A DNA stretch of 64,000 bases from Candidatus Zymogenaceae bacterium (GCA_016931225.1 JAFGFE010000014.1:1-64000); one strand, 5' to 3'; counted from the first letter of the stretch, positions 1-64,000 are shown. Notes: a model not told the origin generated them from the letters alone. Numbers and translations are program-made.

Positions 1-1
1 A

Positions 2-91
2 TCTGGATCGGCAGGTTATGACTGTGTAACCGCCATTGACATGCCGGGAGGTACGGCCACTGTCAACTCAAGTCTCGTTCAGGACAATTAA
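2..91 (+). CDS. possible C-terminal end of a CDS entering from the left
   Basis: A reading frame is open from the first complete codon and ends at TAA (89-91), giving 29 residues with the piece DMPGGTATVNSS near the end. I do not recognise it. An open frame this short could be chance. If real, it is convergent with, and overlaps by a few codons, the small minus-strand ORF that ends at 63. No terminator follows it directly. Confidence 0.25.
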   Translation, partial: SGSAGYDCVTAIDMPGGTATVNSSLVQDN

Positions 92-305
92 GAAGACCGA
101 TCTCAAAGGCGAATCTCTGACCTTCTATCCACCCTCGCGGCTTACAACTTGTGACTCTTAATGTGCCGCCAAAATCCTTTTTTCTGTCTTCTCTTAAAGA
201 ACGGAAATAATCTCTATTCAAGCGCCATAAAAGGCCTGTAAAAACTGCCATAAAACATGTGGCAATGACAGATAGAACGCTCATCCAACATAACAGATCA
301 CGCAT
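63..305 (-). CDS. small putative membrane protein
   Basis: An 80-residue hypothetical protein. One hydrophobic segment (about residues 5-25, with VLSVIATCFMAVFTGLLW) is followed by a charged stretch (RSLREDRKKD), as in a single-pass membrane protein with a cytoplasmic tail. I chose the ATG at 305 over an upstream in-frame TTG because GGGAG lies five bases before it. No family is recognised and no operon partner is visible. The tail overlaps the plus-strand frame that ends at 91, so one of the two may be false. Confidence 0.35.
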   Translation of the reverse strand: MRDLLCWMSVLSVIATCFMAVFTGLLWRLNRDYFRSLREDRKKDFGGTLRVTSCKPRGWIEGQRFAFEIGLLNCPERDLS

Positions 306-439
306 ACACACTCCCAAACCAGGGTTGGTTCATTCCCTTAAAAGGGATTTTCATTTCAAAATAACTGTATTTGAATATAACATGTGTTGTTTTCACCATC
401 AATGGATTTTATGTGGTCTCCTAGCGGGAATGCCTGTAA

Positions 440-472
440 AAAAAACCCCCTTCATAAGAAAGGGGGTTTTAG
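440..472 (-). terminator. intrinsic terminator
   Basis: The stem AACCCCCTT/AAGGGGG closes a short loop. Read on the minus strand it is followed by a run of eight T. It lies downstream of the 87-residue minus-strand gene (563-826) and probably ends its transcript. Confidence 0.65.
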
Positions 473-562
473 GTACTGTTTCAAGTTGTATTGTATCTGC
501 CGTTTTACTTTATTTCATTCTCCCTTTTTGTTTTTCCCCTCCCCTAACCGGCTTGTCTTAAT

Positions 563-826
563 CTATTCAACCAGCTTCAGCTCGAAGTCCGCCTCCATCT
601 CGTTGATAAATTCCAGGGCCGCCTTGAAATATTCCACGGTTCCGTTTTCCGTGCCCTGCATGGCCTCGAGCTTTTTTATCTGCCCCTCTTCGGTCGGTTC
701 GGGGCTGGTAATATGTAGATATATCCTGCTCTGGAGCTCCGGGTCGTCGCAGTTAATCTGCATTGAGCCCTCGGAGAAAACAATTTCTCCGATTGGGCTG
801 CCGCTTTTAATTATTTCTGCTTTCAT
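563..826 (-). CDS. hypothetical protein, 87 aa
   Basis: An acidic soluble protein of 87 residues with no signal peptide or membrane segment. The second half (residues about 47-87) is rich in Glu, Lys and Leu and should be helical. No family is recognised. It appears to be a single-gene transcription unit: a clear promoter lies 20-50 bases upstream (-35 TTGAAT, 18 bases, -10 TATAAT) and an intrinsic terminator lies about 90 bases downstream. The clean promoter and terminator support a real gene even though the function is unknown. Confidence 0.6.
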   Translation of the reverse strand: MKAEIIKSGSPIGEIVFSEGSMQINCDDPELQSRIYLHITSPEPTEEGQIKKLEAMQGTENGTVEYFKAALEFINEMEADFELKLVE

Positions 827-846
827 GTGCGCATACCTACGGAGAA

Positions 847-876
847 ATTATAGCATACATGGAGTAAAAGATTCAA
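847..876 (-). promoter_or_regulatory. sigma70-type promoter of the 87-aa gene
   Basis: On the minus strand TTGAAT (871-876) and TATAAT (847-852) are separated by 18 bases. They sit 20 bases before the start codon at 826. Confidence 0.55.
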
Positions 877-1007
877 GACGAAATTTCTATGTTTCACCAT
901 TGTGATAAAGCAGTATCGATTGAAAAAATTTTTCCATTACTTTATAGCACATTCTGAAACCCATATCATCGGCTCGTTTCTTTCGTTTCCTTTTGTATAT
1001 AGTATGA

Positions 1008-1343
1008 TCAGCCCAGGAAGCGGATATTGCAGTATGATTCCCGCTGTTCTATCTGATGGATGATTTCCTTTTTGATATCCCAGTCATCCTCTATCGGCTC
1101 CACCTGGGAGACGTTTTTCCCGTCGTCATCCGTGCGGTAGTGGTGCTTGAGAAGATATCCGGGGATGAGGGCGAACCTTCCTCCGCCCATACCGCAGCAG
1201 GATGTGTCGACAACCGCGTGTCCCAGGATGTAGAGCACCTCTTTCCCGTTGATGGTGACCGTATCCTCTTTTTCGTTGGTGTAGTGCCCGGAGATGGCGG
1301 TCACCTCTTCGTTCATATCTTGGTGAACATAATCTTTCGGCAT
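1008..1343 (-). CDS. conserved-looking hypothetical protein, 111 aa
   Basis: A soluble protein of 111 residues. Its central motif VVDTSCCGMGGGRFALIPGY carries an adjacent Cys pair followed by a Gly-rich stretch, which could bind a metal or thiol ligand; this is inference only. The start ATG follows AAGAGGA at good spacing. A promoter with a perfect TTGACA box lies upstream. No named family is recognised, and the neighbours (the 87-aa protein and a divergent acyl-CoA synthetase) give no functional hint. Confidence 0.6.
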   Translation of the reverse strand: MPKDYVHQDMNEEVTAISGHYTNEKEDTVTINGKEVLYILGHAVVDTSCCGMGGGRFALIPGYLLKHHYRTDDDGKNVSQVEPIEDDWDIKKEIIHQIEQRESYCNIRFLG

Positions 1344-1426
1344 GTCGGTCCTCTTAAAAAGCCGGTGCTTTCTTGTTTTAACGGTGTATACGCGGACGTT
1401 TCCGTTCCTTTTTTACGTATTCTTCT

Positions 1427-1455
1427 ACACTACTGGTACCTGTCCGTTTTGTCAA
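1427..1455 (-). promoter_or_regulatory. sigma70-type promoter of the 111-aa gene
   Basis: On the minus strand TTGACA (1450-1455), a 17-base spacer and TAGTGT (1427-1432), about 85 bases before the start codon. Confidence 0.5.
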
Positions 1456-1746
1456 GAGAGAAGAGCCGGTTATGTGAATTCTCATGATCGAAGATGGCGG
1501 GAGCGGGTCTTTTGTTAACAAGTTATCATTATCTAATTTTAATTATTTGAATATTGAAATCCGCTTGGAAGTGCTATAAAATTTCACTCTGCATTCATGG
1601 CGTCTTATGGAAACAGTCGCCTCTCCAGGCGGGGCATGGACCGCCCGGAGACCGTTATCTCCCCCCCAACAGGACGTACCGCACAAGGCGGAGGTATGGA
1701 GAGGATGTGACAATCCTTTTACACGATAACAGGAGGATCGTGTAGT
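1456..1746. other. divergent intergenic region
   Basis: No gene is supported here. The stretch is AT-rich near 1525-1580. A weak plus-strand promoter is possible (TTGAAA at about 1555, TATAAA about 15 bases on). AGGAGG before the acyl-CoA synthetase is at about 1731-1736. Confidence 0.4.
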
Positions 1747-3264
1747 ATGTATGTGAAAACCTATCTTGAGAATCTTGCGGAGACCATCCCTGAGAAAGTC
1801 GCACTGATTGTCGGTGAAAACCGGCTGACGTACCGGGATCTCTATATCCGCGCGAAGAACCTGGCGGTGTCTCTGTCACACAGGGGTATCTCAAAAGGAG
1901 ATAAGATCGCCATCACCCTCATCAACGAACCGCAGTTTGTTGATATCTATTTCGCCACCCTTTCCCTGGGGGCCGTGCTGGTGCCCCTGGATTTCCGACT
2001 CAAGCCCGATGAGATTATGGATGTCCTCTTTGACTCGGAGCCGTCGTTGCTGTTCACGACCGCGGCAATGGCGGAGAATCTTGAGACGGTCCCCTCTCTC
2101 AGGGACATGTACTGTGTCGACGGCCCTTCCCTGGTGGAGGGGGTAACCTATGAGGAACTGATCGCCGAAACCGACGAGATGTTCCCGACGGTGGATGTGA
2201 CCGAAACCGACGAGGCGCTTCACCTCTATACGTCCGGCAGCACCGGAAGGCCGAAGGGCGTTGTGCTGACGGTGGCTCACCTGGAGGAATTTCCCCTGGC
2301 GGTGCTGGAGATTTATTCGGATTACGTGACGCCCGACAAGGTGTTTGCGGTGGTTCTGCCGCTCTCCCACATCGGGGGGCTGGTGATGCTGAACCTTCTG
2401 GTTTCCATCGGCGGCACGATGGTGCTCTTTGAGGGGATGCGCCCCGACGTCATATGGAAGACCATCGAGCGGGAACGGGTCGTCTGGTTCGTGGGGGTTC
2501 CGCCCATCATGCAGCTGTTGTTGATAGATCCAAAGATAGACAGCTATGATATTTCATGTTTGGAATTCATCTCTCTGATGGGCATGAGTGTGCCGAAGGC
2601 GCTGATGGAAGAATGCGTGAAGCGATTCACCCACCTGGATATCGTCCAGGGGTACGGCTTGACCGAAACCTCGCCCCTTATCTCCATTCTCCCCACAAAA
2701 GACGCGTCGCGCAAGCGGGGCTCGGTGGGGATACCGGTCAGCCGCGTGGAGGTGAAGATCGTGGATAAGGACGGGAACGAGCTGCCAACAGGCCAGAGCG
2801 GCGAGATCATCGTGCGGGGGCCGATGGTCATGAAGGGATATTACAACAACCCGACGGAGACGGCCGAGGTCTTGCGGGACGGCTGGTTTTATACCGGCGA
2901 TTTGGGCTGTCTGGATGAAGAGGGGTTTCTCTATCATATGGGCCGCTCGAAGGAATTGATCATCACCGGCGGACTGAACGTGTATCCCGCAGAGGTGGAA
3001 AACGCCTTTCTGAAGCATCCGGACGTGATGGATGCGGTGGTCATCGGCGTGCCGGACGATCTCAGGGGCGAGGCGGTAAAGGCCTTCATTGTGCCCCGGG
3101 AGGGAGTCGGGCTCACCGGGCAGGAGCTGCTCAAGTTCTCTCGAAAGTATCTGGCGGATTTCAAGACCCCCAGGGAAATCGTTTTCATCAAGAAAGTACC
3201 GTCTCTGGGGATGGGAAAGATAGACAAGCAGGCCTTTTTCGAAGAGCGGTATGAGACGGTATGA
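1747..3264 (+). CDS. class I adenylate-forming acyl-CoA synthetase (AMP-binding)
   Basis: A 505-residue cytoplasmic enzyme expected to activate a carboxylic acid to an acyl-adenylate and transfer it to CoA. The adenylation P-loop LYTSGSTGRPKGV is at about residues 158-170. The A5 motif GYGLTETSP, the A7 motif TGDLG, the hinge region GRSKELIITGGLNVYPAEVE and the C-terminal catalytic Lys in GMGKIDK are all present. Length is normal for the medium/long-chain fatty acid-CoA ligase group, but the acid cannot be named from sequence. Start ATG is preceded by AGGAGG. It stands alone with its own strong terminator, so it is probably monocistronic. Confidence 0.9.
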   Translation: MYVKTYLENLAETIPEKVALIVGENRLTYRDLYIRAKNLAVSLSHRGISKGDKIAITLINEPQFVDIYFATLSLGAVLVPLDFRLKPDEIMDVLFDSEPSLLFTTAAMAENLETVPSLRDMYCVDGPSLVEGVTYEELIAETDEMFPTVDVTETDEALHLYTSGSTGRPKGVVLTVAHLEEFPLAVLEIYSDYVTPDKVFAVVLPLSHIGGLVMLNLLVSIGGTMVLFEGMRPDVIWKTIERERVVWFVGVPPIMQLLLIDPKIDSYDISCLEFISLMGMSVPKALMEECVKRFTHLDIVQGYGLTETSPLISILPTKDASRKRGSVGIPVSRVEVKIVDKDGNELPTGQSGEIIVRGPMVMKGYYNNPTETAEVLRDGWFYTGDLGCLDEEGFLYHMGRSKELIITGGLNVYPAEVENAFLKHPDVMDAVVIGVPDDLRGEAVKAFIVPREGVGLTGQELLKFSRKYLADFKTPREIVFIKKVPSLGMGKIDKQAFFEERYETV

Positions 3265-3290
3265 TCGCGAAAGTACATGAGAGTTTTAAA

Positions 3291-3327
3291 ACAGGCGGGG
3301 AATCGATATCCCCGCCTGTTTTTTTTT
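3291..3327 (+). terminator. intrinsic terminator of the acyl-CoA synthetase
   Basis: The perfect 10-bp stem ACAGGCGGGG/CCCCGCCTGT is followed by an uninterrupted T run. Confidence 0.9.
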
Positions 3328-3431
3328 ACCACCGGCACAGGAACGTTCACTGACAAAAAGAGAAAATCACGATGCCTACCCCGTTTTTTTAAGCGATATA
3401 CGGAAAGAAGCGAAAAGAGAGGAAAAAAGGT

Positions 3432-3459
3432 TTGACACACATTTCAGAGTTCATATACT
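3432..3459 (+). promoter_or_regulatory. strong promoter for the symporter/dehydrogenase operon
   Basis: TTGACA (3432-3437), a 16-base spacer and TATACT (3454-3459). It lies 75 bases before the transporter start. Confidence 0.7.
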
Positions 3460-3533
3460 GACATGGTGGCATACCTTTTTATAATCCCGAAAAGTATCAT
3501 TGATTTCCTGAATGTTTATGTGGAGGGGGCGAC

Positions 3534-4898
3534 ATGAACCAGAAGAACTCCGTGCGGATTGAAGACACGATCTCTGCCGGCGCGAAAATAGGCTACGGCG
3601 TCGGTGACTTCGGGGCCAATCTCGTTTTTCAATCGGTTCTCATCTTTCTCATATTTTATTTTACCGATGTGTTTGGAATCGCCGCCTCCGTGGCGGGGAC
3701 GATCTTTTTCGTCTCGAAGGCGTGGGACGCAGTCACGGACCCAACCATGGGCTACCTCTCCGATCGGACTCATACCCGATGGGGGCAGAAGCGACCCTAC
3801 CTCCTGTTCGGAGCGATTCCCCTGGGACTCTGCTTCTTTTTTTTGTTCGCCTCGCCGAATATCAATGAGGGATTTCGCCCGATCTACGCGCTGATATTTT
3901 TTCTCCTGGTGTGCACCTTTTACACCGTGGTGAACATCCCCTACGGCGCCCTCACGGCCAGCATGACCGTGGACGCCCACGAACGCTCGAAGATATCCGG
4001 GGTGCGTACCTTCTTTGCCCTGATGGGGACGCTCACCGTCGCCGGAGCAACCCTTCCCCTGGTGGATCTCTTCGGCGGCGGGAGCGTCGGTTTCCGCGCC
4101 ACCGGGGCCATATTCGGGGCGCTTGCGGCGATCCTGACCCTGGTAACCTTCTTCAGCGTTCGGGAGCGTGTTGTACAGCGGGATACCACCCACTACAGCC
4201 TTCGGGATATCCTCACGGTATTGAAGAGCAATCGCCCCTTCATCATCCTCTCTTTCGGGATGATTATGCACCTGACAGCTCTGGGCGTGCTGGCGGCGAT
4301 GATAAACTACTTTTTCAAGTACATCATGAACGATGCGGACTTCGCCACGTTCGCCTTTCTGTGCATCTTCGTTCCCGCGGCCCTGGCGTTGCCGCTGTGG
4401 GTGTGGGTGTCGAAAAAAATGAGCAAGAAGGCGGCCTTCAATGCGGGCATGGGGCTTCTGGCCCTGTCTTTGCTCGGTATCTTCTTTGTCCGGGAGCTGA
4501 ACCCGGCTGTGCTTTTGCCGATGTTCATCGTGGGAGGGATCGGGCTTTCCACGAACTTTTTCAGCCCCTGGGCCATGGTGCCGGACACCGTGGAATACGG
4601 GCAGCTTCAGACGGGTTTAAGACGGGAGGGAATCCTGTACGGCGTCTTTTTCTTCGGCCAGAAGATGGCCTCGGCCCTGGCCGGGTTTATCGCCGGGCAG
4701 GGACTGAGCTTTTTCGGGTTTGTAGCGAACGAAAGCCAGACGAATCAGACGCTTTTGGGCATCAGGATATTGACGACCTTCGTCCCCATCGCCCTGATTA
4801 TTCTGGGGATCCTCATCATCAGCTTCTATCCCATCAATCAGGCGATGCACACGAAGATCCTTGAGGATATTGAAAAGAGTCAAAAGAACGGCTTGTAA
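3534..4898 (+). CDS. GPH-family (MelB-like) sugar:cation symporter
   Basis: A 454-residue inner-membrane protein of the glycoside-pentoside-hexuronide:cation symporter group in the major facilitator superfamily, with about 12 hydrophobic segments. The N-terminal GYGVGDFGANL, the cytoplasmic-loop motif DPTMGYLSDRT with GQKRPY, and VNIPYGALTASM are typical of MelB/XynP-like transporters. A GGAGGGGG site precedes the ATG and a near-consensus promoter lies upstream. The next gene, a Gfo/Idh dehydrogenase, starts 38 bases after this stop, so the pair probably imports and oxidises one sugar or glycoside. A second GPH transporter is encoded at 38870-40303. The substrate is unknown. Confidence 0.9.
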   Translation: MNQKNSVRIEDTISAGAKIGYGVGDFGANLVFQSVLIFLIFYFTDVFGIAASVAGTIFFVSKAWDAVTDPTMGYLSDRTHTRWGQKRPYLLFGAIPLGLCFFFLFASPNINEGFRPIYALIFFLLVCTFYTVVNIPYGALTASMTVDAHERSKISGVRTFFALMGTLTVAGATLPLVDLFGGGSVGFRATGAIFGALAAILTLVTFFSVRERVVQRDTTHYSLRDILTVLKSNRPFIILSFGMIMHLTALGVLAAMINYFFKYIMNDADFATFAFLCIFVPAALALPLWVWVSKKMSKKAAFNAGMGLLALSLLGIFFVRELNPAVLLPMFIVGGIGLSTNFFSPWAMVPDTVEYGQLQTGLRREGILYGVFFFGQKMASALAGFIAGQGLSFFGFVANESQTNQTLLGIRILTTFVPIALIILGILIISFYPINQAMHTKILEDIEKSQKNGL

Positions 4899-4936
4899 TA
4901 CGGGATATGCGCATTCCAAAGAAACCGAGGTGGATT

Positions 4937-6310
4937 ATGGCGAAAGAAAAACCGGTAAGAATCGCGCTTTTGGGAGCGGGGGAACGCGGACAGGTGATGT
5001 ACGGAATCTTTGTGGAGAAGCATCCGGAGCTGTTTGAATACGTGGCCGTGGCGGAGCCGAATGACGAGCGGCGGGAGCGCTTTGTCAAGCGCTTCGGTAT
5101 TCCCGCCGAAAACGCCTTTTCGAACTGGCGGGATCTCCTTGAAAGGCCGCAGCTGGCCGACGCCGTCATCAATGCCATGCCGGATGTTCACCACTACGAA
5201 TCGACGATCAAGAGCCTCAGGAAGGGGTATCATGTGCTTCTGGAAAAGCCGATGGCCCAGACCCCGGCCGAGTGCGTGAGCCTGGCCGAGGAGGCGAAGA
5301 AACAGGGATTGATCCTTCAGATATTTCTTGAGTGTCGATACCTCGAGCTGTACCAGCGCATGAAGAAGCTCATCGATACCGAGGCCATCGGCCGGGTGAT
5401 GGGGATGCAGGCCATCGAAAACCTGGGCTACTGGCATTTCATTATGAGCTATGTGCGGGGTTTCGCCAGACGAAGCGCCGATGTGATTTCGTTTCTTTCG
5501 GCCAAGGGGATACACGATTTCGACCTCCTGACCTGGTTCGCCGGCTCCCGGCCGGTGAAGGTGTCGTCTTTCGGCGAGCTGACCTATTTTCGGCCGGAAA
5601 ACGCCCCGAAGGGCGCGCCGGAGCGGTGCCTGGACGGCTGCCCCATCGAGGACACCTGCCAGTTTCACGCCTACCGGCAGTACATAAAACCCGGATTCCC
5701 CCAGATACCCCTGTCACTCCTGACCGGCATTACCCCCGGGACCGTCATCGACGGCTACATCAGGTATCCGTATCTCAGGAGCCTTTCCATGTATAACCTG
5801 GTCAGCACCGACCGGGCGGGGCGCATCGAGGAGCTCAAAACCGGCCCCCACGGCCGATGCGTCTATCGCTGCGATAACGACGTGATGGATCACCAGATCG
5901 TCAACGTACAGTACGACGGCGGCGTCATGGCGGCGCTTTCTTTATCGGCCTTCAGCGTCGCCTGGGAGCGTACGTTGAACGTCAACGGCACTATGGGCGA
6001 GCTCTATTCAAAGGACTTCTCCGGGACGCTCCAGATGCGCACCTTCAATCCGAAAATATCGGTGAAGAGAAAGCGGGTGCGCTTCAATCCGCTGTTTCAC
6101 GGCGGATCGGACGGCCTGGTGCTCATCGATTTCGCGAAATCGGTACAGAGGGCGGACACCTCCCGGGAAATTCTCACCGACGTTCAGGACGCGGTGGACA
6201 GCCACCTGTTGTGTTTCGCCGCGGAGGAGGCGAGAAAGAACGACACGGTGGTCGACATGGTGGCATTTACAAAGCAGGCGGAAAAAGAGGCGAAAAAATT
6301 GAGCGTATAA
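4937..6310 (+). CDS. Gfo/Idh/MocA family NAD(P)-dependent oxidoreductase
   Basis: A 457-residue protein. The N-terminal Rossmann fold carries LLGAGERGQ (about residues 11-19), and the family motif EKPMA (about residue 107) supplies the catalytic-region Lys. A Cys-spaced segment, CLDGCPIEDTC, follows mid-protein, as in some longer members, and could bind metal. Members oxidise or reduce sugars and cyclitols with NAD(P). I chose ATG 4937 over the in-frame ATG at 4907 because GAGGTGG precedes it. It is co-transcribed with the upstream GPH symporter. No clear terminator follows, so read-through into the EF-hand gene is possible. Confidence 0.85.
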   Translation: MAKEKPVRIALLGAGERGQVMYGIFVEKHPELFEYVAVAEPNDERRERFVKRFGIPAENAFSNWRDLLERPQLADAVINAMPDVHHYESTIKSLRKGYHVLLEKPMAQTPAECVSLAEEAKKQGLILQIFLECRYLELYQRMKKLIDTEAIGRVMGMQAIENLGYWHFIMSYVRGFARRSADVISFLSAKGIHDFDLLTWFAGSRPVKVSSFGELTYFRPENAPKGAPERCLDGCPIEDTCQFHAYRQYIKPGFPQIPLSLLTGITPGTVIDGYIRYPYLRSLSMYNLVSTDRAGRIEELKTGPHGRCVYRCDNDVMDHQIVNVQYDGGVMAALSLSAFSVAWERTLNVNGTMGELYSKDFSGTLQMRTFNPKISVKRKRVRFNPLFHGGSDGLVLIDFAKSVQRADTSREILTDVQDAVDSHLLCFAAEEARKNDTVVDMVAFTKQAEKEAKKLSV

Positions 6311-6424
6311 AGTCTCTTGAGTTTCGTCACAAAGCCTGATATGGTAATAAAAATATAATATCCAAAAAAAGGATATGCAACGTAACAAAGAATCGTTTTC
6401 CTTTAAAGAGGAAAGGAGACCGTA

Positions 6425-7015
6425 ATGAAACTATCTATTCCCGTATTGGCGGTGGTGTTGGTTCTTTCGCTTGCGGTTATACCGTCGGCTCTGGCCCAGG
6501 ATGCGCCACCTTCCGATTTCATCACTCACTGGGACGCGGACGGCGACGGCAAGGTGTCTTCGGATGAGTTTACCGGTCCGCCGGAGAACTTCAGCGATCT
6601 GGATACCAACGGCAACGGATTCATCGAACCGGTGGAGGCGCCCCAGGGACCGCCTCCGGAGGGGGCGAAGCCCGAGGTGAGGGTGGGCACCGATTTTATC
6701 GCCGACTGGGATATTAACGGCGACGGCAAGGTTGCCCGGGATGAATATCTGGGCCCGCCGGAAAACTTCGACGCACTGGATAAAAACAAGGACGGCTTTA
6801 TCGACAAGAGCGAGGCGCCCGAGATGCCCCCCGCCGAGGGCGGTGAGGTGATGCTCGAAAAGGGTCAGGGATTTATCAACGACTGGGACGCGAACGGCGA
6901 CGGCAAGGTATCCGCAGATGAATACACCGGCCCCGTGGAAAATTTCAACGATCTGGACGCCAACGGCGACGGATTCATCGACGCGAGCGAGGAGCCCGCG
7001 CCTCCGGAGGAATAA
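6425..7015 (+). CDS. secreted protein with six EF-hand calcium-binding loops
   Basis: A 196-residue exported protein. The signal peptide (residues about 1-24) ends at ALA-QD. Three tandem repeats of about 60 residues follow, each with two EF-hand loops, for example DADGDGKVSSDE and DTNGNGFIEPVE. Loop acids at positions 1, 3, 5 and 12 are kept, so calcium binding is likely. The linkers are Pro-rich (PPPEG). A GGAGA site precedes the ATG, and an intrinsic terminator follows. A shorter paralogue with a near-identical signal peptide is at 7580-8044, and a decayed copy lies between them. The role is unknown; a periplasmic calcium buffer or matrix protein is a guess. Confidence 0.85.
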   Translation: MKLSIPVLAVVLVLSLAVIPSALAQDAPPSDFITHWDADGDGKVSSDEFTGPPENFSDLDTNGNGFIEPVEAPQGPPPEGAKPEVRVGTDFIADWDINGDGKVARDEYLGPPENFDALDKNKDGFIDKSEAPEMPPAEGGEVMLEKGQGFINDWDANGDGKVSADEYTGPVENFNDLDANGDGFIDASEEPAPPEE

Positions 7016-7054
7016 CGGGAGCCTGATGCCGATTACGGCACTATAGAAAAATTA

Positions 7055-7088
7055 TGCGGCCACACGTGTGTGCGGCCGTTTTTTATTT
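7055..7088 (+). terminator. intrinsic terminator, EF-hand copy 1
   Basis: The stem CGGCCACAC/GTGTGCGGCCG, with one bulged base, is followed by TTTTTTATTT. It shares flanking sequence with the terminators at 7233 and 8175. Confidence 0.8.
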
Positions 7089-7139
7089 GCGAGTGTATGC
7101 ACACACCTGCCCGCCGGAACATGCCTGTAACCTTTATGC

Positions 7140-7345
7140 CGGCGGTGACGTCAAATTGACGACAGCGAGGAGCCCACACCTTCGGGGGTATGATGGGGGC
7201 CGGATGCCGGTTGTAGCATCATAAAAAAACATACGGCCGCCTTTTCGCGGCCGTTTTTTTATGTTCGGTGAACCGGGGCGGGAAGGTGTGCCCCGCCTTC
7301 GTGTGATATGAATGCGGTGTTATCTGGGTTGGTGATGCGGTGGAC
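7140..7345 (+). pseudogene. decayed duplicate of the EF-hand gene 3' end and its tail
   Basis: The piece AGCGAGGAGCCC (about 7165) matches the end of the upstream EF-hand gene. The following tail, GATGCCGGTTGTAGCATCAT, aligns base-by-base with GATGCCGATTACGGCACTAT after the first gene and leads into a similar GCGGCCG hairpin. Further on, GATGCGGTGGACG (about 7337) matches GATGCGGCGGACG after the third copy (about 8260). No open frame remains. I read this as the remnant of a third tandem unit, lost except for its 3' end. Confidence 0.55.
7233..7260 (+). terminator. intrinsic terminator, EF-hand remnant
   Basis: The stem ACGGCCGC/GCGGCCGT with loop CTTTTC is followed by eight T. Confidence 0.8.
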
Positions 7346-7579
7346 GGCCGCCCGTTCCGCTTCGCCGCCAAAAAAGCGAGAAAAACGGCGCGGCGGCCAC
7401 GGCGGTGGTTTTTGAAAATGCGGGGGGAGGGGTGAAAAACAAAGGAGGGTAAGGCGCATCACATGAATCGCGGCATGTGCCCTGCCCCCATTGAGAGCAT
7501 GTATCGGAAATCATACATACAGAGTGTAAGTGAGGATACGGGAGGATCAATTTACCGAGAAGATGAAAGGAGCAACAAA

Positions 7580-8044
7580 ATGAGAATATCTGTTCCCGTA
7601 TTGGCGGCGCTGGCGCTTTCGCTTGTCATCATCCCGACGGTCCTGGCGCAGAATGTGCTGGCGGCCGATGGCGCCACGCACCGGGACGTGAACGGCACCA
7701 TCACGATGTCCTTCAACGGGTTCGTCCTGGGTATTACCGGCAATGGATCCGCCGTACTGGCGGAGGGGCCGCCTCCGGGGGAGCCGAAGCCGGAGCCGAA
7801 ACCAGTGGAGAAAAAAGGAGCCGATTATATCAAGGAATGGGATAAAAACGGCGACGGGAAGATCTCCAAGGATGAATTCATGGGCTCCCCGGAACAACTC
7901 AAAGCCCTGGATAAAAACAAGAACGGCTATATCACCAAGAAAGAGGCCAAGGATATCCCGCCCGACATGATGATGGAAAAAGGCGGCCCCCATGACTCTC
8001 CGGGAGACCCCCAGGGACCGCCCCCGGAGGGGCCGAAGAAGTAG
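7580..8044 (+). CDS. secreted EF-hand protein, short paralogue
   Basis: A 154-residue exported protein. The signal peptide (IPTVLAQN near its end) is almost the same as that of the 6425-7015 gene. A Thr/Asn-rich segment of about 50 residues and a Pro/Glu/Lys linker follow. Then come one pair of EF-hand loops (DKNGDGKISKDE, DKNKNGYITKKE) and a Met/Pro/Gly-rich tail. The ATG at 7580 follows AAAGGAG; the longer in-frame extension to 7463 lacks a site and would bury the signal peptide. It is a product of tandem duplication with the 196-residue gene but has lost two of the three EF-hand repeats. Confidence 0.8.
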   Translation: MRISVPVLAALALSLVIIPTVLAQNVLAADGATHRDVNGTITMSFNGFVLGITGNGSAVLAEGPPPGEPKPEPKPVEKKGADYIKEWDKNGDGKISKDEFMGSPEQLKALDKNKNGYITKKEAKDIPPDMMMEKGGPHDSPGDPQGPPPEGPKK

Positions 8045-8099
8045 AGAGAGACGGACTTTTTATATAACACAATCCTGTACGCTGACGGCTTCATCGGCT

Positions 8100-8290
8100 C
8101 GGGCGGGGGGCCCAGGCCCCCGGTGGGAGGAGGGAAACCGGGAGCCGATCGCCGAATACGGCGATGCACGAAAACGCGGCCGCATTTTAGTGCGGCCGCT
8201 TTTCTTTCAATGAACGGTGGTCGGGAGGGAATGTCCCGGATGGTATCGTCATCCGGAGATGCGGCGGACGAGTTAGGCGGCGCCGATGTT
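8100..8290 (+). repeat. third copy of the EF-hand tail sequence
   Basis: GAGCCGATCGCCGAATACGG and the hairpin at 8175-8199 correspond to the tails at 7020-7088 and 7195-7260. The similarity continues past the hairpin (GATGCGGCGGACG near 8260). Nothing else is seen up to the TPR gene end at 8391. Confidence 0.5.
8175..8207 (+). terminator. intrinsic terminator, EF-hand copy 3
   Basis: The stem GCGGCCGCA/TGCGGCCGC with loop TTTTAG is followed by TTTTCTTT. Confidence 0.8.
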
Positions 8291-8390
8291 CTGATACGCA
8301 TGAGGAAGGGAAAAATAAACTCGATTGTCCGTCTCCATCACTGTGTACCCCTTTATGTTTCACGCTCCCCACGTGGTTTTCACAGCTTTA

Positions 8391-9215
8391 TTACCGGCCC
8401 ATCTCCAAAAGCGCCTCGCAGGCCCGCTCCTCTCCCCCGTCGCAAGCCGTTCGAAAATCGGTCTCCGCCGCCGCCACCTCCCCCATACCCCGGTAGGCCA
8501 GCCCCCGTAAGTAGTACGAGTCCGGCAGATCCAATCCCATCTCGATGGCGGTCGTGTAGTCACGGGCGGCCTCCTCGCAGCGTCCCAGGGCAAGGAGGCT
8601 TTGGGCGCGGTTGTTGTGGGCGGGTGCGAACTCCGGGTCCAGTTCGATGGCGGCGGTAAAGTCCCGGACGGCCTCTTCATGGCGATCGCGCATGGCGAGG
8701 ACCTTTCCCCGGTTGAAGTGGGCGTAGACGTTTTTCGGGTCCAGCTCGATCGTCCGAGTATAATCGAGGGCGGCGTCGTCATACTTGCCGATGAATTCGT
8801 AGCAGGTTCCCCGTGCGTAAAAGGCGTCCGCATCATCCGGCTTGAGGGATACGGCCGTGGAAAGATCGCTGATGGCCCGGTCGTATCTCCCCATGTAGCT
8901 CAGGGTGATCCCCCGGTGAAAGTAGGCGTCGGCGTTTCCTCTCTCAGGCTGCATCCTGATGTATGTCGAAAAATCATCGACCGCGTCTTCGTAGCGTCCC
9001 GTATTGATACGTGCCTTCCCCCGTTCGAGATAGGCTTCGGCCATCTCCGGGTCCTGCTCAATCGCCTTCGTGAACAGCTCGACCTTCACTTCCGGGTCTT
9101 TTTCCCCGAGGGCGCGGGCGTAGTAGCGTGCGGCGTTCTGGCAGCCGGAAAAGAGAAACGCGGCGCAGAGGAGGGCGATTATGCCCGTATATATTGAAAA
9201 AGAGTGTCGTTTCAC
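8391..9215 (-). CDS. TPR-repeat lipoprotein
   Basis: A 274-residue protein with a lipoprotein signal (lipobox FSGC near residue 24) followed by about seven tetratricopeptide repeats, such as AEAYLERGKARINTGRYEDA and AHFNRGKVLAMRDRHEEA. It is expected to be membrane-anchored in the cell envelope and to act as a protein-binding scaffold. The partner is unknown. I chose GTG 9215 because GGAGG lies five bases before it; an ATG at 9230 sits upstream of that site and has no site of its own. It is flanked by terminators at 8175 (plus strand) and 9374, so it is probably transcribed alone. Confidence 0.85.
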   Translation of the reverse strand: MKRHSFSIYTGIIALLCAAFLFSGCQNAARYYARALGEKDPEVKVELFTKAIEQDPEMAEAYLERGKARINTGRYEDAVDDFSTYIRMQPERGNADAYFHRGITLSYMGRYDRAISDLSTAVSLKPDDADAFYARGTCYEFIGKYDDAALDYTRTIELDPKNVYAHFNRGKVLAMRDRHEEAVRDFTAAIELDPEFAPAHNNRAQSLLALGRCEEAARDYTTAIEMGLDLPDSYYLRGLAYRGMGEVAAAETDFRTACDGGEERACEALLEMGR

Positions 9216-9373
9216 CGGGGCCTCCTTCATGTGTTACATCCGTCTTCTCTCTTAACAGGGAGGATGGCGGGTGTCAAGCCTGTTTGTGACGGAGGATATC
9301 TTTTTTTTCGGTACGGATGCGTGCCGGTTGGCCCTGGACGTGATAAAAGCGCCTCACGCCGTTGTCAAGATGC

Positions 9374-9406
9374 AAAAAAGCCCCCGACGAATCGGGGGCT
9401 TTTTTG
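9374..9406 (-). terminator. intrinsic terminator of the peroxiredoxin gene
   Basis: The stem AAGCCCCCGA/TCGGGGGCTT is flanked by A and T runs, so it could work both ways. It lies 96 bases after the peroxiredoxin stop. Confidence 0.85.
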
Positions 9407-9501
9407 TTTTCGGTGGATAGTGAAAGGGCGGTATCTATATCAATCTTATTGTTTTCAGCATGAATGAGAGCATGATGTGAGTAGATATGTCACGGTTCGT
9501 G

Positions 9502-10215
9502 TTAGTCGAAGGCCAGGTCCGTCTTCCAGACCTCCCAGACCTTCCCCGCCAGGTCAGGCCCCGGTGAGAGGGTGGGTTTCCCCGGCTTCCAGCCCGACGG
9601 CGTGACCTCGCCGGTCTTCTTGACGTGCTGGAACGCCTGAATCTGCCGGATGGTCTCCATCACGTTTCTCCCCACCGTCGGGGTGAGAATCTCGATGGCC
9701 TGGATGACGCCGTCCGGATCGATGATGAACCTCCCCCGGACGTCCACTCCCGCCTCCTCGTCGTATACCCCGTATACGGTTCCGACACGTCCGCCGGCGT
9801 CGGAGAGCATCGGAAAGGGCACCCCGCCGGGCACCATCTTGGAGAGCTCCTCCTCCTGCCAGATCTTGTGTGCGAAGCGGCTGTCCACGCTCATGGCCAG
9901 TATCTGGACACCCAGCTTCTTGAACTCGTCGTTCTTAACGGCGACCGCCGTTAATTCCGTCGGTCAAACGAAGGTGAAGTCCCCTGGATAAAAGCAGAGC
10001 ACAACCCACTTCCCCTTGTAATCGGACAGGGAAATGTTCTTGAACCCTCCGTCGATGAACGCCGGCACCTCGAAATCCGGGGCCGGTTTTCCGACTTTCA
10101 CGCCCATTCTGCGTACCTCCTGTTTGGCGGCTTGTTTTGTGGCCGGAGATTCGGCCGGTTCTTCCAATATCGGTCCCTTTGCGGGCGTCACGCACCCGTC
10201 TTGTGGTTTGGCCAT
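9502..10215 (-). CDS. selenocysteine-containing peroxiredoxin (AhpC/TSA family), TGA read as Sec
   Basis: A 237-residue thioredoxin-fold peroxidase that should reduce hydroperoxides. The frame is interrupted only by TGA at 9964-9966, at exactly the peroxidatic Cys position of the family motif: [14 protein letters not shown] (Sec84). Translation continues in the same frame with [20 protein letters not shown], matching normal peroxiredoxins. A hairpin with an apical GGTC loop begins nine bases after TGA, as in bacterial SECIS elements. The C-terminal half has [10 protein letters not shown] where 2-Cys members have a VCP motif, so no resolving Cys is seen there. AGGAGG precedes the ATG. A Fur-like box overlaps the promoter. 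The alternative is a nonsense mutation, made unlikely by the exact position and the hairpin. Confidence 0.88.
9935..9966 (-). promoter_or_regulatory. Sec codon and candidate bacterial SECIS hairpin
   Basis: TGA (9964-9966) is followed by nine bases and then a perfect 8-bp stem TTAACGGC/GCCGTTAA with tetraloop GGTC. The loop starts 17 bases after TGA. A G-U in the apical loop at about this distance is what SelB-type recognition needs in known bacterial SECIS elements. Confidence 0.75.
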
Positions 10216-10237
10216 AAGCGCCTCCTGTATTATTTAG

Positions 10238-10280
10238 GAACGATTATCATTAGTATGCCAAAAAGGAGAGAAGAATGCAA
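10238..10280 (-). promoter_or_regulatory. peroxiredoxin promoter with overlapping Fur/PerR-like box
   Basis: On the minus strand TTGCAT (10275-10280), a 17-base spacer and CATACT (10252-10257). The sequence ACTAATGATAATCGTT overlaps and follows the -10 box. It contains a perfect TGATAAT half of the Fur box TGATAAT-N-ATTATCA, with the other half degenerate. Confidence 0.5.
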
Positions 10281-10290
10281 GACATTTATA

Positions 10291-10311
10291 ATATTAGAAA
10301 TATACTAATAT
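10291..10311. promoter_or_regulatory. inverted repeat upstream of the peroxiredoxin promoter
   Basis: Perfect arms ATATTAG and CTAATAT flank a 7-base spacer, just upstream of the -35 box. This is a candidate activator or operator site. Its arms resemble the TTAG-N6-CTAA iron sites of this window, but the spacing is 7 and the inner GG is missing. Confidence 0.4.
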
Positions 10312-10476
10312 ATAAATCGAAATAGACGGTGAAACGATCCGTTTTGTTGGATGATGGGTGGTTATAGGTACAAGGATTGGTGAAATTTTGACGGATGTGT
10401 GGTGAAATTTTCGGGGACGGTCATCTGCGAAATGGGTTACATGTCTCTGAAAAACATCGCCGCCGGGCAGGTGGTC

Positions 10477-11433
10477 CTACTCATCCGGATGCCTGATATA
10501 CCCGCATCCCTCCCCCGTGCAGACCGGGGCGAGCCCCTCGGAGAAGGGCCCCGCCTGGATGAACCGGGGCGGGATCACCATCCGTCCCGTCCGGTCGATG
10601 TATCCCCAGCCGTCGTCGGTATAGACCGCCGCCAGGCCGTCGGAGAAGGATTCCGCCCAACTGAACGTCGGCTCGATGATGAGGGCGCCCTCTTCATCCA
10701 CATACCCCCACAGGATCGATTCGTCTTTAACGATCATCACCGAGGCGAGACCTTCCGAAAAGTCCCCGGCCTCGGCATATTCCGGCTCGATGACGAAGCG
10801 CCCGGTTCTATCGATGAAGCCCCATTTCCCGTCTATCGCGACGGCGGCCAGGCCCTCGCAAAACTCCTCGGCGTCATGAAACCGGGCATCGATGACGACG
10901 GAAAGATTCAGGTCCACATACCCCGTATATTCGCCCAGCATGGCCGGTATCAATCCTTCCGAGACGTCTCCCCCCCAGTAGAACCGATCAGGGGTAATCA
11001 CCTGGTTTCCGTCCACGTCGATATACACCCGGGCCGTGCCGGTGTCCACCCAGGCGTATCCCTCGGAGAAATTACCGGCGGAAAAATAAACGGGGGGTAT
11101 GACGAAGGACCCGGTGCGATCGATGAAGCCCCACATGCCGTCGATCATCACCGCCGCACGACCCCCGCTGAAGGGCTCGGCATAATGAAAGCGGGGCTCG
11201 ATCACGACATCGCCCGATGCGTCGATGTATCCCCACATGCCGTCTATCATCACCGGGGCCAGGCCGCCGGAAAAGGGCTTCGCATCGGAAAATCGCGGCT
11301 CGATCGCCCATGTGACGGGGGATTCGCCTTTCGCGAGACAGGGGATCGTCACCACAAGACAAAGGACGATACAGATTCCGCGCACCGCACCGGGGAGAGT
11401 GCTCCCCCGATGCGGCGCGGTCTTTCGTTTCAT
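10477..11433 (-). CDS. exported WG-repeat protein
   Basis: A 318-residue protein with an N-terminal export signal (hydrophobic to about residue 32, then PCLAKGES). About seven WG repeats follow, with the pattern WGYIDxxGxxVIxPxFxxAxxFSxGLAxV. WG (KWG) repeats form beta structures in surface or periplasmic proteins and are thought to bind proteins or ligands; the exact role is not known. The start ATG lies two bases after the stop of the Rieske-like gene, so the two are translationally coupled. Repeats 1 and 2 share DGMWG motifs, suggesting internal duplication. No terminator was recognised downstream. Confidence 0.85.
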   Translation of the reverse strand: MKRKTAPHRGSTLPGAVRGICIVLCLVVTIPCLAKGESPVTWAIEPRFSDAKPFSGGLAPVMIDGMWGYIDASGDVVIEPRFHYAEPFSGGRAAVMIDGMWGFIDRTGSFVIPPVYFSAGNFSEGYAWVDTGTARVYIDVDGNQVITPDRFYWGGDVSEGLIPAMLGEYTGYVDLNLSVVIDARFHDAEEFCEGLAAVAIDGKWGFIDRTGRFVIEPEYAEAGDFSEGLASVMIVKDESILWGYVDEEGALIIEPTFSWAESFSDGLAAVYTDDGWGYIDRTGRMVIPPRFIQAGPFSEGLAPVCTGEGCGYIRHPDE

Positions 11434-11435
11434 GA

Positions 11436-11930
11436 TTACGCCGCCGTGACCGTGACGACCAGGCGGTTTTCCTCGAGTTGTGTGGGATACACCGCCAGGT
11501 CGGATGTGGCGGGGCCCTTTATCTTTTCGCCCGTCAGGGTGAAGGCGCTCGATCCCGCGCTGGCGCAGACAAGGTGCCCCTTCTTGGGCCTGTATTCCAG
11601 CTCCACCCCCCGGTGGGTGCAGTAGAGGGACGCCGCCCGGTAATCGTCTCCGCTCACCCGCACCACGATCACCCCGTCGGAGAGCCTTTCGTCGATGATC
11701 TTCACCGAGCCGCCGTCAACCGAAAGCTCGGGGATATTTTCAAGATTCAGCACGAGGAGATTTCCCTCATCGATGGTGTAGGCGTCGCCCTCGGCCCCGG
11801 GGGTATTCCCCTTTTTGGTGAAGGTCGAGCAGCCGGCGGTGCCGCAGAGGCACAGGCCCGTGCCGGTCACCGCGCAGGCGGCCACGAATTCCCGACGGGT
11901 GATGTCGTCGGGCTTCTTGTGTTCGGTCAT
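11436..11930 (-). CDS. Tat-exported Rieske-fold protein with an incomplete cluster motif
   Basis: A 164-residue protein. The twin-arginine motif TRREFVAAC (Arg12-Arg13) precedes a hydrophobic stretch and a lipobox-like GTAGC (Cys34), so a periplasmic Tat lipoprotein is likely. The Rieske first ligand box CTHRG (Cys104, His106) is intact. The second, normally CxxH followed by GS, reads CASAGS: Cys122 is kept but the His is Ala125. A normal 2Fe-2S centre with two His ligands is therefore not expected. I chose the second of two adjacent ATG codons from the GGAGG spacing. It is in an operon with the WG-repeat gene. It could be a degenerate electron carrier or a structural protein. Confidence 0.8.
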   Translation of the reverse strand: MTEHKKPDDITRREFVAACAVTGTGLCLCGTAGCSTFTKKGNTPGAEGDAYTIDEGNLLVLNLENIPELSVDGGSVKIIDERLSDGVIVVRVSGDDYRAASLYCTHRGVELEYRPKKGHLVCASAGSSAFTLTGEKIKGPATSDLAVYPTQLEENRLVVTVTAA

Positions 11931-12102
11931 CATATCCTCCCTGTTTTACAGAAGAATGAATGGCCGGCGGGATATATCATCCCGCCGAAACATCGTATAT
12001 GAACGCTCACACAAACGATGCCACAAACGGAAACAAATCGCAAGTCTAAATCCACTTGAGGATGGAGGCGAAGACCGCTCGGAAATGCGCCGGGTTTTTT
12101 TC

Positions 12103-12131
12103 TTGACTTATATATTAAGTATATATATTTT
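12103..12131 (+). promoter_or_regulatory. AT-rich promoter of the V4R-like gene
   Basis: TTGACT (12103-12108) is followed by an alternating TATATA tract with -10 candidates TATATT or TATTTT near 12124-12131. It lies about 95 bases before the start codon. Confidence 0.45.
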
Positions 12132-12226
12132 TTATAAAGGGCCGTCAGGCTGCCTCTCATAAACGCCCATACGGGACGTCGCCCTGCCTGTTCTTGTGAA
12201 TGTGTTGGTGAATACCGGAGGGACTC

Positions 12227-12850
12227 ATGGAAGACAGGCCGGTCAGCAACATGACATTTCGGGTAATGCTGCTGGGGATCAGTGATATCGTCGGCGAAAA
12301 CGGGTTACGTACACTTCTGCGCAGAACGTCCCTGGAGAAATATCGGGACAACCTCCCACCAAGCAATGAGAATCTCGAAGACTGTATGGTATCGGAAGCC
12401 ACACGGCTGGACTGCGCCATCGAGGATATCTACGGCGAGAAAGGTGCGATTTCCATTCTCCGTCAGGTCGGGAACATGCAGGCCGTATGGGGAATAGAGG
12501 AAAACCAGGCCGTAGCCGAAGCCCTCAAGCAACAGTTCGCCGGGAAGAGCGATATCGAGCGGGCAACGGACATCCTGACCATAACGGCGGCGATTATCTC
12601 CGCCCAGATGGATACCACCGCCTGGGTGGAGATGGAAAACGGCGCACTCTATTACCGGGATCGGTCGTACGTCCACTGCTTTGATCGGACGAGCGGACAT
12701 CCGGTCTGTTACGTGACGGAGGGATTTTTGATGGGCCTTGCCCGGTGGGCCGCGCCGAATGTCCGATGGCGGGCATCGGAAGAAACCTGCATGGCCGCAG
12801 GCGGCGACTGCTGCAGCTTTGCGGTGATGTGTGACGACGAAGGACACTGA
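12227..12850 (+). CDS. V4R-like (4-vinyl-reductase domain) sensor protein
   Basis: A 207-residue soluble protein. The C-terminal third (WVEMENGALYYRDRSYVHCF to the end) resembles the V4R domain, with the late motif EETCMAAGGDCCSFAV matching the family pattern C...G...C.F. V4R domains bind small hydrophobic molecules or metals and are often found in sensors. The N-terminal half (residues 1-110) is helical and not assigned. GGAGGGACTC precedes the ATG. It has no operon partner on this strand. Assignment to V4R is by motif only. Confidence 0.6.
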   Translation: MEDRPVSNMTFRVMLLGISDIVGENGLRTLLRRTSLEKYRDNLPPSNENLEDCMVSEATRLDCAIEDIYGEKGAISILRQVGNMQAVWGIEENQAVAEALKQQFAGKSDIERATDILTITAAIISAQMDTTAWVEMENGALYYRDRSYVHCFDRTSGHPVCYVTEGFLMGLARWAAPNVRWRASEETCMAAGGDCCSFAVMCDDEGH

Positions 12851-12956
12851 ATATCATATATCCGACGAGGGAGCGGATCTGGGTCTTCATCTGCCGGGAT
12901 GGGCAAGAGCGCCATTCCGGCATTTATATTTCTCCGTGTTTTGTGTCGAAAAAAGC

Positions 12957-12999
12957 TTGAATGAAAAATAGTTATATGATACAATGAGAATAATTACTA
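12957..12999 (+). promoter_or_regulatory. promoter with Fur-like box
   Basis: TTGAAT (12957-12962), a 17-base spacer and TACAAT (12980-12985). It is followed at once by TGAGAATAATTACTA (12985-12999), which matches the Fur box TGATAAT-N-ATTATCA at 11 of 14 defined positions. The site overlaps the expected transcription start, a repressor position. Confidence 0.5.
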
Positions 13000-13150
13000 T
13001 TTGAAATAATTTCTTCTATGACGTTCAATCGATGAAATGAAAATAGTAACAGAGGGTTTGATACATGAGCGTGTCGAGGTAAATCGAGCAGCCAACGGGA
13101 GAGGGAGATGCGGCGGAGCCCGGGTGCGGGTACGCCGTTTTTCTTGTTTT
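12992..13150 (+). ncRNA. candidate iron-regulated small RNA
   Basis: The promoter at 12957-12985 would start a transcript at about 12992. A two-part hairpin (GGCG, CCCG/CGGG, CGCC at 13113-13137) followed by TTTTT-CTTG-TTTTT would end it at about 13150. No convincing ORF lies inside. The roughly 155-base length and the Fur-like box suggest an iron-responsive sRNA, which is inference. The rest of the 12851-13337 gap holds nothing else I can support. Confidence 0.35.
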
Positions 13151-13337
13151 TCGGAGGATCGGTCTGTATGAGAGTATATAAGAAGACAATAGACGGGTAA
13201 GCGATGCCGGAGTGCCCAAAGCGTTATGGATCGGTTTGGCGGACGACGGTGCCGAAGCACAATCGAAACCGCCGGGTATCAATAGAATACGGAAATTCTC
13301 AAAACAGCAATTCATGTGCAACATGGAGCAGCAAAAG

Positions 13338-13544
13338 ATGTCGAAATGCGAGCGATTGGAAACTTGTGGCTTTTTTAAAAAATATCAGGAATCTCATGCC
13401 GGAGCGTGCAAAACGCTCATAGAGACCTTCTGTTTGAACAAAGAAAAATCGGTAGCGTGTGAGAGGAAAAAAATCTTCCAGGAAACCGGGATTCCGCCGG
13501 ATGATGACATGATGCCCTCGGGCCTCACCGTGGATGACGTATAA
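13338..13544 (+). CDS. small Cys-rich hypothetical protein, 68 aa
   Basis: The protein begins MSKCERLETCGFFKKY and holds five Cys residues: C4, C10, and further ones before FCLNKE and VACERKK. The spacing CxxxxxC then C...C...C looks like a conserved metal-binding or Fe-S-like small protein, ending in a PSGLTVDD tail. The frame is open upstream to 13212, but I chose ATG 13338 because GGAG precedes it and the Cys-rich body starts there. No named family is recognised. It could also be transcribed from the promoter at 12957 if the sRNA terminator leaks. Confidence 0.5.
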   Translation: MSKCERLETCGFFKKYQESHAGACKTLIETFCLNKEKSVACERKKIFQETGIPPDDDMMPSGLTVDDV

Positions 13545-13739
13545 CACGGACCTGTACATACCGGTATGCGGGCGCGCTCCGATAGAACGGCACTTGAGGG
13601 GATGGTGAGGACGGGGGCGGCGTTTGGCCGGCCTGTGGTGCATGTGCGTCACGGGCTTGTCTGAAAGGCATCGATTCGTTCGGACCGGTCAGGAATACCT
13701 CGAGCTCATTGCGTTGAGGCGGAGCGGGGCGCTTCGCCT

Positions 13740-14789
13740 TCAGCGCCGTCCCGCCGGACGGCTTCTGAGCCGGTATATCAGCGCCAGCGGCGTACCGATG
13801 AGCCCCGGAGCGGAGAGGAAGAGCCCCGTTATCACGAAGATGCGGGCGGTATCCATCAATTCGGGGTAGCATTTCCAGCCCAAAAAGATACACCCAACGC
13901 CCAAAACGAGAAGGATCGGGAAGAGAATGGAAAGGGCGCGCATCGAGACGTATACCGGGGGACCGGCGGGATGCGACGCCGGAGATTTCCCGACGGCGTC
14001 CTGTGCGTCTCGGGCGCCGGCGGCCACGGCGCCCGTTATCAGGCGCACCGTCGATATGAATTCAGATAAGATATCTTCGGCCCCCCCGCCGAAGTCCAGG
14101 CGATCCGCGGCCCACCAGACCCCCTCATACCCGATGCTGAAGGTGCCGTCGTGTTTCCCGGTAAAGTCGAGAACGGCGGACATGACGCCCTCGTCGATTC
14201 CGGAGTGGATGAAGGCCTCCCGCTCCTCTTGGGAGGGGAGGGAGTAGCACCGGGCGAATGTCTCGGATATCGTCCCGAGTTTGCCTCTCTTCTTTCCGGT
14301 GGGGAGAACACGGAAGGGCGAGGGATGTGATTCGGGAAAGGGGGAGAAAAAGGTCGTACGGCGGTGCACGAAAAACGGGCCGAACGGCCTCGTGTGCCGA
14401 TGGGTCAGGCTGACGATTACGGGCGTTTCATCGACGATTCCTTCGAGAACGCACTCGCCCTGGATACTCCTCGCCTTTCCCTCGGTGAGGGCATGGGACT
14501 CCAAGAATCGAGCGTATTCCGAGTTCATGATATGCGTGAACGCCCGTTTCGGGCTGTAGGAGAGGTAATACCACCCGGCGGATAACGCCATGCCGATACT
14601 GCCCGTAAAAAAGCCCAGCACCCCGATGAGGACAAGAATCGTGGTCAATCCGTCGAGGGCGGGACGGGGGTGAATGACGCCGGACTCGGTCATGATGCCC
14701 AGGGCGATTTTCAGGACCACGCCGCCGATTAAAAGCAGAAATCCGACCAGAGTGAGGACCAAAACGGCAATAAGCGTACGACTTTTCAT
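13740..14789 (-). CDS. hypothetical membrane protein, 349 aa
   Basis: Two hydrophobic segments at the N terminus (about residues 7-30 and 48-72) are followed by a soluble region of about 190 residues and then two more segments near the C terminus (about 285-305 and 315-340). This suggests a four-pass inner-membrane protein with a large soluble loop. No family is recognised. There is no Shine-Dalgarno site; instead TATAAT ends only eight bases before ATG, so the mRNA may be leaderless. It is divergent from the next membrane protein, with 79 bases between the start codons. Confidence 0.6.
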   Translation of the reverse strand: MKSRTLIAVLVLTLVGFLLLIGGVVLKIALGIMTESGVIHPRPALDGLTTILVLIGVLGFFTGSIGMALSAGWYYLSYSPKRAFTHIMNSEYARFLESHALTEGKARSIQGECVLEGIVDETPVIVSLTHRHTRPFGPFFVHRRTTFFSPFPESHPSPFRVLPTGKKRGKLGTISETFARCYSLPSQEEREAFIHSGIDEGVMSAVLDFTGKHDGTFSIGYEGVWWAADRLDFGGGAEDILSEFISTVRLITGAVAAGARDAQDAVGKSPASHPAGPPVYVSMRALSILFPILLVLGVGCIFLGWKCYPELMDTARIFVITGLFLSAPGLIGTPLALIYRLRSRPAGRR

Positions 14790-14868
14790 GTCTGTATATT
14801 ATATCAGCTGATACCGTTCTCAAAGCAAAAACACTCTGGCCATTCAAATTTCATCCCGGAGATTTGTG

Positions 14869-15381
14869 ATGTCGGACAAAAAGTGGACACTTTCCCCATC
14901 CGGTCAGAAGGTCCTGAAGCCCATTCATTCGCTCTTCGCCAAGATATTCGGTATCGGGCTGATCGTGCTGCTGGTGCTCATGATCGGACGATTGGGCGAC
15001 GAAGGCGTATCCCGGCAGGCGGGCGACCCGGCTCTTTATTATGTCCTGTGGTATGCGGTGAACCTCGGCCTGGTGGGGGTTGTGGTGACCGGCCTCGTCT
15101 ACGCACTGTGTACGCCCTGGGGCTTTTTTCGCCATCGGTGGATCGTCGTCAAGTGGGCGGGCCTCGCAGCGATTCTGGCGGTGCTGATTTTCGGCCTGGC
15201 GCCGGCGGTGGGCGAAATGACGGTGACGACGGATGCGGGACTTCACCCGGGGCTGTTTGCGGGCGAATACCGCTCCGCTGCTCGTCAGGGTGTTGTGTAT
15301 TGCGTCGTCGAGATCGTCCTGGTGATCGCCCTGTCGCTGGTATCGGTGTTCAAGCCGGGAGGAGAGAGTAAGAAACAGTGA
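14869..15381 (+). CDS. hypothetical four-TM membrane protein
   Basis: A 170-residue protein with about four hydrophobic segments (near residues 25-40, 60-80, 95-115 and 140-160), somewhat like DUF2269-type small integral membrane proteins; I cannot confirm the family. GGAG lies seven bases before ATG 14869, so I chose it over the GTG at 14866. The 3' end faces the FetB-like gene, which ends at 15471 on the other strand. No terminator was recognised between them. Confidence 0.6.
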   Translation: MSDKKWTLSPSGQKVLKPIHSLFAKIFGIGLIVLLVLMIGRLGDEGVSRQAGDPALYYVLWYAVNLGLVGVVVTGLVYALCTPWGFFRHRWIVVKWAGLAAILAVLIFGLAPAVGEMTVTTDAGLHPGLFAGEYRSAARQGVVYCVVEIVLVIALSLVSVFKPGGESKKQ

Positions 15382-15470
15382 GGAGCCGGACGCCGGCGGT
15401 GATTCACGGTCCCCCTTCCCTCCCTATGCATTTCTTTCGCCCTCCGCTCCTTGTACCGGGCGTTTGGCGG

Positions 15471-16283
15471 TCAACGGCGGTGTCCGCGCCCGTTCTTTCG
15501 GAAAATCCCTCTATCCAGCATGCCGTAGGAGTTGAAACCGATCCGGGCCGTCAGACCGATGGCCAGGTATACCGTGATGGAGGTGCCGGTGAAGATGGCG
15601 ATCATAATGGCGATCTGGTACTTGATGGCGGTCATCGGGTCCGCGCCGCCCAGTATCACGCCGGTCATCATACCCGGCAGGGCCACAAGCCCTATGGTGG
15701 CCATGGTGGCCACAGTGGGGGCCAGCGCCGCCCGCACCGCGTCCCGGCTGAAGGGGCGGGCCGCCTCGGAGAACCGCGCCCCCTGGGCCAGCGTCGCCAG
15801 GTATGCCTTCTCCCTTCCTTGTATGGAATTGTAGAATGTTGAGAGGCCGATGATATCCGCCCTCAGGCAGTTGCCCAGGATCATCCCGCCGATGGGGATG
15901 ATGTACTGGGCGTCCATGAGATTCGGCACCAGCATGATGGGGCCCACAAAGAACAAAAGCGGCAGGATCATCCCCGCCAGGAGACTGACGAACAGCGGCA
16001 CGGCGAAATGAGAGATGCGCACCCCCGCCCCCCGGGCGATGGATACATCCGCCACGATGATCATGATCAGCACCCGTGCGGCGTTGAGCCAGGGATTATT
16101 GAGGTCGAAGATCACCTGGAGGTAAAATCCGACGAAGAGGAGCTGAATCGTCATCCTGACGATGGAGACGACGGTTTCCGTGACTATCGGGATCTTCAGC
16201 CAGATGATGACGGCCAGGGGGATGATCAACAGGACATATCCGAAGGCGAGGTTCACCGCACCGATATCAATAATACCGTTCAT
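15471..16283 (-). CDS. fetB: FetB-like ABC transporter permease (UPF0014)
   Basis: A 270-residue inner-membrane protein with about six or seven hydrophobic segments. The long, conserved central part (IIPIGGMILGNCLRADIIGL, then MATIGLVALPGMMTGVILGG) is typical of the UPF0014/FetB family. In E. coli FetAB is linked to iron export and peroxide resistance; other relatives have been linked to different substrates. Its ATG overlaps the stop of the ATPase gene by four bases (ATGA), so the two are coupled. Lying beside a feo cluster, iron homeostasis is a reasonable inference. Confidence 0.85.
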   Translation of the reverse strand: MNGIIDIGAVNLAFGYVLLIIPLAVIIWLKIPIVTETVVSIVRMTIQLLFVGFYLQVIFDLNNPWLNAARVLIMIIVADVSIARGAGVRISHFAVPLFVSLLAGMILPLLFFVGPIMLVPNLMDAQYIIPIGGMILGNCLRADIIGLSTFYNSIQGREKAYLATLAQGARFSEAARPFSRDAVRAALAPTVATMATIGLVALPGMMTGVILGGADPMTAIKYQIAIMIAIFTGTSITVYLAIGLTARIGFNSYGMLDRGIFRKNGRGHRR

Positions 16284-16987
16284 ATCGCCTCCGGTACGGT
16301 GCGTGCGGGGAGTGTGACCACTCTGTCGGAAAAGGAAAGCCAGGTATCGTCGTGGGAGACCGAGAGGATCGTCACATCCGTAAGAGACGCAAGCAAGAGC
16401 TGAACGGCCCGGGTGGCTTCCTTGTCCAGGGCGGACGACGCCTCGTCAAGAAGCAGCAGCGGCCGCTGAAGCAGCAGGGCACCGATCAACGCAACGCGCT
16501 GCTTTTCACCGCCGGAAAGCTCCGTCATCTGTGAATCCAGAATCGAGAGGGAGAGGAGCAGCCTCTCGCACAGGTCCTGGATATGTATCAGGTTCTGTCT
16601 CAGGTGCCTGTTCGCCCGATAGGTGAAGGGTTTCTCCAGAATTTCACCGACCGTGCCGTCGCCCAGCTCCGGCTCCTGGGCCACGTGCGCCGCACTCCTT
16701 CGTACCTGCCACACCGTTTTTTCAGAAAGCTCGCGGCCGAAAACAGAGATGGTGCCTTCACGGGGGACGAGAAATCCGAGAATACATTTGAGGATGGAGG
16801 TTTTCCCCGACCCGGACGGCCCGGACAGGGCCACCTTTTCCCCCCGTTCGACCGTCAGGGAGAGGTTCTCAAACAGCGTGGTGTTCCCGAACCGAATCGT
16901 CAACCCCCGGATGTCCACGGCATGCGCGGCCCGGTCTTCCCGCTGTGAGGCGTCATTTCTGTCGTACACTGTGGAGAATAAATACAT
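16280..16987 (-). CDS. fetA: FetA-like ABC transporter ATPase
   Basis: A 235-residue ATPase. Walker A GPSGSGKT is at residues 56-63, the signature is LSGGEKQR, Walker B is LLLLDEASSALD and the switch His is in SVSHDDTW. This single-domain ATPase pairs with the FetB-like permease, which overlaps it by four bases. The frame is open to 17062, but the upstream part encodes an unlikely hydrophobic leader, so ATG 16987 is preferred even though no clear Shine-Dalgarno site is seen. Between this gene and the Cys-rich peptide gene (17224) lie about 240 bases in which I see nothing definite. Confidence 0.85.
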   Translation of the reverse strand: MYLFSTVYDRNDASQREDRAAHAVDIRGLTIRFGNTTLFENLSLTVERGEKVALSGPSGSGKTSILKCILGFLVPREGTISVFGRELSEKTVWQVRRSAAHVAQEPELGDGTVGEILEKPFTYRANRHLRQNLIHIQDLCERLLLSLSILDSQMTELSGGEKQRVALIGALLLQRPLLLLDEASSALDKEATRAVQLLLASLTDVTILSVSHDDTWLSFSDRVVTLPARTVPEAI

Positions 16988-17223
16988 ACTGTCGGAAATG
17001 ATAAAGAACCGGGAGGAAAAAGGCAAGATGAAAAGGCGGGGCGACGGTGTATATCGTACCATACGAGGTGATATGCACCCGTCACGGGAGCGTCGAAGAA
17101 AAAAGGCCGCGAACCGCCGGGGAGGATTCCGCCTTCAAAAAAGGGGGTGCAGGGTCAAATCCGGTATCTCCCGTCGAGTTGTGCGGCCTCAGGTGAAAGG
17201 TTAAAAACGGAGCGTCTTGTGGA

Positions 17224-17394
17224 TTATCCTTTCGATGTGTCTTTCGCTGTTTCGGAACACTCTTTTGGCATGGTGCACCCGCATCCGCATCCGGCGCAGC
17301 CGTCGTTATCACCCTTCATCGTTCGATACAACGATCGTATCCCGAAAAGCAGTGCGCCGAAAACAATGACACTTACAATAATTGTTTCCATCAT
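17224..17394 (-). CDS. FeoB-associated Cys-rich membrane protein
   Basis: A 56-residue protein, missed by a length cut-off. One N-terminal membrane helix (IIVSVIVFGALLFGI) is followed by a basic turn and a Cys-rich tail (CAGCGCGC, then MPKEC). This layout matches the FeoB-associated Cys-rich protein family, usually found next to feoB, which probably serves as a partner of the ferrous iron channel in the way FeoC does. GGAGA lies five bases before the first of two adjacent ATG codons. It begins 10 bases after the feoB stop, so it is the last gene of the feo operon. Confidence 0.85.
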   Translation of the reverse strand: MMETIIVSVIVFGALLFGIRSLYRTMKGDNDGCAGCGCGCTMPKECSETAKDTSKG

Positions 17395-17403
17395 ATATCT
17401 CTC

Positions 17404-19548
17404 CTATCCCGTGCCGATGCCGAGGAGGCTCCCGACCTGGTAGACCAGTACCGTCAGCACCCACGCAAGGGCCGTCAGCGCGAAGAGCTGGAAGAGCGCC
17501 CATTTCCAGGAGTTGCTCTCTCTCTTGGTGATGGCGATGGTCGCCATGCACGGCGCGCTGATGAGGCAGAACAGCATGATGCAGAAGCCGATCAGCGGAT
17601 TGTAGTTTGCCTGTAGTTTTTCACGAAGGCTTTCGGACTCCTCGTCCGCCTCTCCCACCGAATAGACGATTCCCATTTGGGCCACGAAGACCTCCTTGGC
17701 GGCGAAGGCGCCGATGAGGGCCGTGCCGATCTTCCAGTCGAATCCCATCGGTTTCAGGATGGGCTCCAGCCCGTGGCCGATACGGCCCGCGATGCTGTAT
17801 GTCAGCGCCGCTTCCCCCTCCTCGTTGTCGATGGTCGCGATAATCTCCTCTTTTTCCTCGTCGGAGACGTCAAGGGCTTCGATATTGACCCTTTCGGCCT
17901 CGAAGCGGGCCGTCTCATCCTCGGGGAGCCCCGGGTAGGCGATCATCGCCCATAGGACGATCGAGATGACCAGGATGATGGTGCCGGCCTTTTTCAGGTA
18001 CAGCCAGCATCTCTCCCACATATGGATCAAAACGCCCTTGATGGTGGGCATCCGATACGGCGGCAGCTCCATCACGAACGGTGCGGTCTCCCCCTTGAAA
18101 AGGGTGCTCCGCAGTACCTTCGCGGCGATGATGGCCAGCACGATGCCGATGATGTAGATGATCCAGAGCATCGGGGCGTGAAAGGCCTGGGGGAAGAAGG
18201 CGGGGATGATGAGCGCGTAGATCGGCAGCCGCGCACCGCAGCTCATCAGCGGCACCACGAGCATCGTGGTGAGGCGGTCCCGCTCGTTCTCGATGGTCCT
18301 GGTCGCCATGATCGCCGGTATCGAACACCCGAACCCTATCAGCATGGGGATGAAGCTCTTGCCGTGCAGGCCGATCTTGTTCATCAATCGATCCATGATG
18401 AACGCCGCCCTGGCCATGTAGCCGGTGTCTTCCAGAAAGGCGATGGCAATGAATAACAGCAGGATGTTCGGTGTAAAGATCAGGACGCCGCCGACGCCCG
18501 CGATGATGCCGTCCACCAGAAGGGATTTCAGGGCGCTCTCGGAGCCCGCCGGCCACCAGCCGGACACCGTAACGCCGAGCCAGCCGACGAACTGGTCGAG
18601 CCAGTCCATGAACGGGGCGCCCAGTGTAAAGGTGAGTTGAAAGACCAGGTACATCAGCCCCAGGAAGATGGGGATCCCGAGGATGCGGTTGACAACGACC
18701 GTGTCTATCTTATCCGATATGGTATGGCGGATTTCGATGGTCGAGCGGACGGACTCCTGGCACGCCCCGGAGATGTATCCGTATCTGCTCCCGGCAATGG
18801 CGGTCTCGGGATGCTCGCCGATGATCTTCTCGATGCGCTCGGCGCTCCTGTCGAGCTGGTCGTTGACTTTTGGTGAGTCGATCATGGATACAATGTCCTT
18901 GTCGTTTTCCAAAAGCTTCGTGGCCAGCCATCGGGGGTCATACTCCTCGGGGTACGCGCCGTTTTTACCGAGTAAGGATGTGATGTGCGTGATTTCCTCC
19001 TCGATCTCACGGCCGTAGTCGAGGGTAAACGGTTCTCTCACTTTTGTGCCGACATCGGCCGTCGCCACAATGGCCTCAAGCAGCTCCTTCATCCCTCTCC
19101 CCTTGTGCCCCACGGTCGAGACAATGGGCGCACCGAGGAATGTGGAGAGTTTTTCGGTGTCGATGGCAAATCCGCGCGCCCCCGCCTGATCGCTCATGTT
19201 GAAGGCGAGAACCAGGGGTACTCCCAGCTCCATGAGCTGTATCGTCAGGTACAGGTTTCGCTCAAGGTTCGACGAGTCGATGATGTCGACGATGACATCC
19301 GGCCTTTCATGAATTATAAAGCGGCGCGCCACCAGCTCATCGGCGGAATATGCGGTCAGGCTGTATGTGCCGGGCAGGTCGATGAATTTGATTTCGACAC
19401 CGTTGTGCCGACAGGTCCCCTCCTTGCTTTCCACCGTGACGCCGGGGTAATTGCCGACGTGCTGGCGGGCGCCGGTCAGATTGTTGAATATGGTTGTCTT
19501 GCCCGAGTTGGGATTTCCCACAAGGGCGACGGTGAGTGTTTGTTTCAT
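17404..19548 (-). CDS. feoB: ferrous iron transporter FeoB (first copy)
   Basis: A 714-residue inner-membrane Fe(II) transporter. The N-terminal G domain carries G1 GNPNSGKT (about 10-17), G3 [12 protein letters not shown] and G4 NMSD. The helical NFeoB region follows, then the membrane part with the two Gate repeats (GCSIPAIMATRT and SCGARLPIYALI) and the C-terminal SAPCMATIAI segment. Conserved pore-region Cys residues are present. I chose ATG 19548 because GAGAGGAAAACC precedes it; the frame is open 48 bases further up. A TTAG-N6-CTAA operator lies 54 bases upstream. It is followed by the Cys-rich partner and preceded by feoA. Confidence 0.95.
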   Translation of the reverse strand: MKQTLTVALVGNPNSGKTTIFNNLTGARQHVGNYPGVTVESKEGTCRHNGVEIKFIDLPGTYSLTAYSADELVARRFIIHERPDVIVDIIDSSNLERNLYLTIQLMELGVPLVLAFNMSDQAGARGFAIDTEKLSTFLGAPIVSTVGHKGRGMKELLEAIVATADVGTKVREPFTLDYGREIEEEITHITSLLGKNGAYPEEYDPRWLATKLLENDKDIVSMIDSPKVNDQLDRSAERIEKIIGEHPETAIAGSRYGYISGACQESVRSTIEIRHTISDKIDTVVVNRILGIPIFLGLMYLVFQLTFTLGAPFMDWLDQFVGWLGVTVSGWWPAGSESALKSLLVDGIIAGVGGVLIFTPNILLLFIAIAFLEDTGYMARAAFIMDRLMNKIGLHGKSFIPMLIGFGCSIPAIMATRTIENERDRLTTMLVVPLMSCGARLPIYALIIPAFFPQAFHAPMLWIIYIIGIVLAIIAAKVLRSTLFKGETAPFVMELPPYRMPTIKGVLIHMWERCWLYLKKAGTIILVISIVLWAMIAYPGLPEDETARFEAERVNIEALDVSDEEKEEIIATIDNEEGEAALTYSIAGRIGHGLEPILKPMGFDWKIGTALIGAFAAKEVFVAQMGIVYSVGEADEESESLREKLQANYNPLIGFCIMLFCLISAPCMATIAITKRESNSWKWALFQLFALTALAWVLTVLVYQVGSLLGIGTG

Positions 19549-19601
19549 GGTTTTCCTCTCCCCTCTTTTGCAATATGTGAATTTTAGGCGGGTCAATAAA
19601 A

Positions 19602-19617
19602 TTTAGGCATGACTAAA
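19602..19617. promoter_or_regulatory. DtxR-type operator upstream of feoB (site A)
   Basis: TTTAG-GCATGA-CTAAA, with perfect arms. A weaker half copy (TTTAGGCGGGTCAATAA) lies about 20 bases nearer feoB. It matches three other sites in this window (20658, 25379, 26245). Confidence 0.7.
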
Positions 19618-19634
19618 GTTATCCCCAAAAAAAA

Positions 19635-19892
19635 TCATTCCGCCATGATTTTTTCGGCCATACCCCTGCCCAGCACGATTCGGCATCCGCAGAGCGCGAC
19701 GATAACCGGCCCCCGTTGGGCGTTTTGAAGCACCTCGATGCTTACGCCCGTTACCAGGCCCATGGCGCACAGCCTCCCGGTGAGCCCGTGACCCGCCGTG
19801 ATAGACACAATCCGCGCCATCGCACCGGTTTCCACCTCGGTCAGGGGCACAGGAAGTGCGTGTTCAATGACAGATGTGCTATATCTTCTCAA
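19635..19892 (-). CDS. feoA: FeoA domain protein, TTG start
   Basis: An 85-residue SH3-like FeoA protein (MARIVSITAGHGLTGRLCAM, GVSIEVLQNAQRGPVIVALC, IVLGRGMAEKI) that should act with FeoB at the membrane. The start is not an ATG: TTG 19892 follows GGAGG by nine bases and lies inside the last codons of the DtxR-FeoA fusion, overlapping it by 14 bases, which implies translational coupling. The longer frame upstream is out-of-frame sequence of the fusion gene. It is the second FeoA domain encoded in this operon. Confidence 0.85.
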   Translation of the reverse strand: MRRYSTSVIEHALPVPLTEVETGAMARIVSITAGHGLTGRLCAMGLVTGVSIEVLQNAQRGPVIVALCGCRIVLGRGMAEKIMAE

Positions 19893-20112
19893 CTTCGATT
19901 CCCTCCGCTTCGTCCTTGCGTAAGGAAAGATGATATCCCCTGACCTTGATTTCGACGGGATCTCCCAGGGGCGCCACCCGCTCGACCTCGAGCACCGCGC
20001 CGGGCGTGACGCCCATTTCAGCGATGCGCTTGTGTGTCTCCCCCCGGGTGGCGATTTTGACAACCTTGCATTTCTGTCCCGGTTCCAAATCCTTCAACCG
20101 TACATCCTTCAT
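19879..20112 (-). other. possible internal start giving a free FeoA domain
   Basis: In-frame ATG 20112 begins MKDVRLKDLEPGQK, the normal start of a FeoA protein. GGAGG (20123-20127) lies 10 bases upstream, within the fusion gene. A 77-residue FeoA could therefore be made in addition to the fusion. Confidence 0.4.
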
Positions 20113-20634
20113 GGCATTGTTACCTCCTTTTGCCTTTTGTTCTTTTACTTCCTTAAGAGTATATTCAATACAATCGTCGCAGTTGTCCTGGACTCTTCCG
20201 TAGTCGCACTGATATCCGAATCCGGCGATCCACTTGGAGCCGGCCCTTGGACAGACCTCTATGAAGTCGGCGAACTGGATGAACCGCTCGAGGATAACCC
20301 TGGGAATGGAGTGCTCCATCCGGCAGGCGGCGTCATCGGCTGTCGCCTCGTCCACAGAAAGGACCTTCACAAAAAAATCCCGCAGCACTTCGTGGCGTCG
20401 GACCACATCCTTGGCGGCTGTCCTTCCCCGGTCGGTCAGTGTGATGACATCGTATGGGGCGTAGTGTATCAGTTTCTTTTCCGTCAGGGTACGAAGGGCC
20501 CCGGTCACCGAGGCGTTGCTGACTTTCAGCCGCTTGGCGATGTCTTTCGGCCTCACCGCCTGCTTTTCGTTGATGACGTGGAAAATCACCTCGAGGTAAT
20601 CTTCCATGCTGGCTGAGAGAGATTCAGTCTGCAT
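19879..20634 (-). CDS. DtxR-family iron repressor fused to a FeoA domain
   Basis: A 251-residue protein. The winged helix (1-65) has VSNASVTGALRTL as the likely recognition region. The dimerisation domain carries the DtxR metal-ligand pattern: Met10, His81 and C104-R-M-E107-H108. A Cys cluster follows (C128, C143, C152, C155). Residues 175-251 form a complete FeoA (SH3-like) domain. DtxR proteins with C-terminal SH3 domains are known; here the tail is a full FeoA-like unit next to feoA and feoB. ATG 20634 was chosen with AGGTG upstream. It is autoregulated, to judge from the operator abutting its own -10 box. Confidence 0.9.
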   Translation of the reverse strand: MQTESLSASMEDYLEVIFHVINEKQAVRPKDIAKRLKVSNASVTGALRTLTEKKLIHYAPYDVITLTDRGRTAAKDVVRRHEVLRDFFVKVLSVDEATADDAACRMEHSIPRVILERFIQFADFIEVCPRAGSKWIAGFGYQCDYGRVQDNCDDCIEYTLKEVKEQKAKGGNNAMKDVRLKDLEPGQKCKVVKIATRGETHKRIAEMGVTPGAVLEVERVAPLGDPVEIKVRGYHLSLRKDEAEGIEVEKI

Positions 20635-20657
20635 ATCGAGAAGCACCTTTCAGAAAG

Positions 20658-20702
20658 TTTAGGGAAGGCTAAAATAATATGTTATAACGAACATCATGTC
20701 AA
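20658..20702 (-). promoter_or_regulatory. promoter and operator of the DtxR-FeoA/feo operon (site B)
   Basis: On the minus strand TTGACA (20697-20702), a 17-base spacer and TATTAT (20674-20679). The palindrome TTTAG-CCTTCC-CTAAA on that strand (20658-20673) touches the -10 box and covers the start site. This is a classic repressor layout. Confidence 0.8.
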
Positions 20703-20896
20703 GTCTTTTTTTCAAAGGGTGCTTTTGTGTGATGGATCATTCAAATGACGCCCCGGGGCTGTTTCTGTCTGAGAAGAGAAGAGGCGGCCGGACGATGGAC
20801 TCGTTCGAGGAATTTAGTGTCCGGCACATGAACCCGTGGTGTATTGATGGAGTATGTGAAGAGGATACCCTATTGTGTGTTGTGTGCTGAAATCGT

Positions 20897-20941
20897 TTGA
20901 CATGGGTCTGTTCGCGTAATAAAATACCGAAATTATTCGGT
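20897..20941 (+). promoter_or_regulatory. promoter and palindrome before the DUF1007/NicO operon
   Basis: TTGACA (20897-20902), a 17-base spacer and TAAAAT (20920-20925). The perfect inverted repeat ACCGAA-ATTA-TTCGGT (20926-20941) follows directly, over the expected start site. It is a likely metal-regulator operator and differs from the DtxR-type sites. Confidence 0.7.
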
Positions 20942-20955
20942 TTGTCGGTTTTTTG

Positions 20956-21555
20956 ATGAAGAAGAAGCTTCTCTCTCTCTTGGCGGCGTTTCTTTTTTGT
21001 GTCCATGCGGGTCCGGTGCTGTCTCACCCTCATGTGTTCATTGACGCGGAACTGGTTTTCGTGTTTGACGATGGGGGACTTGTGGGGATCAGAGAACGGT
21101 GGGTGTTTGACGAGATGTTTAGTCAGGGACTCCTGAGCGATTTCGGCGCGGAGGACGGCCGCCTGACGAATGAGACCGTCGTGCTTTTGCGGGATATCTT
21201 TTATGAAAATACCAGGGACTATAATTATTACAACATCTTGACAATAGACGGACAGGAGCACACCATCGAATCTCTGCGGGACTTCTCCGTATACACCGAG
21301 GACTACCGGATCGTCTACGAGTTCTTCGTGCCGTGCCGGGTTGCGGCGCCTCCAAGCGGCGAGAAGCGGGTGCAGGTGTTGTTGTTCGACGAAACGATTT
21401 ATACACATCTTACCATTGCCGAATATCGGATGGAGACCCAGAGTAATCACGATGCCCTTGTGGTTGATCTGAAATATGAGATGCACGATGAGGTTATTAC
21501 TCCCCTGGGGTCACTTGTCCCGGATTCGGTGGTCGCCGCGTTTCGAAAAAAATGA
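20956..21555 (+). CDS. DUF1007 family periplasmic protein
   Basis: A 199-residue protein with a cleavable signal peptide (about 1-23), then at the mature N terminus the motif HPHVFIDAEL, typical of DUF1007. The His pair near the mature N terminus and the Asp/Glu-rich body suggest metal binding. DUF1007 genes usually lie beside NicO-type nickel/cobalt or zinc-linked transporters, and here a NicO gene overlaps the stop by four bases. ATG 20956 is preferred over the TTG just before it; no Shine-Dalgarno site is obvious, and the leader after the promoter is short (about 25 bases). Confidence 0.8.
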   Translation: MKKKLLSLLAAFLFCVHAGPVLSHPHVFIDAELVFVFDDGGLVGIRERWVFDEMFSQGLLSDFGAEDGRLTNETVVLLRDIFYENTRDYNYYNILTIDGQEHTIESLRDFSVYTEDYRIVYEFFVPCRVAAPPSGEKRVQVLLFDETIYTHLTIAEYRMETQSNHDALVVDLKYEMHDEVITPLGSLVPDSVVAAFRKK

Positions 21556-22472
21556 AGCGATTAATTTGTATCGGTATCGTATGCGTGTTCTTTCTTCTGC
21601 CTCCCTGTATTGCACCGGCGCAGAATCCGTTCCTGGACCGGGGCGGGGACGATACAGAGGTCGAGGAGCCTGAAACGAACATCTCGCCGCCCCCCTTCCT
21701 TCAAAAGGTTCCATCTCGAATTGCACTTTGGCAGAAACACCTCAGAGACAGGATGGCGACCGTCGGCAGGGCTGTCCGGGATCATCCCTTCGGGTCGTCC
21801 TTCTGGTTTTTTCTGGCGATGTCTTTCGCATACGGCGTCATTCATGCCGTGGGCCCCGGACACGGGAAAACGATAGTTGCGTCCTATTTCCTGAACCGTC
21901 ACGGGACGCTGCGTGACGGAATCCTGATGTCCTCCCTCATCGCCCTCTTTCATGTCGGATCTGCGACGGCGATTATAATGGGTCTGTACGCGGTCTTTAA
22001 AACCACGGGTATGTCTTCCTTCGAACAGGCAAGCCCGGTACTCCAGCGCGTGAGCTTCGCCCTGTTGTTTCTTGTCGGGGTGTTTCTTTTTTCAAAGACG
22101 ATCTATGAGCTTGTGAACGGCGGGGAGAGGTCCGCCGACCATACACAGAATGCGCCCGTGAAGGGGGGAGTTGTCGTCACCGCGCTGGCCACGGGGATGG
22201 TGCCCTGTCCCGGCGCGGCCATTATTCTCTCTTTTGCGATTATCATCGGGATACCCGGTACCGGACTTATCTCGATGCTGTGTGTCGCCCTGGGAATGGG
22301 GCTGACCGTCTCCTGTGCGGCGGTCGCCACAATTCTCTCCCGCAAAGCCATGTTCCATGTCGTCGGGCGCAACCGCAAGGCGTTTTTGTGGACATACGGT
22401 ATCGTTTCGATTACAGGATCGATCCTCCTGATGTCGTTGAGTGGATTGATGTTTCTGTATCACCTGGGATAG
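21552..22472 (+). CDS. NicO-family nickel/cobalt transporter
   Basis: A 306-residue membrane protein. A signal-like N terminus (to about 24) and a Pro-rich linker precede about six hydrophobic segments. The motif YGVIHAVGPGHGKT (about 95-108) is the family signature; its His residues are implicated in metal passage. The later TGMVPCPGAAIIL matches the second conserved block. Members such as RcnA export Ni/Co, while others import, and the direction cannot be told here. The start ATG overlaps the DUF1007 stop (ATGA), so the pair is one operon behind the palindromic promoter at 20897. Confidence 0.85.
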   Translation: MKRLICIGIVCVFFLLPPCIAPAQNPFLDRGGDDTEVEEPETNISPPPFLQKVPSRIALWQKHLRDRMATVGRAVRDHPFGSSFWFFLAMSFAYGVIHAVGPGHGKTIVASYFLNRHGTLRDGILMSSLIALFHVGSATAIIMGLYAVFKTTGMSSFEQASPVLQRVSFALLFLVGVFLFSKTIYELVNGGERSADHTQNAPVKGGVVVTALATGMVPCPGAAIILSFAIIIGIPGTGLISMLCVALGMGLTVSCAAVATILSRKAMFHVVGRNRKAFLWTYGIVSITGSILLMSLSGLMFLYHLG

Positions 22473-22511
22473 AGGGCGCTGCGCCCGGGAAAACCGGCTT
22501 GGAAAAGCGAA

Positions 22512-22537
22512 GGGGGATGCGTCGCCACACATCCCCC
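22512..22537. terminator. candidate bidirectional hairpin between nicO and lon
   Basis: A perfect 8-bp stem GGGGGATG/CATCCCCC lies between the two convergent genes. No strong T run follows on either strand, so termination activity is uncertain. Confidence 0.4.
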
Positions 22538-22575
22538 AAAATAATCTATCGTCGTGTAATCTGTAGTCTTTAATA

Positions 22576-25083
<2,508 letters not shown>

Positions 25084-25273
25084 ATTTATTTCTCCTTTAT
25101 CCGCATCACATCGCCCCGGCAATCCCCGAGACCGTCTCGCAAAGCGTTCTTCATTCCCGGAAATCAGAGGTGATTGATATAACGGCTGTATCTCTTTCTC
25201 GTTTTTGATATTATTGCATCGAGGTCCGTCGATGGCTCCCATCGGCGGCGCTCGATTTACAGGCGCACAGATA

Positions 25274-25305
25274 ATGTAATCATCCCCGGGTGCATTTCAA
25301 GGGGG
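25274..25305 (-). promoter_or_regulatory. possible heat-shock-like promoter of lon
   Basis: On the minus strand CCCCCTTGAAA (25295-25305) resembles the sigma32 -35 element; TACATT lies about 15 bases downstream (25274-25279). The -10 part is a poor sigma32 match. The leader to the lon start would be about 190 bases. Confidence 0.3.
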
Positions 25306-25365
25306 CGTGCTGTTTTTTCACGGGTTTTTCCCGATTCGGTCGTGTGGTTTTTTTCGTGATTTCAC

Positions 25366-25395
25366 TTGACAAAAAAGATTAGGTATGGCTAACAT
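25366..25395 (+). promoter_or_regulatory. promoter with DtxR-type operator before the Fur-FeoA gene (site C)
   Basis: TTGACA (25366-25371) and TAACAT (25390-25395) are 18 bases apart. The palindrome TTAG-GTATGG-CTAA (25379-25392) fills the spacer, a repressing position. TATACT at 25395-25400 is an alternative -10 with a longer spacer. Confidence 0.7.
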
Positions 25396-25511
25396 ATACT
25401 CAGAGACTCTTTTAAAGAAATTATCCTCTCATGACCGCCCCGTTCTTCACCACGTTGATGAGTGTGGATCGGTACGGGTTGGTGTACAGACGGCGGCGAA
25501 GGGAAAAAGAT

Positions 25512-26225
25512 ATGCCCCGAAATTTTTCAGAAGGGTCGAGAAAGGGTAGACAGAAGATTTTTGAGGAATTCAAGGCCATTTTCGCCGAGGACGGCGGAGG
25601 GGACGTCGAAGAACGCCTGAGGCTGCTCTCCCTTTTTCTGGAGAACGGATCTCACCTGACCATGGACGGGCTGGAAAAGCTGGTACGGGAGAACGGCTGG
25701 GACTTGGAACCGGAGACCCTTCAATCCTACATCGCGACCTTTATCAACTACGGTATCATTCACCGGATACGTCTCGACGGCGGGAAGGTGCTCTATGAAT
25801 ACCGGGACCTGAACACGCACCACGACCATATGGTGTGTGTCAAGTGCGGCAGGATACAGGAGTTCACCGATCCCCGGATAGAGGCCCTTCAGGAGAGAAA
25901 CGCTCACTTCCGCGGATTTATCCCCCTGCGGCACAATATGACCCTGTATGGGCTGTGTCCGAAATGCAGCGGGGAGCGGGAGCGGGTCATGCCGCTGTCT
26001 CTGGTGTCCGAGGGTGAAATCGTCCGCATCACCGATATCGGCGGCGGTCGAAGAATCCGCCAGCGACTGGTCTCCATGGGGCTGGTGCCTGGCAAGGACC
26101 TGGAGGTCATCAGGACACCGGGGCCCGGCCCGGCGGTGGTGGCGGTGGACGGCAGCCGTATCGCCCTGGGTCAGGTTCTTTCCCGGAAGGTCCTGGTCTC
26201 CACCAATGGGACCGAGGAGACATAA
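25512..26225 (+). CDS. Fur-family regulator fused to a FeoA domain
   Basis: A 237-residue protein. Residues about 12-95 form a Fur-like winged helix. The dimerisation part carries HHDHMVCVKCGRIQEF (His103-104, His106, Cys109, Cys112), and the second CxxC pair C149-PK-C152 completes the Zn site. Residues 159-232 are a FeoA domain (MPLSLVSEGEIVRITDIGGG, RRIRQRLVSMGLVPG). I start at ATG 25512; the open frame to 25431 has no site and an Arg-rich leader. It lies upstream of a second feoB and behind a DtxR-type site. This mirrors the DtxR-FeoA fusion of the first feo cluster with a different DNA-binding family. Confidence 0.88.
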   Translation: MPRNFSEGSRKGRQKIFEEFKAIFAEDGGGDVEERLRLLSLFLENGSHLTMDGLEKLVRENGWDLEPETLQSYIATFINYGIIHRIRLDGGKVLYEYRDLNTHHDHMVCVKCGRIQEFTDPRIEALQERNAHFRGFIPLRHNMTLYGLCPKCSGERERVMPLSLVSEGEIVRITDIGGGRRIRQRLVSMGLVPGKDLEVIRTPGPGPAVVAVDGSRIALGQVLSRKVLVSTNGTEET

Positions 26226-26244
26226 AAAATTTTTGCTCCAATAA

Positions 26245-26258
26245 TTAGGCGTGACTAA
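26245..26258. promoter_or_regulatory. DtxR-type operator upstream of the second feoB (site D)
   Basis: TTAG-GCGTGA-CTAA lies 20 bases after the Fur-FeoA stop and 130 bases before the feoB start, so feoB can be controlled apart from the regulator. A clear -10/-35 pair was not found around it. Confidence 0.65.
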
Positions 26259-26387
26259 CTTCCGTATCGATGGTACAAACGTACGGGGGTCGGTACACGT
26301 GTATCGTTCGGGGGACGGCCGATACCGTATCGGCCTCACAGCGCACGAAAAGAACACCCTCAATGACATAATCGCAAAAAGCCTCTC

Positions 26388-28781
26388 ATGAAGAAAAAAA
26401 TCACCGTCGCCGTGGCGGGCAATCCGAACAGCGGCAAGACCACCGTCTTTAACGCTCTCACCGGCTCCCGCTATAAGGTAGGAAACTACCCCGGCGTGAC
26501 CGTGGAGAAAAAACAGGGGACCGTCGAGACGGACGGAATTGTCATTACCGTGGTGGACCTGCCGGGGACATACAGCCTGACGGCCTATTCACTGGAGGAG
26601 GTGGTGGCCCGGGATTTCATCGTCACGGAAAAGCCGGACCTGGTGGTGGATATTGTCGACGCCTCGAACCTGTCCCGCAACCTCTATCTGACCGCCCAGC
26701 TCATGGAGCTGGGCGCGCCCCTGGTGGTGTGTTTGAATATGATGGATCTCGCCGAGGCGCGGGGCATAGAGATCGACGCCGATCGGCTCTCGGCGCTTTT
26801 GGGGGTGCCGGTGGTGCAGACCGTGGGCACCAAGCGGCGGGGGATGGATGAGCTTCTCGATGTCATCGTCAGAAGCGCCCTGGCGGGCGGGGCCGTCACG
26901 CCTTCGGAAATCAGGTACGGGGAGGAGATTGAAAAGGAGATCGCCCGTCTGTCTGAGGAAGTATCCGCCGATCTTTCAGACGATCCTCCTCAGCTTTCCC
27001 GATGGCATGCGGTCAAGCTTCTGGAGCGGGATACCGAGGTGGAGGCGAGGTTCGCCGCAGGAGAAAACTGGGGAAACATCCGCTCACTCCTCGACGAGGG
27101 GACGGACCGGCTTCGCTCCATCCTGAAGGAGGACCCGACCAACCTGATCGCCGAGGGGCGCTACGGCTTCATTAACGGTGTCGTCAGGGATAGCGTCGTG
27201 CATGTCCGGGAGGATCACATCCGCATGTCGGACACCATCGACCGGGTGGTGTTGAGCGGCATGCTGGGCCTGCCGATTTTCGTGGGCGTGATGTATCTGG
27301 TCTTCCAGGCGGTCTTCACCTGGGCGGAGCCGCTGATGAATCTGGTCGAGGAAATTTTCTTTTTTCTGGGGGGCTTTGCCGCCGCCGTTATCCCGGCGGG
27401 GCTCGTTCAGGACCTGGTGGTGGACGGGATCATCGCCGGTGTGGGCGGGGTGCTGACGTTCCTTCCCCAGATAATGTTTCTATTTCTTTTCATCGCCATA
27501 CTGGAGGACTCCGGCTACCTCGCACGGGCTGCGTTCATCATGGATCGGGTGATGAGCGCCTTCGGATTGAACGGGAAGGCATTTGTGCCGTTGTTGTCGT
27601 CGTTCGCGTGTGCGGTGCCGGGGATCATGGCCACCAGGACCATGGAGTCGGACAAGAGCCGGCTGGTGACCATGCTGATCGCCCCCCTGATGTCCTGTTC
27701 CGCCCGGCTCCCGGTCTATACCCTGATGATCGCAGCGTTGGTTCCTGATACAAAAATCTTCGGGGGCACCGTGGGCGCCCAAGGATTCACCCTCTTTTCC
27801 CTCTATTTCGGCGGCGTGATCATGGCGATGCTCATGGCAATCCTCTTCAAGACGACCATCCTCAAGGAGGAATCGGCGCCCCTGGTCATCGAGCTTCCCC
27901 CCTATCGCCTTCCCACCGTCAGGAGCGTGACGCTTCACATGTGGGACAAGTCCCGGGAGTATGTGAAAAAGGCGGGGACGGTGATCCTTGCGGTGTCGAT
28001 CGTGCTCTGGGTGCTGTTCAGCTTTCCGCGGATAGACGAGGGTCTTGAGGGTCCCTCCCCCACGGATCCCCTGGCCGTGGCGTTCTTTGAGGAGACCGGC
28101 ATCCATCCCGAGGCCTTCGAGACGGGAGGGGAGTTGGAAGGCGTATACGCACCCTACCGGGCATACGACGACGCCGTCTCCAAAATAGCGGAGAAACGGG
28201 AAGACACCGCCGGGGACGGGGCGACCTGTCTTGCCGATGAGACGATCCTCACAAGTCACCTCGCCTCCGTGAAGGCAAGGGATCCGGAGCTCTATCGGGC
28301 GTTGATTGAATACCGCGAGGAATATCTCCCGGCCCGCTGGGAACTGGAGCGGGAGCGGGAGCGTGAGCAGATGATCGAGAGCTTTGGGGGAAGGCTCGGA
28401 CGCGCCATTGAGCCGGTATTTCGCCCCCTGGGTCTGGATTGGCGGTTCAGTATATCGCTGGTGTCGTCCTTTGCCGCCAAGGAGATATTCGTGGCGGCGA
28501 TGGGAACCCTCTATGCGGTGGGAGGCGACTCGGCTGAGGGGAGCCCGAACCTGATTCAGTCCATTCGCACCGACCCGATGTTTGAAGGCAACACCGGGGT
28601 CCTGTTGGCGGTGGTGATCATGGTATTTTCCCTCCTTTCCACGCCGTGTCTCGCCACGGTGGCGGTGGTCAAGCAGGAGTCGGGCACCTGGCGGTGGCCG
28701 CTGTTTTTGATCGGCTATACCTTCGCCCTGGCCTGGATCGTCTGTTTTCTCATCTGGCAGACGGGACGGCTCTTCCTGTAG
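26388..28781 (+). CDS. feoB: ferrous iron transporter FeoB (second copy, long form)
   Basis: A 797-residue Fe(II) transporter. G1 GNPNSGKT is at 11-18, G3 [12 protein letters not shown] and G4 NMMD follow, then the Gate repeats ([24 protein letters not shown]) and [10 protein letters not shown] at the C terminus. It is about 80 residues longer than the first FeoB. The extra length lies in one charged soluble loop of over 100 residues, after the segment [11 protein letters not shown], with Asp/Glu/Arg-rich helices. No Shine-Dalgarno site is clear before ATG. It follows the Fur-FeoA gene and has its own DtxR-type site. No Cys-rich partner gene follows it. Confidence 0.95.
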
Positions 28782-28820
28782 GGTCTGGTTCTTTCCGTAC
28801 GGCGTGGGGAGCGGGGGCCG

Positions 28821-29795
28821 CTATCCGCCGAAGGTGAAGCCTTCGAAATTCCTATTCGGCGCTCCGAAGCCGGTGGATATCCCGGTATTGACGAAGCCCC
28901 CCTCCGTGAGATGGAAGCCGACAATCAGGCCGTCCAGCTCCGGGATGATGCGGCAGGCGTAGGGATTCCCGGCATGGGGGAGCAGCACCTCGGGAGTGCG
29001 GGCGTGGTTTTCATCCATGTCGGAAAAAGACACGGAAACCCGATGAAACCCCCCGACCCCGGATGTCGCCGGCATGTGATCCGACTCCGGCGGCATGGAA
29101 TAGACGATGGACGGACTCTGTGTCTCGTCCAGTACCACCTGGGGCACCTCCACCTGGCAGTAACCGCCCGGGGAGAACAGCGGCGGAAGCGCCTCCCACT
29201 CGGTCAGGTCCCGGCCGCGGCATTTCAAGAGCCCCACCGCCCCCTTCCTTCCCAGGGGATGGGAGACGTCCTTGGCGGCGATCACCATGTAAGCATCGTC
29301 CTCCCACACGAACAGGAAGGGATCCCGCCAGGCATGGATGCTTGGATCTCCGATGATGCTTTTCGGCTCGTAGTATCCCTCGTCCGGCTCCAACCGAAAG
29401 CCGCCGACCCGCTCCCAGTTCCGAAAATCGGTGGAAAACGCCGCCCCCACGTTCTGGGTCAGTGTGTCTCCCACCCGGCCGTCTCGCGACGTGTAAAAAA
29501 GGAGATATCCCCCCACCACTGAGGCCACATCTCCGGTCCAGATGGAGGTGTTATCCCACCCCGAATTGTCGGCTTCTAATACGTTATCGTCGATCCAGTC
29601 GATGGAGGTGAAATCCTCCGTCACGGCGTATCCGACGTGGGAGGAGAAATGGTGGAGATTCTGGGGCGCAAGGGTCCGGTCGGCGTTGAGAAACAGCAAG
29701 TGAAAGAGCCCCTTCTTTGCGTCGTAATGATACCAGAAATCCCAGGTGAACCGTTCGGGATGGGGGATGTGTATGGGTGTGCGGGGGTCGGTCAT
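28821..29795 (-). CDS. GH32/GH43-like five-bladed beta-propeller glycosidase
   Basis: A 324-residue protein without a signal peptide. FTWDFWYHYD near the N terminus, HAWRDPFLFVW in the middle (the RDP motif) and GYCQVEVPQVV further on (position of the catalytic EC/E motif) place it in the clan of GH32, GH43, GH62 and GH68 beta-propellers. It may act on fructosides or arabinosides; the exact substrate cannot be assigned. GGAGG precedes the ATG. It is convergent with feoB and divergent from the Gfo/Idh-SCP2 gene, across a 343-base gap. Confidence 0.7.
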   Translation of the reverse strand: MTDPRTPIHIPHPERFTWDFWYHYDAKKGLFHLLFLNADRTLAPQNLHHFSSHVGYAVTEDFTSIDWIDDNVLEADNSGWDNTSIWTGDVASVVGGYLLFYTSRDGRVGDTLTQNVGAAFSTDFRNWERVGGFRLEPDEGYYEPKSIIGDPSIHAWRDPFLFVWEDDAYMVIAAKDVSHPLGRKGAVGLLKCRGRDLTEWEALPPLFSPGGYCQVEVPQVVLDETQSPSIVYSMPPESDHMPATSGVGGFHRVSVSFSDMDENHARTPEVLLPHAGNPYACRIIPELDGLIVGFHLTEGGFVNTGISTGFGAPNRNFEGFTFGG

Positions 29796-30138
29796 CGATG
29801 CCTCCGGAGATCTCGGGTTGAAAATGTGTCCATTGACGGGGAGTCGCCCCCCGGGATTGTATTGTAGAGCCGTTTCGCCCGCTTGTCAAGGAGGGTCGAT
29901 TCAGGCGGATATCCAGGTCTTTTTGTGATGAAGGGAGGGTTTCTCAAAAAAACGGGACGGACTTGACCTCGACGCACGTGAGTGATACAACAGAAGACAG
30001 TTTTCACCGACTAAGGGCCGGCTTCTGATAAAACGATTCGATGAGGCGGATGATGAAGTCGGAGCCGGGACGGGCCGCCTGATCGATGCGGATAGAATGA
30101 GAAAAACCCTGTTTCAAAAAACGAGGCGAGGTGTGTCA
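29796..30138. other. divergent intergenic region
   Basis: It should hold promoters for the glycosidase (leftward) and the Gfo/Idh-SCP2 gene (rightward). I see no convincing -35/-10 pair, no RNA gene and no conserved repeat. Confidence 0.4.
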
Positions 30139-31629
30139 ATGGAAAAGATCAACGTAGGTTTCATAGGGTGCGGTCAGATATCAAACCTCCACTATCCGGC
30201 ATACAAGAATTATGACAAGGCGAGACTCTATGCCGTGTGCGATACGGACCCGGAGCTTTTGGCCCAGCGAAAGGCCGAGTGGAAGGTCGAGAAGACCTAC
30301 ACCGACTACCATGAGATGCTTGCGGATCCGAATATCGACGCCGTGGAGATCATCACCCCCCACAAGCTCCACGAAAAAATGGTCATCGACGCCCTGGATG
30401 CGAAAAAGCACGTCGCGATACAGAAGCCGATGACGATCAGCCTCAAGAGCGCGGACCGGATGATCGCCCGGGCGGACCGGTCCGATAAAATCTACAAGAT
30501 CACCGACAACTACGTCTTCTATCCCCCCATCGTGAAAGCGAAAGAGCTCATCAATACCGGGGCCATCGGCGAGCCGCAGATGATACGCATGAAGATGGTC
30601 TCGAGCGCCCACGGCGGGTGGGACCTGCCGGTGTCGTCGTATGACTGGCGCTTCGACGAATACTCGGAGGGCCGCTTTTCCGAGACCTACGACCACGGAC
30701 ATCACGAGTGGGCGGTGGCCTGGTTCCTGATGGGGGAGGTGGACCGGGTCAGCGCGTGGATCGACTCTCTCGACGGCCTCATGGACAGCCCCGTGACCCT
30801 CATGTGGAAATACAAGGACAAAAAGCGCTACGGCCTGTGCGACTTCTGCTTCGCCGAGGAGCTGTACGTCCCCTCGAAGTACTACGCCAACGACGAGTGG
30901 TTCGAGATCACCGGCAGCAAGGGGATCATCTTCATCCATCGCTGCACCGGGGATATCCACGAGGGCCCGGCGGTGAGCCTGTTCGATTCAGACGGATGGC
31001 ACACCTTCGACGTCCAGAGTGACTGGGTGAGCGGATTTACCGGCGCCGCCCACAACTTCGTCGAGGCCGTCAGGGGCGAGGCGAAGCCGTTTCTGACCGG
31101 AGCCGACGGCAAGGAGATCCTCAAGATGAGTTTCGCCATCTACAACGCCGCGAAGAAGCGAAGGGACGTCTACCTGGACGAGCTGGAAAAACCCTTCCCG
31201 GCTCTTTATGCCAGAAGACGGGTGCGCCGGGAGAAGAAGGAGTCGTATATTGAGAGCTTTAAGCAGCCGCTCTTCGGGAAAAGCTTTTCCAAATACGCCC
31301 CCCGGGCCGACGAGCTGACCGAGGAATTCGTAAAAAGGTTTGACCCCGTGGCCGCCAAGGATTGGGACGGCCGGGTGGGACTTCGTCTGACGGCGGACGG
31401 CGGCGTACCGGAGACCGTCTACTCCATTCGAGTGAAGGACGGGAAGGTCTCCCTCACGAAGGGGGAGCTTTTGGAGAATCCGGGGGTCACCATCACCATG
31501 GCCGCAGGCGTCTGGGCCGCCGTCTGCCTGGGCCAGCGGCGGCTGGAGACGGCGCTCTTCAAGCGGGAGCTGAAGGTGGAGGGGGATTCCATGGAGGGCC
31601 TCAAGGTCAGGAGCGCCTTTCACATTTAA
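30139..31629 (+). CDS. Gfo/Idh/MocA oxidoreductase fused to an SCP2 sterol-carrier-like domain
   Basis: A 496-residue protein. The Rossmann N terminus has VGFIGCGQISNLH (about 5-17) and the QKPMT version of the family EKP motif near residue 96. A C-terminal oxidoreductase domain runs to about residue 360. After a basic linker, the last 100 residues (WDGRVGLRLTADGG, YSIRVKDGKVSL, PGVTITMAAGVWAAVCLG) match the SCP2 lipid-binding fold. The fusion suggests oxidation of a lipid-linked or hydrophobic glycoside, which is inference. ATG 30139 follows GAGGTG; the frame is open to 30097. No terminator is seen before the AT-rich island. Confidence 0.8.
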   Translation: MEKINVGFIGCGQISNLHYPAYKNYDKARLYAVCDTDPELLAQRKAEWKVEKTYTDYHEMLADPNIDAVEIITPHKLHEKMVIDALDAKKHVAIQKPMTISLKSADRMIARADRSDKIYKITDNYVFYPPIVKAKELINTGAIGEPQMIRMKMVSSAHGGWDLPVSSYDWRFDEYSEGRFSETYDHGHHEWAVAWFLMGEVDRVSAWIDSLDGLMDSPVTLMWKYKDKKRYGLCDFCFAEELYVPSKYYANDEWFEITGSKGIIFIHRCTGDIHEGPAVSLFDSDGWHTFDVQSDWVSGFTGAAHNFVEAVRGEAKPFLTGADGKEILKMSFAIYNAAKKRRDVYLDELEKPFPALYARRRVRREKKESYIESFKQPLFGKSFSKYAPRADELTEEFVKRFDPVAAKDWDGRVGLRLTADGGVPETVYSIRVKDGKVSLTKGELLENPGVTITMAAGVWAAVCLGQRRLETALFKRELKVEGDSMEGLKVRSAFHI

Positions 31630-31660
31630 AAGTGATTTTTAAGTTACTAATTTCATTAGA

Positions 31661-33306
31661 TCAGTTGTATTTTGATAATACATGATTTTTAATCTTTGTG
31701 TTTGTAGGTATTTCTTTAAAAAACTTATCGTGTGTATATAATTCTTTTCTTTCTCTTATCTCATTTTTAACAACTTCGTTAATATAGGATATTGCTTTTT
31801 TTGTAGCCTTTTTTATATCTTGTTCTTTTTCAAGATTCAAATTCTCTTTTTCCGCAATATATTTTGTTATATTTAGTATATGAAATATTGCCCTTGATAC
31901 AAACGCATCTTTTTCATTTATTCTTTCTTTTTCCCTTTTTTTCTTTTGGATTGTCTTTTTCATGGCTTCTAAAGGAAGAAATATTTTATATGGTAATAGC
32001 ATTCTTTTCGCACTGATCTCATTTTCATCAAAAATCTCTTCATATTTTTCTTCGAAAATAAGTCTTTTATTGTTCTTTGCTTCTGAGGGCATATCGAGAT
32101 AGTAGGCTAAATATATTTGACCCAATAATTCATTATCTAAACGCTTTTTCTTTGGTTTATCAGCATATTGATTCTTTTTTCTTTCAAAAAAATAACCTAA
32201 GGCTTGAAATTGTTCTTCAAGGTTTTTTTGAATTCTATCGTTTGAATGAAGATCTCTTGTACTAATTGGATTTTGGCTATTTGTTGATTCACTTATTCTT
32301 TCAGATATTGTTGGGTCTTTTGTTTTACATATTCTAACAAGAAGTAATACATTAGAAATTTTCTCTTTATCTTTTTTATAAGCCTCAAATAGTGTATGTG
32401 TTGTTTGTCCACCATTAACTATTTGAAAATTCTTTAGAGTGACTAACGGAGAACGTGTATTCGGAGTATATTTACATTCTTCGCATACAATAGTAATCCC
32501 ATTATTCAAATACCAAAATTCATAATTCGTGTCTGATAAGGCAGATTCAAAAATGCTTTGATTAATCCTATTCTTTAATTCCTTAAACATCCTTACATTT
32601 TCATTAAAAACATCTTCTATTAACTTTTCTGGATTTTCAGGGTCTTTAATTATTGAAATTAGTTCTGTTGCATCAATTGTAGCAACTATTCCCTTCAAAT
32701 CACCATCACTTCTTTCAAAATATTGTTTATCTATAAAATGAATACTGCCATCTACTTTATTAAATCGTTTTTCGAATAGTCTTGTAACTAAATCATCTTG
32801 GTCAAAGTAGTGGAAATTAAAACACCTATATTGTGCTAATGACCGTTCAAATTTTGTTATTTCTGTCTTGATAGGTTTTTCTTTGTTAGAGCAAATGTAA
32901 ATTTCGAATTTGGGATGTCTGTTTTTAAATAAATCCCATATTTCATTTACTTTTTCCCAAAGAATATCATTTACGTCATTCTCCTCTATTTCTTTATTAA
33001 GTATTCTGTGGATTGTACTTAACATCTTATTAAATTCATTGCTGGGGAAGTTTTTTTTGTTCCATCAAAAGACAATGAATATTTGAAGTTGAAAAAGTGT
33101 ACAACATTATTTACTATATGAACAGCATCAATAGCTTCATCAAAAGGACCATCTGTAACTGCATCCTCGATTTCATCTTCACTCAAGTCAAGTAATAACT
33201 CTAGTGATAAACGAGTAAAGGCGGATGGCTTATCTTCTAGATCATAATCTTCTTTATATTGAGAGACTCTTCCGTCTAAGGTTGTGTAAGTGGACAGGTC
33301 TGTCAT
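31661..33306 (-). pseudogene. AIPR-family (abortive phage infection) gene split by a frameshift at an A8 tract
   Basis: Two overlapping frames form one protein of about 545 residues. The first (33019-33306, good GGAGGG site) has the AIPR N-terminal pattern VTDGPFDEAIDAVHI and FNFKYS. The second (31661 to about 33050) holds the family core: FWYLNNGITIVCEECK and NFQIVNGGQTTHTLFEAYK. The frames meet at eight A (minus strand, 33051-33058); a -1 slip there, or a ninth A, would join them. AIPR proteins are implicated in phage defence. The DNA is strikingly AT-rich compared with both neighbours, a sign of transfer. It could be a pseudogene, a phase-variable gene, programmed frameshifting or a sequencing error. 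Confidence 0.75.
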
Positions 33307-33402
33307 GGAGCCCTCCGTTCATTTTTAGTTTTTTAAGACATACATAATAAGCTATATGTGTGATTAATGTAAAGGTCTTTGTGTTTTAAGAGGAGATAAA
33401 AT

Positions 33403-33714
33403 ATGGCACAGGTAAAAACACTCCCCGTGGCGGGAAAACACTCACCGGCCGTCGGCCTCGAGGTGTCGTGGACGGATTCCCAGTTCGTGATGATCATCGC
33501 GGAAAAGGGGGTGGTGGCCTGCGGCGTGGTCGATAAAAACGTGATGGAGCGGGCGGGGGCCGCCGTCGCCATCGCCCGGGGAACGCCCCAAAAACAACTG
33601 GTGACGACAGATGATCTCCTCTCGGCGAAGATTCAGGACGTGACGGAAAAGGCCGCGGGATACGGCGTGACGATCGGGATGAGCGGGCGGGAGGCGTTGG
33701 ATATCCTGTCGTGA
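33403..33714 (+). CDS. DUF1805 family protein
   Basis: A 103-residue protein of the small DUF1805 family. MIIAEKGVVACGVVDKNVMERAG in two parts around the GVVACG strand, then the late GVTIGMSGREALDIL, fit the family pattern. Its function is not known; in archaea and bacteria it is found as a small stand-alone protein. GAGGAG precedes the ATG. Base composition returns to normal here, so the AT-rich island ends just before this gene. A bidirectional terminator follows at 33849. Confidence 0.75.
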   Translation: MAQVKTLPVAGKHSPAVGLEVSWTDSQFVMIIAEKGVVACGVVDKNVMERAGAAVAIARGTPQKQLVTTDDLLSAKIQDVTEKAAGYGVTIGMSGREALDILS

Positions 33715-33848
33715 TGGGTGAGGAGTGCCTCTCGCCGACGATGCCGATCCCTCCGTTTGCCTGTCGTGACGGGGGAGAGGGGGGCGGAATGCCGACGCAC
33801 CCGGTTCGGCGGCGCCGTCCGGGTATTTAAAAGATTAATGGAAAAAGG

Positions 33849-33884
33849 AAACCGGGCGGATTCCACAATCCGTCCGGTTTTTTC
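33849..33884. terminator. bidirectional terminator
   Basis: The stem AACCGGGCGGATT/AATCCGTCCGGTT, with one G-T pair, is followed by TTTTTT. It sits between the convergent DUF1805 and patatin genes. Confidence 0.75.
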
Positions 33885-33910
33885 CGTCTCCTGAAGCTCT
33901 TGGTGTCTTC

Positions 33911-34888
33911 TCAGTCGGCGGGGTTGTCCCCCGACGACCGGGCGAGGTGGTCGAATTCGGAGAGTGCGGCCCACGCCGCCCGCGATCCTTCACGTACCCC
34001 TACCTCGTGTTTATGAAAATCGAACCGGCCCAGCTCGTCCAGGTTCGGGGTGATGATCACGTCCGGTTTTTCTGCGGCGAGTCGATCCCTGCTGATGATG
34101 GACTCCATCACGCCGATGGAGGTGTCGATGATCTCGAACACCGTGGGGAACGTCGCGGGCTTCGACGCCTGGGCGGAGAGTCTGTCGTCGGTTTCATGAG
34201 GGCCTGATTCCGGTGGCTCCGGGGGCTCCGCCGCTCCCTTGTTGATGCCGGGGTCCATAAGGTGGCTTGTGACCAGGCAGGTCTCCGGGAGCCGGGGGCA
34301 GATATCGACGGCGATGATGAACTCCGCCCCCAGCCTTCGTACCACCTCCACCGGCACCGGGTTGACGATGCCGCCGTCCACCAGGAACATGTCCCGGTGA
34401 TGGACCGGCCTGAAGATGCCGGGGATGGAGATGGAGGCTCGGACAGAGCGGACCAGGTCTCCGGTGTCCAGCACCACCTCGGCGCCGGTGCGGAAGTCCG
34501 CCGCCACACAGGCGAACGGGATCGGAAGCTCTTGAACGGCGACATCGCCCAGGTGAGTGCGGAGGAACGTCTCGATGCGCTTCCCCTCGATGAGACCGCT
34601 TCGGGGGATGACCGGATCGATGAGCTTCAGCGATTCCCGAAAGGAGAGGCCGGCGGCGATTTTGTCCAGCTCGTCGATCTTTCCCGCGGCGAAAAAGGCC
34701 CCGACTAGGGCGCCGATACTGGTGCCGGATATGCACGCGATCTCCACCCCGATCCGCTTCAGCACGCTGATGACGCCCAGATGGGTCAATCCCCGGGCGG
34801 CGCCGCTTCCCAGGGCCAGTCCCACCCGCTTCCTTTTCCCGAGCGAGAGATACTCAGAGAATCTCTTGAGTCTCTTCTCAACCGTCAT
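33911..34888 (-). CDS. patatin-like phospholipase (RssA-like)
   Basis: A 325-residue cytoplasmic or membrane-peripheral lipid hydrolase. The oxyanion motif GLALGSGAARGLTHLGV (about 23-39), the nucleophile elbow GTSIG (about 55-59, Ser57) and the catalytic Asp in DGGIVNPVP (about 171) are all present. Length and order match bacterial RssA/NTE-type proteins. The C-terminal 90 residues are helical, with a Pro/Glu-rich insert. A GGAG site precedes the ATG. It is 97 bases downstream of the MFS gene and may be the last gene of the leftward sugar cluster, though its job there is unclear. Confidence 0.88.
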   Translation of the reverse strand: MTVEKRLKRFSEYLSLGKRKRVGLALGSGAARGLTHLGVISVLKRIGVEIACISGTSIGALVGAFFAAGKIDELDKIAAGLSFRESLKLIDPVIPRSGLIEGKRIETFLRTHLGDVAVQELPIPFACVAADFRTGAEVVLDTGDLVRSVRASISIPGIFRPVHHRDMFLVDGGIVNPVPVEVVRRLGAEFIIAVDICPRLPETCLVTSHLMDPGINKGAAEPPEPPESGPHETDDRLSAQASKPATFPTVFEIIDTSIGVMESIISRDRLAAEKPDVIITPNLDELGRFDFHKHEVGVREGSRAAWAALSEFDHLARSSGDNPAD

Positions 34889-34985
34889 ATGTTCCGCTCC
34901 TGCGTGAACACTCTCGTTTTTTTCGCCTCGACGACATACTCCTTTATTTGTGTGATCACCCCCGACCCCCGCGGGAGGGGACGCG

Positions 34986-36152
34986 TTATGATTGCGTCCG
35001 GCGCGCCCCCAGGGGGGCGAGGAGGAACGATCCCGCGGCGAGCAGCAGAAGGAGCATGAGGATGAACATCATGCCGGTATCGAGACTCGTCCGCTGGGCG
35101 ATAACCCCCACCAGCCAGGGGAAGATCAGCATACCACCGGCCATAAACGACATCAGAAATCCGTTGATGGAGCCGAGGGCGTGGGAGAAGCGGTTTCCGC
35201 CCAGTGCCATGAGGATTGGGAAAATCCCGGAGAAGAATACGCCCGCCCCGGTCATGGCGACGCCCGCCGCCCAGCCGACGTCGACCGTCAGAAACAGCCC
35301 ATATCCCACCAGCGCCCCGATCGTCAGGATGAGAAGTAGTCCCCATTCGCCGATCTTCTTCGATATCGCGGCGCACACATACCTCCCCGCCGTCATGGCG
35401 ATCCAGAAATAGCTCAGGTATGAGCTTGCGATGAGGGTGGAGATATCCATCCTTTTTTCCATGTAAAGGACGGACCAGTAGTTGATCCCCATCTCGGACC
35501 CGACGTACAAGAGCACAAGCAGGCCCAACAGCAGCGCGTAGGGGCTTTTCACGATGTCGACGGCGGTGGAAAGCTCGATTCTCTCCGAATCCACTTGCCG
35601 GGGAAACGCCGTGAAAAACAGGAGCATCAGCACAAGCCCCGAAAGGAGTGCTGCGTTCATATAGGTGAACCGCCAGGGGTGCCCCAGGTCCAGAAACAGC
35701 CCGGAAAAAAACGGGCCGATCAACGCGCCGATGCCGAAAAAGGAGTGGAGGATATTCATCCCCAGTCCCCGGTTGTGGGCGTATGCATCGGCGATGATGG
35801 TGTTGGTGACCACCTCGATGACGCCTCCGGCGACCCCGATCATGAAAAAGGCGACAAGGGCCGCCCAGAAGAGACCGGTAGAGGAAAACAGCAAAAGCCC
35901 CGCTGTCAGGAAGATTTGTCCCAGGATGATGACGAGCTTCACCGGGGTTCGATCCACAATGTAGCCGCACAGGAGCACCGAGATGAGAAGCCCCACGGAC
36001 AGGGCGGTGGTGAGAAGGCCGAGGCGGTCTGTGGTCAGGCCGAAGCTCGCCCCCACTTCTCCCAGCGCCGGTCCGATGATCGTCAAGGAGATGCCGTAAC
36101 ACATGATGGACAGAAAGCAGACGAGTCGTAACAGTTTCATGGCTGATGTCAT
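34986..36152 (-). CDS. MFS transporter, probably for sugar or organic solute
   Basis: A 388-residue major facilitator protein with 12 hydrophobic segments. The pattern (CYGISLTIIGPALGEVGASF, GYIVDRTPVK in loop 2-3, NILHSFFGIGALIGPFFSG) resembles FucP-like and related single-polypeptide permeases. The start is uncertain: ATG 36152 and 36140 are both possible and neither has a clear site. It lies downstream of the isomerase gene in the same direction, so it may import the substrate of that pathway or export a by-product. Confidence 0.8.
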   Translation of the reverse strand: MTSAMKLLRLVCFLSIMCYGISLTIIGPALGEVGASFGLTTDRLGLLTTALSVGLLISVLLCGYIVDRTPVKLVIILGQIFLTAGLLLFSSTGLFWAALVAFFMIGVAGGVIEVVTNTIIADAYAHNRGLGMNILHSFFGIGALIGPFFSGLFLDLGHPWRFTYMNAALLSGLVLMLLFFTAFPRQVDSERIELSTAVDIVKSPYALLLGLLVLLYVGSEMGINYWSVLYMEKRMDISTLIASSYLSYFWIAMTAGRYVCAAISKKIGEWGLLLILTIGALVGYGLFLTVDVGWAAGVAMTGAGVFFSGIFPILMALGGNRFSHALGSINGFLMSFMAGGMLIFPWLVGVIAQRTSLDTGMMFILMLLLLLAAGSFLLAPLGARRTQS

Positions 36153-36316
36153 TTCATATATCCGTGCGTTCGCCGGCTCTCCTCTTTACGGGGAACCGGC
36201 GAACGGCGCGGTTGATGTTGGAAATATGGGTGTCTCTCTATCTTTTTTCAGGGGAGGGGGCTTTCACATGCGATCCTGGTGCGCCCCACAGACGGCGAAT
36301 CGCCGTCGCTCCCCGA

Positions 36317-37792
36317 TTACCTTCGAAATATATTTTCGCCCGGATAGGGGACGCCGTCCGGAAGCGGCGTATGGATGGTTTCAACCCCCAAAAGCTTCAT
36401 CGCGTCGAACAGAACGCCCCCCACCCGATCGAAGGCCGCCGCCGCGTGATGATGAAATCTCCCCAGGAGCACGTGACGATAGAAGCGGCCGAAGCCCGGA
36501 ATGTGGGCCACGCCCGTGCTGCCGAAGGTCTTCGGGTCGACGTCTAAAAACTCCCCCTCGATGATATAGGCGCAGAGCCGGTCACCCCGCCCGTGCACCT
36601 GAAGCAGCGTCAGGGGGGAGGCGGCGATTTGTCCCTCGATGGTGCCCCGGGTGATGTCCGGGTCCCCCTCGGGCTCCATGAGCCGCTTCATAATGACCTG
36701 GTGCTTGAGGGCGGGATTTTTCATCCGGGAAAGGGCCGTATTGCCGCAGTGAAACAGCCCCACGAGGTCTTCCGTGGGAAGGTGTGATGTGACCGTGTCG
36801 AAATCGGTCGGGATCGAGTGATTGAGGTCCAGGACCGTGACGCTCCCGTCCGAGGCGTACTGCCCCATCAACTCCGCGGTCAGGGAATAGGCGTCGTTTT
36901 CGCAGGCGATGGGAAACCCCAGGCCGGCCATCCGGGCGTTGATGTAGCAGGGGACGTGCCCCAGGGTCTCCTCCTGTTCGGACCAGCACTGACTGGTCAT
37001 GGCCGAAAGGCGAAGCTGCTCCCGAAGGTTCAGTACCGCCCGCTCGTAGGCGCCCAGCCGCCCGGCCAGGTCTGCCGGGATTTCTCCCACCTCCCGCTTC
37101 ATGGAGGCTGTGATGTCGGAAAGATCGTCGCTTTCCGCTTTTTTGACCTCCTTGACCAGGTCGAAGAAGGAGTGCTCCTCGATCTCAACACCGATGGACG
37201 AGAGCGACGCCAGGTTGTAGTTGCAGGTCTCGAAATCCCGGGGCCGGGGGCCGAACAGCCCAAGTGTGGCGCCGGATATCCCCGTATACACCCGCATGAT
37301 CTTCTCAAATTCAAAGATTTCCCGGGCGCCGGTCTCGGCATCGACGATCGGCCGTTCCGGGATGTGAATCCGGCAGCTCAGGGACCGCTTCTTTGCCGCA
37401 AGCACGGCGGAGAGCATGCCGCACAGGGCGTCTCCCCGGTCGGCGGGAAGGGTATCGGCCGATTCCTCGGCGGCGGCGATGATCATGACCGGTCCCCGAA
37501 ACGACCGGATGAAGTTCGCGTCCTCGATCTCGGGGGAGAAATTTCCCAGAAAGAGGACGGCCCCGTCGCATCCCGCCCGGTTGAGTTGATCGGCGGCGTC
37601 CCGTGCGTGGGCCTTCGATTCGATGACGGCGCTGTCTCCATCGGGTGTGAAAAGATCAAGGCCCAGCTTTTTCGCCTCGGTACGCAGTCGTCCGGTCCGT
37701 ATCTCTGAGAGGGACCGGGGAAAACAGTCTCTGGAAGCGGAGACCAGACCGATTTTCACCTGTGGTGAGTAGGTACCCAGGGGCAGGTACAT
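36317..37792 (-). CDS. L-fucose/L-arabinose isomerase-family protein
   Basis: A 491-residue protein of the fucose/arabinose isomerase superfamily. The N-terminal Rossmann-like half has KIGLVSASRD and DGAVLFLGNFSPE. The C-terminal half has SQCWSEQEETLGHVPCYINARM, where Glu serves as a metal ligand in the family, then a late His-rich HVLLGRFHHHAAAAFD. It should convert an aldose to a ketose with a divalent metal. AGGAGG precedes the ATG. It follows the class II aldolase/epimerase by 40 bases, so both act in one pentose or deoxyhexose path. Confidence 0.8.
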   Translation of the reverse strand: MYLPLGTYSPQVKIGLVSASRDCFPRSLSEIRTGRLRTEAKKLGLDLFTPDGDSAVIESKAHARDAADQLNRAGCDGAVLFLGNFSPEIEDANFIRSFRGPVMIIAAAEESADTLPADRGDALCGMLSAVLAAKKRSLSCRIHIPERPIVDAETGAREIFEFEKIMRVYTGISGATLGLFGPRPRDFETCNYNLASLSSIGVEIEEHSFFDLVKEVKKAESDDLSDITASMKREVGEIPADLAGRLGAYERAVLNLREQLRLSAMTSQCWSEQEETLGHVPCYINARMAGLGFPIACENDAYSLTAELMGQYASDGSVTVLDLNHSIPTDFDTVTSHLPTEDLVGLFHCGNTALSRMKNPALKHQVIMKRLMEPEGDPDITRGTIEGQIAASPLTLLQVHGRGDRLCAYIIEGEFLDVDPKTFGSTGVAHIPGFGRFYRHVLLGRFHHHAAAAFDRVGGVLFDAMKLLGVETIHTPLPDGVPYPGENIFRR

Positions 37793-37832
37793 GATTTCCT
37801 CCTGTTCGCATGTATCCAGGCTGTTTTTCCCG

Positions 37833-38534
37833 TCACTCGCCTTTTTGGGGGTCCCCCGATTCGTGTTTTCTCCGGTAGTGTTTTTCTATCATGCTTGCGG
37901 CGGGCCTGGTGGCGTTCGGGTTGAGGATCATCGTGCGGTAGTCTATCCGGGCGATGAATTCCAGGACGATCGCATGCTCCACGGCCTCCTCCGGGGTGCG
38001 TCCCCAGGTGAAGGGACCGTGATAGGACACGAGCACCGCCGGGATGATTTTCGGGTCCCGCTCCCGAAAGCACTCGGTGATAATGCGGCCGGTGTTGGTT
38101 TCGTAGTCGCTTTCCACCTCGGCGGTCTTCAGCGGTCTGGTGACCGGGATGTCCCCCTGGAAATAGTCGGCATGGGTGGTGCCCATCGCCCGGATGGGAA
38201 GCCTCGCCTGGGCGAAGATCGTGGCGTATTCCGAGTGGGTATGGGCGATGCCGTTGCAGTCGAAGGCGCGGTATATCTCGAGGTGGGTGTGCATATCGAG
38301 TGATGGAACGAACTTCCCGGAGCCTGTGGGCGCGTCGATAATCCGTCCATCCTCGAGGGATACGGTGATCATCAGCTCGGGCGTGAGCTCCTTGTAGGGA
38401 ATTCCCGACGGCTTGATGACGACGGCCCCCATATCCCTGTCTACGCCGGAGACGGTGCCCCATGTGTAAAGCACCAGGCCGCTTTCGAACAATTTTATAT
38501 TCGCCCGATATACCGCTTCCCGTAATTGATCCAT
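37833..38534 (-). CDS. class II aldolase / ribulose-5-phosphate 4-epimerase family protein
   Basis: A 233-residue cytosolic enzyme of the AraD/FucA family. Zn ligands are seen in HTHSEYATIF and in TTHADYF, with a further His in SYHGPFTWG. The phosphate-binding part is TWGTVSGVD near the N terminus. AraD (epimerase) and FucA (aldolase) share this fold; HGPFTWG and length favour the AraD side. I chose ATG 38534 (GGGGA upstream) over an in-frame TTG at 38558. It is preceded by a glycosidase remnant and followed by the isomerase. Confidence 0.85.
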   Translation of the reverse strand: MDQLREAVYRANIKLFESGLVLYTWGTVSGVDRDMGAVVIKPSGIPYKELTPELMITVSLEDGRIIDAPTGSGKFVPSLDMHTHLEIYRAFDCNGIAHTHSEYATIFAQARLPIRAMGTTHADYFQGDIPVTRPLKTAEVESDYETNTGRIITECFRERDPKIIPAVLVSYHGPFTWGRTPEEAVEHAIVLEFIARIDYRTMILNPNATRPAASMIEKHYRRKHESGDPQKGE

Positions 38535-38563
38535 GCTCGGTGTTCCCCGCTCTTTCAAAGGTG

Positions 38564-38833
38564 TTATTCTCTATTTACTGTGATCGACGTGACCGAATGA
38601 GGCGGGAGCGTTATCCGTACCCCGTTCGGTGAGGCTGTGGTTTCGTTCTCTTCAACGGCGACGGCATCGGGCCTGTCAAAATCGCTATAGGCGTCCGGCG
38701 AATCGCCCGCGAGGGTACGGATGATGGTCTGTTTTCCTGCCGGGCGTGGATGGGCCGGCTTCGATCGCATATGATGCGATCCGTCTTCATGGTGATCCGC
38801 TCGAGCCGCCATGCCACCCTTTTTCGTCCGCAC
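38564..38833 (-). pseudogene. remnant of a glycoside hydrolase C terminus (GH51/GH30-like)
   Basis: The last 45 residues of this frame (YSDFDRPDAVAVEEN and RITLPPHSVTSITV) match the C-terminal beta-sandwich end of arabinofuranosidase-like or GH30-like enzymes. The upstream part is His/Arg-rich and lacks any catalytic domain. The remnant lies between the transporter and the epimerase in the same direction, where an intact glycosidase would belong. I read it as a deletion remnant. Confidence 0.55.
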
Positions 38834-38869
38834 GAAACGATATATCCCGGAGTCAGCGTATGATCCGTA

Positions 38870-40303
38870 TCAGGCCCCCTTCTCCATTTTCTCGATATCC
38901 GCCAGAATTTCCTTGTAGCGCTCCTCGGTGATCGGGTATCGGGAGAGTACCAGGATGGCGATCAGGAAGATGAACGCCGGGATCGCCCCCATCAGGAGCA
39001 GGATGCCGGTGTTTGCCGATGCCAGGGGCTGGGGCACGATATTCGCCTGGTATCCCGTTATCTGCAGCACGACGCCGGAAATCGCCAGGGCCAGAGCCTG
39101 GCCTATCTTGATGGCGAAGGTCCAGATGCCGTAGAAAGCGCCCTCGGTGCGCTCCCCGGTCACCAGGTAGTCGTATTCCACGGCGTCGGGCACAATGGCC
39201 CAGGGCATGGCGTAGGTGAATCCCATGCCGATCCCCGCGAAGAACATCATCACAAGGGAGAAATTAACGGAAAAGCGGGCTCCAAAAAGCCCGATGATCA
39301 GGATGGAAAAACCAAAAACACCCATCCCGAGGCTGTAAACCAGCTTCTTGCCGATTTTTTTGGACAGGATGACGCTCACCGGGATGAACAGCATGGCGGT
39401 GACCAGCAGGATGACCATGGCCAGCGTGATGATATCCTCGTTCTGGTGGATATACTTAAAGTAATACGCCGCCACGCCGCTGACGACCGACAGCGCCGTG
39501 ATGTGTAGGGCATAGGTGAAAACAATGAAGAGATAGGGCTTGTTCTTGAAAACCTTCAGGTAGGTCTCGAAGAAGCCCTTGGTCGGCTTGTCTCCGTGTC
39601 TCTCCGGCTCCCGGACCGCGATCACCGTGATGAGGGCCGTGATCATCATGACCAGTCCGAAAATGGTTCCCAGGACCAAAAAACCGACGTTGTTGTTCAC
39701 AAATGCGTGGATGATAGGAAAAGCCGCCGCGGCGCCCAGGAGGGTGCCGAAGACGGCGAAGCCGAACCGAAAGCCGTTGAGGCTCGTGCGCTCGTGATAG
39801 TCCTGGGTCAGCTCCGGAGTCAGGGAGTTGTAGGGGATGTTGACCAGGGTATAGGCGAGGTTCAGCAGGCAGTAAAAGATGATGCCCCAGACGAGGAGGA
39901 GGGTCTGATGCTCACTCGGGTTCCACGCCGCCGCCGACCAGTTGAAACCTTTGGTAAAAACGTCCGGAGAGAGGAACGAAATCTTGTCGAAGAACAACAG
40001 CGGGTTGGTGAACATGATGACCGTTGCGACGAAGAGGGGAAAGGCTCCCGCCAGCATGAAGGGCCGCCTCCTGCCGAATCGGGTCTCCGTCCTGTCGGAG
40101 ATAAAGCCGACTACGGGGTCCGTCACGGCGTCCCAGATTTTCCCGACCGCCACGATCACCCCGGCCAGGGCCGGCTTGATGAGCACCACGTCCGTGAGAT
40201 AGAACAGAAAAACGAAGGCCATGGCGGTGAAGAAGAGGTTCCCCCCCATGTCACACACGCCGTAGCCCATCTTCACGCCCACCGATAGCTTATTATCCCG
40301 CAT
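38870..40303 (-). CDS. GPH-family (MelB-like) sugar:cation symporter
   Basis: A 477-residue membrane protein with about 12 hydrophobic segments, paralogous to 3534-4898. It keeps GYGVCDMGGNLFF, DPVVGFISDRTETRFGRRRP, the central VNIPYNSLTPELTQDYHER and the C-terminal MPWAIVPDAVEYDY. It is expected to import a glycoside, pentose or oligosaccharide with Na+ or H+. GGGGGAG lies before the ATG. It is the first gene of the leftward sugar cluster, behind a good promoter and an inverted repeat at 40366-40418. Confidence 0.9.
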   Translation of the reverse strand: MRDNKLSVGVKMGYGVCDMGGNLFFTAMAFVFLFYLTDVVLIKPALAGVIVAVGKIWDAVTDPVVGFISDRTETRFGRRRPFMLAGAFPLFVATVIMFTNPLLFFDKISFLSPDVFTKGFNWSAAAWNPSEHQTLLLVWGIIFYCLLNLAYTLVNIPYNSLTPELTQDYHERTSLNGFRFGFAVFGTLLGAAAAFPIIHAFVNNNVGFLVLGTIFGLVMMITALITVIAVREPERHGDKPTKGFFETYLKVFKNKPYLFIVFTYALHITALSVVSGVAAYYFKYIHQNEDIITLAMVILLVTAMLFIPVSVILSKKIGKKLVYSLGMGVFGFSILIIGLFGARFSVNFSLVMMFFAGIGMGFTYAMPWAIVPDAVEYDYLVTGERTEGAFYGIWTFAIKIGQALALAISGVVLQITGYQANIVPQPLASANTGILLLMGAIPAFIFLIAILVLSRYPITEERYKEILADIEKMEKGA

Positions 40304-40365
40304 GTTCTTCTCCCCCTTGTTTTATTTGGTAGATCTATTCAAATAATTGGATCGATCTGTGTGCT

Positions 40366-40418
40366 GAACCGTACCACTCGGGTTCGCATATTGTAAGTCA
40401 ATACCGTTTATTTCTCAA
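40366..40418 (-). promoter_or_regulatory. promoter and candidate operator of the pentose cluster
   Basis: On the minus strand TTGAGA (40413-40418), a 17-base spacer and TACAAT (40390-40395). Just downstream, GAACC-N10-GGTTC (40366-40385) is an inverted repeat over the start site, suitable for a sugar-responsive repressor. Confidence 0.55.
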
Positions 40419-40536
40419 GCATTTTTGTCCGGGATTCAAAGGGGGATACCAATCCAATCGGGTTCGGGGAGGTGCTGTATAAACGAAATTTCCGTGTGAT
40501 TTCCACGGACCATTGAGATGAGATTTTTCGAAACCA

Positions 40537-40545
40537 TGATATAAT
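40537..40545 (+). promoter_or_regulatory. extended -10 promoter of the transglutaminase-like gene
   Basis: TGATATAAT, an extended -10 element, lies 45 bases before the start codon. No good -35 box is present, as is common for this promoter type. Confidence 0.45.
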
Positions 40546-40589
40546 CAATACCATCACAAACCTATTGTCTGACGTTCCGACGGCCTGCG

Positions 40590-42194
40590 ATGACGATGAA
40601 CAAAAAAAGAACGGCTCCCCTGATAGTATGTGCGGCGATGGTGTTGGCGCTGACCACGCTGTCCGCCGTGTCGTTCGCCGATATCCGCTCCGGCTCTCTC
40701 AGGGCCCCGGGGGATACCCACAGCTTCAGTATCGACACAGGCATCGACGAATTGGTGGAGCTTTCGTTTTCCTATCCGGAGGGGGCCGTGGATTTCTGGG
40801 TGAAGGTGGTGGGCGAGGATCGGACGACGGTGCTGGGGGATTTCGACCTGGATAACGGCACAATCATCCAGCTCATCGGCGGCGGCGTGTTCTATGTCTC
40901 CGTCTATTCCCGGGCGGGGACCGGCTCCTGGAGCGTGGAGTATCATATCGACGAGGCGGCAAAGCTGCTGCTTGAGCGGAGCGCCCTGGAAGACGACGGG
41001 ACAAAGCGGTATATAGACGGCGGGCGCGTGACGGTCTCCGGAGATCTCGCGGGAGCACACGACGCGGACGTGATATACCTGGTGAGCGATGCGGCCGACT
41101 TCTTCCTCGATTTCCCGGGACCGATTCAGGGCGGAAACTTCCACGTTGAACTGATCAACGGGGACGGAAAATCGAACATGTCGTCCTTTACCTATCGCAA
41201 CGCCCGGTCGGTGGAGGTGCCGCTGTCCGGCGGATTCTTCGTCAAGATATCCACCCCCAACACGGGAGGGAGCTACTCCTTTTCGTACGAAAACCGGCCT
41301 GATCGTCTGGTGCGGTTTTCCAACCACATTACGATGAGCCATGCCGGGGGATCGGGGACGGCGGATCGGGTGGAGCTGATCGTCCCGGTCATCGAGTCGT
41401 TCGAGGACTACCAGGATGTCCTGGAGGCTACGGTGAACATCACCGATTACAGCATTATCACCGATAACTACGGCAATCGATTCTATCGCTTCGAGTTTTT
41501 CAACGTCGGGCCGAAGGCGGACATCAGGGTGGAGATGGACTATCTCGTCAGGATGCGGGGGGTGTATGATGTGCCGGAGACGTGCAGCGGGGCGGTCATC
41601 GACGAGTTTCTGGAGCCGGAGCCGCTGATCGAATCGAACCGGGGCTTCGTTGTCGATACTGCCCGACGCATCACGGTCGGGGACGAGACCCTCTGCGGCA
41701 AGGCGGGTTCCATCTACTGGCATGTCCTGAGCAATTTCACCTACCAGTTCCAGGGGCCGATGGTGGGGGCGTTTCGCGCGCTGGGATCATGCGTCGGCGA
41801 CTGCAATGAATACACCGACTCGATCCTGGCTCTGGCTCGGGCCGTGGGCATTCCCGCACGCAAGGGCAACGGGTATGTCTATTTCGGCACCGACGATCTG
41901 GATTCCCATGCCTTTTCCGAGGTGTATCTCCCCGGGGCGGGCTGGAGCATCGCCGACGCCACCATGTGCTGCTATCGGATTCGCCCGCCCGTGTATATCT
42001 ACGCCTACACCGGCGAAAATCCCTCGGTCTTCGAATCCCCGGACATCGAAGATTATCACTACCGGATCGACTCCTCCGGCCCTGAGCCGAACATCACCTT
42101 CTCACAGGAGTTCTTCGTCCGGGAGGTGTCCGATGACGTGACGGGGATGTCTGTGGGCACACCCGCCTCGCCCCTCCCCTCCCCCTCGCCGTAA
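40590..42194 (+). CDS. exported transglutaminase-like domain protein
   Basis: A 534-residue protein with a signal peptide (to about residue 31, SFA-DI). The first 250 residues are beta-rich and resemble two repeated bacterial pre-peptidase C-terminal-like beta-sandwiches (residues about 33-125 and 140-230). The transglutaminase-like core at about 365-470 has the Cys-His-Asp triad: GDCNEYTDS, DSHAFSEVYLPG and ADATMC. Such domains act as proteases, amidases or cross-linking enzymes outside the cytoplasm. The Pro/Ser tail (SPLPSPSP) may be a linker. It converges on the GH116 gene with only five bases between stops. Confidence 0.8.
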   Translation: MTMNKKRTAPLIVCAAMVLALTTLSAVSFADIRSGSLRAPGDTHSFSIDTGIDELVELSFSYPEGAVDFWVKVVGEDRTTVLGDFDLDNGTIIQLIGGGVFYVSVYSRAGTGSWSVEYHIDEAAKLLLERSALEDDGTKRYIDGGRVTVSGDLAGAHDADVIYLVSDAADFFLDFPGPIQGGNFHVELINGDGKSNMSSFTYRNARSVEVPLSGGFFVKISTPNTGGSYSFSYENRPDRLVRFSNHITMSHAGGSGTADRVELIVPVIESFEDYQDVLEATVNITDYSIITDNYGNRFYRFEFFNVGPKADIRVEMDYLVRMRGVYDVPETCSGAVIDEFLEPEPLIESNRGFVVDTARRITVGDETLCGKAGSIYWHVLSNFTYQFQGPMVGAFRALGSCVGDCNEYTDSILALARAVGIPARKGNGYVYFGTDDLDSHAFSEVYLPGAGWSIADATMCCYRIRPPVYIYAYTGENPSVFESPDIEDYHYRIDSSGPEPNITFSQEFFVREVSDDVTGMSVGTPASPLPSPSP

Positions 42195-42199
42195 CGCCC

Positions 42200-44821
42200 C
42201 TACAGCGAGAAATCGAACCCCGCCCCCTCCTCGATCATGAAGCCCCCAAGGTCGATCGTCCGGGTACGATCGTCTCTCCCCGTGAGGATCAACTCGTTGA
42301 GCACGAACGCCCCGTCTCTGAGGGACACGGGCCTTTGTTTTGTGAGATCGTCTGCGGGAAAGGTCTTGAGCACCCGGACGGTTCCCGACTGTTTCACCTC
42401 ATCCCAAGAGACGGCCAGCCAGAACCGGGGGAAGAAGACCGGGAGCGTGAGGGATGTTTTCCCCGGAAGGGCCTTCGGGGAAAGCGTGAGCGTGCCGGTG
42501 AGCACGTCCATCGCCGCGCCGGTCAGGGCGTTGAAGAGCGCCCACATGACCGGGTGGGTCATGTAGACGAATCCGGGAAGCCCCATCAGATTCATGTCCC
42601 AGGGGTATCCCTCCCGGTAGACCTTGTCGTAGACCATTTTAATCAGCTCCAACCCCTCGGCCGTATTCCCCAGGTATATCGCCTCGAACGCCTGATAGGA
42701 AAGCGCCTGGTAAATGTAGTTATATCCCCAGAACCGGATGACGCCGAAGAGCCAGATGGGGACCTCCTTTTTGTCCAGTCCCGCCTCGTTGTACGGCAGC
42801 GGCGCGCCGCCGAAGGAGGTCCTGTTTTTGCCCCGCTCTTTCGCGGCTTTCACCAGTATGTCGTGCTGGATCAGGCTGTGGGACCGGGCGCGGTTCGGCT
42901 CGATGACGGGGTGTAAGCCCGCGTAGCGGCAGATCCAGTCCCCGGCGAGCCCCCCCTGGAAGAGGTGCTCGTTGTCGGCGGCGGCCCGGAAGTAGCCTTT
43001 ATCCGCCATCCAGAGTCTTTCAGTCAAGGTTTCCTCGCATGCTTTTGCCCTCTCGATGAAGGCCGCCCGGTGATTGACAATGTCCGGGTCCAGGTCGTCC
43101 GGGATGTGCCGCGAAAGATCCGCCAGCATCCGGTTGGCGGCGGCGTAGAGGGTCGCGTGGTAAAGAAAGCAGGGCTCAAACGAGAAGACGTCGTAGGTGC
43201 TGGACCCCTCGGGCACGTTGTTCTCCACCAGGGTCAGGAGATACTCGGTCATCTCGAGAAACGGCCTCCAGGACGCGTATAGGAGGTCGAGATCGCCGGT
43301 GATCTTGATGAGCTTTCCCATCTGGAGTATCAACGAGCAGGTCAGGTCCGGCCAGTCGTTCTTGCCGTCGTTTATCCAGGGGATGGGCTTACTGTAGGGG
43401 GTGTCGGCGTCTCCCAGGGCGATCTCCGCGCCGCCGTTGCCGTGGGGCACCTTGCCGCCGTCGGCGTGGGCCAGGTCGCGAAAGGTTTCGAGTTCGCTTT
43501 TGTCGAGCCCCGGGAAGAAGACTGACGAATAGGGGTGCGAGGACAGGCGCTGGTCGTTGGTCCCGGTGAGGCCGCCGAAGGGCCAGAAGCTGTTCTGAAA
43601 CCGTTTGATGAACTGCCAGTCCATCCCCTCGATCATGGAGTAATCGCCGGTCTTCGTCAGGACGGTGTTGGTGAGCATGGAGTCTGTGGCGTTCAGCACC
43701 ACATCAATCAGCCATTCCGGAAGGTCCGTGACCTCCGGATCGGTCAGGATGCCGGGAAGCTCCATCGTCTCGGCAAAGAGCCGCTCTTTTTCCCGGATGA
43801 GGTAGCTCAGTACCTCGCCTGTGCCGTCGAAGCTGTTCTGTGCAAAGGTGCCGTAATCAATACCGTCAAAGACTTTTTTTCGGAGCTTTTTCCGGGCCTC
43901 CTTCTGGAGCACGTAATGGGGCGAGTGCCAGATCAGGTAGAAGGGGACGGTCTCCGATTCCCCCGGCGACACGATGACCTCCACGCACACGGCGCCGCTC
44001 TTTCCTCCCGTGCCGAATGCGGGGGAGATGCGACCGGCCCCGGTGAACTCCTCCCAGAAGGAAGGGACGCTCTTTTTTTCATCCCAGGTGGGGCACGTGG
44101 AGACGGTACGATCGTCTCGGATTTCCGTGGCGATGAGCTGCTCTCCCACCGCCCGCCTCCGGGTGTCTTTGGGGTCGAAGTCGGTATCGATGCCGAAGGA
44201 CACCCCGGCGATGTCTCCCGCGGGGAGTCGGTTTTTACAGTATCGGCTCACATCGGTTTTGAATGTGTGTTTCCATGTCAGGGGGCTGCCTGCGGTGCCG
44301 GTTATCCCCAGGGGGCTCTGCCAGGAAAAGAGCGCGCTGACCGTAAGTGCGTGGTCCGTCGGGTTTGTCACGACAAGGTCGAAGAGGGCCGCCGGCACAC
44401 TGCTGTCTTTTTCGTTGTGGGGTATCAGTGGTGTGAAGCCGGAAAGCTTCGCCGTCACCGGGAGTGATTCGTCCACGAAATCAAGCTCGAAGTGCGGCAC
44501 TCGTCCCCTGAACCGTGTTTCGGCGATATTCGGGACGGAAAATTCCCGGGAGTGGTGATGGGTCTTCCTGAGCAGCCGGCTCGTAATCGTGCCCCGAGCG
44601 TCCTCCGTCCGCAGGGCGAAGAAGGATCCCCGGAGGTCCCTGACCGCACGGAACCAATTGTACGCCGTCCGGCACTCGGAAAAGTCTCCGTCGGCAAACA
44701 GGGAGACGCCGCCGGTCCCGATGCCCCCAAGGGGAAATCCGCGATACGTGGGGGAGTTGATGTAGGTTCTCGTCCGTTCGTCGAATGTCGGGTTTCTGAA
44801 TTCCTTCCGGTTCATGCCCAT
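42200..44821 (-). CDS. GH116 (GBA2-like) beta-glycosidase
   Basis: An 873-residue cytoplasmic enzyme without a signal peptide. The N-terminal beta domain begins with PTYRGFPLGGIGTGGVSLF, a hallmark of the GBA2/GH116 family. The C-terminal (alpha/alpha)6 domain holds MIEGMDWQFIKRF, AEIALGDADTPYSKP and NLMGLPGFVYMTHP. Known members cleave beta-glucosides, beta-xylosides or glucosylceramide by a retaining mechanism. It is the third gene of an operon with an FGGY kinase and a URO-D-family protein, so the released sugar or aglycone may be handled by them. The start could be either ATG 44821 or 44815. Confidence 0.85.
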   Translation of the reverse strand: MGMNRKEFRNPTFDERTRTYINSPTYRGFPLGGIGTGGVSLFADGDFSECRTAYNWFRAVRDLRGSFFALRTEDARGTITSRLLRKTHHHSREFSVPNIAETRFRGRVPHFELDFVDESLPVTAKLSGFTPLIPHNEKDSSVPAALFDLVVTNPTDHALTVSALFSWQSPLGITGTAGSPLTWKHTFKTDVSRYCKNRLPAGDIAGVSFGIDTDFDPKDTRRRAVGEQLIATEIRDDRTVSTCPTWDEKKSVPSFWEEFTGAGRISPAFGTGGKSGAVCVEVIVSPGESETVPFYLIWHSPHYVLQKEARKKLRKKVFDGIDYGTFAQNSFDGTGEVLSYLIREKERLFAETMELPGILTDPEVTDLPEWLIDVVLNATDSMLTNTVLTKTGDYSMIEGMDWQFIKRFQNSFWPFGGLTGTNDQRLSSHPYSSVFFPGLDKSELETFRDLAHADGGKVPHGNGGAEIALGDADTPYSKPIPWINDGKNDWPDLTCSLILQMGKLIKITGDLDLLYASWRPFLEMTEYLLTLVENNVPEGSSTYDVFSFEPCFLYHATLYAAANRMLADLSRHIPDDLDPDIVNHRAAFIERAKACEETLTERLWMADKGYFRAAADNEHLFQGGLAGDWICRYAGLHPVIEPNRARSHSLIQHDILVKAAKERGKNRTSFGGAPLPYNEAGLDKKEVPIWLFGVIRFWGYNYIYQALSYQAFEAIYLGNTAEGLELIKMVYDKVYREGYPWDMNLMGLPGFVYMTHPVMWALFNALTGAAMDVLTGTLTLSPKALPGKTSLTLPVFFPRFWLAVSWDEVKQSGTVRVLKTFPADDLTKQRPVSLRDGAFVLNELILTGRDDRTRTIDLGGFMIEEGAGFDFSL

Positions 44822-44863
44822 GACGTGTTTTGCTCCATGAATAGGGGTTATTGTATCCGGCTC

Positions 44864-46051
44864 CTATGGCGCGGGCGGCAGCGGCGGCACCTCCGGGTCC
44901 TGCCACTCGTCGGGCGTCGGATGCTCCCACCACGATTTCGGTATGTTCGCGTACACGCCGAAATCCTTCAACCCCTGCCGGAATGCCCGGACGTTTTCCT
45001 TTGACGCCCCGATGTGGTGGGTCTCGGGGTAGAAATACGCCCCGAATCCGCCCTTTTCCGTCCCCAGGTTTCTGATCATGTGCCAGACCTCCCGACGGCA
45101 CTCGTCCGGGGTTCCCCGGGAGTAGATGGTCTGGATGTTCACGCAGCCGAAGAATGCGATCTTCCCCCGGTAGGGGGCCAGGTCCGGATAGCCGCACATG
45201 CGGGGACTGTCGAACTCAAACGCGTCCAGTCCCCACTCGATGAAGGAGGGGATGAGCGGGTCCACCTTGCCGCAGGAGTGGAGGATGATCTCACAGCCGA
45301 GCCTGTGTGATTCCTCGATGATTGGGCGGTAGACCGGCTCGTAGAACTCGCGGAAGAGGGCGGGGGACATGAAAGGATTGAGCTGGTCGCCCAGGTCGTC
45401 ATACATAATGAAGCCGTGGGGCTTGGCGCCTGTGGCGTGCCACATCCTCATGCTCTCAATGAAAATAGTGGTGATGTGGGAGAGGAGTTTTTTCACGTGT
45501 TCGGGGTGCTTTCGATGGTCGATGAGAAACCGATTGAAGCCCCGGATGTTCGCAGCCATGCCGAAGGGGCCCAGATTCCATAGAATTCCAAGTCGATAGT
45601 ACCGCCTTCCGAGAAGTCTGCTCAATCGGGTGAATAATCGGTACCGGGTCTCATCCTTCGGGTCCGGGTTGTATCGGGAGAGGTATTCGTCGTAGTCGTC
45701 CCAGCTCTCCAGCGCCGGGGCGAGAGGGTGCCCGATGGAGTCGTGCTTTCCGGTCTGGGACCAGACGACGCCCCATTCGTCGATCTCTTTTCGGGGGAGG
45801 TCAAGCCAGTTTCTGTACTTTGGGGCCTTTGCCCATGTCGGTTTTTTCCACCGCCACATGCGGAATTTGACGGCCATCTCGTCTTGGGAATAGGGGAACA
45901 ATCCCTCTTCATGAGTGAGATGTCCCGGTGTCCAGGTTTTTGGCGGGATCATTACCAGGGGGAAAAAGTCGGCCAGGCCCGCCTTGAACACCGGCGGACG
46001 ATCGGGGCCGGTGAAATGAACGGCGGCCTTCACCCGTTCGATTCGATTCAT
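44864..46051 (-). CDS. URO-D-fold protein (uroporphyrinogen decarboxylase family, non-haem type)
   Basis: A 395-residue protein of the URO-D/corrinoid methyltransferase-like superfamily. IMYDDLGDQLNPFMSP and IILHSCGKVDPLIPSFIEWG are family motifs, with the HSCG His/Cys pair resembling the zinc site of methyltransferase relatives. The context (sugar kinase and GH116 glycosidase) argues against haem synthesis. Such proteins are common in glycan clusters of anaerobes and their reaction is not settled; demethylation of methylated sugars or aromatics is one idea. CGGAG precedes the ATG, which is 24 bases after the kinase stop. Confidence 0.8.
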   Translation of the reverse strand: MNRIERVKAAVHFTGPDRPPVFKAGLADFFPLVMIPPKTWTPGHLTHEEGLFPYSQDEMAVKFRMWRWKKPTWAKAPKYRNWLDLPRKEIDEWGVVWSQTGKHDSIGHPLAPALESWDDYDEYLSRYNPDPKDETRYRLFTRLSRLLGRRYYRLGILWNLGPFGMAANIRGFNRFLIDHRKHPEHVKKLLSHITTIFIESMRMWHATGAKPHGFIMYDDLGDQLNPFMSPALFREFYEPVYRPIIEESHRLGCEIILHSCGKVDPLIPSFIEWGLDAFEFDSPRMCGYPDLAPYRGKIAFFGCVNIQTIYSRGTPDECRREVWHMIRNLGTEKGGFGAYFYPETHHIGASKENVRAFRQGLKDFGVYANIPKSWWEHPTPDEWQDPEVPPLPPAP

Positions 46052-46075
46052 ATCGAGACTCCGTTTTAAGAATTG

Positions 46076-47584
46076 TCAGTCGAGGGTCGCAAGACGGTTC
46101 TCCAGCTCTTCCCGCCAGCGCTCGTAGCATGCCGTGTACGACGAGGCGAGGATATCGTCCGGTTCCAGGACCATCTCTGTTTTGAGGCCGGCAAAGGCGT
46201 CGGCGACATCGGGATAGATGCCGGCGCCCACGCCGGCGCCCCGGGCCGCCCCCACAGCACCGTCGGTGTTGTAGATTTCCAGGTGGGCGTTGACGGTGTT
46301 GACGAACGCCTCACGGAACAGCGGACTCAAGAACATATTCGCCCGGCCGGCCCGGACGATGTGTATGGCAAGGCCGATATCCCTCATGATATCGACGCCG
46401 TACTTCAGGGCGAAGACGATTCCCTCCTGGGACGCCCGCAAGAGATGGCGGCGATCGTGGACGGTGAAGTTCAGACCGTGTATCATGGCCCCCGGATTTC
46501 TGTCTCCCAGTGTCCGCTCGGCCCCGTTGCCGAACGGGAAGACAAAAAGCCCCTCGGATCCCACAGGCGCCTGGGCGGCACGGCTGTTCATCTCCGGATA
46601 GTCGAAAGCGAGATCATCTATACTCATGATATTGTGCTTGAGCCAGCTGTTGAGAATGCCGGCTCCGTTTACGCACAAGAGAACGCCGTAACGGGGTGAT
46701 TCCTTGGTGTGGGTTACGTGAACGAAGGTATTGACCCGGGAGGCCTCGTCGAAGACGATTCTATCCCCCACACCGTATACCACGCCGGACGTTCCCGCCG
46801 TGGCGGCCACCTCTCCCGGCTCGCACACGCCCAGGGAAAACGCGTTGTTGGGCTGATCACCTGCCCGGTAGGATACGACGACATCCGTGGGGATGCCCAG
46901 CTCGTCCGAGGCATTTCGGGTGACGACGCCCTGGATCGAGAAGGTGGGAAGTGCTCGGGGGAGGAGATCGGGGGGGATTTCGTAATGCTCCAGGACGAGG
47001 TCGGCCACGGCACCCTTTGAAAAATCCCACAGCATCCCCTCGGAGAGACCCGAAGGGGTCGTGGTGATCTCACCGGTCAGGCGATGGGCGATGTAATCTC
47101 CGGGGAGCATGAATTTTGAGATGCGGCCGAAGGCGTCGGGCTCGTGTTCCCTGACCCACGCAAGCTTCGACGCGGTGAAGTTTCCCGGCGAGTTCAAGAT
47201 GTGGGAAAAACAGACGGACGGGCCGATCTCACCAAAGGCCTTCTTCCCGATGGAGACCGCCCGGCTGTCGCACCAGATGATGGCGGGCCGAATCACGGCA
47301 TGCGTGTCATCGACGATGACCAGTCCGTGCATCTGGTAGGAGATGCCCACGGCCCTGACTCTCGTGAGATCGGCGCCTGAGTCCCGGGCCAGGAGTCGAA
47401 CCGCCCTTTTCACGTGTTCCCACCAGATCTCCGGGTCCTGTTCCGCCCAGCCCGGTTTGGGCGCCGTGATCGGCAGCTCGTGTTCGGGGGATACGGCATG
47501 GGCCAACACTGTACCGGAGTCGGCCTCCACCAGCGCCGCCTTTACCGATGAACTTCCCACGTCAAGTCCCAGGAGCAAGGGCAT
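46076..47584 (-). CDS. FGGY-family carbohydrate kinase (xylulokinase-like)
   Basis: A 502-residue sugar kinase. The N-terminal phosphate-binding motif LLGLDVGSSSVKAALV (about 3-18), the substrate region YQMHGLVIVDD, DYIAHRLTGE and the ATP-site strand VAATAGTSGVVYGVG are present. Overall it looks most like xylulokinase, but FGGY specificity is hard to infer. ATG 47584 begins the conserved domain; the frame is open 123 bases further up, across the promoter and operator. It is the first gene of the kinase, URO-D, GH116 operon. Confidence 0.85.
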   Translation of the reverse strand: MPLLLGLDVGSSSVKAALVEADSGTVLAHAVSPEHELPITAPKPGWAEQDPEIWWEHVKRAVRLLARDSGADLTRVRAVGISYQMHGLVIVDDTHAVIRPAIIWCDSRAVSIGKKAFGEIGPSVCFSHILNSPGNFTASKLAWVREHEPDAFGRISKFMLPGDYIAHRLTGEITTTPSGLSEGMLWDFSKGAVADLVLEHYEIPPDLLPRALPTFSIQGVVTRNASDELGIPTDVVVSYRAGDQPNNAFSLGVCEPGEVAATAGTSGVVYGVGDRIVFDEASRVNTFVHVTHTKESPRYGVLLCVNGAGILNSWLKHNIMSIDDLAFDYPEMNSRAAQAPVGSEGLFVFPFGNGAERTLGDRNPGAMIHGLNFTVHDRRHLLRASQEGIVFALKYGVDIMRDIGLAIHIVRAGRANMFLSPLFREAFVNTVNAHLEIYNTDGAVGAARGAGVGAGIYPDVADAFAGLKTEMVLEPDDILASSYTACYERWREELENRLATLD

Positions 47585-47628
47585 GAAGATGTTCCCTTTC
47601 GGCTTTCCGGAAATCCGGGACATGGACA

Positions 47629-47650
47629 GACACCATACGGTGTCATTATA
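47629..47650 (-). promoter_or_regulatory. -10 box and perfect palindromic operator of the kinase operon
   Basis: On the minus strand TATAAT (47645-47650) touches a perfect inverted repeat GACACC-GTAT-GGTGTC (47629-47644), which would cover the transcription start. A local repressor is expected, but none is encoded nearby in the window. Confidence 0.6.
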
Positions 47651-47989
47651 CCCGAACGAAGGGGGGATGAAAACCTCCGGAAGGTTTTTTTTAAAAATAA
47701 TGGACAATGAAATGATCGATAAATAAAAATAAATCTATCTCATATAATTGTTTACAGAGGAACAAATACATGGTATTCTAACAATGAAAAAGGGTGAAGT
47801 AAAAAAGGGAAAAGAGACGAGAGAATACTGACACATCATATTTTTCGGTCCCCTCCCATCGTCTATGGTGTTTCCGTGTGTGATTATCTATTCTGAAACA
47901 TCTCTACCCGGGGCGTAAGGTATCGAATACTGTCGGAAAAGCGGCACCGAATACTTCTTGTCTTCTTCTATCTATTAAACTGAGAGACC
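47651..47989. other. divergent intergenic region
   Basis: AT-rich. A plus-strand promoter candidate is TTTACA (47751-47756), 17 bases, TATTCT (47774-47779), giving a leader of about 200 bases for the response regulator. No gene or RNA is supported. Confidence 0.4.
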
Positions 47990-48655
47990 ATGGACGCGCA
48001 CAAGCATAAAATCTTCATCGCCGAGGACCATACCATCCTCAGGGAAGGTCTCAAGGCCATGTTCGATGATGAAAAGATCAGGGATCGATATCAGGTTGTG
48101 GGGGAGGCGGTGGACGGACTGGATGCGGTGCATTCCGTGGAGCGGAAAAGGCCGAATCTGGTGCTTATGGACCTCTCGATGCCCCGCCTCAGCGGCATCG
48201 ACGCGATCCGTGAAATCAAGAGGCAGAGCCCGGATATCCGGGTGTTGGTGCTGACGGTGCACGAGGATGAAGAATATATCATAGAAGTATTTAAAGCCGG
48301 GGCCGATGGATATGTGCTTAAGGATTCCACCAAGGACGAGTTGTTGTTCGCCGTGGAAAACGTGGTAATGGGAAAGCGCTATATCTGTACCGGTATTTCG
48401 AACAAGGTTATCGATGGTTTCCTTGATGGAAGGGCTTCACCCCGGGATGACAGCGTCTGGCAGACACTGTCCCCCCGGGAACGGGAAGTGCTGAAACTCG
48501 TAGCGGAGGGATACAAGAACAGGGAAATCTCCGAATACCTGTTTATCAGCGAAAAGACGGTGAAAAAACACCGGGCAAACATTATGCGAAAAATCGGCGC
48601 ACGAACCGTCTCCGCCCTGACCGCCTATGCGATCAAGAAAGGTCTTGTCGCGTAA
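47990..48655 (+). CDS. NarL/FixJ-type response regulator
   Basis: A 221-residue transcription regulator. The receiver domain (1-125) has acidic residues AED (11-13), phospho-acceptor Asp61 in VLMDLSMP and the Lys in VLKDS. The C-terminal LuxR-type helix-turn-helix has LSPREREVLKLVAEGYKNRE and FISEKTVKKHRANI. The likely partner is the large PAS histidine kinase on the opposite strand, whose HisKA_3-type domain normally pairs with NarL-type regulators. The two genes overlap tail-to-tail by 23 bases. Confidence 0.93.
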   Translation: MDAHKHKIFIAEDHTILREGLKAMFDDEKIRDRYQVVGEAVDGLDAVHSVERKRPNLVLMDLSMPRLSGIDAIREIKRQSPDIRVLVLTVHEDEEYIIEVFKAGADGYVLKDSTKDELLFAVENVVMGKRYICTGISNKVIDGFLDGRASPRDDSVWQTLSPREREVLKLVAEGYKNREISEYLFISEKTVKKHRANIMRKIGARTVSALTAYAIKKGLVA

Positions 48656-51600
48656 GAGGAGTTTCCTTAAACGGCCATGATGCCTGAATAATCGTGCCCT
48701 CCCCCTCTTCTGAATTCATTGTAAACGACCCACCCGAAAAGATAACCCGCTCCCGCATGCTGGTTATTCCAAAGGCCAGGCCGGATTTCTCCAGGTTTCC
48801 GGCCTTGATTTCATCAAATCCCGTGCCGTTGTCTTCAATCGACAGCTCGATGTTCCCGTTGTTCTTGCGCAAGAGCAGTGTTATCTGATCGGCCTGCCCG
48901 TGTTTGGCGATGTTGTTGAAGGATTCCTGCAGGATGCGATAAATAATGATCTTGAGATGCTCGGGAATTTCGTGTTCGTGGATGTACAGATGGCTGTCCA
49001 CCTGTATGCCGGGTCGGCTGGACATGAAGTTTCGTACAAACCACGAAATCGTCGCCAGGATTCCCAGGTCGTCCAGCAGAGAGGGACGCAGGTTCTTTAC
49101 GATTCCCCGTATCTCCTTGATCGTCATCTGTATCGCCGGCACCAGCCGTTTCAGAGAAGAGATGTCTCCTCCCGGATATGACCGTGCGAGGTCCTCGCAG
49201 GCGTTTTCCACCTGGAACTTGATCGTCGAGAGCAATTGACCGACGCTGTCATGCAGCTCCTGGGCGATGCGTTTTCGCTCATCCTCTTGAGCCGTGAGCA
49301 ATTTCTTGGAAAGCATCTGCGCCTCTTTCCGTGATTCTTTCAGACTCTTTTCCGCAAAGAGCCGCTCAACCAGCTCCCGTTCAAGTTTTTCCTTTGCTTC
49401 GTTGAGGTTGATCGTGCGTTCCTTCACCTTGTCGTCAAGTTCATCTTTCGCGCGAATGAGTTCCTGTTCCGCATGAATGCGCTCGGTAATGTCCCTGCCG
49501 GTGGACTGGAATTCGATGAGCGTTCCCGATTCATCGAACAGCGCGCGATCGCTCCAGTGCTGCCAGCGGACGGTCCCGTCGGTCAGTACGGTTCGGTGTT
49601 CGTTTCTCTTGATCGGCTCATCCTTCGTGAAGGAATCGAAATATGCTTTGAGCATTTCCCGATCCTCGTCGTGGGAGAACAAGGAAAGGTTTTTCCCCAG
49701 CAGTTCGTCTTCGGGAGTATTGTAATACCGGCAGAATGCCGGATTGACGAACGTCAGGGTGCCGTCCTTTTTGAATCGACACACCAATTCGGTCTGATCT
49801 TCGACGATGCCGCGGTATCGTGCCTCGCTGTCTGCAAGCCTTTTTTCCGCTTTCTTTCGATCGGTGATGTCCATGGTGTGGACCAGCACAAGGTTCTGGG
49901 GGACATATGAGTAATACACAATCAGGTGACGCACTATATTGGTGGTCTTGAAACGATAGTTCATCTCCTGGGTGATTAGCTTCTTTTCCGTAAAACAGCG
50001 ATGCATGTCCGCTCTGGTCTGCGGATCATGTTCATACATTTCTGAGAGACGGATTCCGATGAAGTCGTTCACTCCGCCCTGGGTGATTTTAATGGCCGCG
50101 TCGTTGCAGTCGATGAGGGTAAAATCATCGTCGGTTTTCTGCCAGGTATATGTTGGAAGGGGTATGGAGCGGTACTGGGCGTCGAGCTGGGTTCTCGAGC
50201 TCTCCAGTTTTTCCAGGGCCTCTTTTTCCACGGTGATGTCGGTGGCGACGCCGATCAAGCTTTTCGGGACACCGTTTTCCGTATTCAGCCGCGCGGATGT
50301 TCGAATATGGCGGATATCGCCGTCGGCGGTGAGCATCCTGAATTCGAACGGTTCCTGTTCGCCTATTCGTGTTCTTATCACTTTTTTCCGAAGCTGCGAG
50401 AGGTCTTCCGGGTGAATGAAACGATGATACCCGTTTCCGATGAAATCCTCCGGCTTGATACCGAGTATTCGCTCAATGGCGGGGCTGATATAGGTTATCG
50501 ATCCATCTACGGTGATGTCAAACAGTATATCGTTGATGTTTTCCACCAACTCTCGATACCGGGCTTCGCTTTCCGCAAGACGTTCCTGTGCTTCCTTTCG
50601 TTCGGTAATGTCGTTGAACAGGTCCAGGAAGGCCATTTCACCCTCCCATTCGACGGTGACCGTGTTCATCTCGATCCATCGAATTCTGCCGTCCTTGGTG
50701 AGTATACGAAAGTCATAGGTGCGCGAGACCTCCTGGGACCGGATTGAATCCTGATCGACAATCTTTTCTCGATCGTCAGGATGGACGATTTCTATAAACG
50801 GCAGGGACGACAGCTCATGCATGTCGTATCCCCCGATCTCCAGGGCCCGGGGATTTGCGTATTTGATGATGCCGTTCTGGGTGATGGTAATGGCCTCCTG
50901 GGCGTTTTCCACCACAAGGCGGTACTTTTCCTCGGATTTCCTGAGCGCCTCTTCGGCCCGCTTTTTTTCGGTCACGTCGCGGCCGATACCGTGAATTTCA
51001 ATGACCCGGTCCTTGTTCCAGACGAGGCGTTCTTTTATTTCGAGAACGATGATACTTCCGTCTTTTGCGAAAAACTCAAGCTCAAAGGTACCGACGTTTT
51101 TCCCCCTCAACTGCTCCTTATATATCTCTTCGGCTCGGACGAAGGATTCAGGCACGATGATTTCAGAAAAAACCTTGTCGTTGAGGTCCGTTGTTTTATA
51201 ACCCGAGATTCTTTCAAATGCATCATTGGTGTACCGGATTCTTCCTTCATCATCAACGATGTAAATGATATCATCGATGTTTCCAATCAGGTCTCGATAT
51301 TTCTTTTCCGATTGGATGAGCGCCTTTTCGGCCAGCTTTCGCTCCCGAATTTCCATACGGAGTTGTGTATTGGTTTCGGAGAGCTGATTGGTACGCTGTG
51401 AAACCAGTTCCTCAAGATGGTTTCGATATTGATGGAGCTCCTCTTCATTCTTCTTGCGTTCGGTGATATCCGTGATGAAATTGAGTACGGCCATCTTTCC
51501 GTGCCAGTTCATGACCACCGGGTGGTTGTCTATCCACCTGGTCCTGCCGAAATTATCGATAATACGGAAACTGTAATGATCGGGGACATCCTCACCGTTT

Positions 51601-53411
51601 AATCGCTTCTGATGATTTTGGCGTACCATCTCGACGTCGTCAGGATGGAGAAACTCCAAAAAGGAACGACCCACCGCATCGCTTTCGGTGAATCCGGTAA
51701 TCGACAGAGTTTTCGGGTTGACGTATTGAAAGGTTCCGTCCTGGACGATCATGATGCCCTCGTTGGCGTTTTCCGAAACCAAGCGGTATTTCTCCTCGGA
51801 TTCCCGAAGGGCACACTCCGCCTCTTTACGATCCGTCACATCCTGGATGAAATCAAGAGACGCCTCTTTTCCCTCCCACTGGATGAAAACGGCATTGACC
51901 TCCGCCCATCTGGTCCGATTGTCTTTTGTGATATATCGAAATTCATAGGTGAAGGTCAGCTGGTCGGTGCGTAAATCGTCGTGTTCAAGAAGCTGTTCCC
52001 TATCGTCGGGATGCACGAGAAAATCCATGTATGAGCCGGATTGTATCTCTTCCATGGAGTAGCCGCTCATCTCAACGGCACGAGGATTTGCGTACTTGAT
52101 CGTGTAGTCCTGGGTGATGGTGATGGCCTCATGGGCGTTTTCCACCACCTGGCGGTACTTTTCTTCCGATTCCGTCAGGGCGTTTTTCGCCAAAGTTCTA
52201 TCGGTTACGTCGGTGAGAAAGTCCAAAGAGGCGTGCCGACCCTCCCATTCGATGTTGACCGCGTTTATTTCGATCCATCGTGTCTCACCTTTCTTGGTGT
52301 TGATGCGGAAGTCGTAACGGTAGACGTCTGTTTCATTTCTCGAGACGCTCTCGTTTTCCAGCACCCGCCGCCGATCGTCCGGGTGAATAAGCTCCATGTA
52401 AGACGGAAGAGAGAGCAGCTCCTCTGTGCTGTAGCCGATGATTTGTACGGCCCGGGGATTTGTGTACTTGATCGTGCCGTCCTGAGTGATAGTGATGGCT
52501 TCATACGCGTTTTCCACCACCAGGCGATACTGATCGGTTGTGTGTCTCAGGGCGGCCTCGGTCTTCTTTTGTTTGGTGATATCGTTCATAAATTCCAGGG
52601 AGGCGCGCCGCTCATCCCATAGTATGAATATCGTATTGATATGGAGAGTTTTTACTGTGCCGGCCTTATCGATGATGCGAAATTCATACCCGTGCATTGG
52701 GATATTGTTTTCCCAACGATACGCCTCCTGTTCGAAAACCTCGAGGCGGTCGTCGGGATGAATGATGTCCATGTAGGATGAGAGAGCGGTCAATTCTTCC
52801 AGGGTATACCCGCTGATCTCAAGCGCCCGGGGATTCGCGTATTTGATCGTGCCTTCCTGAGTGATGGTGATGGCCTCGTGGGAGTTCTCAACCACCAGAC
52901 GGTATTTTTCATTTGTATCTTTTAGGGCCTGTTCCATGTTTTTTCGGGCGGTAAGATCACGAGCGATGCCCTGGATGCCGATGATTTCGCCGTCTCTGAC
53001 TATCGGTGTGAAGTTTGCCTCTATGGTGGCTGTCAAGCCGTCTTTCCGGTGAACAGAAAGCTGAAAATTTGGCACGTTTTTGCCCGCCAGGGCCTCGGAG
53101 ATATGATCCCGAACCGTGTTCTGTTCATCGGAGGGTAAATAGTCGAACACAGAGGTGCCGATGACCTGCCGGGGAGAGAGGCCGATGACGCTCTTGACCG
53201 ACTGAGACACGAACGTGATCGTTGTGTCGGGATGTATCATGAAGATGATATCATAGCTGCGTTTGACTATTTCCCGAAACCGTGTTTCATTTTCACGGGA
53301 GGATTGCACCTCTTTTGTAAGCCGCTCTATGTGTTTCTTCAGATCCTCATTTTCCCGTTTTTGGGACGAGAGGGAATCTGTCTGCGGGTGTTTTTTTGCT
53401 GTTCGTTTCAT
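48633..53411 (-). CDS. hybrid-free sensor histidine kinase with about ten PAS domains (NarX/DegS-type core)
   Basis: A 1592-residue soluble kinase with no membrane segment. A short coiled coil (about 10-50) precedes about ten PAS domains. Four of them share a near-identical start (VVENAxEAITITQxGxIKYANPRA), a sign of internal duplication, and PAC motifs (HPDDR) recur. A second coiled coil leads to the HisKA_3 domain, with phospho-acceptor His1387 in QELHDSVGQLLS, and the HATPase region with ESFNNIAKHG and DNGTGFD. It probably senses redox or small ligands in the cytoplasm. ATG 53411 was chosen (GGTGA upstream); the frame is open to 53597. It pairs with the 47990-48655 regulator. Confidence 0.92.
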   Translation of the reverse strand: MKRTAKKHPQTDSLSSQKRENEDLKKHIERLTKEVQSSRENETRFREIVKRSYDIIFMIHPDTTITFVSQSVKSVIGLSPRQVIGTSVFDYLPSDEQNTVRDHISEALAGKNVPNFQLSVHRKDGLTATIEANFTPIVRDGEIIGIQGIARDLTARKNMEQALKDTNEKYRLVVENSHEAITITQEGTIKYANPRALEISGYTLEELTALSSYMDIIHPDDRLEVFEQEAYRWENNIPMHGYEFRIIDKAGTVKTLHINTIFILWDERRASLEFMNDITKQKKTEAALRHTTDQYRLVVENAYEAITITQDGTIKYTNPRAVQIIGYSTEELLSLPSYMELIHPDDRRRVLENESVSRNETDVYRYDFRINTKKGETRWIEINAVNIEWEGRHASLDFLTDVTDRTLAKNALTESEEKYRQVVENAHEAITITQDYTIKYANPRAVEMSGYSMEEIQSGSYMDFLVHPDDREQLLEHDDLRTDQLTFTYEFRYITKDNRTRWAEVNAVFIQWEGKEASLDFIQDVTDRKEAECALRESEEKYRLVSENANEGIMIVQDGTFQYVNPKTLSITGFTESDAVGRSFLEFLHPDDVEMVRQNHQKRLNGEDVPDHYSFRIIDNFGRTRWIDNHPVVMNWHGKMAVLNFITDITERKKNEEELHQYRNHLEELVSQRTNQLSETNTQLRMEIRERKLAEKALIQSEKKYRDLIGNIDDIIYIVDDEGRIRYTNDAFERISGYKTTDLNDKVFSEIIVPESFVRAEEIYKEQLRGKNVGTFELEFFAKDGSIIVLEIKERLVWNKDRVIEIHGIGRDVTEKKRAEEALRKSEEKYRLVVENAQEAITITQNGIIKYANPRALEIGGYDMHELSSLPFIEIVHPDDREKIVDQDSIRSQEVSRTYDFRILTKDGRIRWIEMNTVTVEWEGEMAFLDLFNDITERKEAQERLAESEARYRELVENINDILFDITVDGSITYISPAIERILGIKPEDFIGNGYHRFIHPEDLSQLRKKVIRTRIGEQEPFEFRMLTADGDIRHIRTSARLNTENGVPKSLIGVATDITVEKEALEKLESSRTQLDAQYRSIPLPTYTWQKTDDDFTLIDCNDAAIKITQGGVNDFIGIRLSEMYEHDPQTRADMHRCFTEKKLITQEMNYRFKTTNIVRHLIVYYSYVPQNLVLVHTMDITDRKKAEKRLADSEARYRGIVEDQTELVCRFKKDGTLTFVNPAFCRYYNTPEDELLGKNLSLFSHDEDREMLKAYFDSFTKDEPIKRNEHRTVLTDGTVRWQHWSDRALFDESGTLIEFQSTGRDITERIHAEQELIRAKDELDDKVKERTINLNEAKEKLERELVERLFAEKSLKESRKEAQMLSKKLLTAQEDERKRIAQELHDSVGQLLSTIKFQVENACEDLARSYPGGDISSLKRLVPAIQMTIKEIRGIVKNLRPSLLDDLGILATISWFVRNFMSSRPGIQVDSHLYIHEHEIPEHLKIIIYRILQESFNNIAKHGQADQITLLLRKNNGNIELSIEDNGTGFDEIKAGNLEKSGLAFGITSMRERVIFSGGSFTMNSEEGEGTIIQASWPFKETPLTRQDLS

Positions 53412-53762
53412 GTCTGATTCACCGAAGGATGATCCATGATTGACAAAACGTTTTTTATATGTGAATGAATCATGTATGATTGATGCCGATGCGTGAATGC
53501 AATATCTTTCTATTACAGACACTCGCAATAAAGCATGTATGATGATACCACATTTTGATTTGAATGAAAACAGGACGAGAAATATTGGAAAAGCCAACTA
53601 TTTTGTAATTTCAGTATGTTGTCAGTGGATGATTGCGCACCCTCGTTCGTGTATTGTACCGTCCGACGTTGAAGAGGCACATCCGTTTCGGATGAATCTG
53701 TGGGGAATTTGATTGGCTTTCTCAGAATATTTGATATACTTTCTTACCCATATGGAGGATGT
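53412..53762. other. divergent intergenic region
   Basis: It holds the budA promoter (separate entry) and, on the minus strand, a weak kinase promoter (TTGCAT near 53500 with CATACA about 18 bases on). Nothing else was recognised. Confidence 0.4.
53713..53740 (+). promoter_or_regulatory. promoter of the acetolactate decarboxylase gene
   Basis: TTGGCT (53713-53718), a 16-base spacer and TATACT (53735-53740). It lies 22 bases before the start codon, giving a very short leader. Confidence 0.6.
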
Positions 53763-54548
53763 ATGAATAATAAAAAACGCATGACAGCGGCATGTGTCGC
53801 TGTATTGGTATGTCTTTGTTTCGGGTTGTCGGGCTGTGTGTGTATGCTGCACGGGGGAGACGCCCTGTACCAGATCTCGACCATTGATGCTCTTTTGGCC
53901 GGCTGTTATGACGGAGCCGCCGAGTTTTCCGAGCTTGTGATGATGGGGGATACGGGTCTGGGGACCGTGGACGGCCTGGACGGGGAGATGATCGCCGTAG
54001 ACGGCATCTTTTATCGAATCGCCGTGGACGGCAGTGTGCACGTTATCCCCGATGACGCCACAACGCCCTTTGCCGTCGTCACCTATTTCCAGGGGGATCG
54101 GTCGTTTCCGGTTTCCGATATCGACTACGATGGTTTGACGGCCGCCCTGAAAGAAAAGATGCCGTCGGAAAACATCTTTTATACAATCGTCGTATCGGGC
54201 ATGTTTTCCCGCATGACGGTCCGCAGCGTCCCCCGCCAGACGCCTCCCTATCCTCCTCTGGCGGAGGCCATCGAACACCAGGCGATATTCGAACTGGAAG
54301 ACGTGTCCGGCACCATGGTCGGATTCTACTTCCCCGATTCGGCGGCGGGGATCAATGTCGCGGGATTTCACATGCACTTTGTGACCGACGATAGGAGCGC
54401 AGGCGGCCACGTATTTGGCTGCGAAATCAGTGATGCGATCGCAGAGATCGACGACTCCACGGCGCTTTTCCTGGTACTGCCGGAGAACCACTCCTTTTAC
54501 GATGCCGATCTGTCCGGCGGAGACGTAGGTTCCCTCGAGACGAACTGA
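53763..54548 (+). CDS. budA: alpha-acetolactate decarboxylase, lipoprotein form
   Basis: A 261-residue enzyme converting acetolactate to acetoin. TIDALLAGCYDGAAEF, GTVDGLDGEMIAVDGIFY and GTMVGFYFPDSAAGINVAGF, then HMHFVTDDRSAGGHVF, are family blocks. The three His of the last block bind Zn in known members. Unusually, the protein starts with a lipoprotein signal (lipobox LSGC, Cys25), so it should be anchored outside the cytoplasm. Acetolactate synthase is not encoded nearby. GGAGG lies before the ATG. Some Bacillus-type enzymes are also exported, so an outer location is possible. No terminator is obvious. Confidence 0.88.
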   Translation: MNNKKRMTAACVAVLVCLCFGLSGCVCMLHGGDALYQISTIDALLAGCYDGAAEFSELVMMGDTGLGTVDGLDGEMIAVDGIFYRIAVDGSVHVIPDDATTPFAVVTYFQGDRSFPVSDIDYDGLTAALKEKMPSENIFYTIVVSGMFSRMTVRSVPRQTPPYPPLAEAIEHQAIFELEDVSGTMVGFYFPDSAAGINVAGFHMHFVTDDRSAGGHVFGCEISDAIAEIDDSTALFLVLPENHSFYDADLSGGDVGSLETN

Positions 54549-54655
54549 CGGTCGTCAAGCCTTATCCGTTCCCGGGCCGGTGTTTACAGGGCCCGCCTCC
54601 CCTCCGAATGCCGTTTCTCCCCGGGGAAGGGGTGTCCGGAGGGATCGGCCGATTG

Positions 54656-55588
54656 TTATCGGTTTCGTTTTGTATCCGAGGGGAAAGGCGGGTTCTCCGG
54701 AGGCGTCCCCGTGGGCGCCGGCAATTGCTGGCGCAACAGCGCCGCATCCCTGTCCTGCCGGGCGATGATGATCCCACGGACGGTCACCGCAACGATAACG
54801 ACCCCCCCGCCGACCAGGGCCCATTTGCCTGGGCGCTCGCCCAGGAGCAGAAACACCCAAACCGGGTTCAGAAGCGGCTCGAGCACGGTGATGAGGATGG
54901 AGTCCAGGGCCCGCACCCGTTTCGCCGCGGTCACAAAAAGGATGTAGGAAAGCCCCAACTGGAACACACCCAGGAGAATCAGGCAGGTCCAGCTTCGAGC
55001 GTCCGGCATGGACGTGAACATGAAGGGAAGGCCGATGAGGGCCGCCAGGACATTTCCGATGAGCAGGGATTCAAGGGTTGACCCCTTTTTCTGCCTGCGC
55101 ACAAACAGCGCGACCCAGGCAAAGGTGACGCCGCTCACCACGGCAAGAATGTTCCCCACAAGCCCCCCGGTGTCCAGGGAATCGCAGAAAAACAGGCCAA
55201 TGCCGAGAAACACCGTCAGGACGATGCACCAGTCGAACTTTGTGGTGCGCTCGCCCACGAACCAGGGGCCGAAGATCGCCACGTAGATCGGTGCGGTGAA
55301 CTGGAGCAGGATGGCGTTTGCGGCGGTGGTGAGCTTGTTCGCCAGTACAAAGAGGATCACCGTGGCGGCATAGGCAACGCCCCCTCCGATCTGTGCCGCG
55401 GACCAGGTGAACTGGGGCCGACGGACCACCAACAGCACCAAAAGCCCCGCGATGATCCCCCGCATGCCGGCGATGGCCATGGGATGCCACGAGACCGACT
55501 TGATCAGAAGTCCCCCGGTGCTCCAGAGCAGGGCCGCGCCCACCAGCATGAGGAGCGCTCCCGTCCGTCGTTCCCGTTCAGACTCCAT
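54656..55588 (-). CDS. EamA/DMT-family membrane transporter
   Basis: A 310-residue protein with ten hydrophobic segments in two EamA repeats (about 12-140 and 150-285). Motifs: LLWSTGGLLIKS, ANAILLQFTAPIYVAIFG, and in the second half LLNPVWVFLLLGE. It is expected to export or exchange a small metabolite; the substrate is unknown. GGAAG precedes the ATG. The upstream ArnT-like gene ends 42 bases earlier on the same strand, so they may be co-transcribed. The tail of 25 residues is Pro-rich. Confidence 0.85.
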   Translation of the reverse strand: MESERERRTGALLMLVGAALLWSTGGLLIKSVSWHPMAIAGMRGIIAGLLVLLVVRRPQFTWSAAQIGGGVAYAATVILFVLANKLTTAANAILLQFTAPIYVAIFGPWFVGERTTKFDWCIVLTVFLGIGLFFCDSLDTGGLVGNILAVVSGVTFAWVALFVRRQKKGSTLESLLIGNVLAALIGLPFMFTSMPDARSWTCLILLGVFQLGLSYILFVTAAKRVRALDSILITVLEPLLNPVWVFLLLGERPGKWALVGGGVVIVAVTVRGIIIARQDRDAALLRQQLPAPTGTPPENPPFPSDTKRNR

Positions 55589-55630
55589 TCATTCTTCCTT
55601 TCGGGGTGCGGGTCGTCGGCGCATGAAGAC

Positions 55631-57316
55631 TTACAACTCCTCGTTGGACGTGAGCATCATTTCCTTGTGGCCCACTTGAAAGGGTTGAACCGTCTCGATC
55701 TCTTCCAAAATATCTTCGGGAAGCTCTTCAAAATACCTGTCCCGCATGATGACGACGACCCGACTATCCCGCTGGTAGTACGACGCCAGGTCCTCGGGGG
55801 TGTTGAACAGGTCGATGTATCGACCGGTGTAGAACATGTAGCCATACCAGATGAAGTCGTCGTCCGGGGAATACCCACCAAAGCCGTCCTCATCTTCCAG
55901 GTGGGCTGCGATATATTCCGAGATGGGTTTTGCCGATTTATACTCGTCGATCGGCGGCAATATTTTCAACTGGGTGTAGAGCATCACAACGCCCAGGGTC
56001 AATGCCAGGGCCACGGTCCACGCACGGCGCCGGTCCCGTGCCAGGGATACGATGAGCGCCGCAGTACAGACGCCTAAGAGCACCAGGGCGGGGACGGCCA
56101 TCGTTCGGATCATGTCGGCACCGACGCCGTGTTCCACGGCTTCGAGGTAGAGCGGCGAAAAGATCCCCCACGGATTTAACAGGAAGATCACGCAGCCGAC
56201 CACTGATACGGCGAGGCTGATGGAGATGATCCAGGCCGGCACCTTCACCCAGTACCACCCGTCAAGCACATCCTGAATCCACGCCCGAACCAGCCAGGCG
56301 GTGAGGACGGCGGCGGCGGGATAGAGCGGCATGATGTAGGGGGTGCGCTTGGAGTCGGACAGGGAAAAGAAAATGAGCACCGCGAAGAACCAGGTGAGGA
56401 AAAAGGACATGATCCCCTTGGGCATCTCGTCTCTGGTCTTAAACGCCCAGACCACCGATGCGGGAAAGATGAGTGAATAGGGGGCGAAATCGCCGAAGAA
56501 TATCCCGATGAAATAGTATATGGGCTCGTCGTGATTGAAGGCGCTGAAGAACCGCACGAAGTTCTGGCGGATCACCAGCTCGTAGAGATAGCCCTCCCCC
56601 CCGGCGGTGGAGGATGTGTGCGATCCCGCGGCGAGATACCACGGCAGGGCGATGGCCAGAAAGACGATCGGACCCAGAATCGGCTCCATCTTGAGTATCT
56701 TTTTTGGATCCCTCGTCACTGCAAGATACGCGATGATCACCACAGCGGGCACCACCGCGCCCACAAGGCCCTTGATGAGCACGGCACCCGCCGCCGCGGC
56801 GTATCCGAGGATGAAAAACAGGCGCTTCTTGCCTTTGTCGTCCAGGGATTCGAATCCGCGAAGGAACAAGTAGAGACAGAGGGTGATGAAGAAAAGGAGT
56901 GTCATATCCGCCTCCACCCATCGGGCCTGCCACATGATACGGGGAATGGTGGCGAAGATGAGCGCCGCGAGAAACGCCCACTCGTCCTCCATGACCCGCC
57001 GGGCCAGGCAAAAGACCACAAGCACCGTCAGCATCCCGAACAGGGCCGAGGGAAGGCGGGCGGCGGTCTCCGTGAGGCCCCCGGTTATGTAGGAGCTTCC
57101 GATGATCAACCAGTAATAGGGGGCGGGCTTCATTCCCAGAGGCTCGCCGTTTCGGGTGGGAACCGTATAGTCGCCGGACGCCATCATCTCCCTGGCGGCT
57201 TCCGCGAAGTTCGGCTCGTTCGGATTCCACAGATCCCTGACCCCCAGGCCCGGAAAATAGAGCGCCGTGCACAAGAGAGCAAGGATCAAAATATAGAAAT
57301 ACCATCGTTTTTCCAT
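55631..57316 (-). CDS. ArnT/PMT-like glycosyltransferase (GT83/GT39 type)
   Basis: A 561-residue inner-membrane protein with about 11 hydrophobic segments and a soluble C-terminal domain (about 465-561). The first periplasmic loop has WNPNEPNFAEAAREM, the place of the usual DEPxYAEIAREM motif; the catalytic-position acid is the Glu of NEP. Such enzymes transfer sugars from polyprenyl phosphate to lipid A, glycans or proteins at the periplasmic face. The Asp of the motif is replaced by Asn here. GAAGGAA precedes the ATG. It is 139 bases after a second, related gene. Confidence 0.82.
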   Translation of the reverse strand: MEKRWYFYILILALLCTALYFPGLGVRDLWNPNEPNFAEAAREMMASGDYTVPTRNGEPLGMKPAPYYWLIIGSSYITGGLTETAARLPSALFGMLTVLVVFCLARRVMEDEWAFLAALIFATIPRIMWQARWVEADMTLLFFITLCLYLFLRGFESLDDKGKKRLFFILGYAAAAGAVLIKGLVGAVVPAVVIIAYLAVTRDPKKILKMEPILGPIVFLAIALPWYLAAGSHTSSTAGGEGYLYELVIRQNFVRFFSAFNHDEPIYYFIGIFFGDFAPYSLIFPASVVWAFKTRDEMPKGIMSFFLTWFFAVLIFFSLSDSKRTPYIMPLYPAAAVLTAWLVRAWIQDVLDGWYWVKVPAWIISISLAVSVVGCVIFLLNPWGIFSPLYLEAVEHGVGADMIRTMAVPALVLLGVCTAALIVSLARDRRRAWTVALALTLGVVMLYTQLKILPPIDEYKSAKPISEYIAAHLEDEDGFGGYSPDDDFIWYGYMFYTGRYIDLFNTPEDLASYYQRDSRVVVIMRDRYFEELPEDILEEIETVQPFQVGHKEMMLTSNEEL

Positions 57317-57455
57317 GATGTGTTTCCTTCAATGAGTAATCAGACACCGGTAGAGCGTCTTGTTCCGGCACTATACACAATACAGGGAGATTTCTCAAGA
57401 TTTCTATTTCGAAGAACGATTCTCTTTTTGGGTAGAAGGATGAGAACAGTTATTG

Positions 57456-59180
57456 CTAAAATTTCAAGATCAAAAAAATTCCGTATATATCGATGGATGC
57501 CGGCTCCGGGAGTTTGTCGAGATAGCGATCATATTGATAGCCGTTCAGAAAGAGATAGACCGGTGTGGTTCGTGATTTTTCTTCGACGATCACGGGAAAC
57601 TCATCTATATCGATTACGCGATCCATCTGATCGTCATGGGCGAGCGCATATTTCAGCACACCGGGGTTGATATAGAAATAAATATCGTCTCTTTTGAGGT
57701 ACCATGCCGCAACGTATGCGGAATGCTTGTAGCCCAGGACCATCGCGTCCGGCTCGATGTTTTGGCAGTATTCGGTATAGAAACCATCCGGAATCTTGTG
57801 CTCCTTGACGACATCCGGAAAGATCAACGGGGATGAAACCAAAAGAAACAACGGGGCGAGGGCGAATGTAAAAACGGCGGTCTTCAACTTTTTCGCCCCG
57901 TATAACCGGATGAGAAGGATCATCCAGAGGCCGACACAGACGAAGGCCCCCACACGTTTGGGCAATTCATCTCGCGAGAAAAGCGCGAATTTCGGATCGT
58001 GTATGAAGAAGGAAACGATGAGGTAGAGCAGCGTTATCCACATGACCGCCCCCAGAAACGCCGTGCTGTAGGAAAAGGATTTGTTATGCCCGCTTTTGAT
58101 ATATGAGTGAAGGCCGATGGTAAAAAGTATCGCCACAGCCGGCAGCAGGGGAAGGATATAGGTTCCCAGCTTGCCGGAGGAGACGGAAAAGAACAGGAGC
58201 GGAAAGATGAGCCAGCACAGCGTGAATCGGAATATCGGCTTTGTGAAGTCTTCTCTTTTCACCCCTGAAATGACGGACGGCAGCAGGATGATCCACGGTG
58301 CCGTACCGCCTAATAGAATGGGGAGGTAGTACCAGAACGGCTCCGAATGAAGATTGGTGGAGGCGCTCCCCCCGACAAATCGCTCTATGTGAGAAGTCCA
58401 GATGAAGTAGTGCCAGAAGTCGCTGTTTGTGAGATGGATGAGAATGGACCAGGGCAGCGCGACGACGGCCGCCGCCACGAGGGGGATCCAAAATAGTTTC
58501 AAAAGTTCAATAAACCTGCGCTCCCATATCATGAAGGGTGTCACCGCAAGGACCACTATCACCAGCGCCACGAGACCCTTTGTGAGGAAGCCGAGTCCAA
58601 AAAAGACGCCGGCGAGGGAAAGGAAAAGAAGTTTCTTTGAGAACCTTTCCTGTTGATGCGAAAAGTAAAAAAAGGTGAGCGTCGCGGTGACGAAGAGGGT
58701 GAAAACCGTATCGGGTATGCAGGAGGTGCCCAGAACATAAACCATGCCGAACGTCAGGAAGATGACCGAAGCAAGAAGGCCGCCGTATCGATCTCCCGTT
58801 TTGCGCCGAACCAGGGAAAACAGCAGCAGACCGACAAGGCCCGCAGCCAGCGCGGAGGGGAAGCGGGCCGAAAAGCCGTTCACGCCGAAGACCTTCATGG
58901 CGATTGCGATCCACCAGAAACCCATGACCGGCTTTTCCAGGTAGCGAACACCGTCCAAATGGGCCGTGATCCAGTCACTGGAGTCGATCATCTCGCGGGC
59001 GATTTCAGCATACCGTGGTTCATCCGGGGAGATCATCGGACGAATGCCCAAGGGGGAAAAATAGACGATGACATAGAGGATGAGAGCGAGCAAGATGAGA
59101 GTCTTTTCTGATATCAATTTGGTCTTTTTCATCTTTACGGTTTTCATCTGATTACAAGATAGATACTTTTCCGGCATCAT
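57456..59180 (-). CDS. ArnT-like glycosyltransferase (GT83/GT39 type)
   Basis: A 574-residue inner-membrane protein with about 11-12 hydrophobic segments. The first loop has MISPDEPRYAEIAREM with the intact Asp-Glu pair, and TKGLVALVIV and SSGKLGTYILPLLP follow as in ArnT. The C-terminal part (about 470-574) is soluble and periplasmic. It should transfer a sugar, possibly aminoarabinose or another polyprenyl-linked sugar, to lipid A or another glycan. GAGGGGATCA lies before adjacent ATG codons. Its relative downstream differs in the motif, so the two probably have distinct acceptors. Confidence 0.88.
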   Translation of the reverse strand: MMPEKYLSCNQMKTVKMKKTKLISEKTLILLALILYVIVYFSPLGIRPMISPDEPRYAEIAREMIDSSDWITAHLDGVRYLEKPVMGFWWIAIAMKVFGVNGFSARFPSALAAGLVGLLLFSLVRRKTGDRYGGLLASVIFLTFGMVYVLGTSCIPDTVFTLFVTATLTFFYFSHQQERFSKKLLFLSLAGVFFGLGFLTKGLVALVIVVLAVTPFMIWERRFIELLKLFWIPLVAAAVVALPWSILIHLTNSDFWHYFIWTSHIERFVGGSASTNLHSEPFWYYLPILLGGTAPWIILLPSVISGVKREDFTKPIFRFTLCWLIFPLLFFSVSSGKLGTYILPLLPAVAILFTIGLHSYIKSGHNKSFSYSTAFLGAVMWITLLYLIVSFFIHDPKFALFSRDELPKRVGAFVCVGLWMILLIRLYGAKKLKTAVFTFALAPLFLLVSSPLIFPDVVKEHKIPDGFYTEYCQNIEPDAMVLGYKHSAYVAAWYLKRDDIYFYINPGVLKYALAHDDQMDRVIDIDEFPVIVEEKSRTTPVYLFLNGYQYDRYLDKLPEPASIDIYGIFLILKF

Positions 59181-59373
59181 TGATCCCCTCGTTTTTTTAT
59201 CGAGCCATGCATATGATCAATGCACAAAGAACGGCCAGGTTCGTTATGAGTATCAAGACATATACCAACGGGCAGCAGACAAGAGAGAATGTACATACAT
59301 TTAAGAGAGTCTCTTTTTTTGGGATTGTTCAACCGCCGGCACACTCGTGACGGAGTTGAGGATGCGCCGCCCG

Positions 59374-59985
59374 TCAGCGGATGAAACTATAATAATCCAG
59401 CAGCTCTTTTGCCAGGGGGATCAGTGCGATCAAGAGACACTGATACTCCGCCCTGAGGGACGGAAGGAGGAAGGAACGTACACGCGACCATTCACCATCC
59501 GGCTTTTCGCCTTTCAGGTGAAAGGATATTTTCGGAAACCAGCGAGGCACCCGTTCAAGGTATTCCGTATACGGCTCGCCGTACTTCTCCTGCAGGTGAT
59601 GTTCCTCGTATGCCACAACGATGTGGTACACGATGTATCCGTAGAAGATGCTGACCGGAACGAGCCACACCAGTTCCGACATCAGCACATATCCCGCAAG
59701 CAGCATGATATTGGAGATATATATCGGATTTCTCACATATGTGTAGGGGCCGGTCATCGTCAGGATTTTTGTCACCTTCAGGCGGTAATGCAGGTGAAGC
59801 TGGGCCCACAGGCGCAACAAGAACGCCGCGATGACAAGCGCCAGGCCGAAGATAAAAACACTATAGTGCTCGTGCTCGTTCCATATGCAAAAAAAGGCGA
59901 ACACGTATGGAAGTGTCATCAAGACTCCGCGGAGCTTGTACCAGGCATACAGAAAGTCTCCTTCGAATTTTTCCAGATTACGCAT
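59374..59985 (-). CDS. ICMT/PEMT-like membrane methyltransferase
   Basis: A 203-residue membrane protein with about four hydrophobic segments. GPYTYVRNPIYISNIMLLAG (about 112-131) and the later EEHHLQEKYGEPYTEYLERV with VPRWFP match the isoprenylcysteine carboxyl methyltransferase / phospholipid methyltransferase family, where these residues bind S-adenosylmethionine. The substrate may be a lipid or an isoprenoid. ATG 59985 follows AAGGAGA; the frame is open to 60072. It is next to two ArnT-like enzymes, so envelope lipid modification is a reasonable guess. Confidence 0.8.
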   Translation of the reverse strand: MRNLEKFEGDFLYAWYKLRGVLMTLPYVFAFFCIWNEHEHYSVFIFGLALVIAAFLLRLWAQLHLHYRLKVTKILTMTGPYTYVRNPIYISNIMLLAGYVLMSELVWLVPVSIFYGYIVYHIVVAYEEHHLQEKYGEPYTEYLERVPRWFPKISFHLKGEKPDGEWSRVRSFLLPSLRAEYQCLLIALIPLAKELLDYYSFIR

Positions 59986-60117
59986 CGAACCATCTCCTTT
60001 TCTCTCATCTATTCGAGTTTTTCGATGAGGTGTATTGTTACCATCGCAATGATAGATGATCAACCTTACCAAAACCTGAAATATCCGTTAGAAGATGTTT
60101 AGAAAGAGCATGGCGTA

Positions 60118-60146
60118 TTGTTTTTTATATTCCGGAGACATATAAT
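60118..60146 (+). promoter_or_regulatory. promoter of the OmpR-type two-component operon
   Basis: TTGTTT (60118-60123), a 17-base spacer and TATAAT (60141-60146), 45 bases before the GTG start. Confidence 0.55.
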
Positions 60147-60190
60147 TAAAAACATCACCACGGATTTTAGGAACATCGGGGAGGTGTGGA

Positions 60191-60874
60191 GTGAAAGTGC
60201 TTCTTATTGAAGACGACGAGACGATCGCCTCATTTATCGTCAAGGGGATAAAAGAGTGCGGGTACCTTGTCGAGCACGCAACGCGCGGCGATGACGGTCT
60301 TGATCTTGCACTGAACGAATCCTATGATATCGCGATTATTGACATCATGCTCCCAAGGCGTGACGGCCTGTCCATCATACGTGAAATGCGCAAAAAGAAT
60401 ATTTTGACCCCGGTTATCATCCTGAGCGCCCGGGGCACCGTGGAGAACCGGGTACAGGGCCTGAGAATCGGCGCCGACGACTATCTCACCAAGCCGTTCT
60501 CAATATCGGAGCTGATCGCCCGCATACAGGCGCTGCTGCGGCGGGCGTCCGGCATGGCGGGTCCCACCGTCCTGACGGCGGGCGATCTCACGATGAATCT
60601 TGAAACACGGGTCGTCACCAGAGACGGTATGCCTGTTGAATTGAAACCGAAGGAGTTCGCCCTGCTGGAGTTTTTAATGTACAACAGGTCCCGGGTTGTT
60701 TCGAAAAAAATGATCATGGATCATGTGTGGGATTATGCCGTCGGAATAGGGGCGAATGTTATCGAGTCGCATATATCGCGTCTGAGAAGCAAAATAGATC
60801 GAGACGAAGAAAAAAAATTGATTCACACGGTACCGGGTGTCGGGTATGTTTTTGAAGAGAGAAATCTTGAATAA
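60191..60874 (+). CDS. OmpR/PhoB-type response regulator
   Basis: A 227-residue regulator. The receiver domain has Glu7-Asp8-Asp9, phospho-acceptor Asp51 in IIDIMLPRRDG and Lys in LTKPFS. The C-terminal winged helix has LKPKEFALLEFLMYNRSRVV and VIESHISRLRSKID. The start is GTG with GGGGAGG upstream. The kinase gene overlaps its end by 29 bases, so they form one operon and a cognate pair. The C-terminal VHTVPGVGYVFE motif is complete. Confidence 0.93.
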   Translation: MKVLLIEDDETIASFIVKGIKECGYLVEHATRGDDGLDLALNESYDIAIIDIMLPRRDGLSIIREMRKKNILTPVIILSARGTVENRVQGLRIGADDYLTKPFSISELIARIQALLRRASGMAGPTVLTAGDLTMNLETRVVTRDGMPVELKPKEFALLEFLMYNRSRVVSKKMIMDHVWDYAVGIGANVIESHISRLRSKIDRDEEKKLIHTVPGVGYVFEERNLE

Positions 60875-62276
60875 GAGAACGGTCTCCTTTCGAATGACGG
60901 TTCTCTTTGTGACGATATTTTTCCTTGCACTTGTGACGGTGTTACTTCTTATGTATATCGCCATGTCTCGTACCACCCAGATGATCGTGGACGATCTTCT
61001 GAGTCTTGAGGCGGGTGAGTTTGAAGTGATTTACAAAATGAGAGGGATTGACGGTTTGAGGGACATGCTCATTGCCGAATCGGCATCAGAGGGAACGGAA
61101 AACACGTTTTATATTATTCTATCGCCGGATATGGAGGTCCTTATTTCGACTGATACGACGTCATTTGAACATATCATCGAGGATGACCGGATACCGATGG
61201 AGTTTCTCGCGGGGATACAACCGGGAGAGGAACGATTCGTAACCCTCTATAATGAGCCGAAACGGGAATATGTCAGATTGTATATGAAGAAATATGACGA
61301 CGGGATAGTCCTGGAGATGGGAGAGACCATGTGGGCGGAACGGATGTTGGTTCAAATGATACGAAATATTTTTCTCATATCATCTCTGTCTATTCTTTTT
61401 GTCGGAACGATTGTGTTCTGGAATATCATGAAGCGAACGATGAAGGGTGTCAATGAAATTACCACAACGGTTTCAAACATCGGCCGAGATGATCTTGTCT
61501 CCCGGGTTCCGCTGGCACACAGGGGAGCGGAAATCGACAACCTGGCCGAGGCATTCAACCGAATGCTGGAGCGGATAGCGGTGCTCATCGGTGAAATGCA
61601 GGACATAACCAACAATGTCGCTCATTATTTGCGTACACCGATAGCCCGTATACGAGGTACGGCTGAAACCGTCTATTTCAATGAAGACTCCGTCATAGAG
61701 GAGAAAGACTCCATCGGTGCGATCATCCAGGAATGCGATCGTCTCACGATGATGATTCAGGTCATGCTGGAAATCGCCTCGATCGAGTCCGCAACGGGAG
61801 GAAATTTCGAAGGTCCGATTGATGTGAATGTCATTCTTGAGGAGATATTTGATCTCTTTCTGCCGTTGGCCGAAAGTAATGATATACGGTTTGAACATGA
61901 GTATTCGGGAGAGAAACTTACTATCTTGGGTAATTCGACCATGCTATTGGGTGCGGTGGCGAATCTCGTCGACAATGCCGTAAAATTTACGCCGCCGAAT
62001 GGTTCGGTGATTGTCAGATCCCGTATGGTTGACGGGATGGCTGAAATATCTGTTTCGGATACAGGCAATGGCATCTCCCGTGAGGACAGGCCCCATATTT
62101 TCGAGAAATTTTACCGGGGCGGCGACGTGGGGGATACTGTCGGGAACGGTCTGGGACTTTCTTTCGTTCAGGCTGTGGCCCGCAGATATAACGGTATGGT
62201 GCGTATCGACGATACAGAAGCAACGGGCACAACATTTACGCTGGTGTTTCCCTTACTAACGGAGCACGAGGAATGA
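60846..62276 (+). CDS. HAMP-containing sensor histidine kinase
   Basis: A 476-residue inner-membrane kinase. TM1 (about 17-40) and TM2 (about 175-195) bracket a periplasmic sensor domain of about 130 residues. HAMP follows (195-250). The HisKA box NVAHYLRTPIARIRG places the phospho-acceptor at His260; Tyr-Leu replaces the more usual Glu-Leu after His. The HATPase has NLVDNAVKFT, DTGNGI and GNGLGLSFVQ. The start may be ATG 60846 (inside the regulator gene) or an internal TTG; none has a strong site. Its position next to envelope-modifying genes suggests an envelope stress signal. Confidence 0.9.
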   Translation: MFLKREILNKRTVSFRMTVLFVTIFFLALVTVLLLMYIAMSRTTQMIVDDLLSLEAGEFEVIYKMRGIDGLRDMLIAESASEGTENTFYIILSPDMEVLISTDTTSFEHIIEDDRIPMEFLAGIQPGEERFVTLYNEPKREYVRLYMKKYDDGIVLEMGETMWAERMLVQMIRNIFLISSLSILFVGTIVFWNIMKRTMKGVNEITTTVSNIGRDDLVSRVPLAHRGAEIDNLAEAFNRMLERIAVLIGEMQDITNNVAHYLRTPIARIRGTAETVYFNEDSVIEEKDSIGAIIQECDRLTMMIQVMLEIASIESATGGNFEGPIDVNVILEEIFDLFLPLAESNDIRFEHEYSGEKLTILGNSTMLLGAVANLVDNAVKFTPPNGSVIVRSRMVDGMAEISVSDTGNGISREDRPHIFEKFYRGGDVGDTVGNGLGLSFVQAVARRYNGMVRIDDTEATGTTFTLVFPLLTEHEE

Positions 62277-62431
62277 TGGACGCTTTTATTCAACGGAAGA
62301 AGTATGCGCCGAATAAGAAAATGAATGAAGCCGTAACCCCGCGGTACGTGCACGCCATCCACCGGGTGTATTGTGCATCTGACGAGAAACAGAGGCAGTA
62401 TTAGAAAACACAGATACATAACGAGCGAACC

Positions 62432-62680
62432 ATGAACGAACAGACTCGCAATATACTCAATCTCTGGGGTAACCCTTTTTATGTTGATTGGAGTGATCCG
62501 TTTGGAGATGTAGACGCGCTCAAGATTTTTGCGGATTTTGTTGATCATTCCTCGCATGATGAATTTCCAGATATCATGTGTGCCATTGAAGAAGTCGTCC
62601 GGCACAATATCCCAAAGGATACACAGCGATATATGGATACCGTGGAGTTGGCGACAATGATGTATCGGCTGCTCCCGTAA
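62432..62680 (+). CDS. hypothetical protein, 82 aa
   Basis: A small acidic soluble protein (MNEQTRNILNLWGNPFYVDW at the start) with no signal or membrane segment and no recognised family. Its Trp/Phe-rich first 25 residues and helical remainder suggest a folded domain. The Shine-Dalgarno site is weak. It lies 155 bases after the kinase gene on the same strand, so it may be part of that transcript. It could also be a false ORF, though base use is like that of the neighbours. Confidence 0.45.
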   Translation: MNEQTRNILNLWGNPFYVDWSDPFGDVDALKIFADFVDHSSHDEFPDIMCAIEEVVRHNIPKDTQRYMDTVELATMMYRLLP

Positions 62681-62879
62681 AGCAGGAAAATGTATTAATC
62701 TGGGATGATCTGATTGAATAGAAATTATAAAGGGTGCGTCGTCATCCATTGACGGGGGATCGGTGAGAGAACTATGAAATTTTTTATTTTTTTCATCAAA
62801 AATAAGCATATTATTTTGCTAACGTGAACGGATGTGCTGTTTGTCTTGCGTAAAATCACTTGAAGAAAGGAGGAGCATT

Positions 62880-63407
62880 ATGCTTTACAAACACATGATC
62901 CCGGCAGTGCTGGTTCTCATGATAGTTGGTCTCGCAATCGGCTGCGGGGGACCGGCGACACAACCGGAGGAGGGTACCACTGAGTCAATTTCTCAGGGTG
63001 AAGAAGGGGCGTTGGAATCAAGCATGGAGATGAAGCATGATCTGATGAAGACGTACATCGATTCAACGGAGGAGACTCTCGCAAAGCTTGACGACATGAT
63101 CAAAACGAAAAAAGAGGAAGCTGCCCAGCTGGAGGAGGACGCCCGTATCACGATGGAACAGCACCTGGAGCTGATACAGGAGAAGCGGGACAAGGTGGAC
63201 ACGCTTCTGAACGAAATGAAATACGACCTGGATGAATTGATGGCTGCCATCAAAGGCAAGGAAACCGAAGCGGTCGGTGAAGTGGAGGACACTTTCTATT
63301 CCGAATTCGAGAAAAAAAAGGAAGCCCTGGAAAAAGCGATAACTGAATTGGAAGATGTCTACAAAGAGGTATTCCCTGAAAAAGATGAGGGCATGACATC
63401 TGAGTAA
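62880..63407 (+). CDS. coiled-coil lipoprotein
   Basis: A 175-residue protein. The signal peptide ends in the lipobox AIGC (Cys22), followed by a Gly/Pro/Glu linker and a long charged helix (about 50-165) with heptad-like Leu/Ile/Met spacing (DLMKTYIDSTEETLAKLDDM, LEKAITELEDVYKEVF). A coiled coil anchored to a membrane and reaching into the periplasm is likely. I do not recognise a named family. ATG 62880 follows AAGGAGG; the open frame to 62832 is rejected. A terminator lies 65 bases after the stop. Confidence 0.75.
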   Translation: MLYKHMIPAVLVLMIVGLAIGCGGPATQPEEGTTESISQGEEGALESSMEMKHDLMKTYIDSTEETLAKLDDMIKTKKEEAAQLEEDARITMEQHLELIQEKRDKVDTLLNEMKYDLDELMAAIKGKETEAVGEVEDTFYSEFEKKKEALEKAITELEDVYKEVFPEKDEGMTSE

Positions 63408-63472
63408 CCACTGTCGAAAGTTCCATGACATTCAACAGCGGACTGTATTGATAACATGTTAGCTTTCATGGG

Positions 63473-63515
63473 AGGGCGCCCGGAGATATAATGTTTCATT
63501 CCGGGCGCCTTTATT
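63473..63515 (+). terminator. intrinsic terminator of the coiled-coil lipoprotein gene
   Basis: The stem GGCGCCCGGA/TCCGGGCGCC closes a 15-base loop and is followed by TTTATTG, a modest T run. The rest of 63408-63711 holds no gene that I can support. Confidence 0.6.
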
Positions 63516-63711
63516 GTATGGGTGTGCGGGCATTCGGAGATATTTTTATTAGGCAATCACGTATACGGAGATCACCGCCGTCACTCATTACACATGTTCC
63601 ATCTGGATGGTTTTTTCGGGTGCCGTACCTTTTCCTTTTCGGTTGTTTTTTTATCCGTTTGATGTTTAAATGTACCATTTTAGATACCATGATGAGAAAG
63701 GGAGGGTGAGC

Positions 63712-64000
63712 ATGTCACCTGATGCCGTTTCGCTGTCGGTGGTGGTGCCCCTGTTCAACGAACAGGACGTCATCGAGAAGCTGTACGAAGAAATCGCCCG
63801 TGCGGTGGAGCCGATGAAGCGAACCTGGGAGATTGTCTTCATCAACGACGGCAGCACCGACGACACCCTCAATCGCGTACTGGATGTGGCCGGACGGGAT
63901 GATCGGGTGGTGGTGGTCGACCTGATGGGGAATTTCGGGCAGACTGCGGCCCTGTCCGCCGGGTTCGACTGCGCCCGTGGGGATATCATCGTCGCCATGG
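63712..64000 (+). CDS. GT2 family glycosyltransferase (DPM1/ArnC/GtrB-like), 5' part
   Basis: Only 96 residues lie in the window; the frame is open at the right edge. SVVVPLFNEQDVIEKL, the VFINDGSTDDT nucleotide-sugar motif and LMGNFGQTAALSAGFDCARG match the polyprenyl-phosphate sugar transferases such as ArnC, DPM1 and GtrB. These make the lipid-linked sugar donors used by ArnT-like enzymes, two of which are encoded at 55631-59180. GGAGGG lies before ATG 63712. The metal-binding Asp motif and membrane segments would be beyond the window. Confidence 0.88.
   Translation, partial: MSPDAVSLSVVVPLFNEQDVIEKLYEEIARAVEPMKRTWEIVFINDGSTDDTLNRVLDVAGRDDRVVVVDLMGNFGQTAALSAGFDCARGDIIVAM

What the first reader, a model, noticed from the sequence alone, without database searches (positions are those of the whole stretch)
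17224..28781. Two feo clusters, each led by a different metal regulator fused to a FeoA domain
Cluster 1 encodes a DtxR-FeoA fusion, cluster 2 a Fur-FeoA fusion, each followed by its own feoB. FeoA is thought to act with FeoB at the membrane. A DNA-binding regulator that carries FeoA could sense FeoB state or iron and report straight to the promoter. Having two unrelated DNA-binding families that have each gained the same partner domain, side by side, points to a convergent design that may not have been described as a system.
Basis: partly seen in the sequence, partly recalled or inferred. Interest (0 to 1): 0.8.

Follow-up and report, generated by a model that had tools for sequence, protein, structure and literature searches.

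The report
Iron-uptake subunits fused to two regulators
In this anaerobic bacterium two iron-sensing proteins, DtxR and Fur, are each fused to a different version of FeoA, a helper of the iron importer FeoB; the DtxR fusion looks like the switch for both iron-uptake clusters, while the Fur fusion seems to have lost its DNA-reading residues and may act on the importer itself.

Summary
In detail: window 17404-20646 (-) encodes DtxR-FeoA, a stand-alone FeoA and FeoB1; 25431-28781 (+) encodes Fur-FeoA and FeoB2. Both tails are real FeoA. The 'same partner, two regulators' reading needs changing. (1) The fused FeoAs are two different paralogues: all 38 DtxR-fused copies in the tree are class I, all 67 Fur-fused are class II (100/100 support; AU p 7e-7). 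(2) Both clusters look like one DtxR regulon: TTAG-N6-CTAA occurs only 8 times in 3.7 Mb, four of them upstream of dtxR-feoA, feoB1, fur-feoA and feoB2. (3) Fur-FeoA keeps Fur's metal ligands but lost the Tyr-Arg of the recognition helix (0/68 and 1/68; 23/23 in neighbouring Fur) and has no Fur box: probably an iron-sensing FeoA subunit, not a promoter-binding regulator. (4) dtxR-feoA carries an in-frame Shine-Dalgarno and ATG exactly at the domain junction, predicted to make free FeoA too; 22 of 49 homologues have it, mostly where no other free class-I FeoA exists. (5) The two fusions co-occur at chance level (8 of 395 genomes, 6.5 expected). DtxR-FeoA is a known kind; Fur-FeoA, the complementary pairing and the internal start were not found described. 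Nothing was tested at the bench.

The parts
17404..19548 (-). feoB1, Fe(II) transporter (ATG 19548 with Shine-Dalgarno chosen over the listed TTG 19596)
   Evidence: TIGR00437 632 bits; FeoB_N, Gate, FeoB_C
19603..19616 (-). DtxR-type box TTAGTCATGCCTAA upstream of feoB1
   Evidence: one of 8 in the genome; same position in relative G002
19635..19892 (-). stand-alone feoA, class II; likely TTG start 19892 overlapping the end of dtxR-feoA, with Shine-Dalgarno GGAGGG
   Evidence: FeoA 4.6e-17; class from trees; start read from sequence
19879..20634 (-). dtxR-feoA: DtxR/MntR-type repressor with Cys-rich linker and class-I FeoA domain (ATG 20634; listed ORF starts GTG 20646)
   Evidence: Pfam; ligands D16, E19, H85, C108, E111, H112 in the 255-aa ORF; model m06d283d29b97
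20122..20130 (-). internal Shine-Dalgarno AAAGGAGGT at the DtxR/FeoA junction
   Evidence: -12.9 kcal/mol with anti-SD, synonymous-codon p 0.007
19879..20112 (-). predicted second product: free class-I FeoA, 77 aa, from in-frame ATG 20112
   Evidence: inference, not tested
20659..20672 (-). DtxR-type box TTAGCCTTCCCTAA, just downstream of the dtxR-feoA -10 hexamer
20674..20702 (-). sigma-70-like promoter of dtxR-feoA, TTGACA-17-TATTAT
   Evidence: 11 of 12 matches
25366..25395 (+). sigma-70-like promoter of fur-feoA, TTGACA-18-TAACAT
   Evidence: 10 of 12 matches
25379..25392 (+). DtxR-type box TTAGGTATGGCTAA inside the fur-feoA promoter
   Evidence: conserved in G002 and G003
25512..26225 (+). 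fur-feoA: Fur with intact metal ligands and lost Tyr-Arg, short linker, class-II FeoA (likely ATG 25512; listed ORF starts 25431)
   Evidence: Pfam; model mbc5af85db3ad
26245..26258 (+). DtxR-type box TTAGGCGTGACTAA between fur-feoA and feoB2
   Evidence: conserved in G002 and G003
26388..28781 (+). feoB2, Fe(II) transporter
   Evidence: TIGR00437 594 bits; FeoB_N, Gate, FeoB_C

Best explanation
One iron-uptake regulon with a division of labour between two fusions. DtxR-FeoA is an iron/manganese-responsive repressor of the DtxR/MntR family. It represses its own operon, feoB1, fur-feoA and feoB2 through TTAG-N6-CTAA boxes. Its gene also holds an internal ribosome binding site, so it yields two products: the fused repressor and a free class-I FeoA that serves FeoB. 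Fur-FeoA is a Fur that kept metal binding and dimerisation but gave up reading DNA. It carries the other FeoA paralogue (class II) and most likely works as an iron-responsive FeoA subunit of FeoB2: when cell Fe(II) is high, metal binding by the Fur part changes how its FeoA contacts FeoB and turns uptake down quickly, beneath slower transcriptional control. Shown by sequence: the fusions, the two FeoA classes, the boxes and their rarity, the loss of Tyr-Arg, the kept ligands, the internal Shine-Dalgarno and ATG. Inferred: DtxR-FeoA as the protein that binds the boxes, translation of the free FeoA, and action of Fur-FeoA on FeoB.
For: Boxes: upstream of 18/38 dtxR-feoA (0.85 expected) and 11/33 of their feoB (0.4 expected); 8 in the whole genome, 4 upstream of the feo genes here; same four places in G002; shape fits the published DtxR consensus (PMC7762939). 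FeoA classes: 100/100 split, p-AU 7e-7. Fur-FeoA: Tyr 0/68, Arg 1/68 against 23/23; acidic recognition helix, p 1.7e-12; no Fur box (1/68, 1.55 expected); metal ligands nearly invariant. Triple fusions Fur-FeoA-FeoA next to feoB in three families. Internal start: 18/39 with energy -8.7 kcal/mol or better, synonymous-codon p 2.8e-4; associated with absence of any other free class-I FeoA, 14/18 against 4/21, p 3.6e-4, with 10 later genes p 1.8e-4. G002 has only fused FeoAs; G007 has only the DtxR-fused one.
Against: No experiment. A second DtxR without FeoA (L219) could bind the same boxes; in G002 and G003 the dtxR-only gene has a box, and G003 (88% complete) shows boxes but no DtxR-FeoA. The internal start is absent in 21 of 39 homologues, 4 of them without another free class-I FeoA; tree-aware pairs agree in direction but are too few to be significant; the 10 later genes alone are not significant (p 0.5). 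33 of 68 Fur-FeoA genes are not near feoB, so action on FeoB would be in trans there. Fur-FeoA could read DNA in another way.
Confidence: 0.5

Rival explanations
1. One reading: each fusion is a DNA-binding regulator of its own cluster, and FeoA lets it sense FeoB or iron at the membrane and report to its promoter.
For: Both are fusions of regulator-family domains to FeoA next to feoB. DtxR-FeoA has an intact DNA-binding domain and boxes at its own promoter.
Against: Fur-FeoA lacks the Tyr-Arg of Fur recognition helices and a Fur box; boxes at cluster 2 are of DtxR type. Many loci encode a separate fur with intact Tyr-Arg and its own Fur box.
Confidence: 0.15
2. Fur-FeoA still binds DNA, at an operator not recognised here, by a changed recognition helix.
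For: The winged-helix fold is kept in the model and Fur-fold matches are good; hydrophobic positions of the helix are kept.
Against: The helix is acidic and weakly conserved (0.46 against 0.66 for the metal part), and no conserved dyad stands before fur-feoA genes.
Confidence: 0.2
3. Fur-FeoA acts by forming inactive heterodimers with a canonical Fur, as was proposed for a Desulfovibrio Fur without DNA-binding domain (PMC545781).
For: A second fur with intact Tyr-Arg and a Fur box lies next to many Fur-FeoA genes.
Against: In the window's genome this query found only a Zur-like (L220) and a PerR-like (L221) protein besides Fur-FeoA; the idea does not explain why FeoA is attached.
Confidence: 0.07
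4. The internal Shine-Dalgarno in dtxR-feoA is a relic of a former separate feoA joined by loss of a stop codon, without function today.
For: Unfused dtxR followed in the same frame by feoA exists (L207, L224). The Lys-Gly-Gly residues of the linker favour Shine-Dalgarno-like codons by themselves (null means near -9).
Against: The site is stronger than synonymous codons predict (p 2.8e-4), is kept in another codon phase in L179, and is found mostly where no other free class-I FeoA exists.
Confidence: 0.3

Closest known systems
PgMntR of Porphyromonas gingivalis, DtxR family with two C-terminal FeoA domains (PMC4805248)
   Same: DtxR-type DNA-binding and dimerisation domains with FeoA at the C-terminus; Asp/Cys/Glu/His metal site; loss of the last FeoA abolished metal and DNA binding there
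   Different: Window protein has one FeoA, a Cys-rich linker, an internal start, and boxes at Fe(II) transporter genes; PgMntR bound the Mn transporter FB2 promoter, not that of FB1
FeoAB fusion of Bacteroides fragilis (PMC8980893)
   Same: FeoA covalently joined to another part of the Feo machinery; FeoA contacts and stabilises GTP-bound FeoB
   Different: There FeoA is joined to FeoB itself, here to metal sensors; that survey set FeoA-like domains on DtxR proteins aside
Delta-proteobacterial FUR regulon with feoA-feoA-feoB operons and delta-type Fur box (PMC545781)
   Same: Iron regulon of the same broad group; tandem feoA genes; neighbouring fur genes of Fur-FeoA loci carry boxes of that shape
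   Different: No fused regulators described there in the passages read; the window has DtxR-type boxes instead of Fur boxes
DtxR/IdeR repressors (consensus TTAGGTTAGCCTAACCTAA; PMC7762939)
   Same: Same family by domains; box TTAG-N6-CTAA is contained in the consensus; repression by covering the promoter
   Different: Third domain is FeoA proper rather than the DtxR SH3 domain by sequence
FeoC, a small regulator of FeoB stability (PMC10710835)
   Same: Nearest functional parallel to the proposed role of Fur-FeoA: a cytoplasmic partner that adjusts FeoB at the protein level
   Different: No homology tested or claimed; FeoC senses through an Fe-S cluster, Fur-FeoA would sense through the Fur metal site

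Membership tests
DtxR/MntR family (DtxR-FeoA) | N-terminal winged-helix DNA-binding domain and metal-binding dimerisation domain | tested here: met
   Fe_dep_repress 6.5e-15, Fe_dep_repr_C 3.1e-19; MntR/IdeR/DtxR structures match
DtxR/MntR family (DtxR-FeoA) | metal ligands of the MntR/DtxR site | tested here: met
   Asp, Glu, His, Cys, Glu, His conserved in most of 39 homologues, PgMntR-like combination
DtxR/MntR family (DtxR-FeoA) | DtxR-type operator at own and iron-transport promoters | tested here: met
   TTAG-N6-CTAA; binding itself not tested
DtxR/MntR family (DtxR-FeoA) | metal-dependent DNA binding | not testable with these tools
   needs EMSA or footprinting
three-domain DtxR/IdeR with SH3 domain | C-terminal DtxR SH3 domain | tested here: not met
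   profile aligns DtxR/IdeR chains only to about residue 140; tail aligns to FeoA
FeoA | PF04023 domain over its whole length | tested here: met
   79, 65 and 62 bits, cut-off 23
FeoA | interaction with FeoB | not testable with these tools
   only gene neighbourhood and Fur-FeoA-FeoA fusions next to feoB speak for it
Fur family (Fur-FeoA) | Fur fold with HHDH site and structural CxxC pairs | tested here: met
   FUR 1.4e-20; H, D, H and four Cys invariant in 68; 5nhk, 2xig and others match the model
Fur family (Fur-FeoA) | Tyr-Arg of the DNA-recognition helix | tested here: not met
   Tyr 0/68, Arg 1/68; 23/23 in neighbouring Fur
Fur family (Fur-FeoA) | Fur box at own or target promoter | tested here: not met
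   1/68 at 13 of 16 matches, 1.55 expected; none in the window
FeoB | G-protein, cytosolic helical, gate and C-terminal domains | tested here: met
   both copies

The most novel reading that the evidence does not exclude
Fur-FeoA is a transcription factor that left DNA and became an iron-sensing subunit of a membrane transporter, giving FeoB direct feedback by cytoplasmic Fe(II), while the dtxR-feoA gene supplies both the repressor and, through an internal start, the second FeoA that FeoB needs.
Probability: 0.35. Interest if true: 0.8.

Novelty: new variant of a known kind. Interest (0 to 1): 0.58.

Why it matters
What FeoA does for FeoB is an open question (PMC8749426, PMC8980893). Here two FeoA paralogues are each tied to a different metal sensor, and in one relative (G002) every FeoA domain is fused to a sensor. 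That makes it testable whether FeoA is the point where cytoplasmic iron feeds back on FeoB, whether the two FeoA classes do different jobs, and how a DNA-binding metal sensor can turn into a transporter subunit. Cultured sulfate reducers that carry Fur-FeoA (Desulfatibacillum alkenivorans, Desulfoluna spongiiphila) make bench work possible.

Tried and rejected
Tail is a DtxR SH3 domain: rejected by PDB profile search. One shared origin of the fused FeoAs: rejected. Co-occurrence of the fusions: chance level. Internal start in Fur-FeoA: not above background. Fur box in the window: none. A conserved dyad upstream of Fur-FeoA genes in general: none of strength; the ATTG-N11-CAAT signal belongs to neighbouring fur genes and has the shape of a Fur box. 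Plasmid collection: only partial matches, none covering 80% of the query. Papers: no Fur-FeoA protein fusion found; hits for 'Fur-feoA' concern Fur bound to feoA operators. The D. alkenivorans record is not in the annotated collections. Scripts had errors and were redone.

Full report
WHAT IS THERE. The window is contig C14 of a 3.73 Mb genome, 99% complete. The nearest named relative of the Fur-FeoA gene is a Candidatus Zymogenus MAG (JAUWME010000115.1); its contig has the same length as that of G003, a genome of the same family as the window's, so the organism belongs near Zymogenus in the Desulfobacterota (inference). Cluster 1 runs leftwards: dtxR-feoA (ORF 20646-19879), a stand-alone feoA (about 19892-19635) and feoB1 (19548-17404). 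Cluster 2 runs rightwards: fur-feoA (25431 or 25512 to 26225) and feoB2 (26388-28781). A DUF1007-NicO pair and lon lie between. These are the only three FeoA domains of the genome.

THE TAILS ARE FEOA. With a profile of 39 DtxR-FeoA proteins the tail matches solved FeoA proteins (2k5l 1.4e-21; 7r7b, the FeoA part of a FeoAB fusion, 2.6e-18), while DtxR and IdeR chains align only over about the first 140 residues. The Fur-FeoA profile matches Fur over positions 19-159 and FeoA (3e19, 9.1e-18) over 160-232. AlphaFold models have mean pLDDT 86.7 and 89.4 and match DtxR/MntR and Fur structures. Whole-chain alignments of the DtxR-FeoA model to three-domain DtxR proteins have rmsd of about 14-15 A, so the domains are arranged differently or their arrangement is not predicted well.

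HOW COMMON. In 395 genomes drawn from the phylum, Fur-FeoA was found in 68 and DtxR-FeoA in 38; both in 8, where 6.5 are expected (Fisher p 0.5). They lie near each other only in the window and in G031 (L168). 35 of 68 Fur-FeoA stretches hold a feoB, usually as fur-feoA, feoA, feoB, often with a second fur in front; 33 have no feoB within about 4 kb. The best 80 loci of a named genome scan are almost all labelled Desulfobacterota or Deltaproteobacteria, a few only Proteobacteria; other phyla were not searched further.

TWO FEOA PARALOGUES, COMPLEMENTARY FUSIONS. A tree of 176 FeoA domains separates class I from class II (SH-aLRT 98); a careful tree of 76 gives 100/100. All 38 DtxR-fused FeoAs in the tree and all 31 further FeoAs in Fur-FeoA loci are class I; all 67 Fur-fused FeoAs and 30 of 40 stand-alone FeoAs of the other loci are class II. 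Holding DtxR-fused and Fur-fused FeoA together is rejected (p-AU 7e-7). Class I has the APLGD and YH-x-SLR-x-x-EA signature; class II has G-x-GP and R-x-ALG-x-G-x-A-x-KI. The ancestral unit was probably a two-FeoA operon, known in this group as feoA-feoA-feoB (PMC545781), and each sensor joined a different one of the two (inference).

ONE REGULON. TTAG-N6-CTAA was noticed in the window and then tested. It lies upstream of 18 of 38 dtxR-feoA genes (0.85 expected) and of 11 of 33 feoB genes of such loci (0.4 expected), but of only 4 of 68 fur-feoA genes, three of them in the window's own family. In the window's whole genome it occurs 8 times (65 for the reversed control), four times here: 19603 (feoB1), 20659 (dtxR-feoA), 25379 (fur-feoA), 26245 (feoB2). 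The others are a tandem pair before a porin-like gene (no Pfam match; porin is my reading of the sequence), one at the start of an ArsP_1 permease and one before an ATC_hydrolase-like gene. In relative G002 all four feo places are conserved, in G003 those of fur-feoA and feoB2. The box falls inside the predicted fur-feoA promoter and next to the dtxR-feoA -10 hexamer, as expected for repression. The published DtxR consensus TTAGGTTAGCCTAACCTAA begins with TTAG-N6-CTAA (PMC7762939). DtxR-FeoA has the Asp/Cys/Glu/His site of PgMntR, described as having iron and manganese elements (PMC4805248). A second DtxR without FeoA exists (L219). In the window's genome it has no box at its own promoter, but in G002 and G003 the dtxR-only gene has one, so which DtxR binds is not settled.

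FUR-FEOA HAS PROBABLY LEFT DNA. All 23 neighbouring stand-alone Fur-family proteins have Tyr-Arg in the recognition helix; Fur-FeoA has Tyr in 0 and Arg in 1 of 68, and the window has Gln-Ser. The helix is acidic (median net charge -1 against +1, p 1.7e-12) and less conserved (0.46) than the metal/dimer part (0.66) or the FeoA part (0.56). Metal-site residues are nearly invariant. Fur boxes stand before neighbouring fur genes (9 of 26, 0.45 expected) but not before fur-feoA (1 of 68, 1.55 expected). Three loci encode Fur-FeoA-FeoA triple fusions carrying class II then class I, next to feoB (L111, L133, L164). The simplest reading is an iron sensor attached to the FeoA/FeoB complex. Binding to FeoB is inference.

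AN INTERNAL START IN dtxR-feoA. The linker of the window's gene contains AAAGGAGGT nine bases before an in-frame ATG (20112) that starts the FeoA domain. Of 39 homologues, 18 have a start codon there with a Shine-Dalgarno energy of -8.7 kcal/mol or better; the next best is -3.3 (the threshold was set after seeing this gap). With the protein fixed and codons drawn synonymously, the combined p is 2.8e-4. In L179 the Shine-Dalgarno is kept in another codon phase with other residues. Fur-FeoA shows nothing of the kind (10 of 68, background rate). A census of FeoA shows that 14 of 18 genes with the internal start lie in genomes without another free class-I FeoA, against 4 of 21 without it (p 3.6e-4). 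Ten further genes sampled afterwards go the same way in 7 of 10, not significant alone; combined p 1.8e-4. Tree-aware pairs agree in direction (about 3.4 to 0.1) but are too few for significance, and the trait changes about 9 times on the tree. In G002, 99% complete, the only FeoA domains are the two fused ones; in G007 the only one is the DtxR-fused one with the internal start. The prediction is two products from one gene.

VERDICT. DtxR proteins with FeoA are known (PMC4805248; also noted and set aside in PMC8980893). I found no description of Fur-FeoA, of the complementary pairing or of the internal start in the open library searched; most subscription papers are not in it.

Noticed in passing
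window 20153-20250 (-), DtxR-FeoA linker: Conserved Cys-rich stretch after the dimerisation domain (Cys 132, 147, 156, 159 of the 255-aa ORF; CPR..W motif), conserved in 26-37 of 39 homologues; possible Fe-S or zinc site, not identified.
   Followed up: partly
window 20953-22472 (+): DUF1007 and NicO-family (nickel/cobalt transporter) gene pair between the two feo clusters, with its own strong sigma-70-like promoter at 20897-20925.
   Followed up: no
window 22576-25242 (-): lon protease gene lies between the two feo clusters; Lon degrades FeoC in Salmonella (PMC10710835), any link here is speculation.
   Followed up: no
L229 3401-3433, L230 3259-3272, L228 3099-3112: Remaining genome sites of the DtxR-type box: tandem pair before a porin-like gene, one at the start of an ArsP_1 permease with a convergent ZIP transporter, one before an ATC_hydrolase-like gene.
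   Followed up: partly
L111, L133, L164: Fur-FeoA-FeoA triple fusions (class II then class I) next to feoB in three different families.
   Followed up: partly
L151, L153, L155, L156, L159, L165, L166, L170, L172: Fur-FeoA genes divergent from a stand-alone fur (HHCH in place of HHDH) with a shared Fur-box-like dyad, without feoB within about 4 kb; role unclear.
   Followed up: no
L207, L224: Unfused dtxR followed in the same frame by feoA, separated by one stop codon: likely intermediates of the fusion.
   Followed up: no
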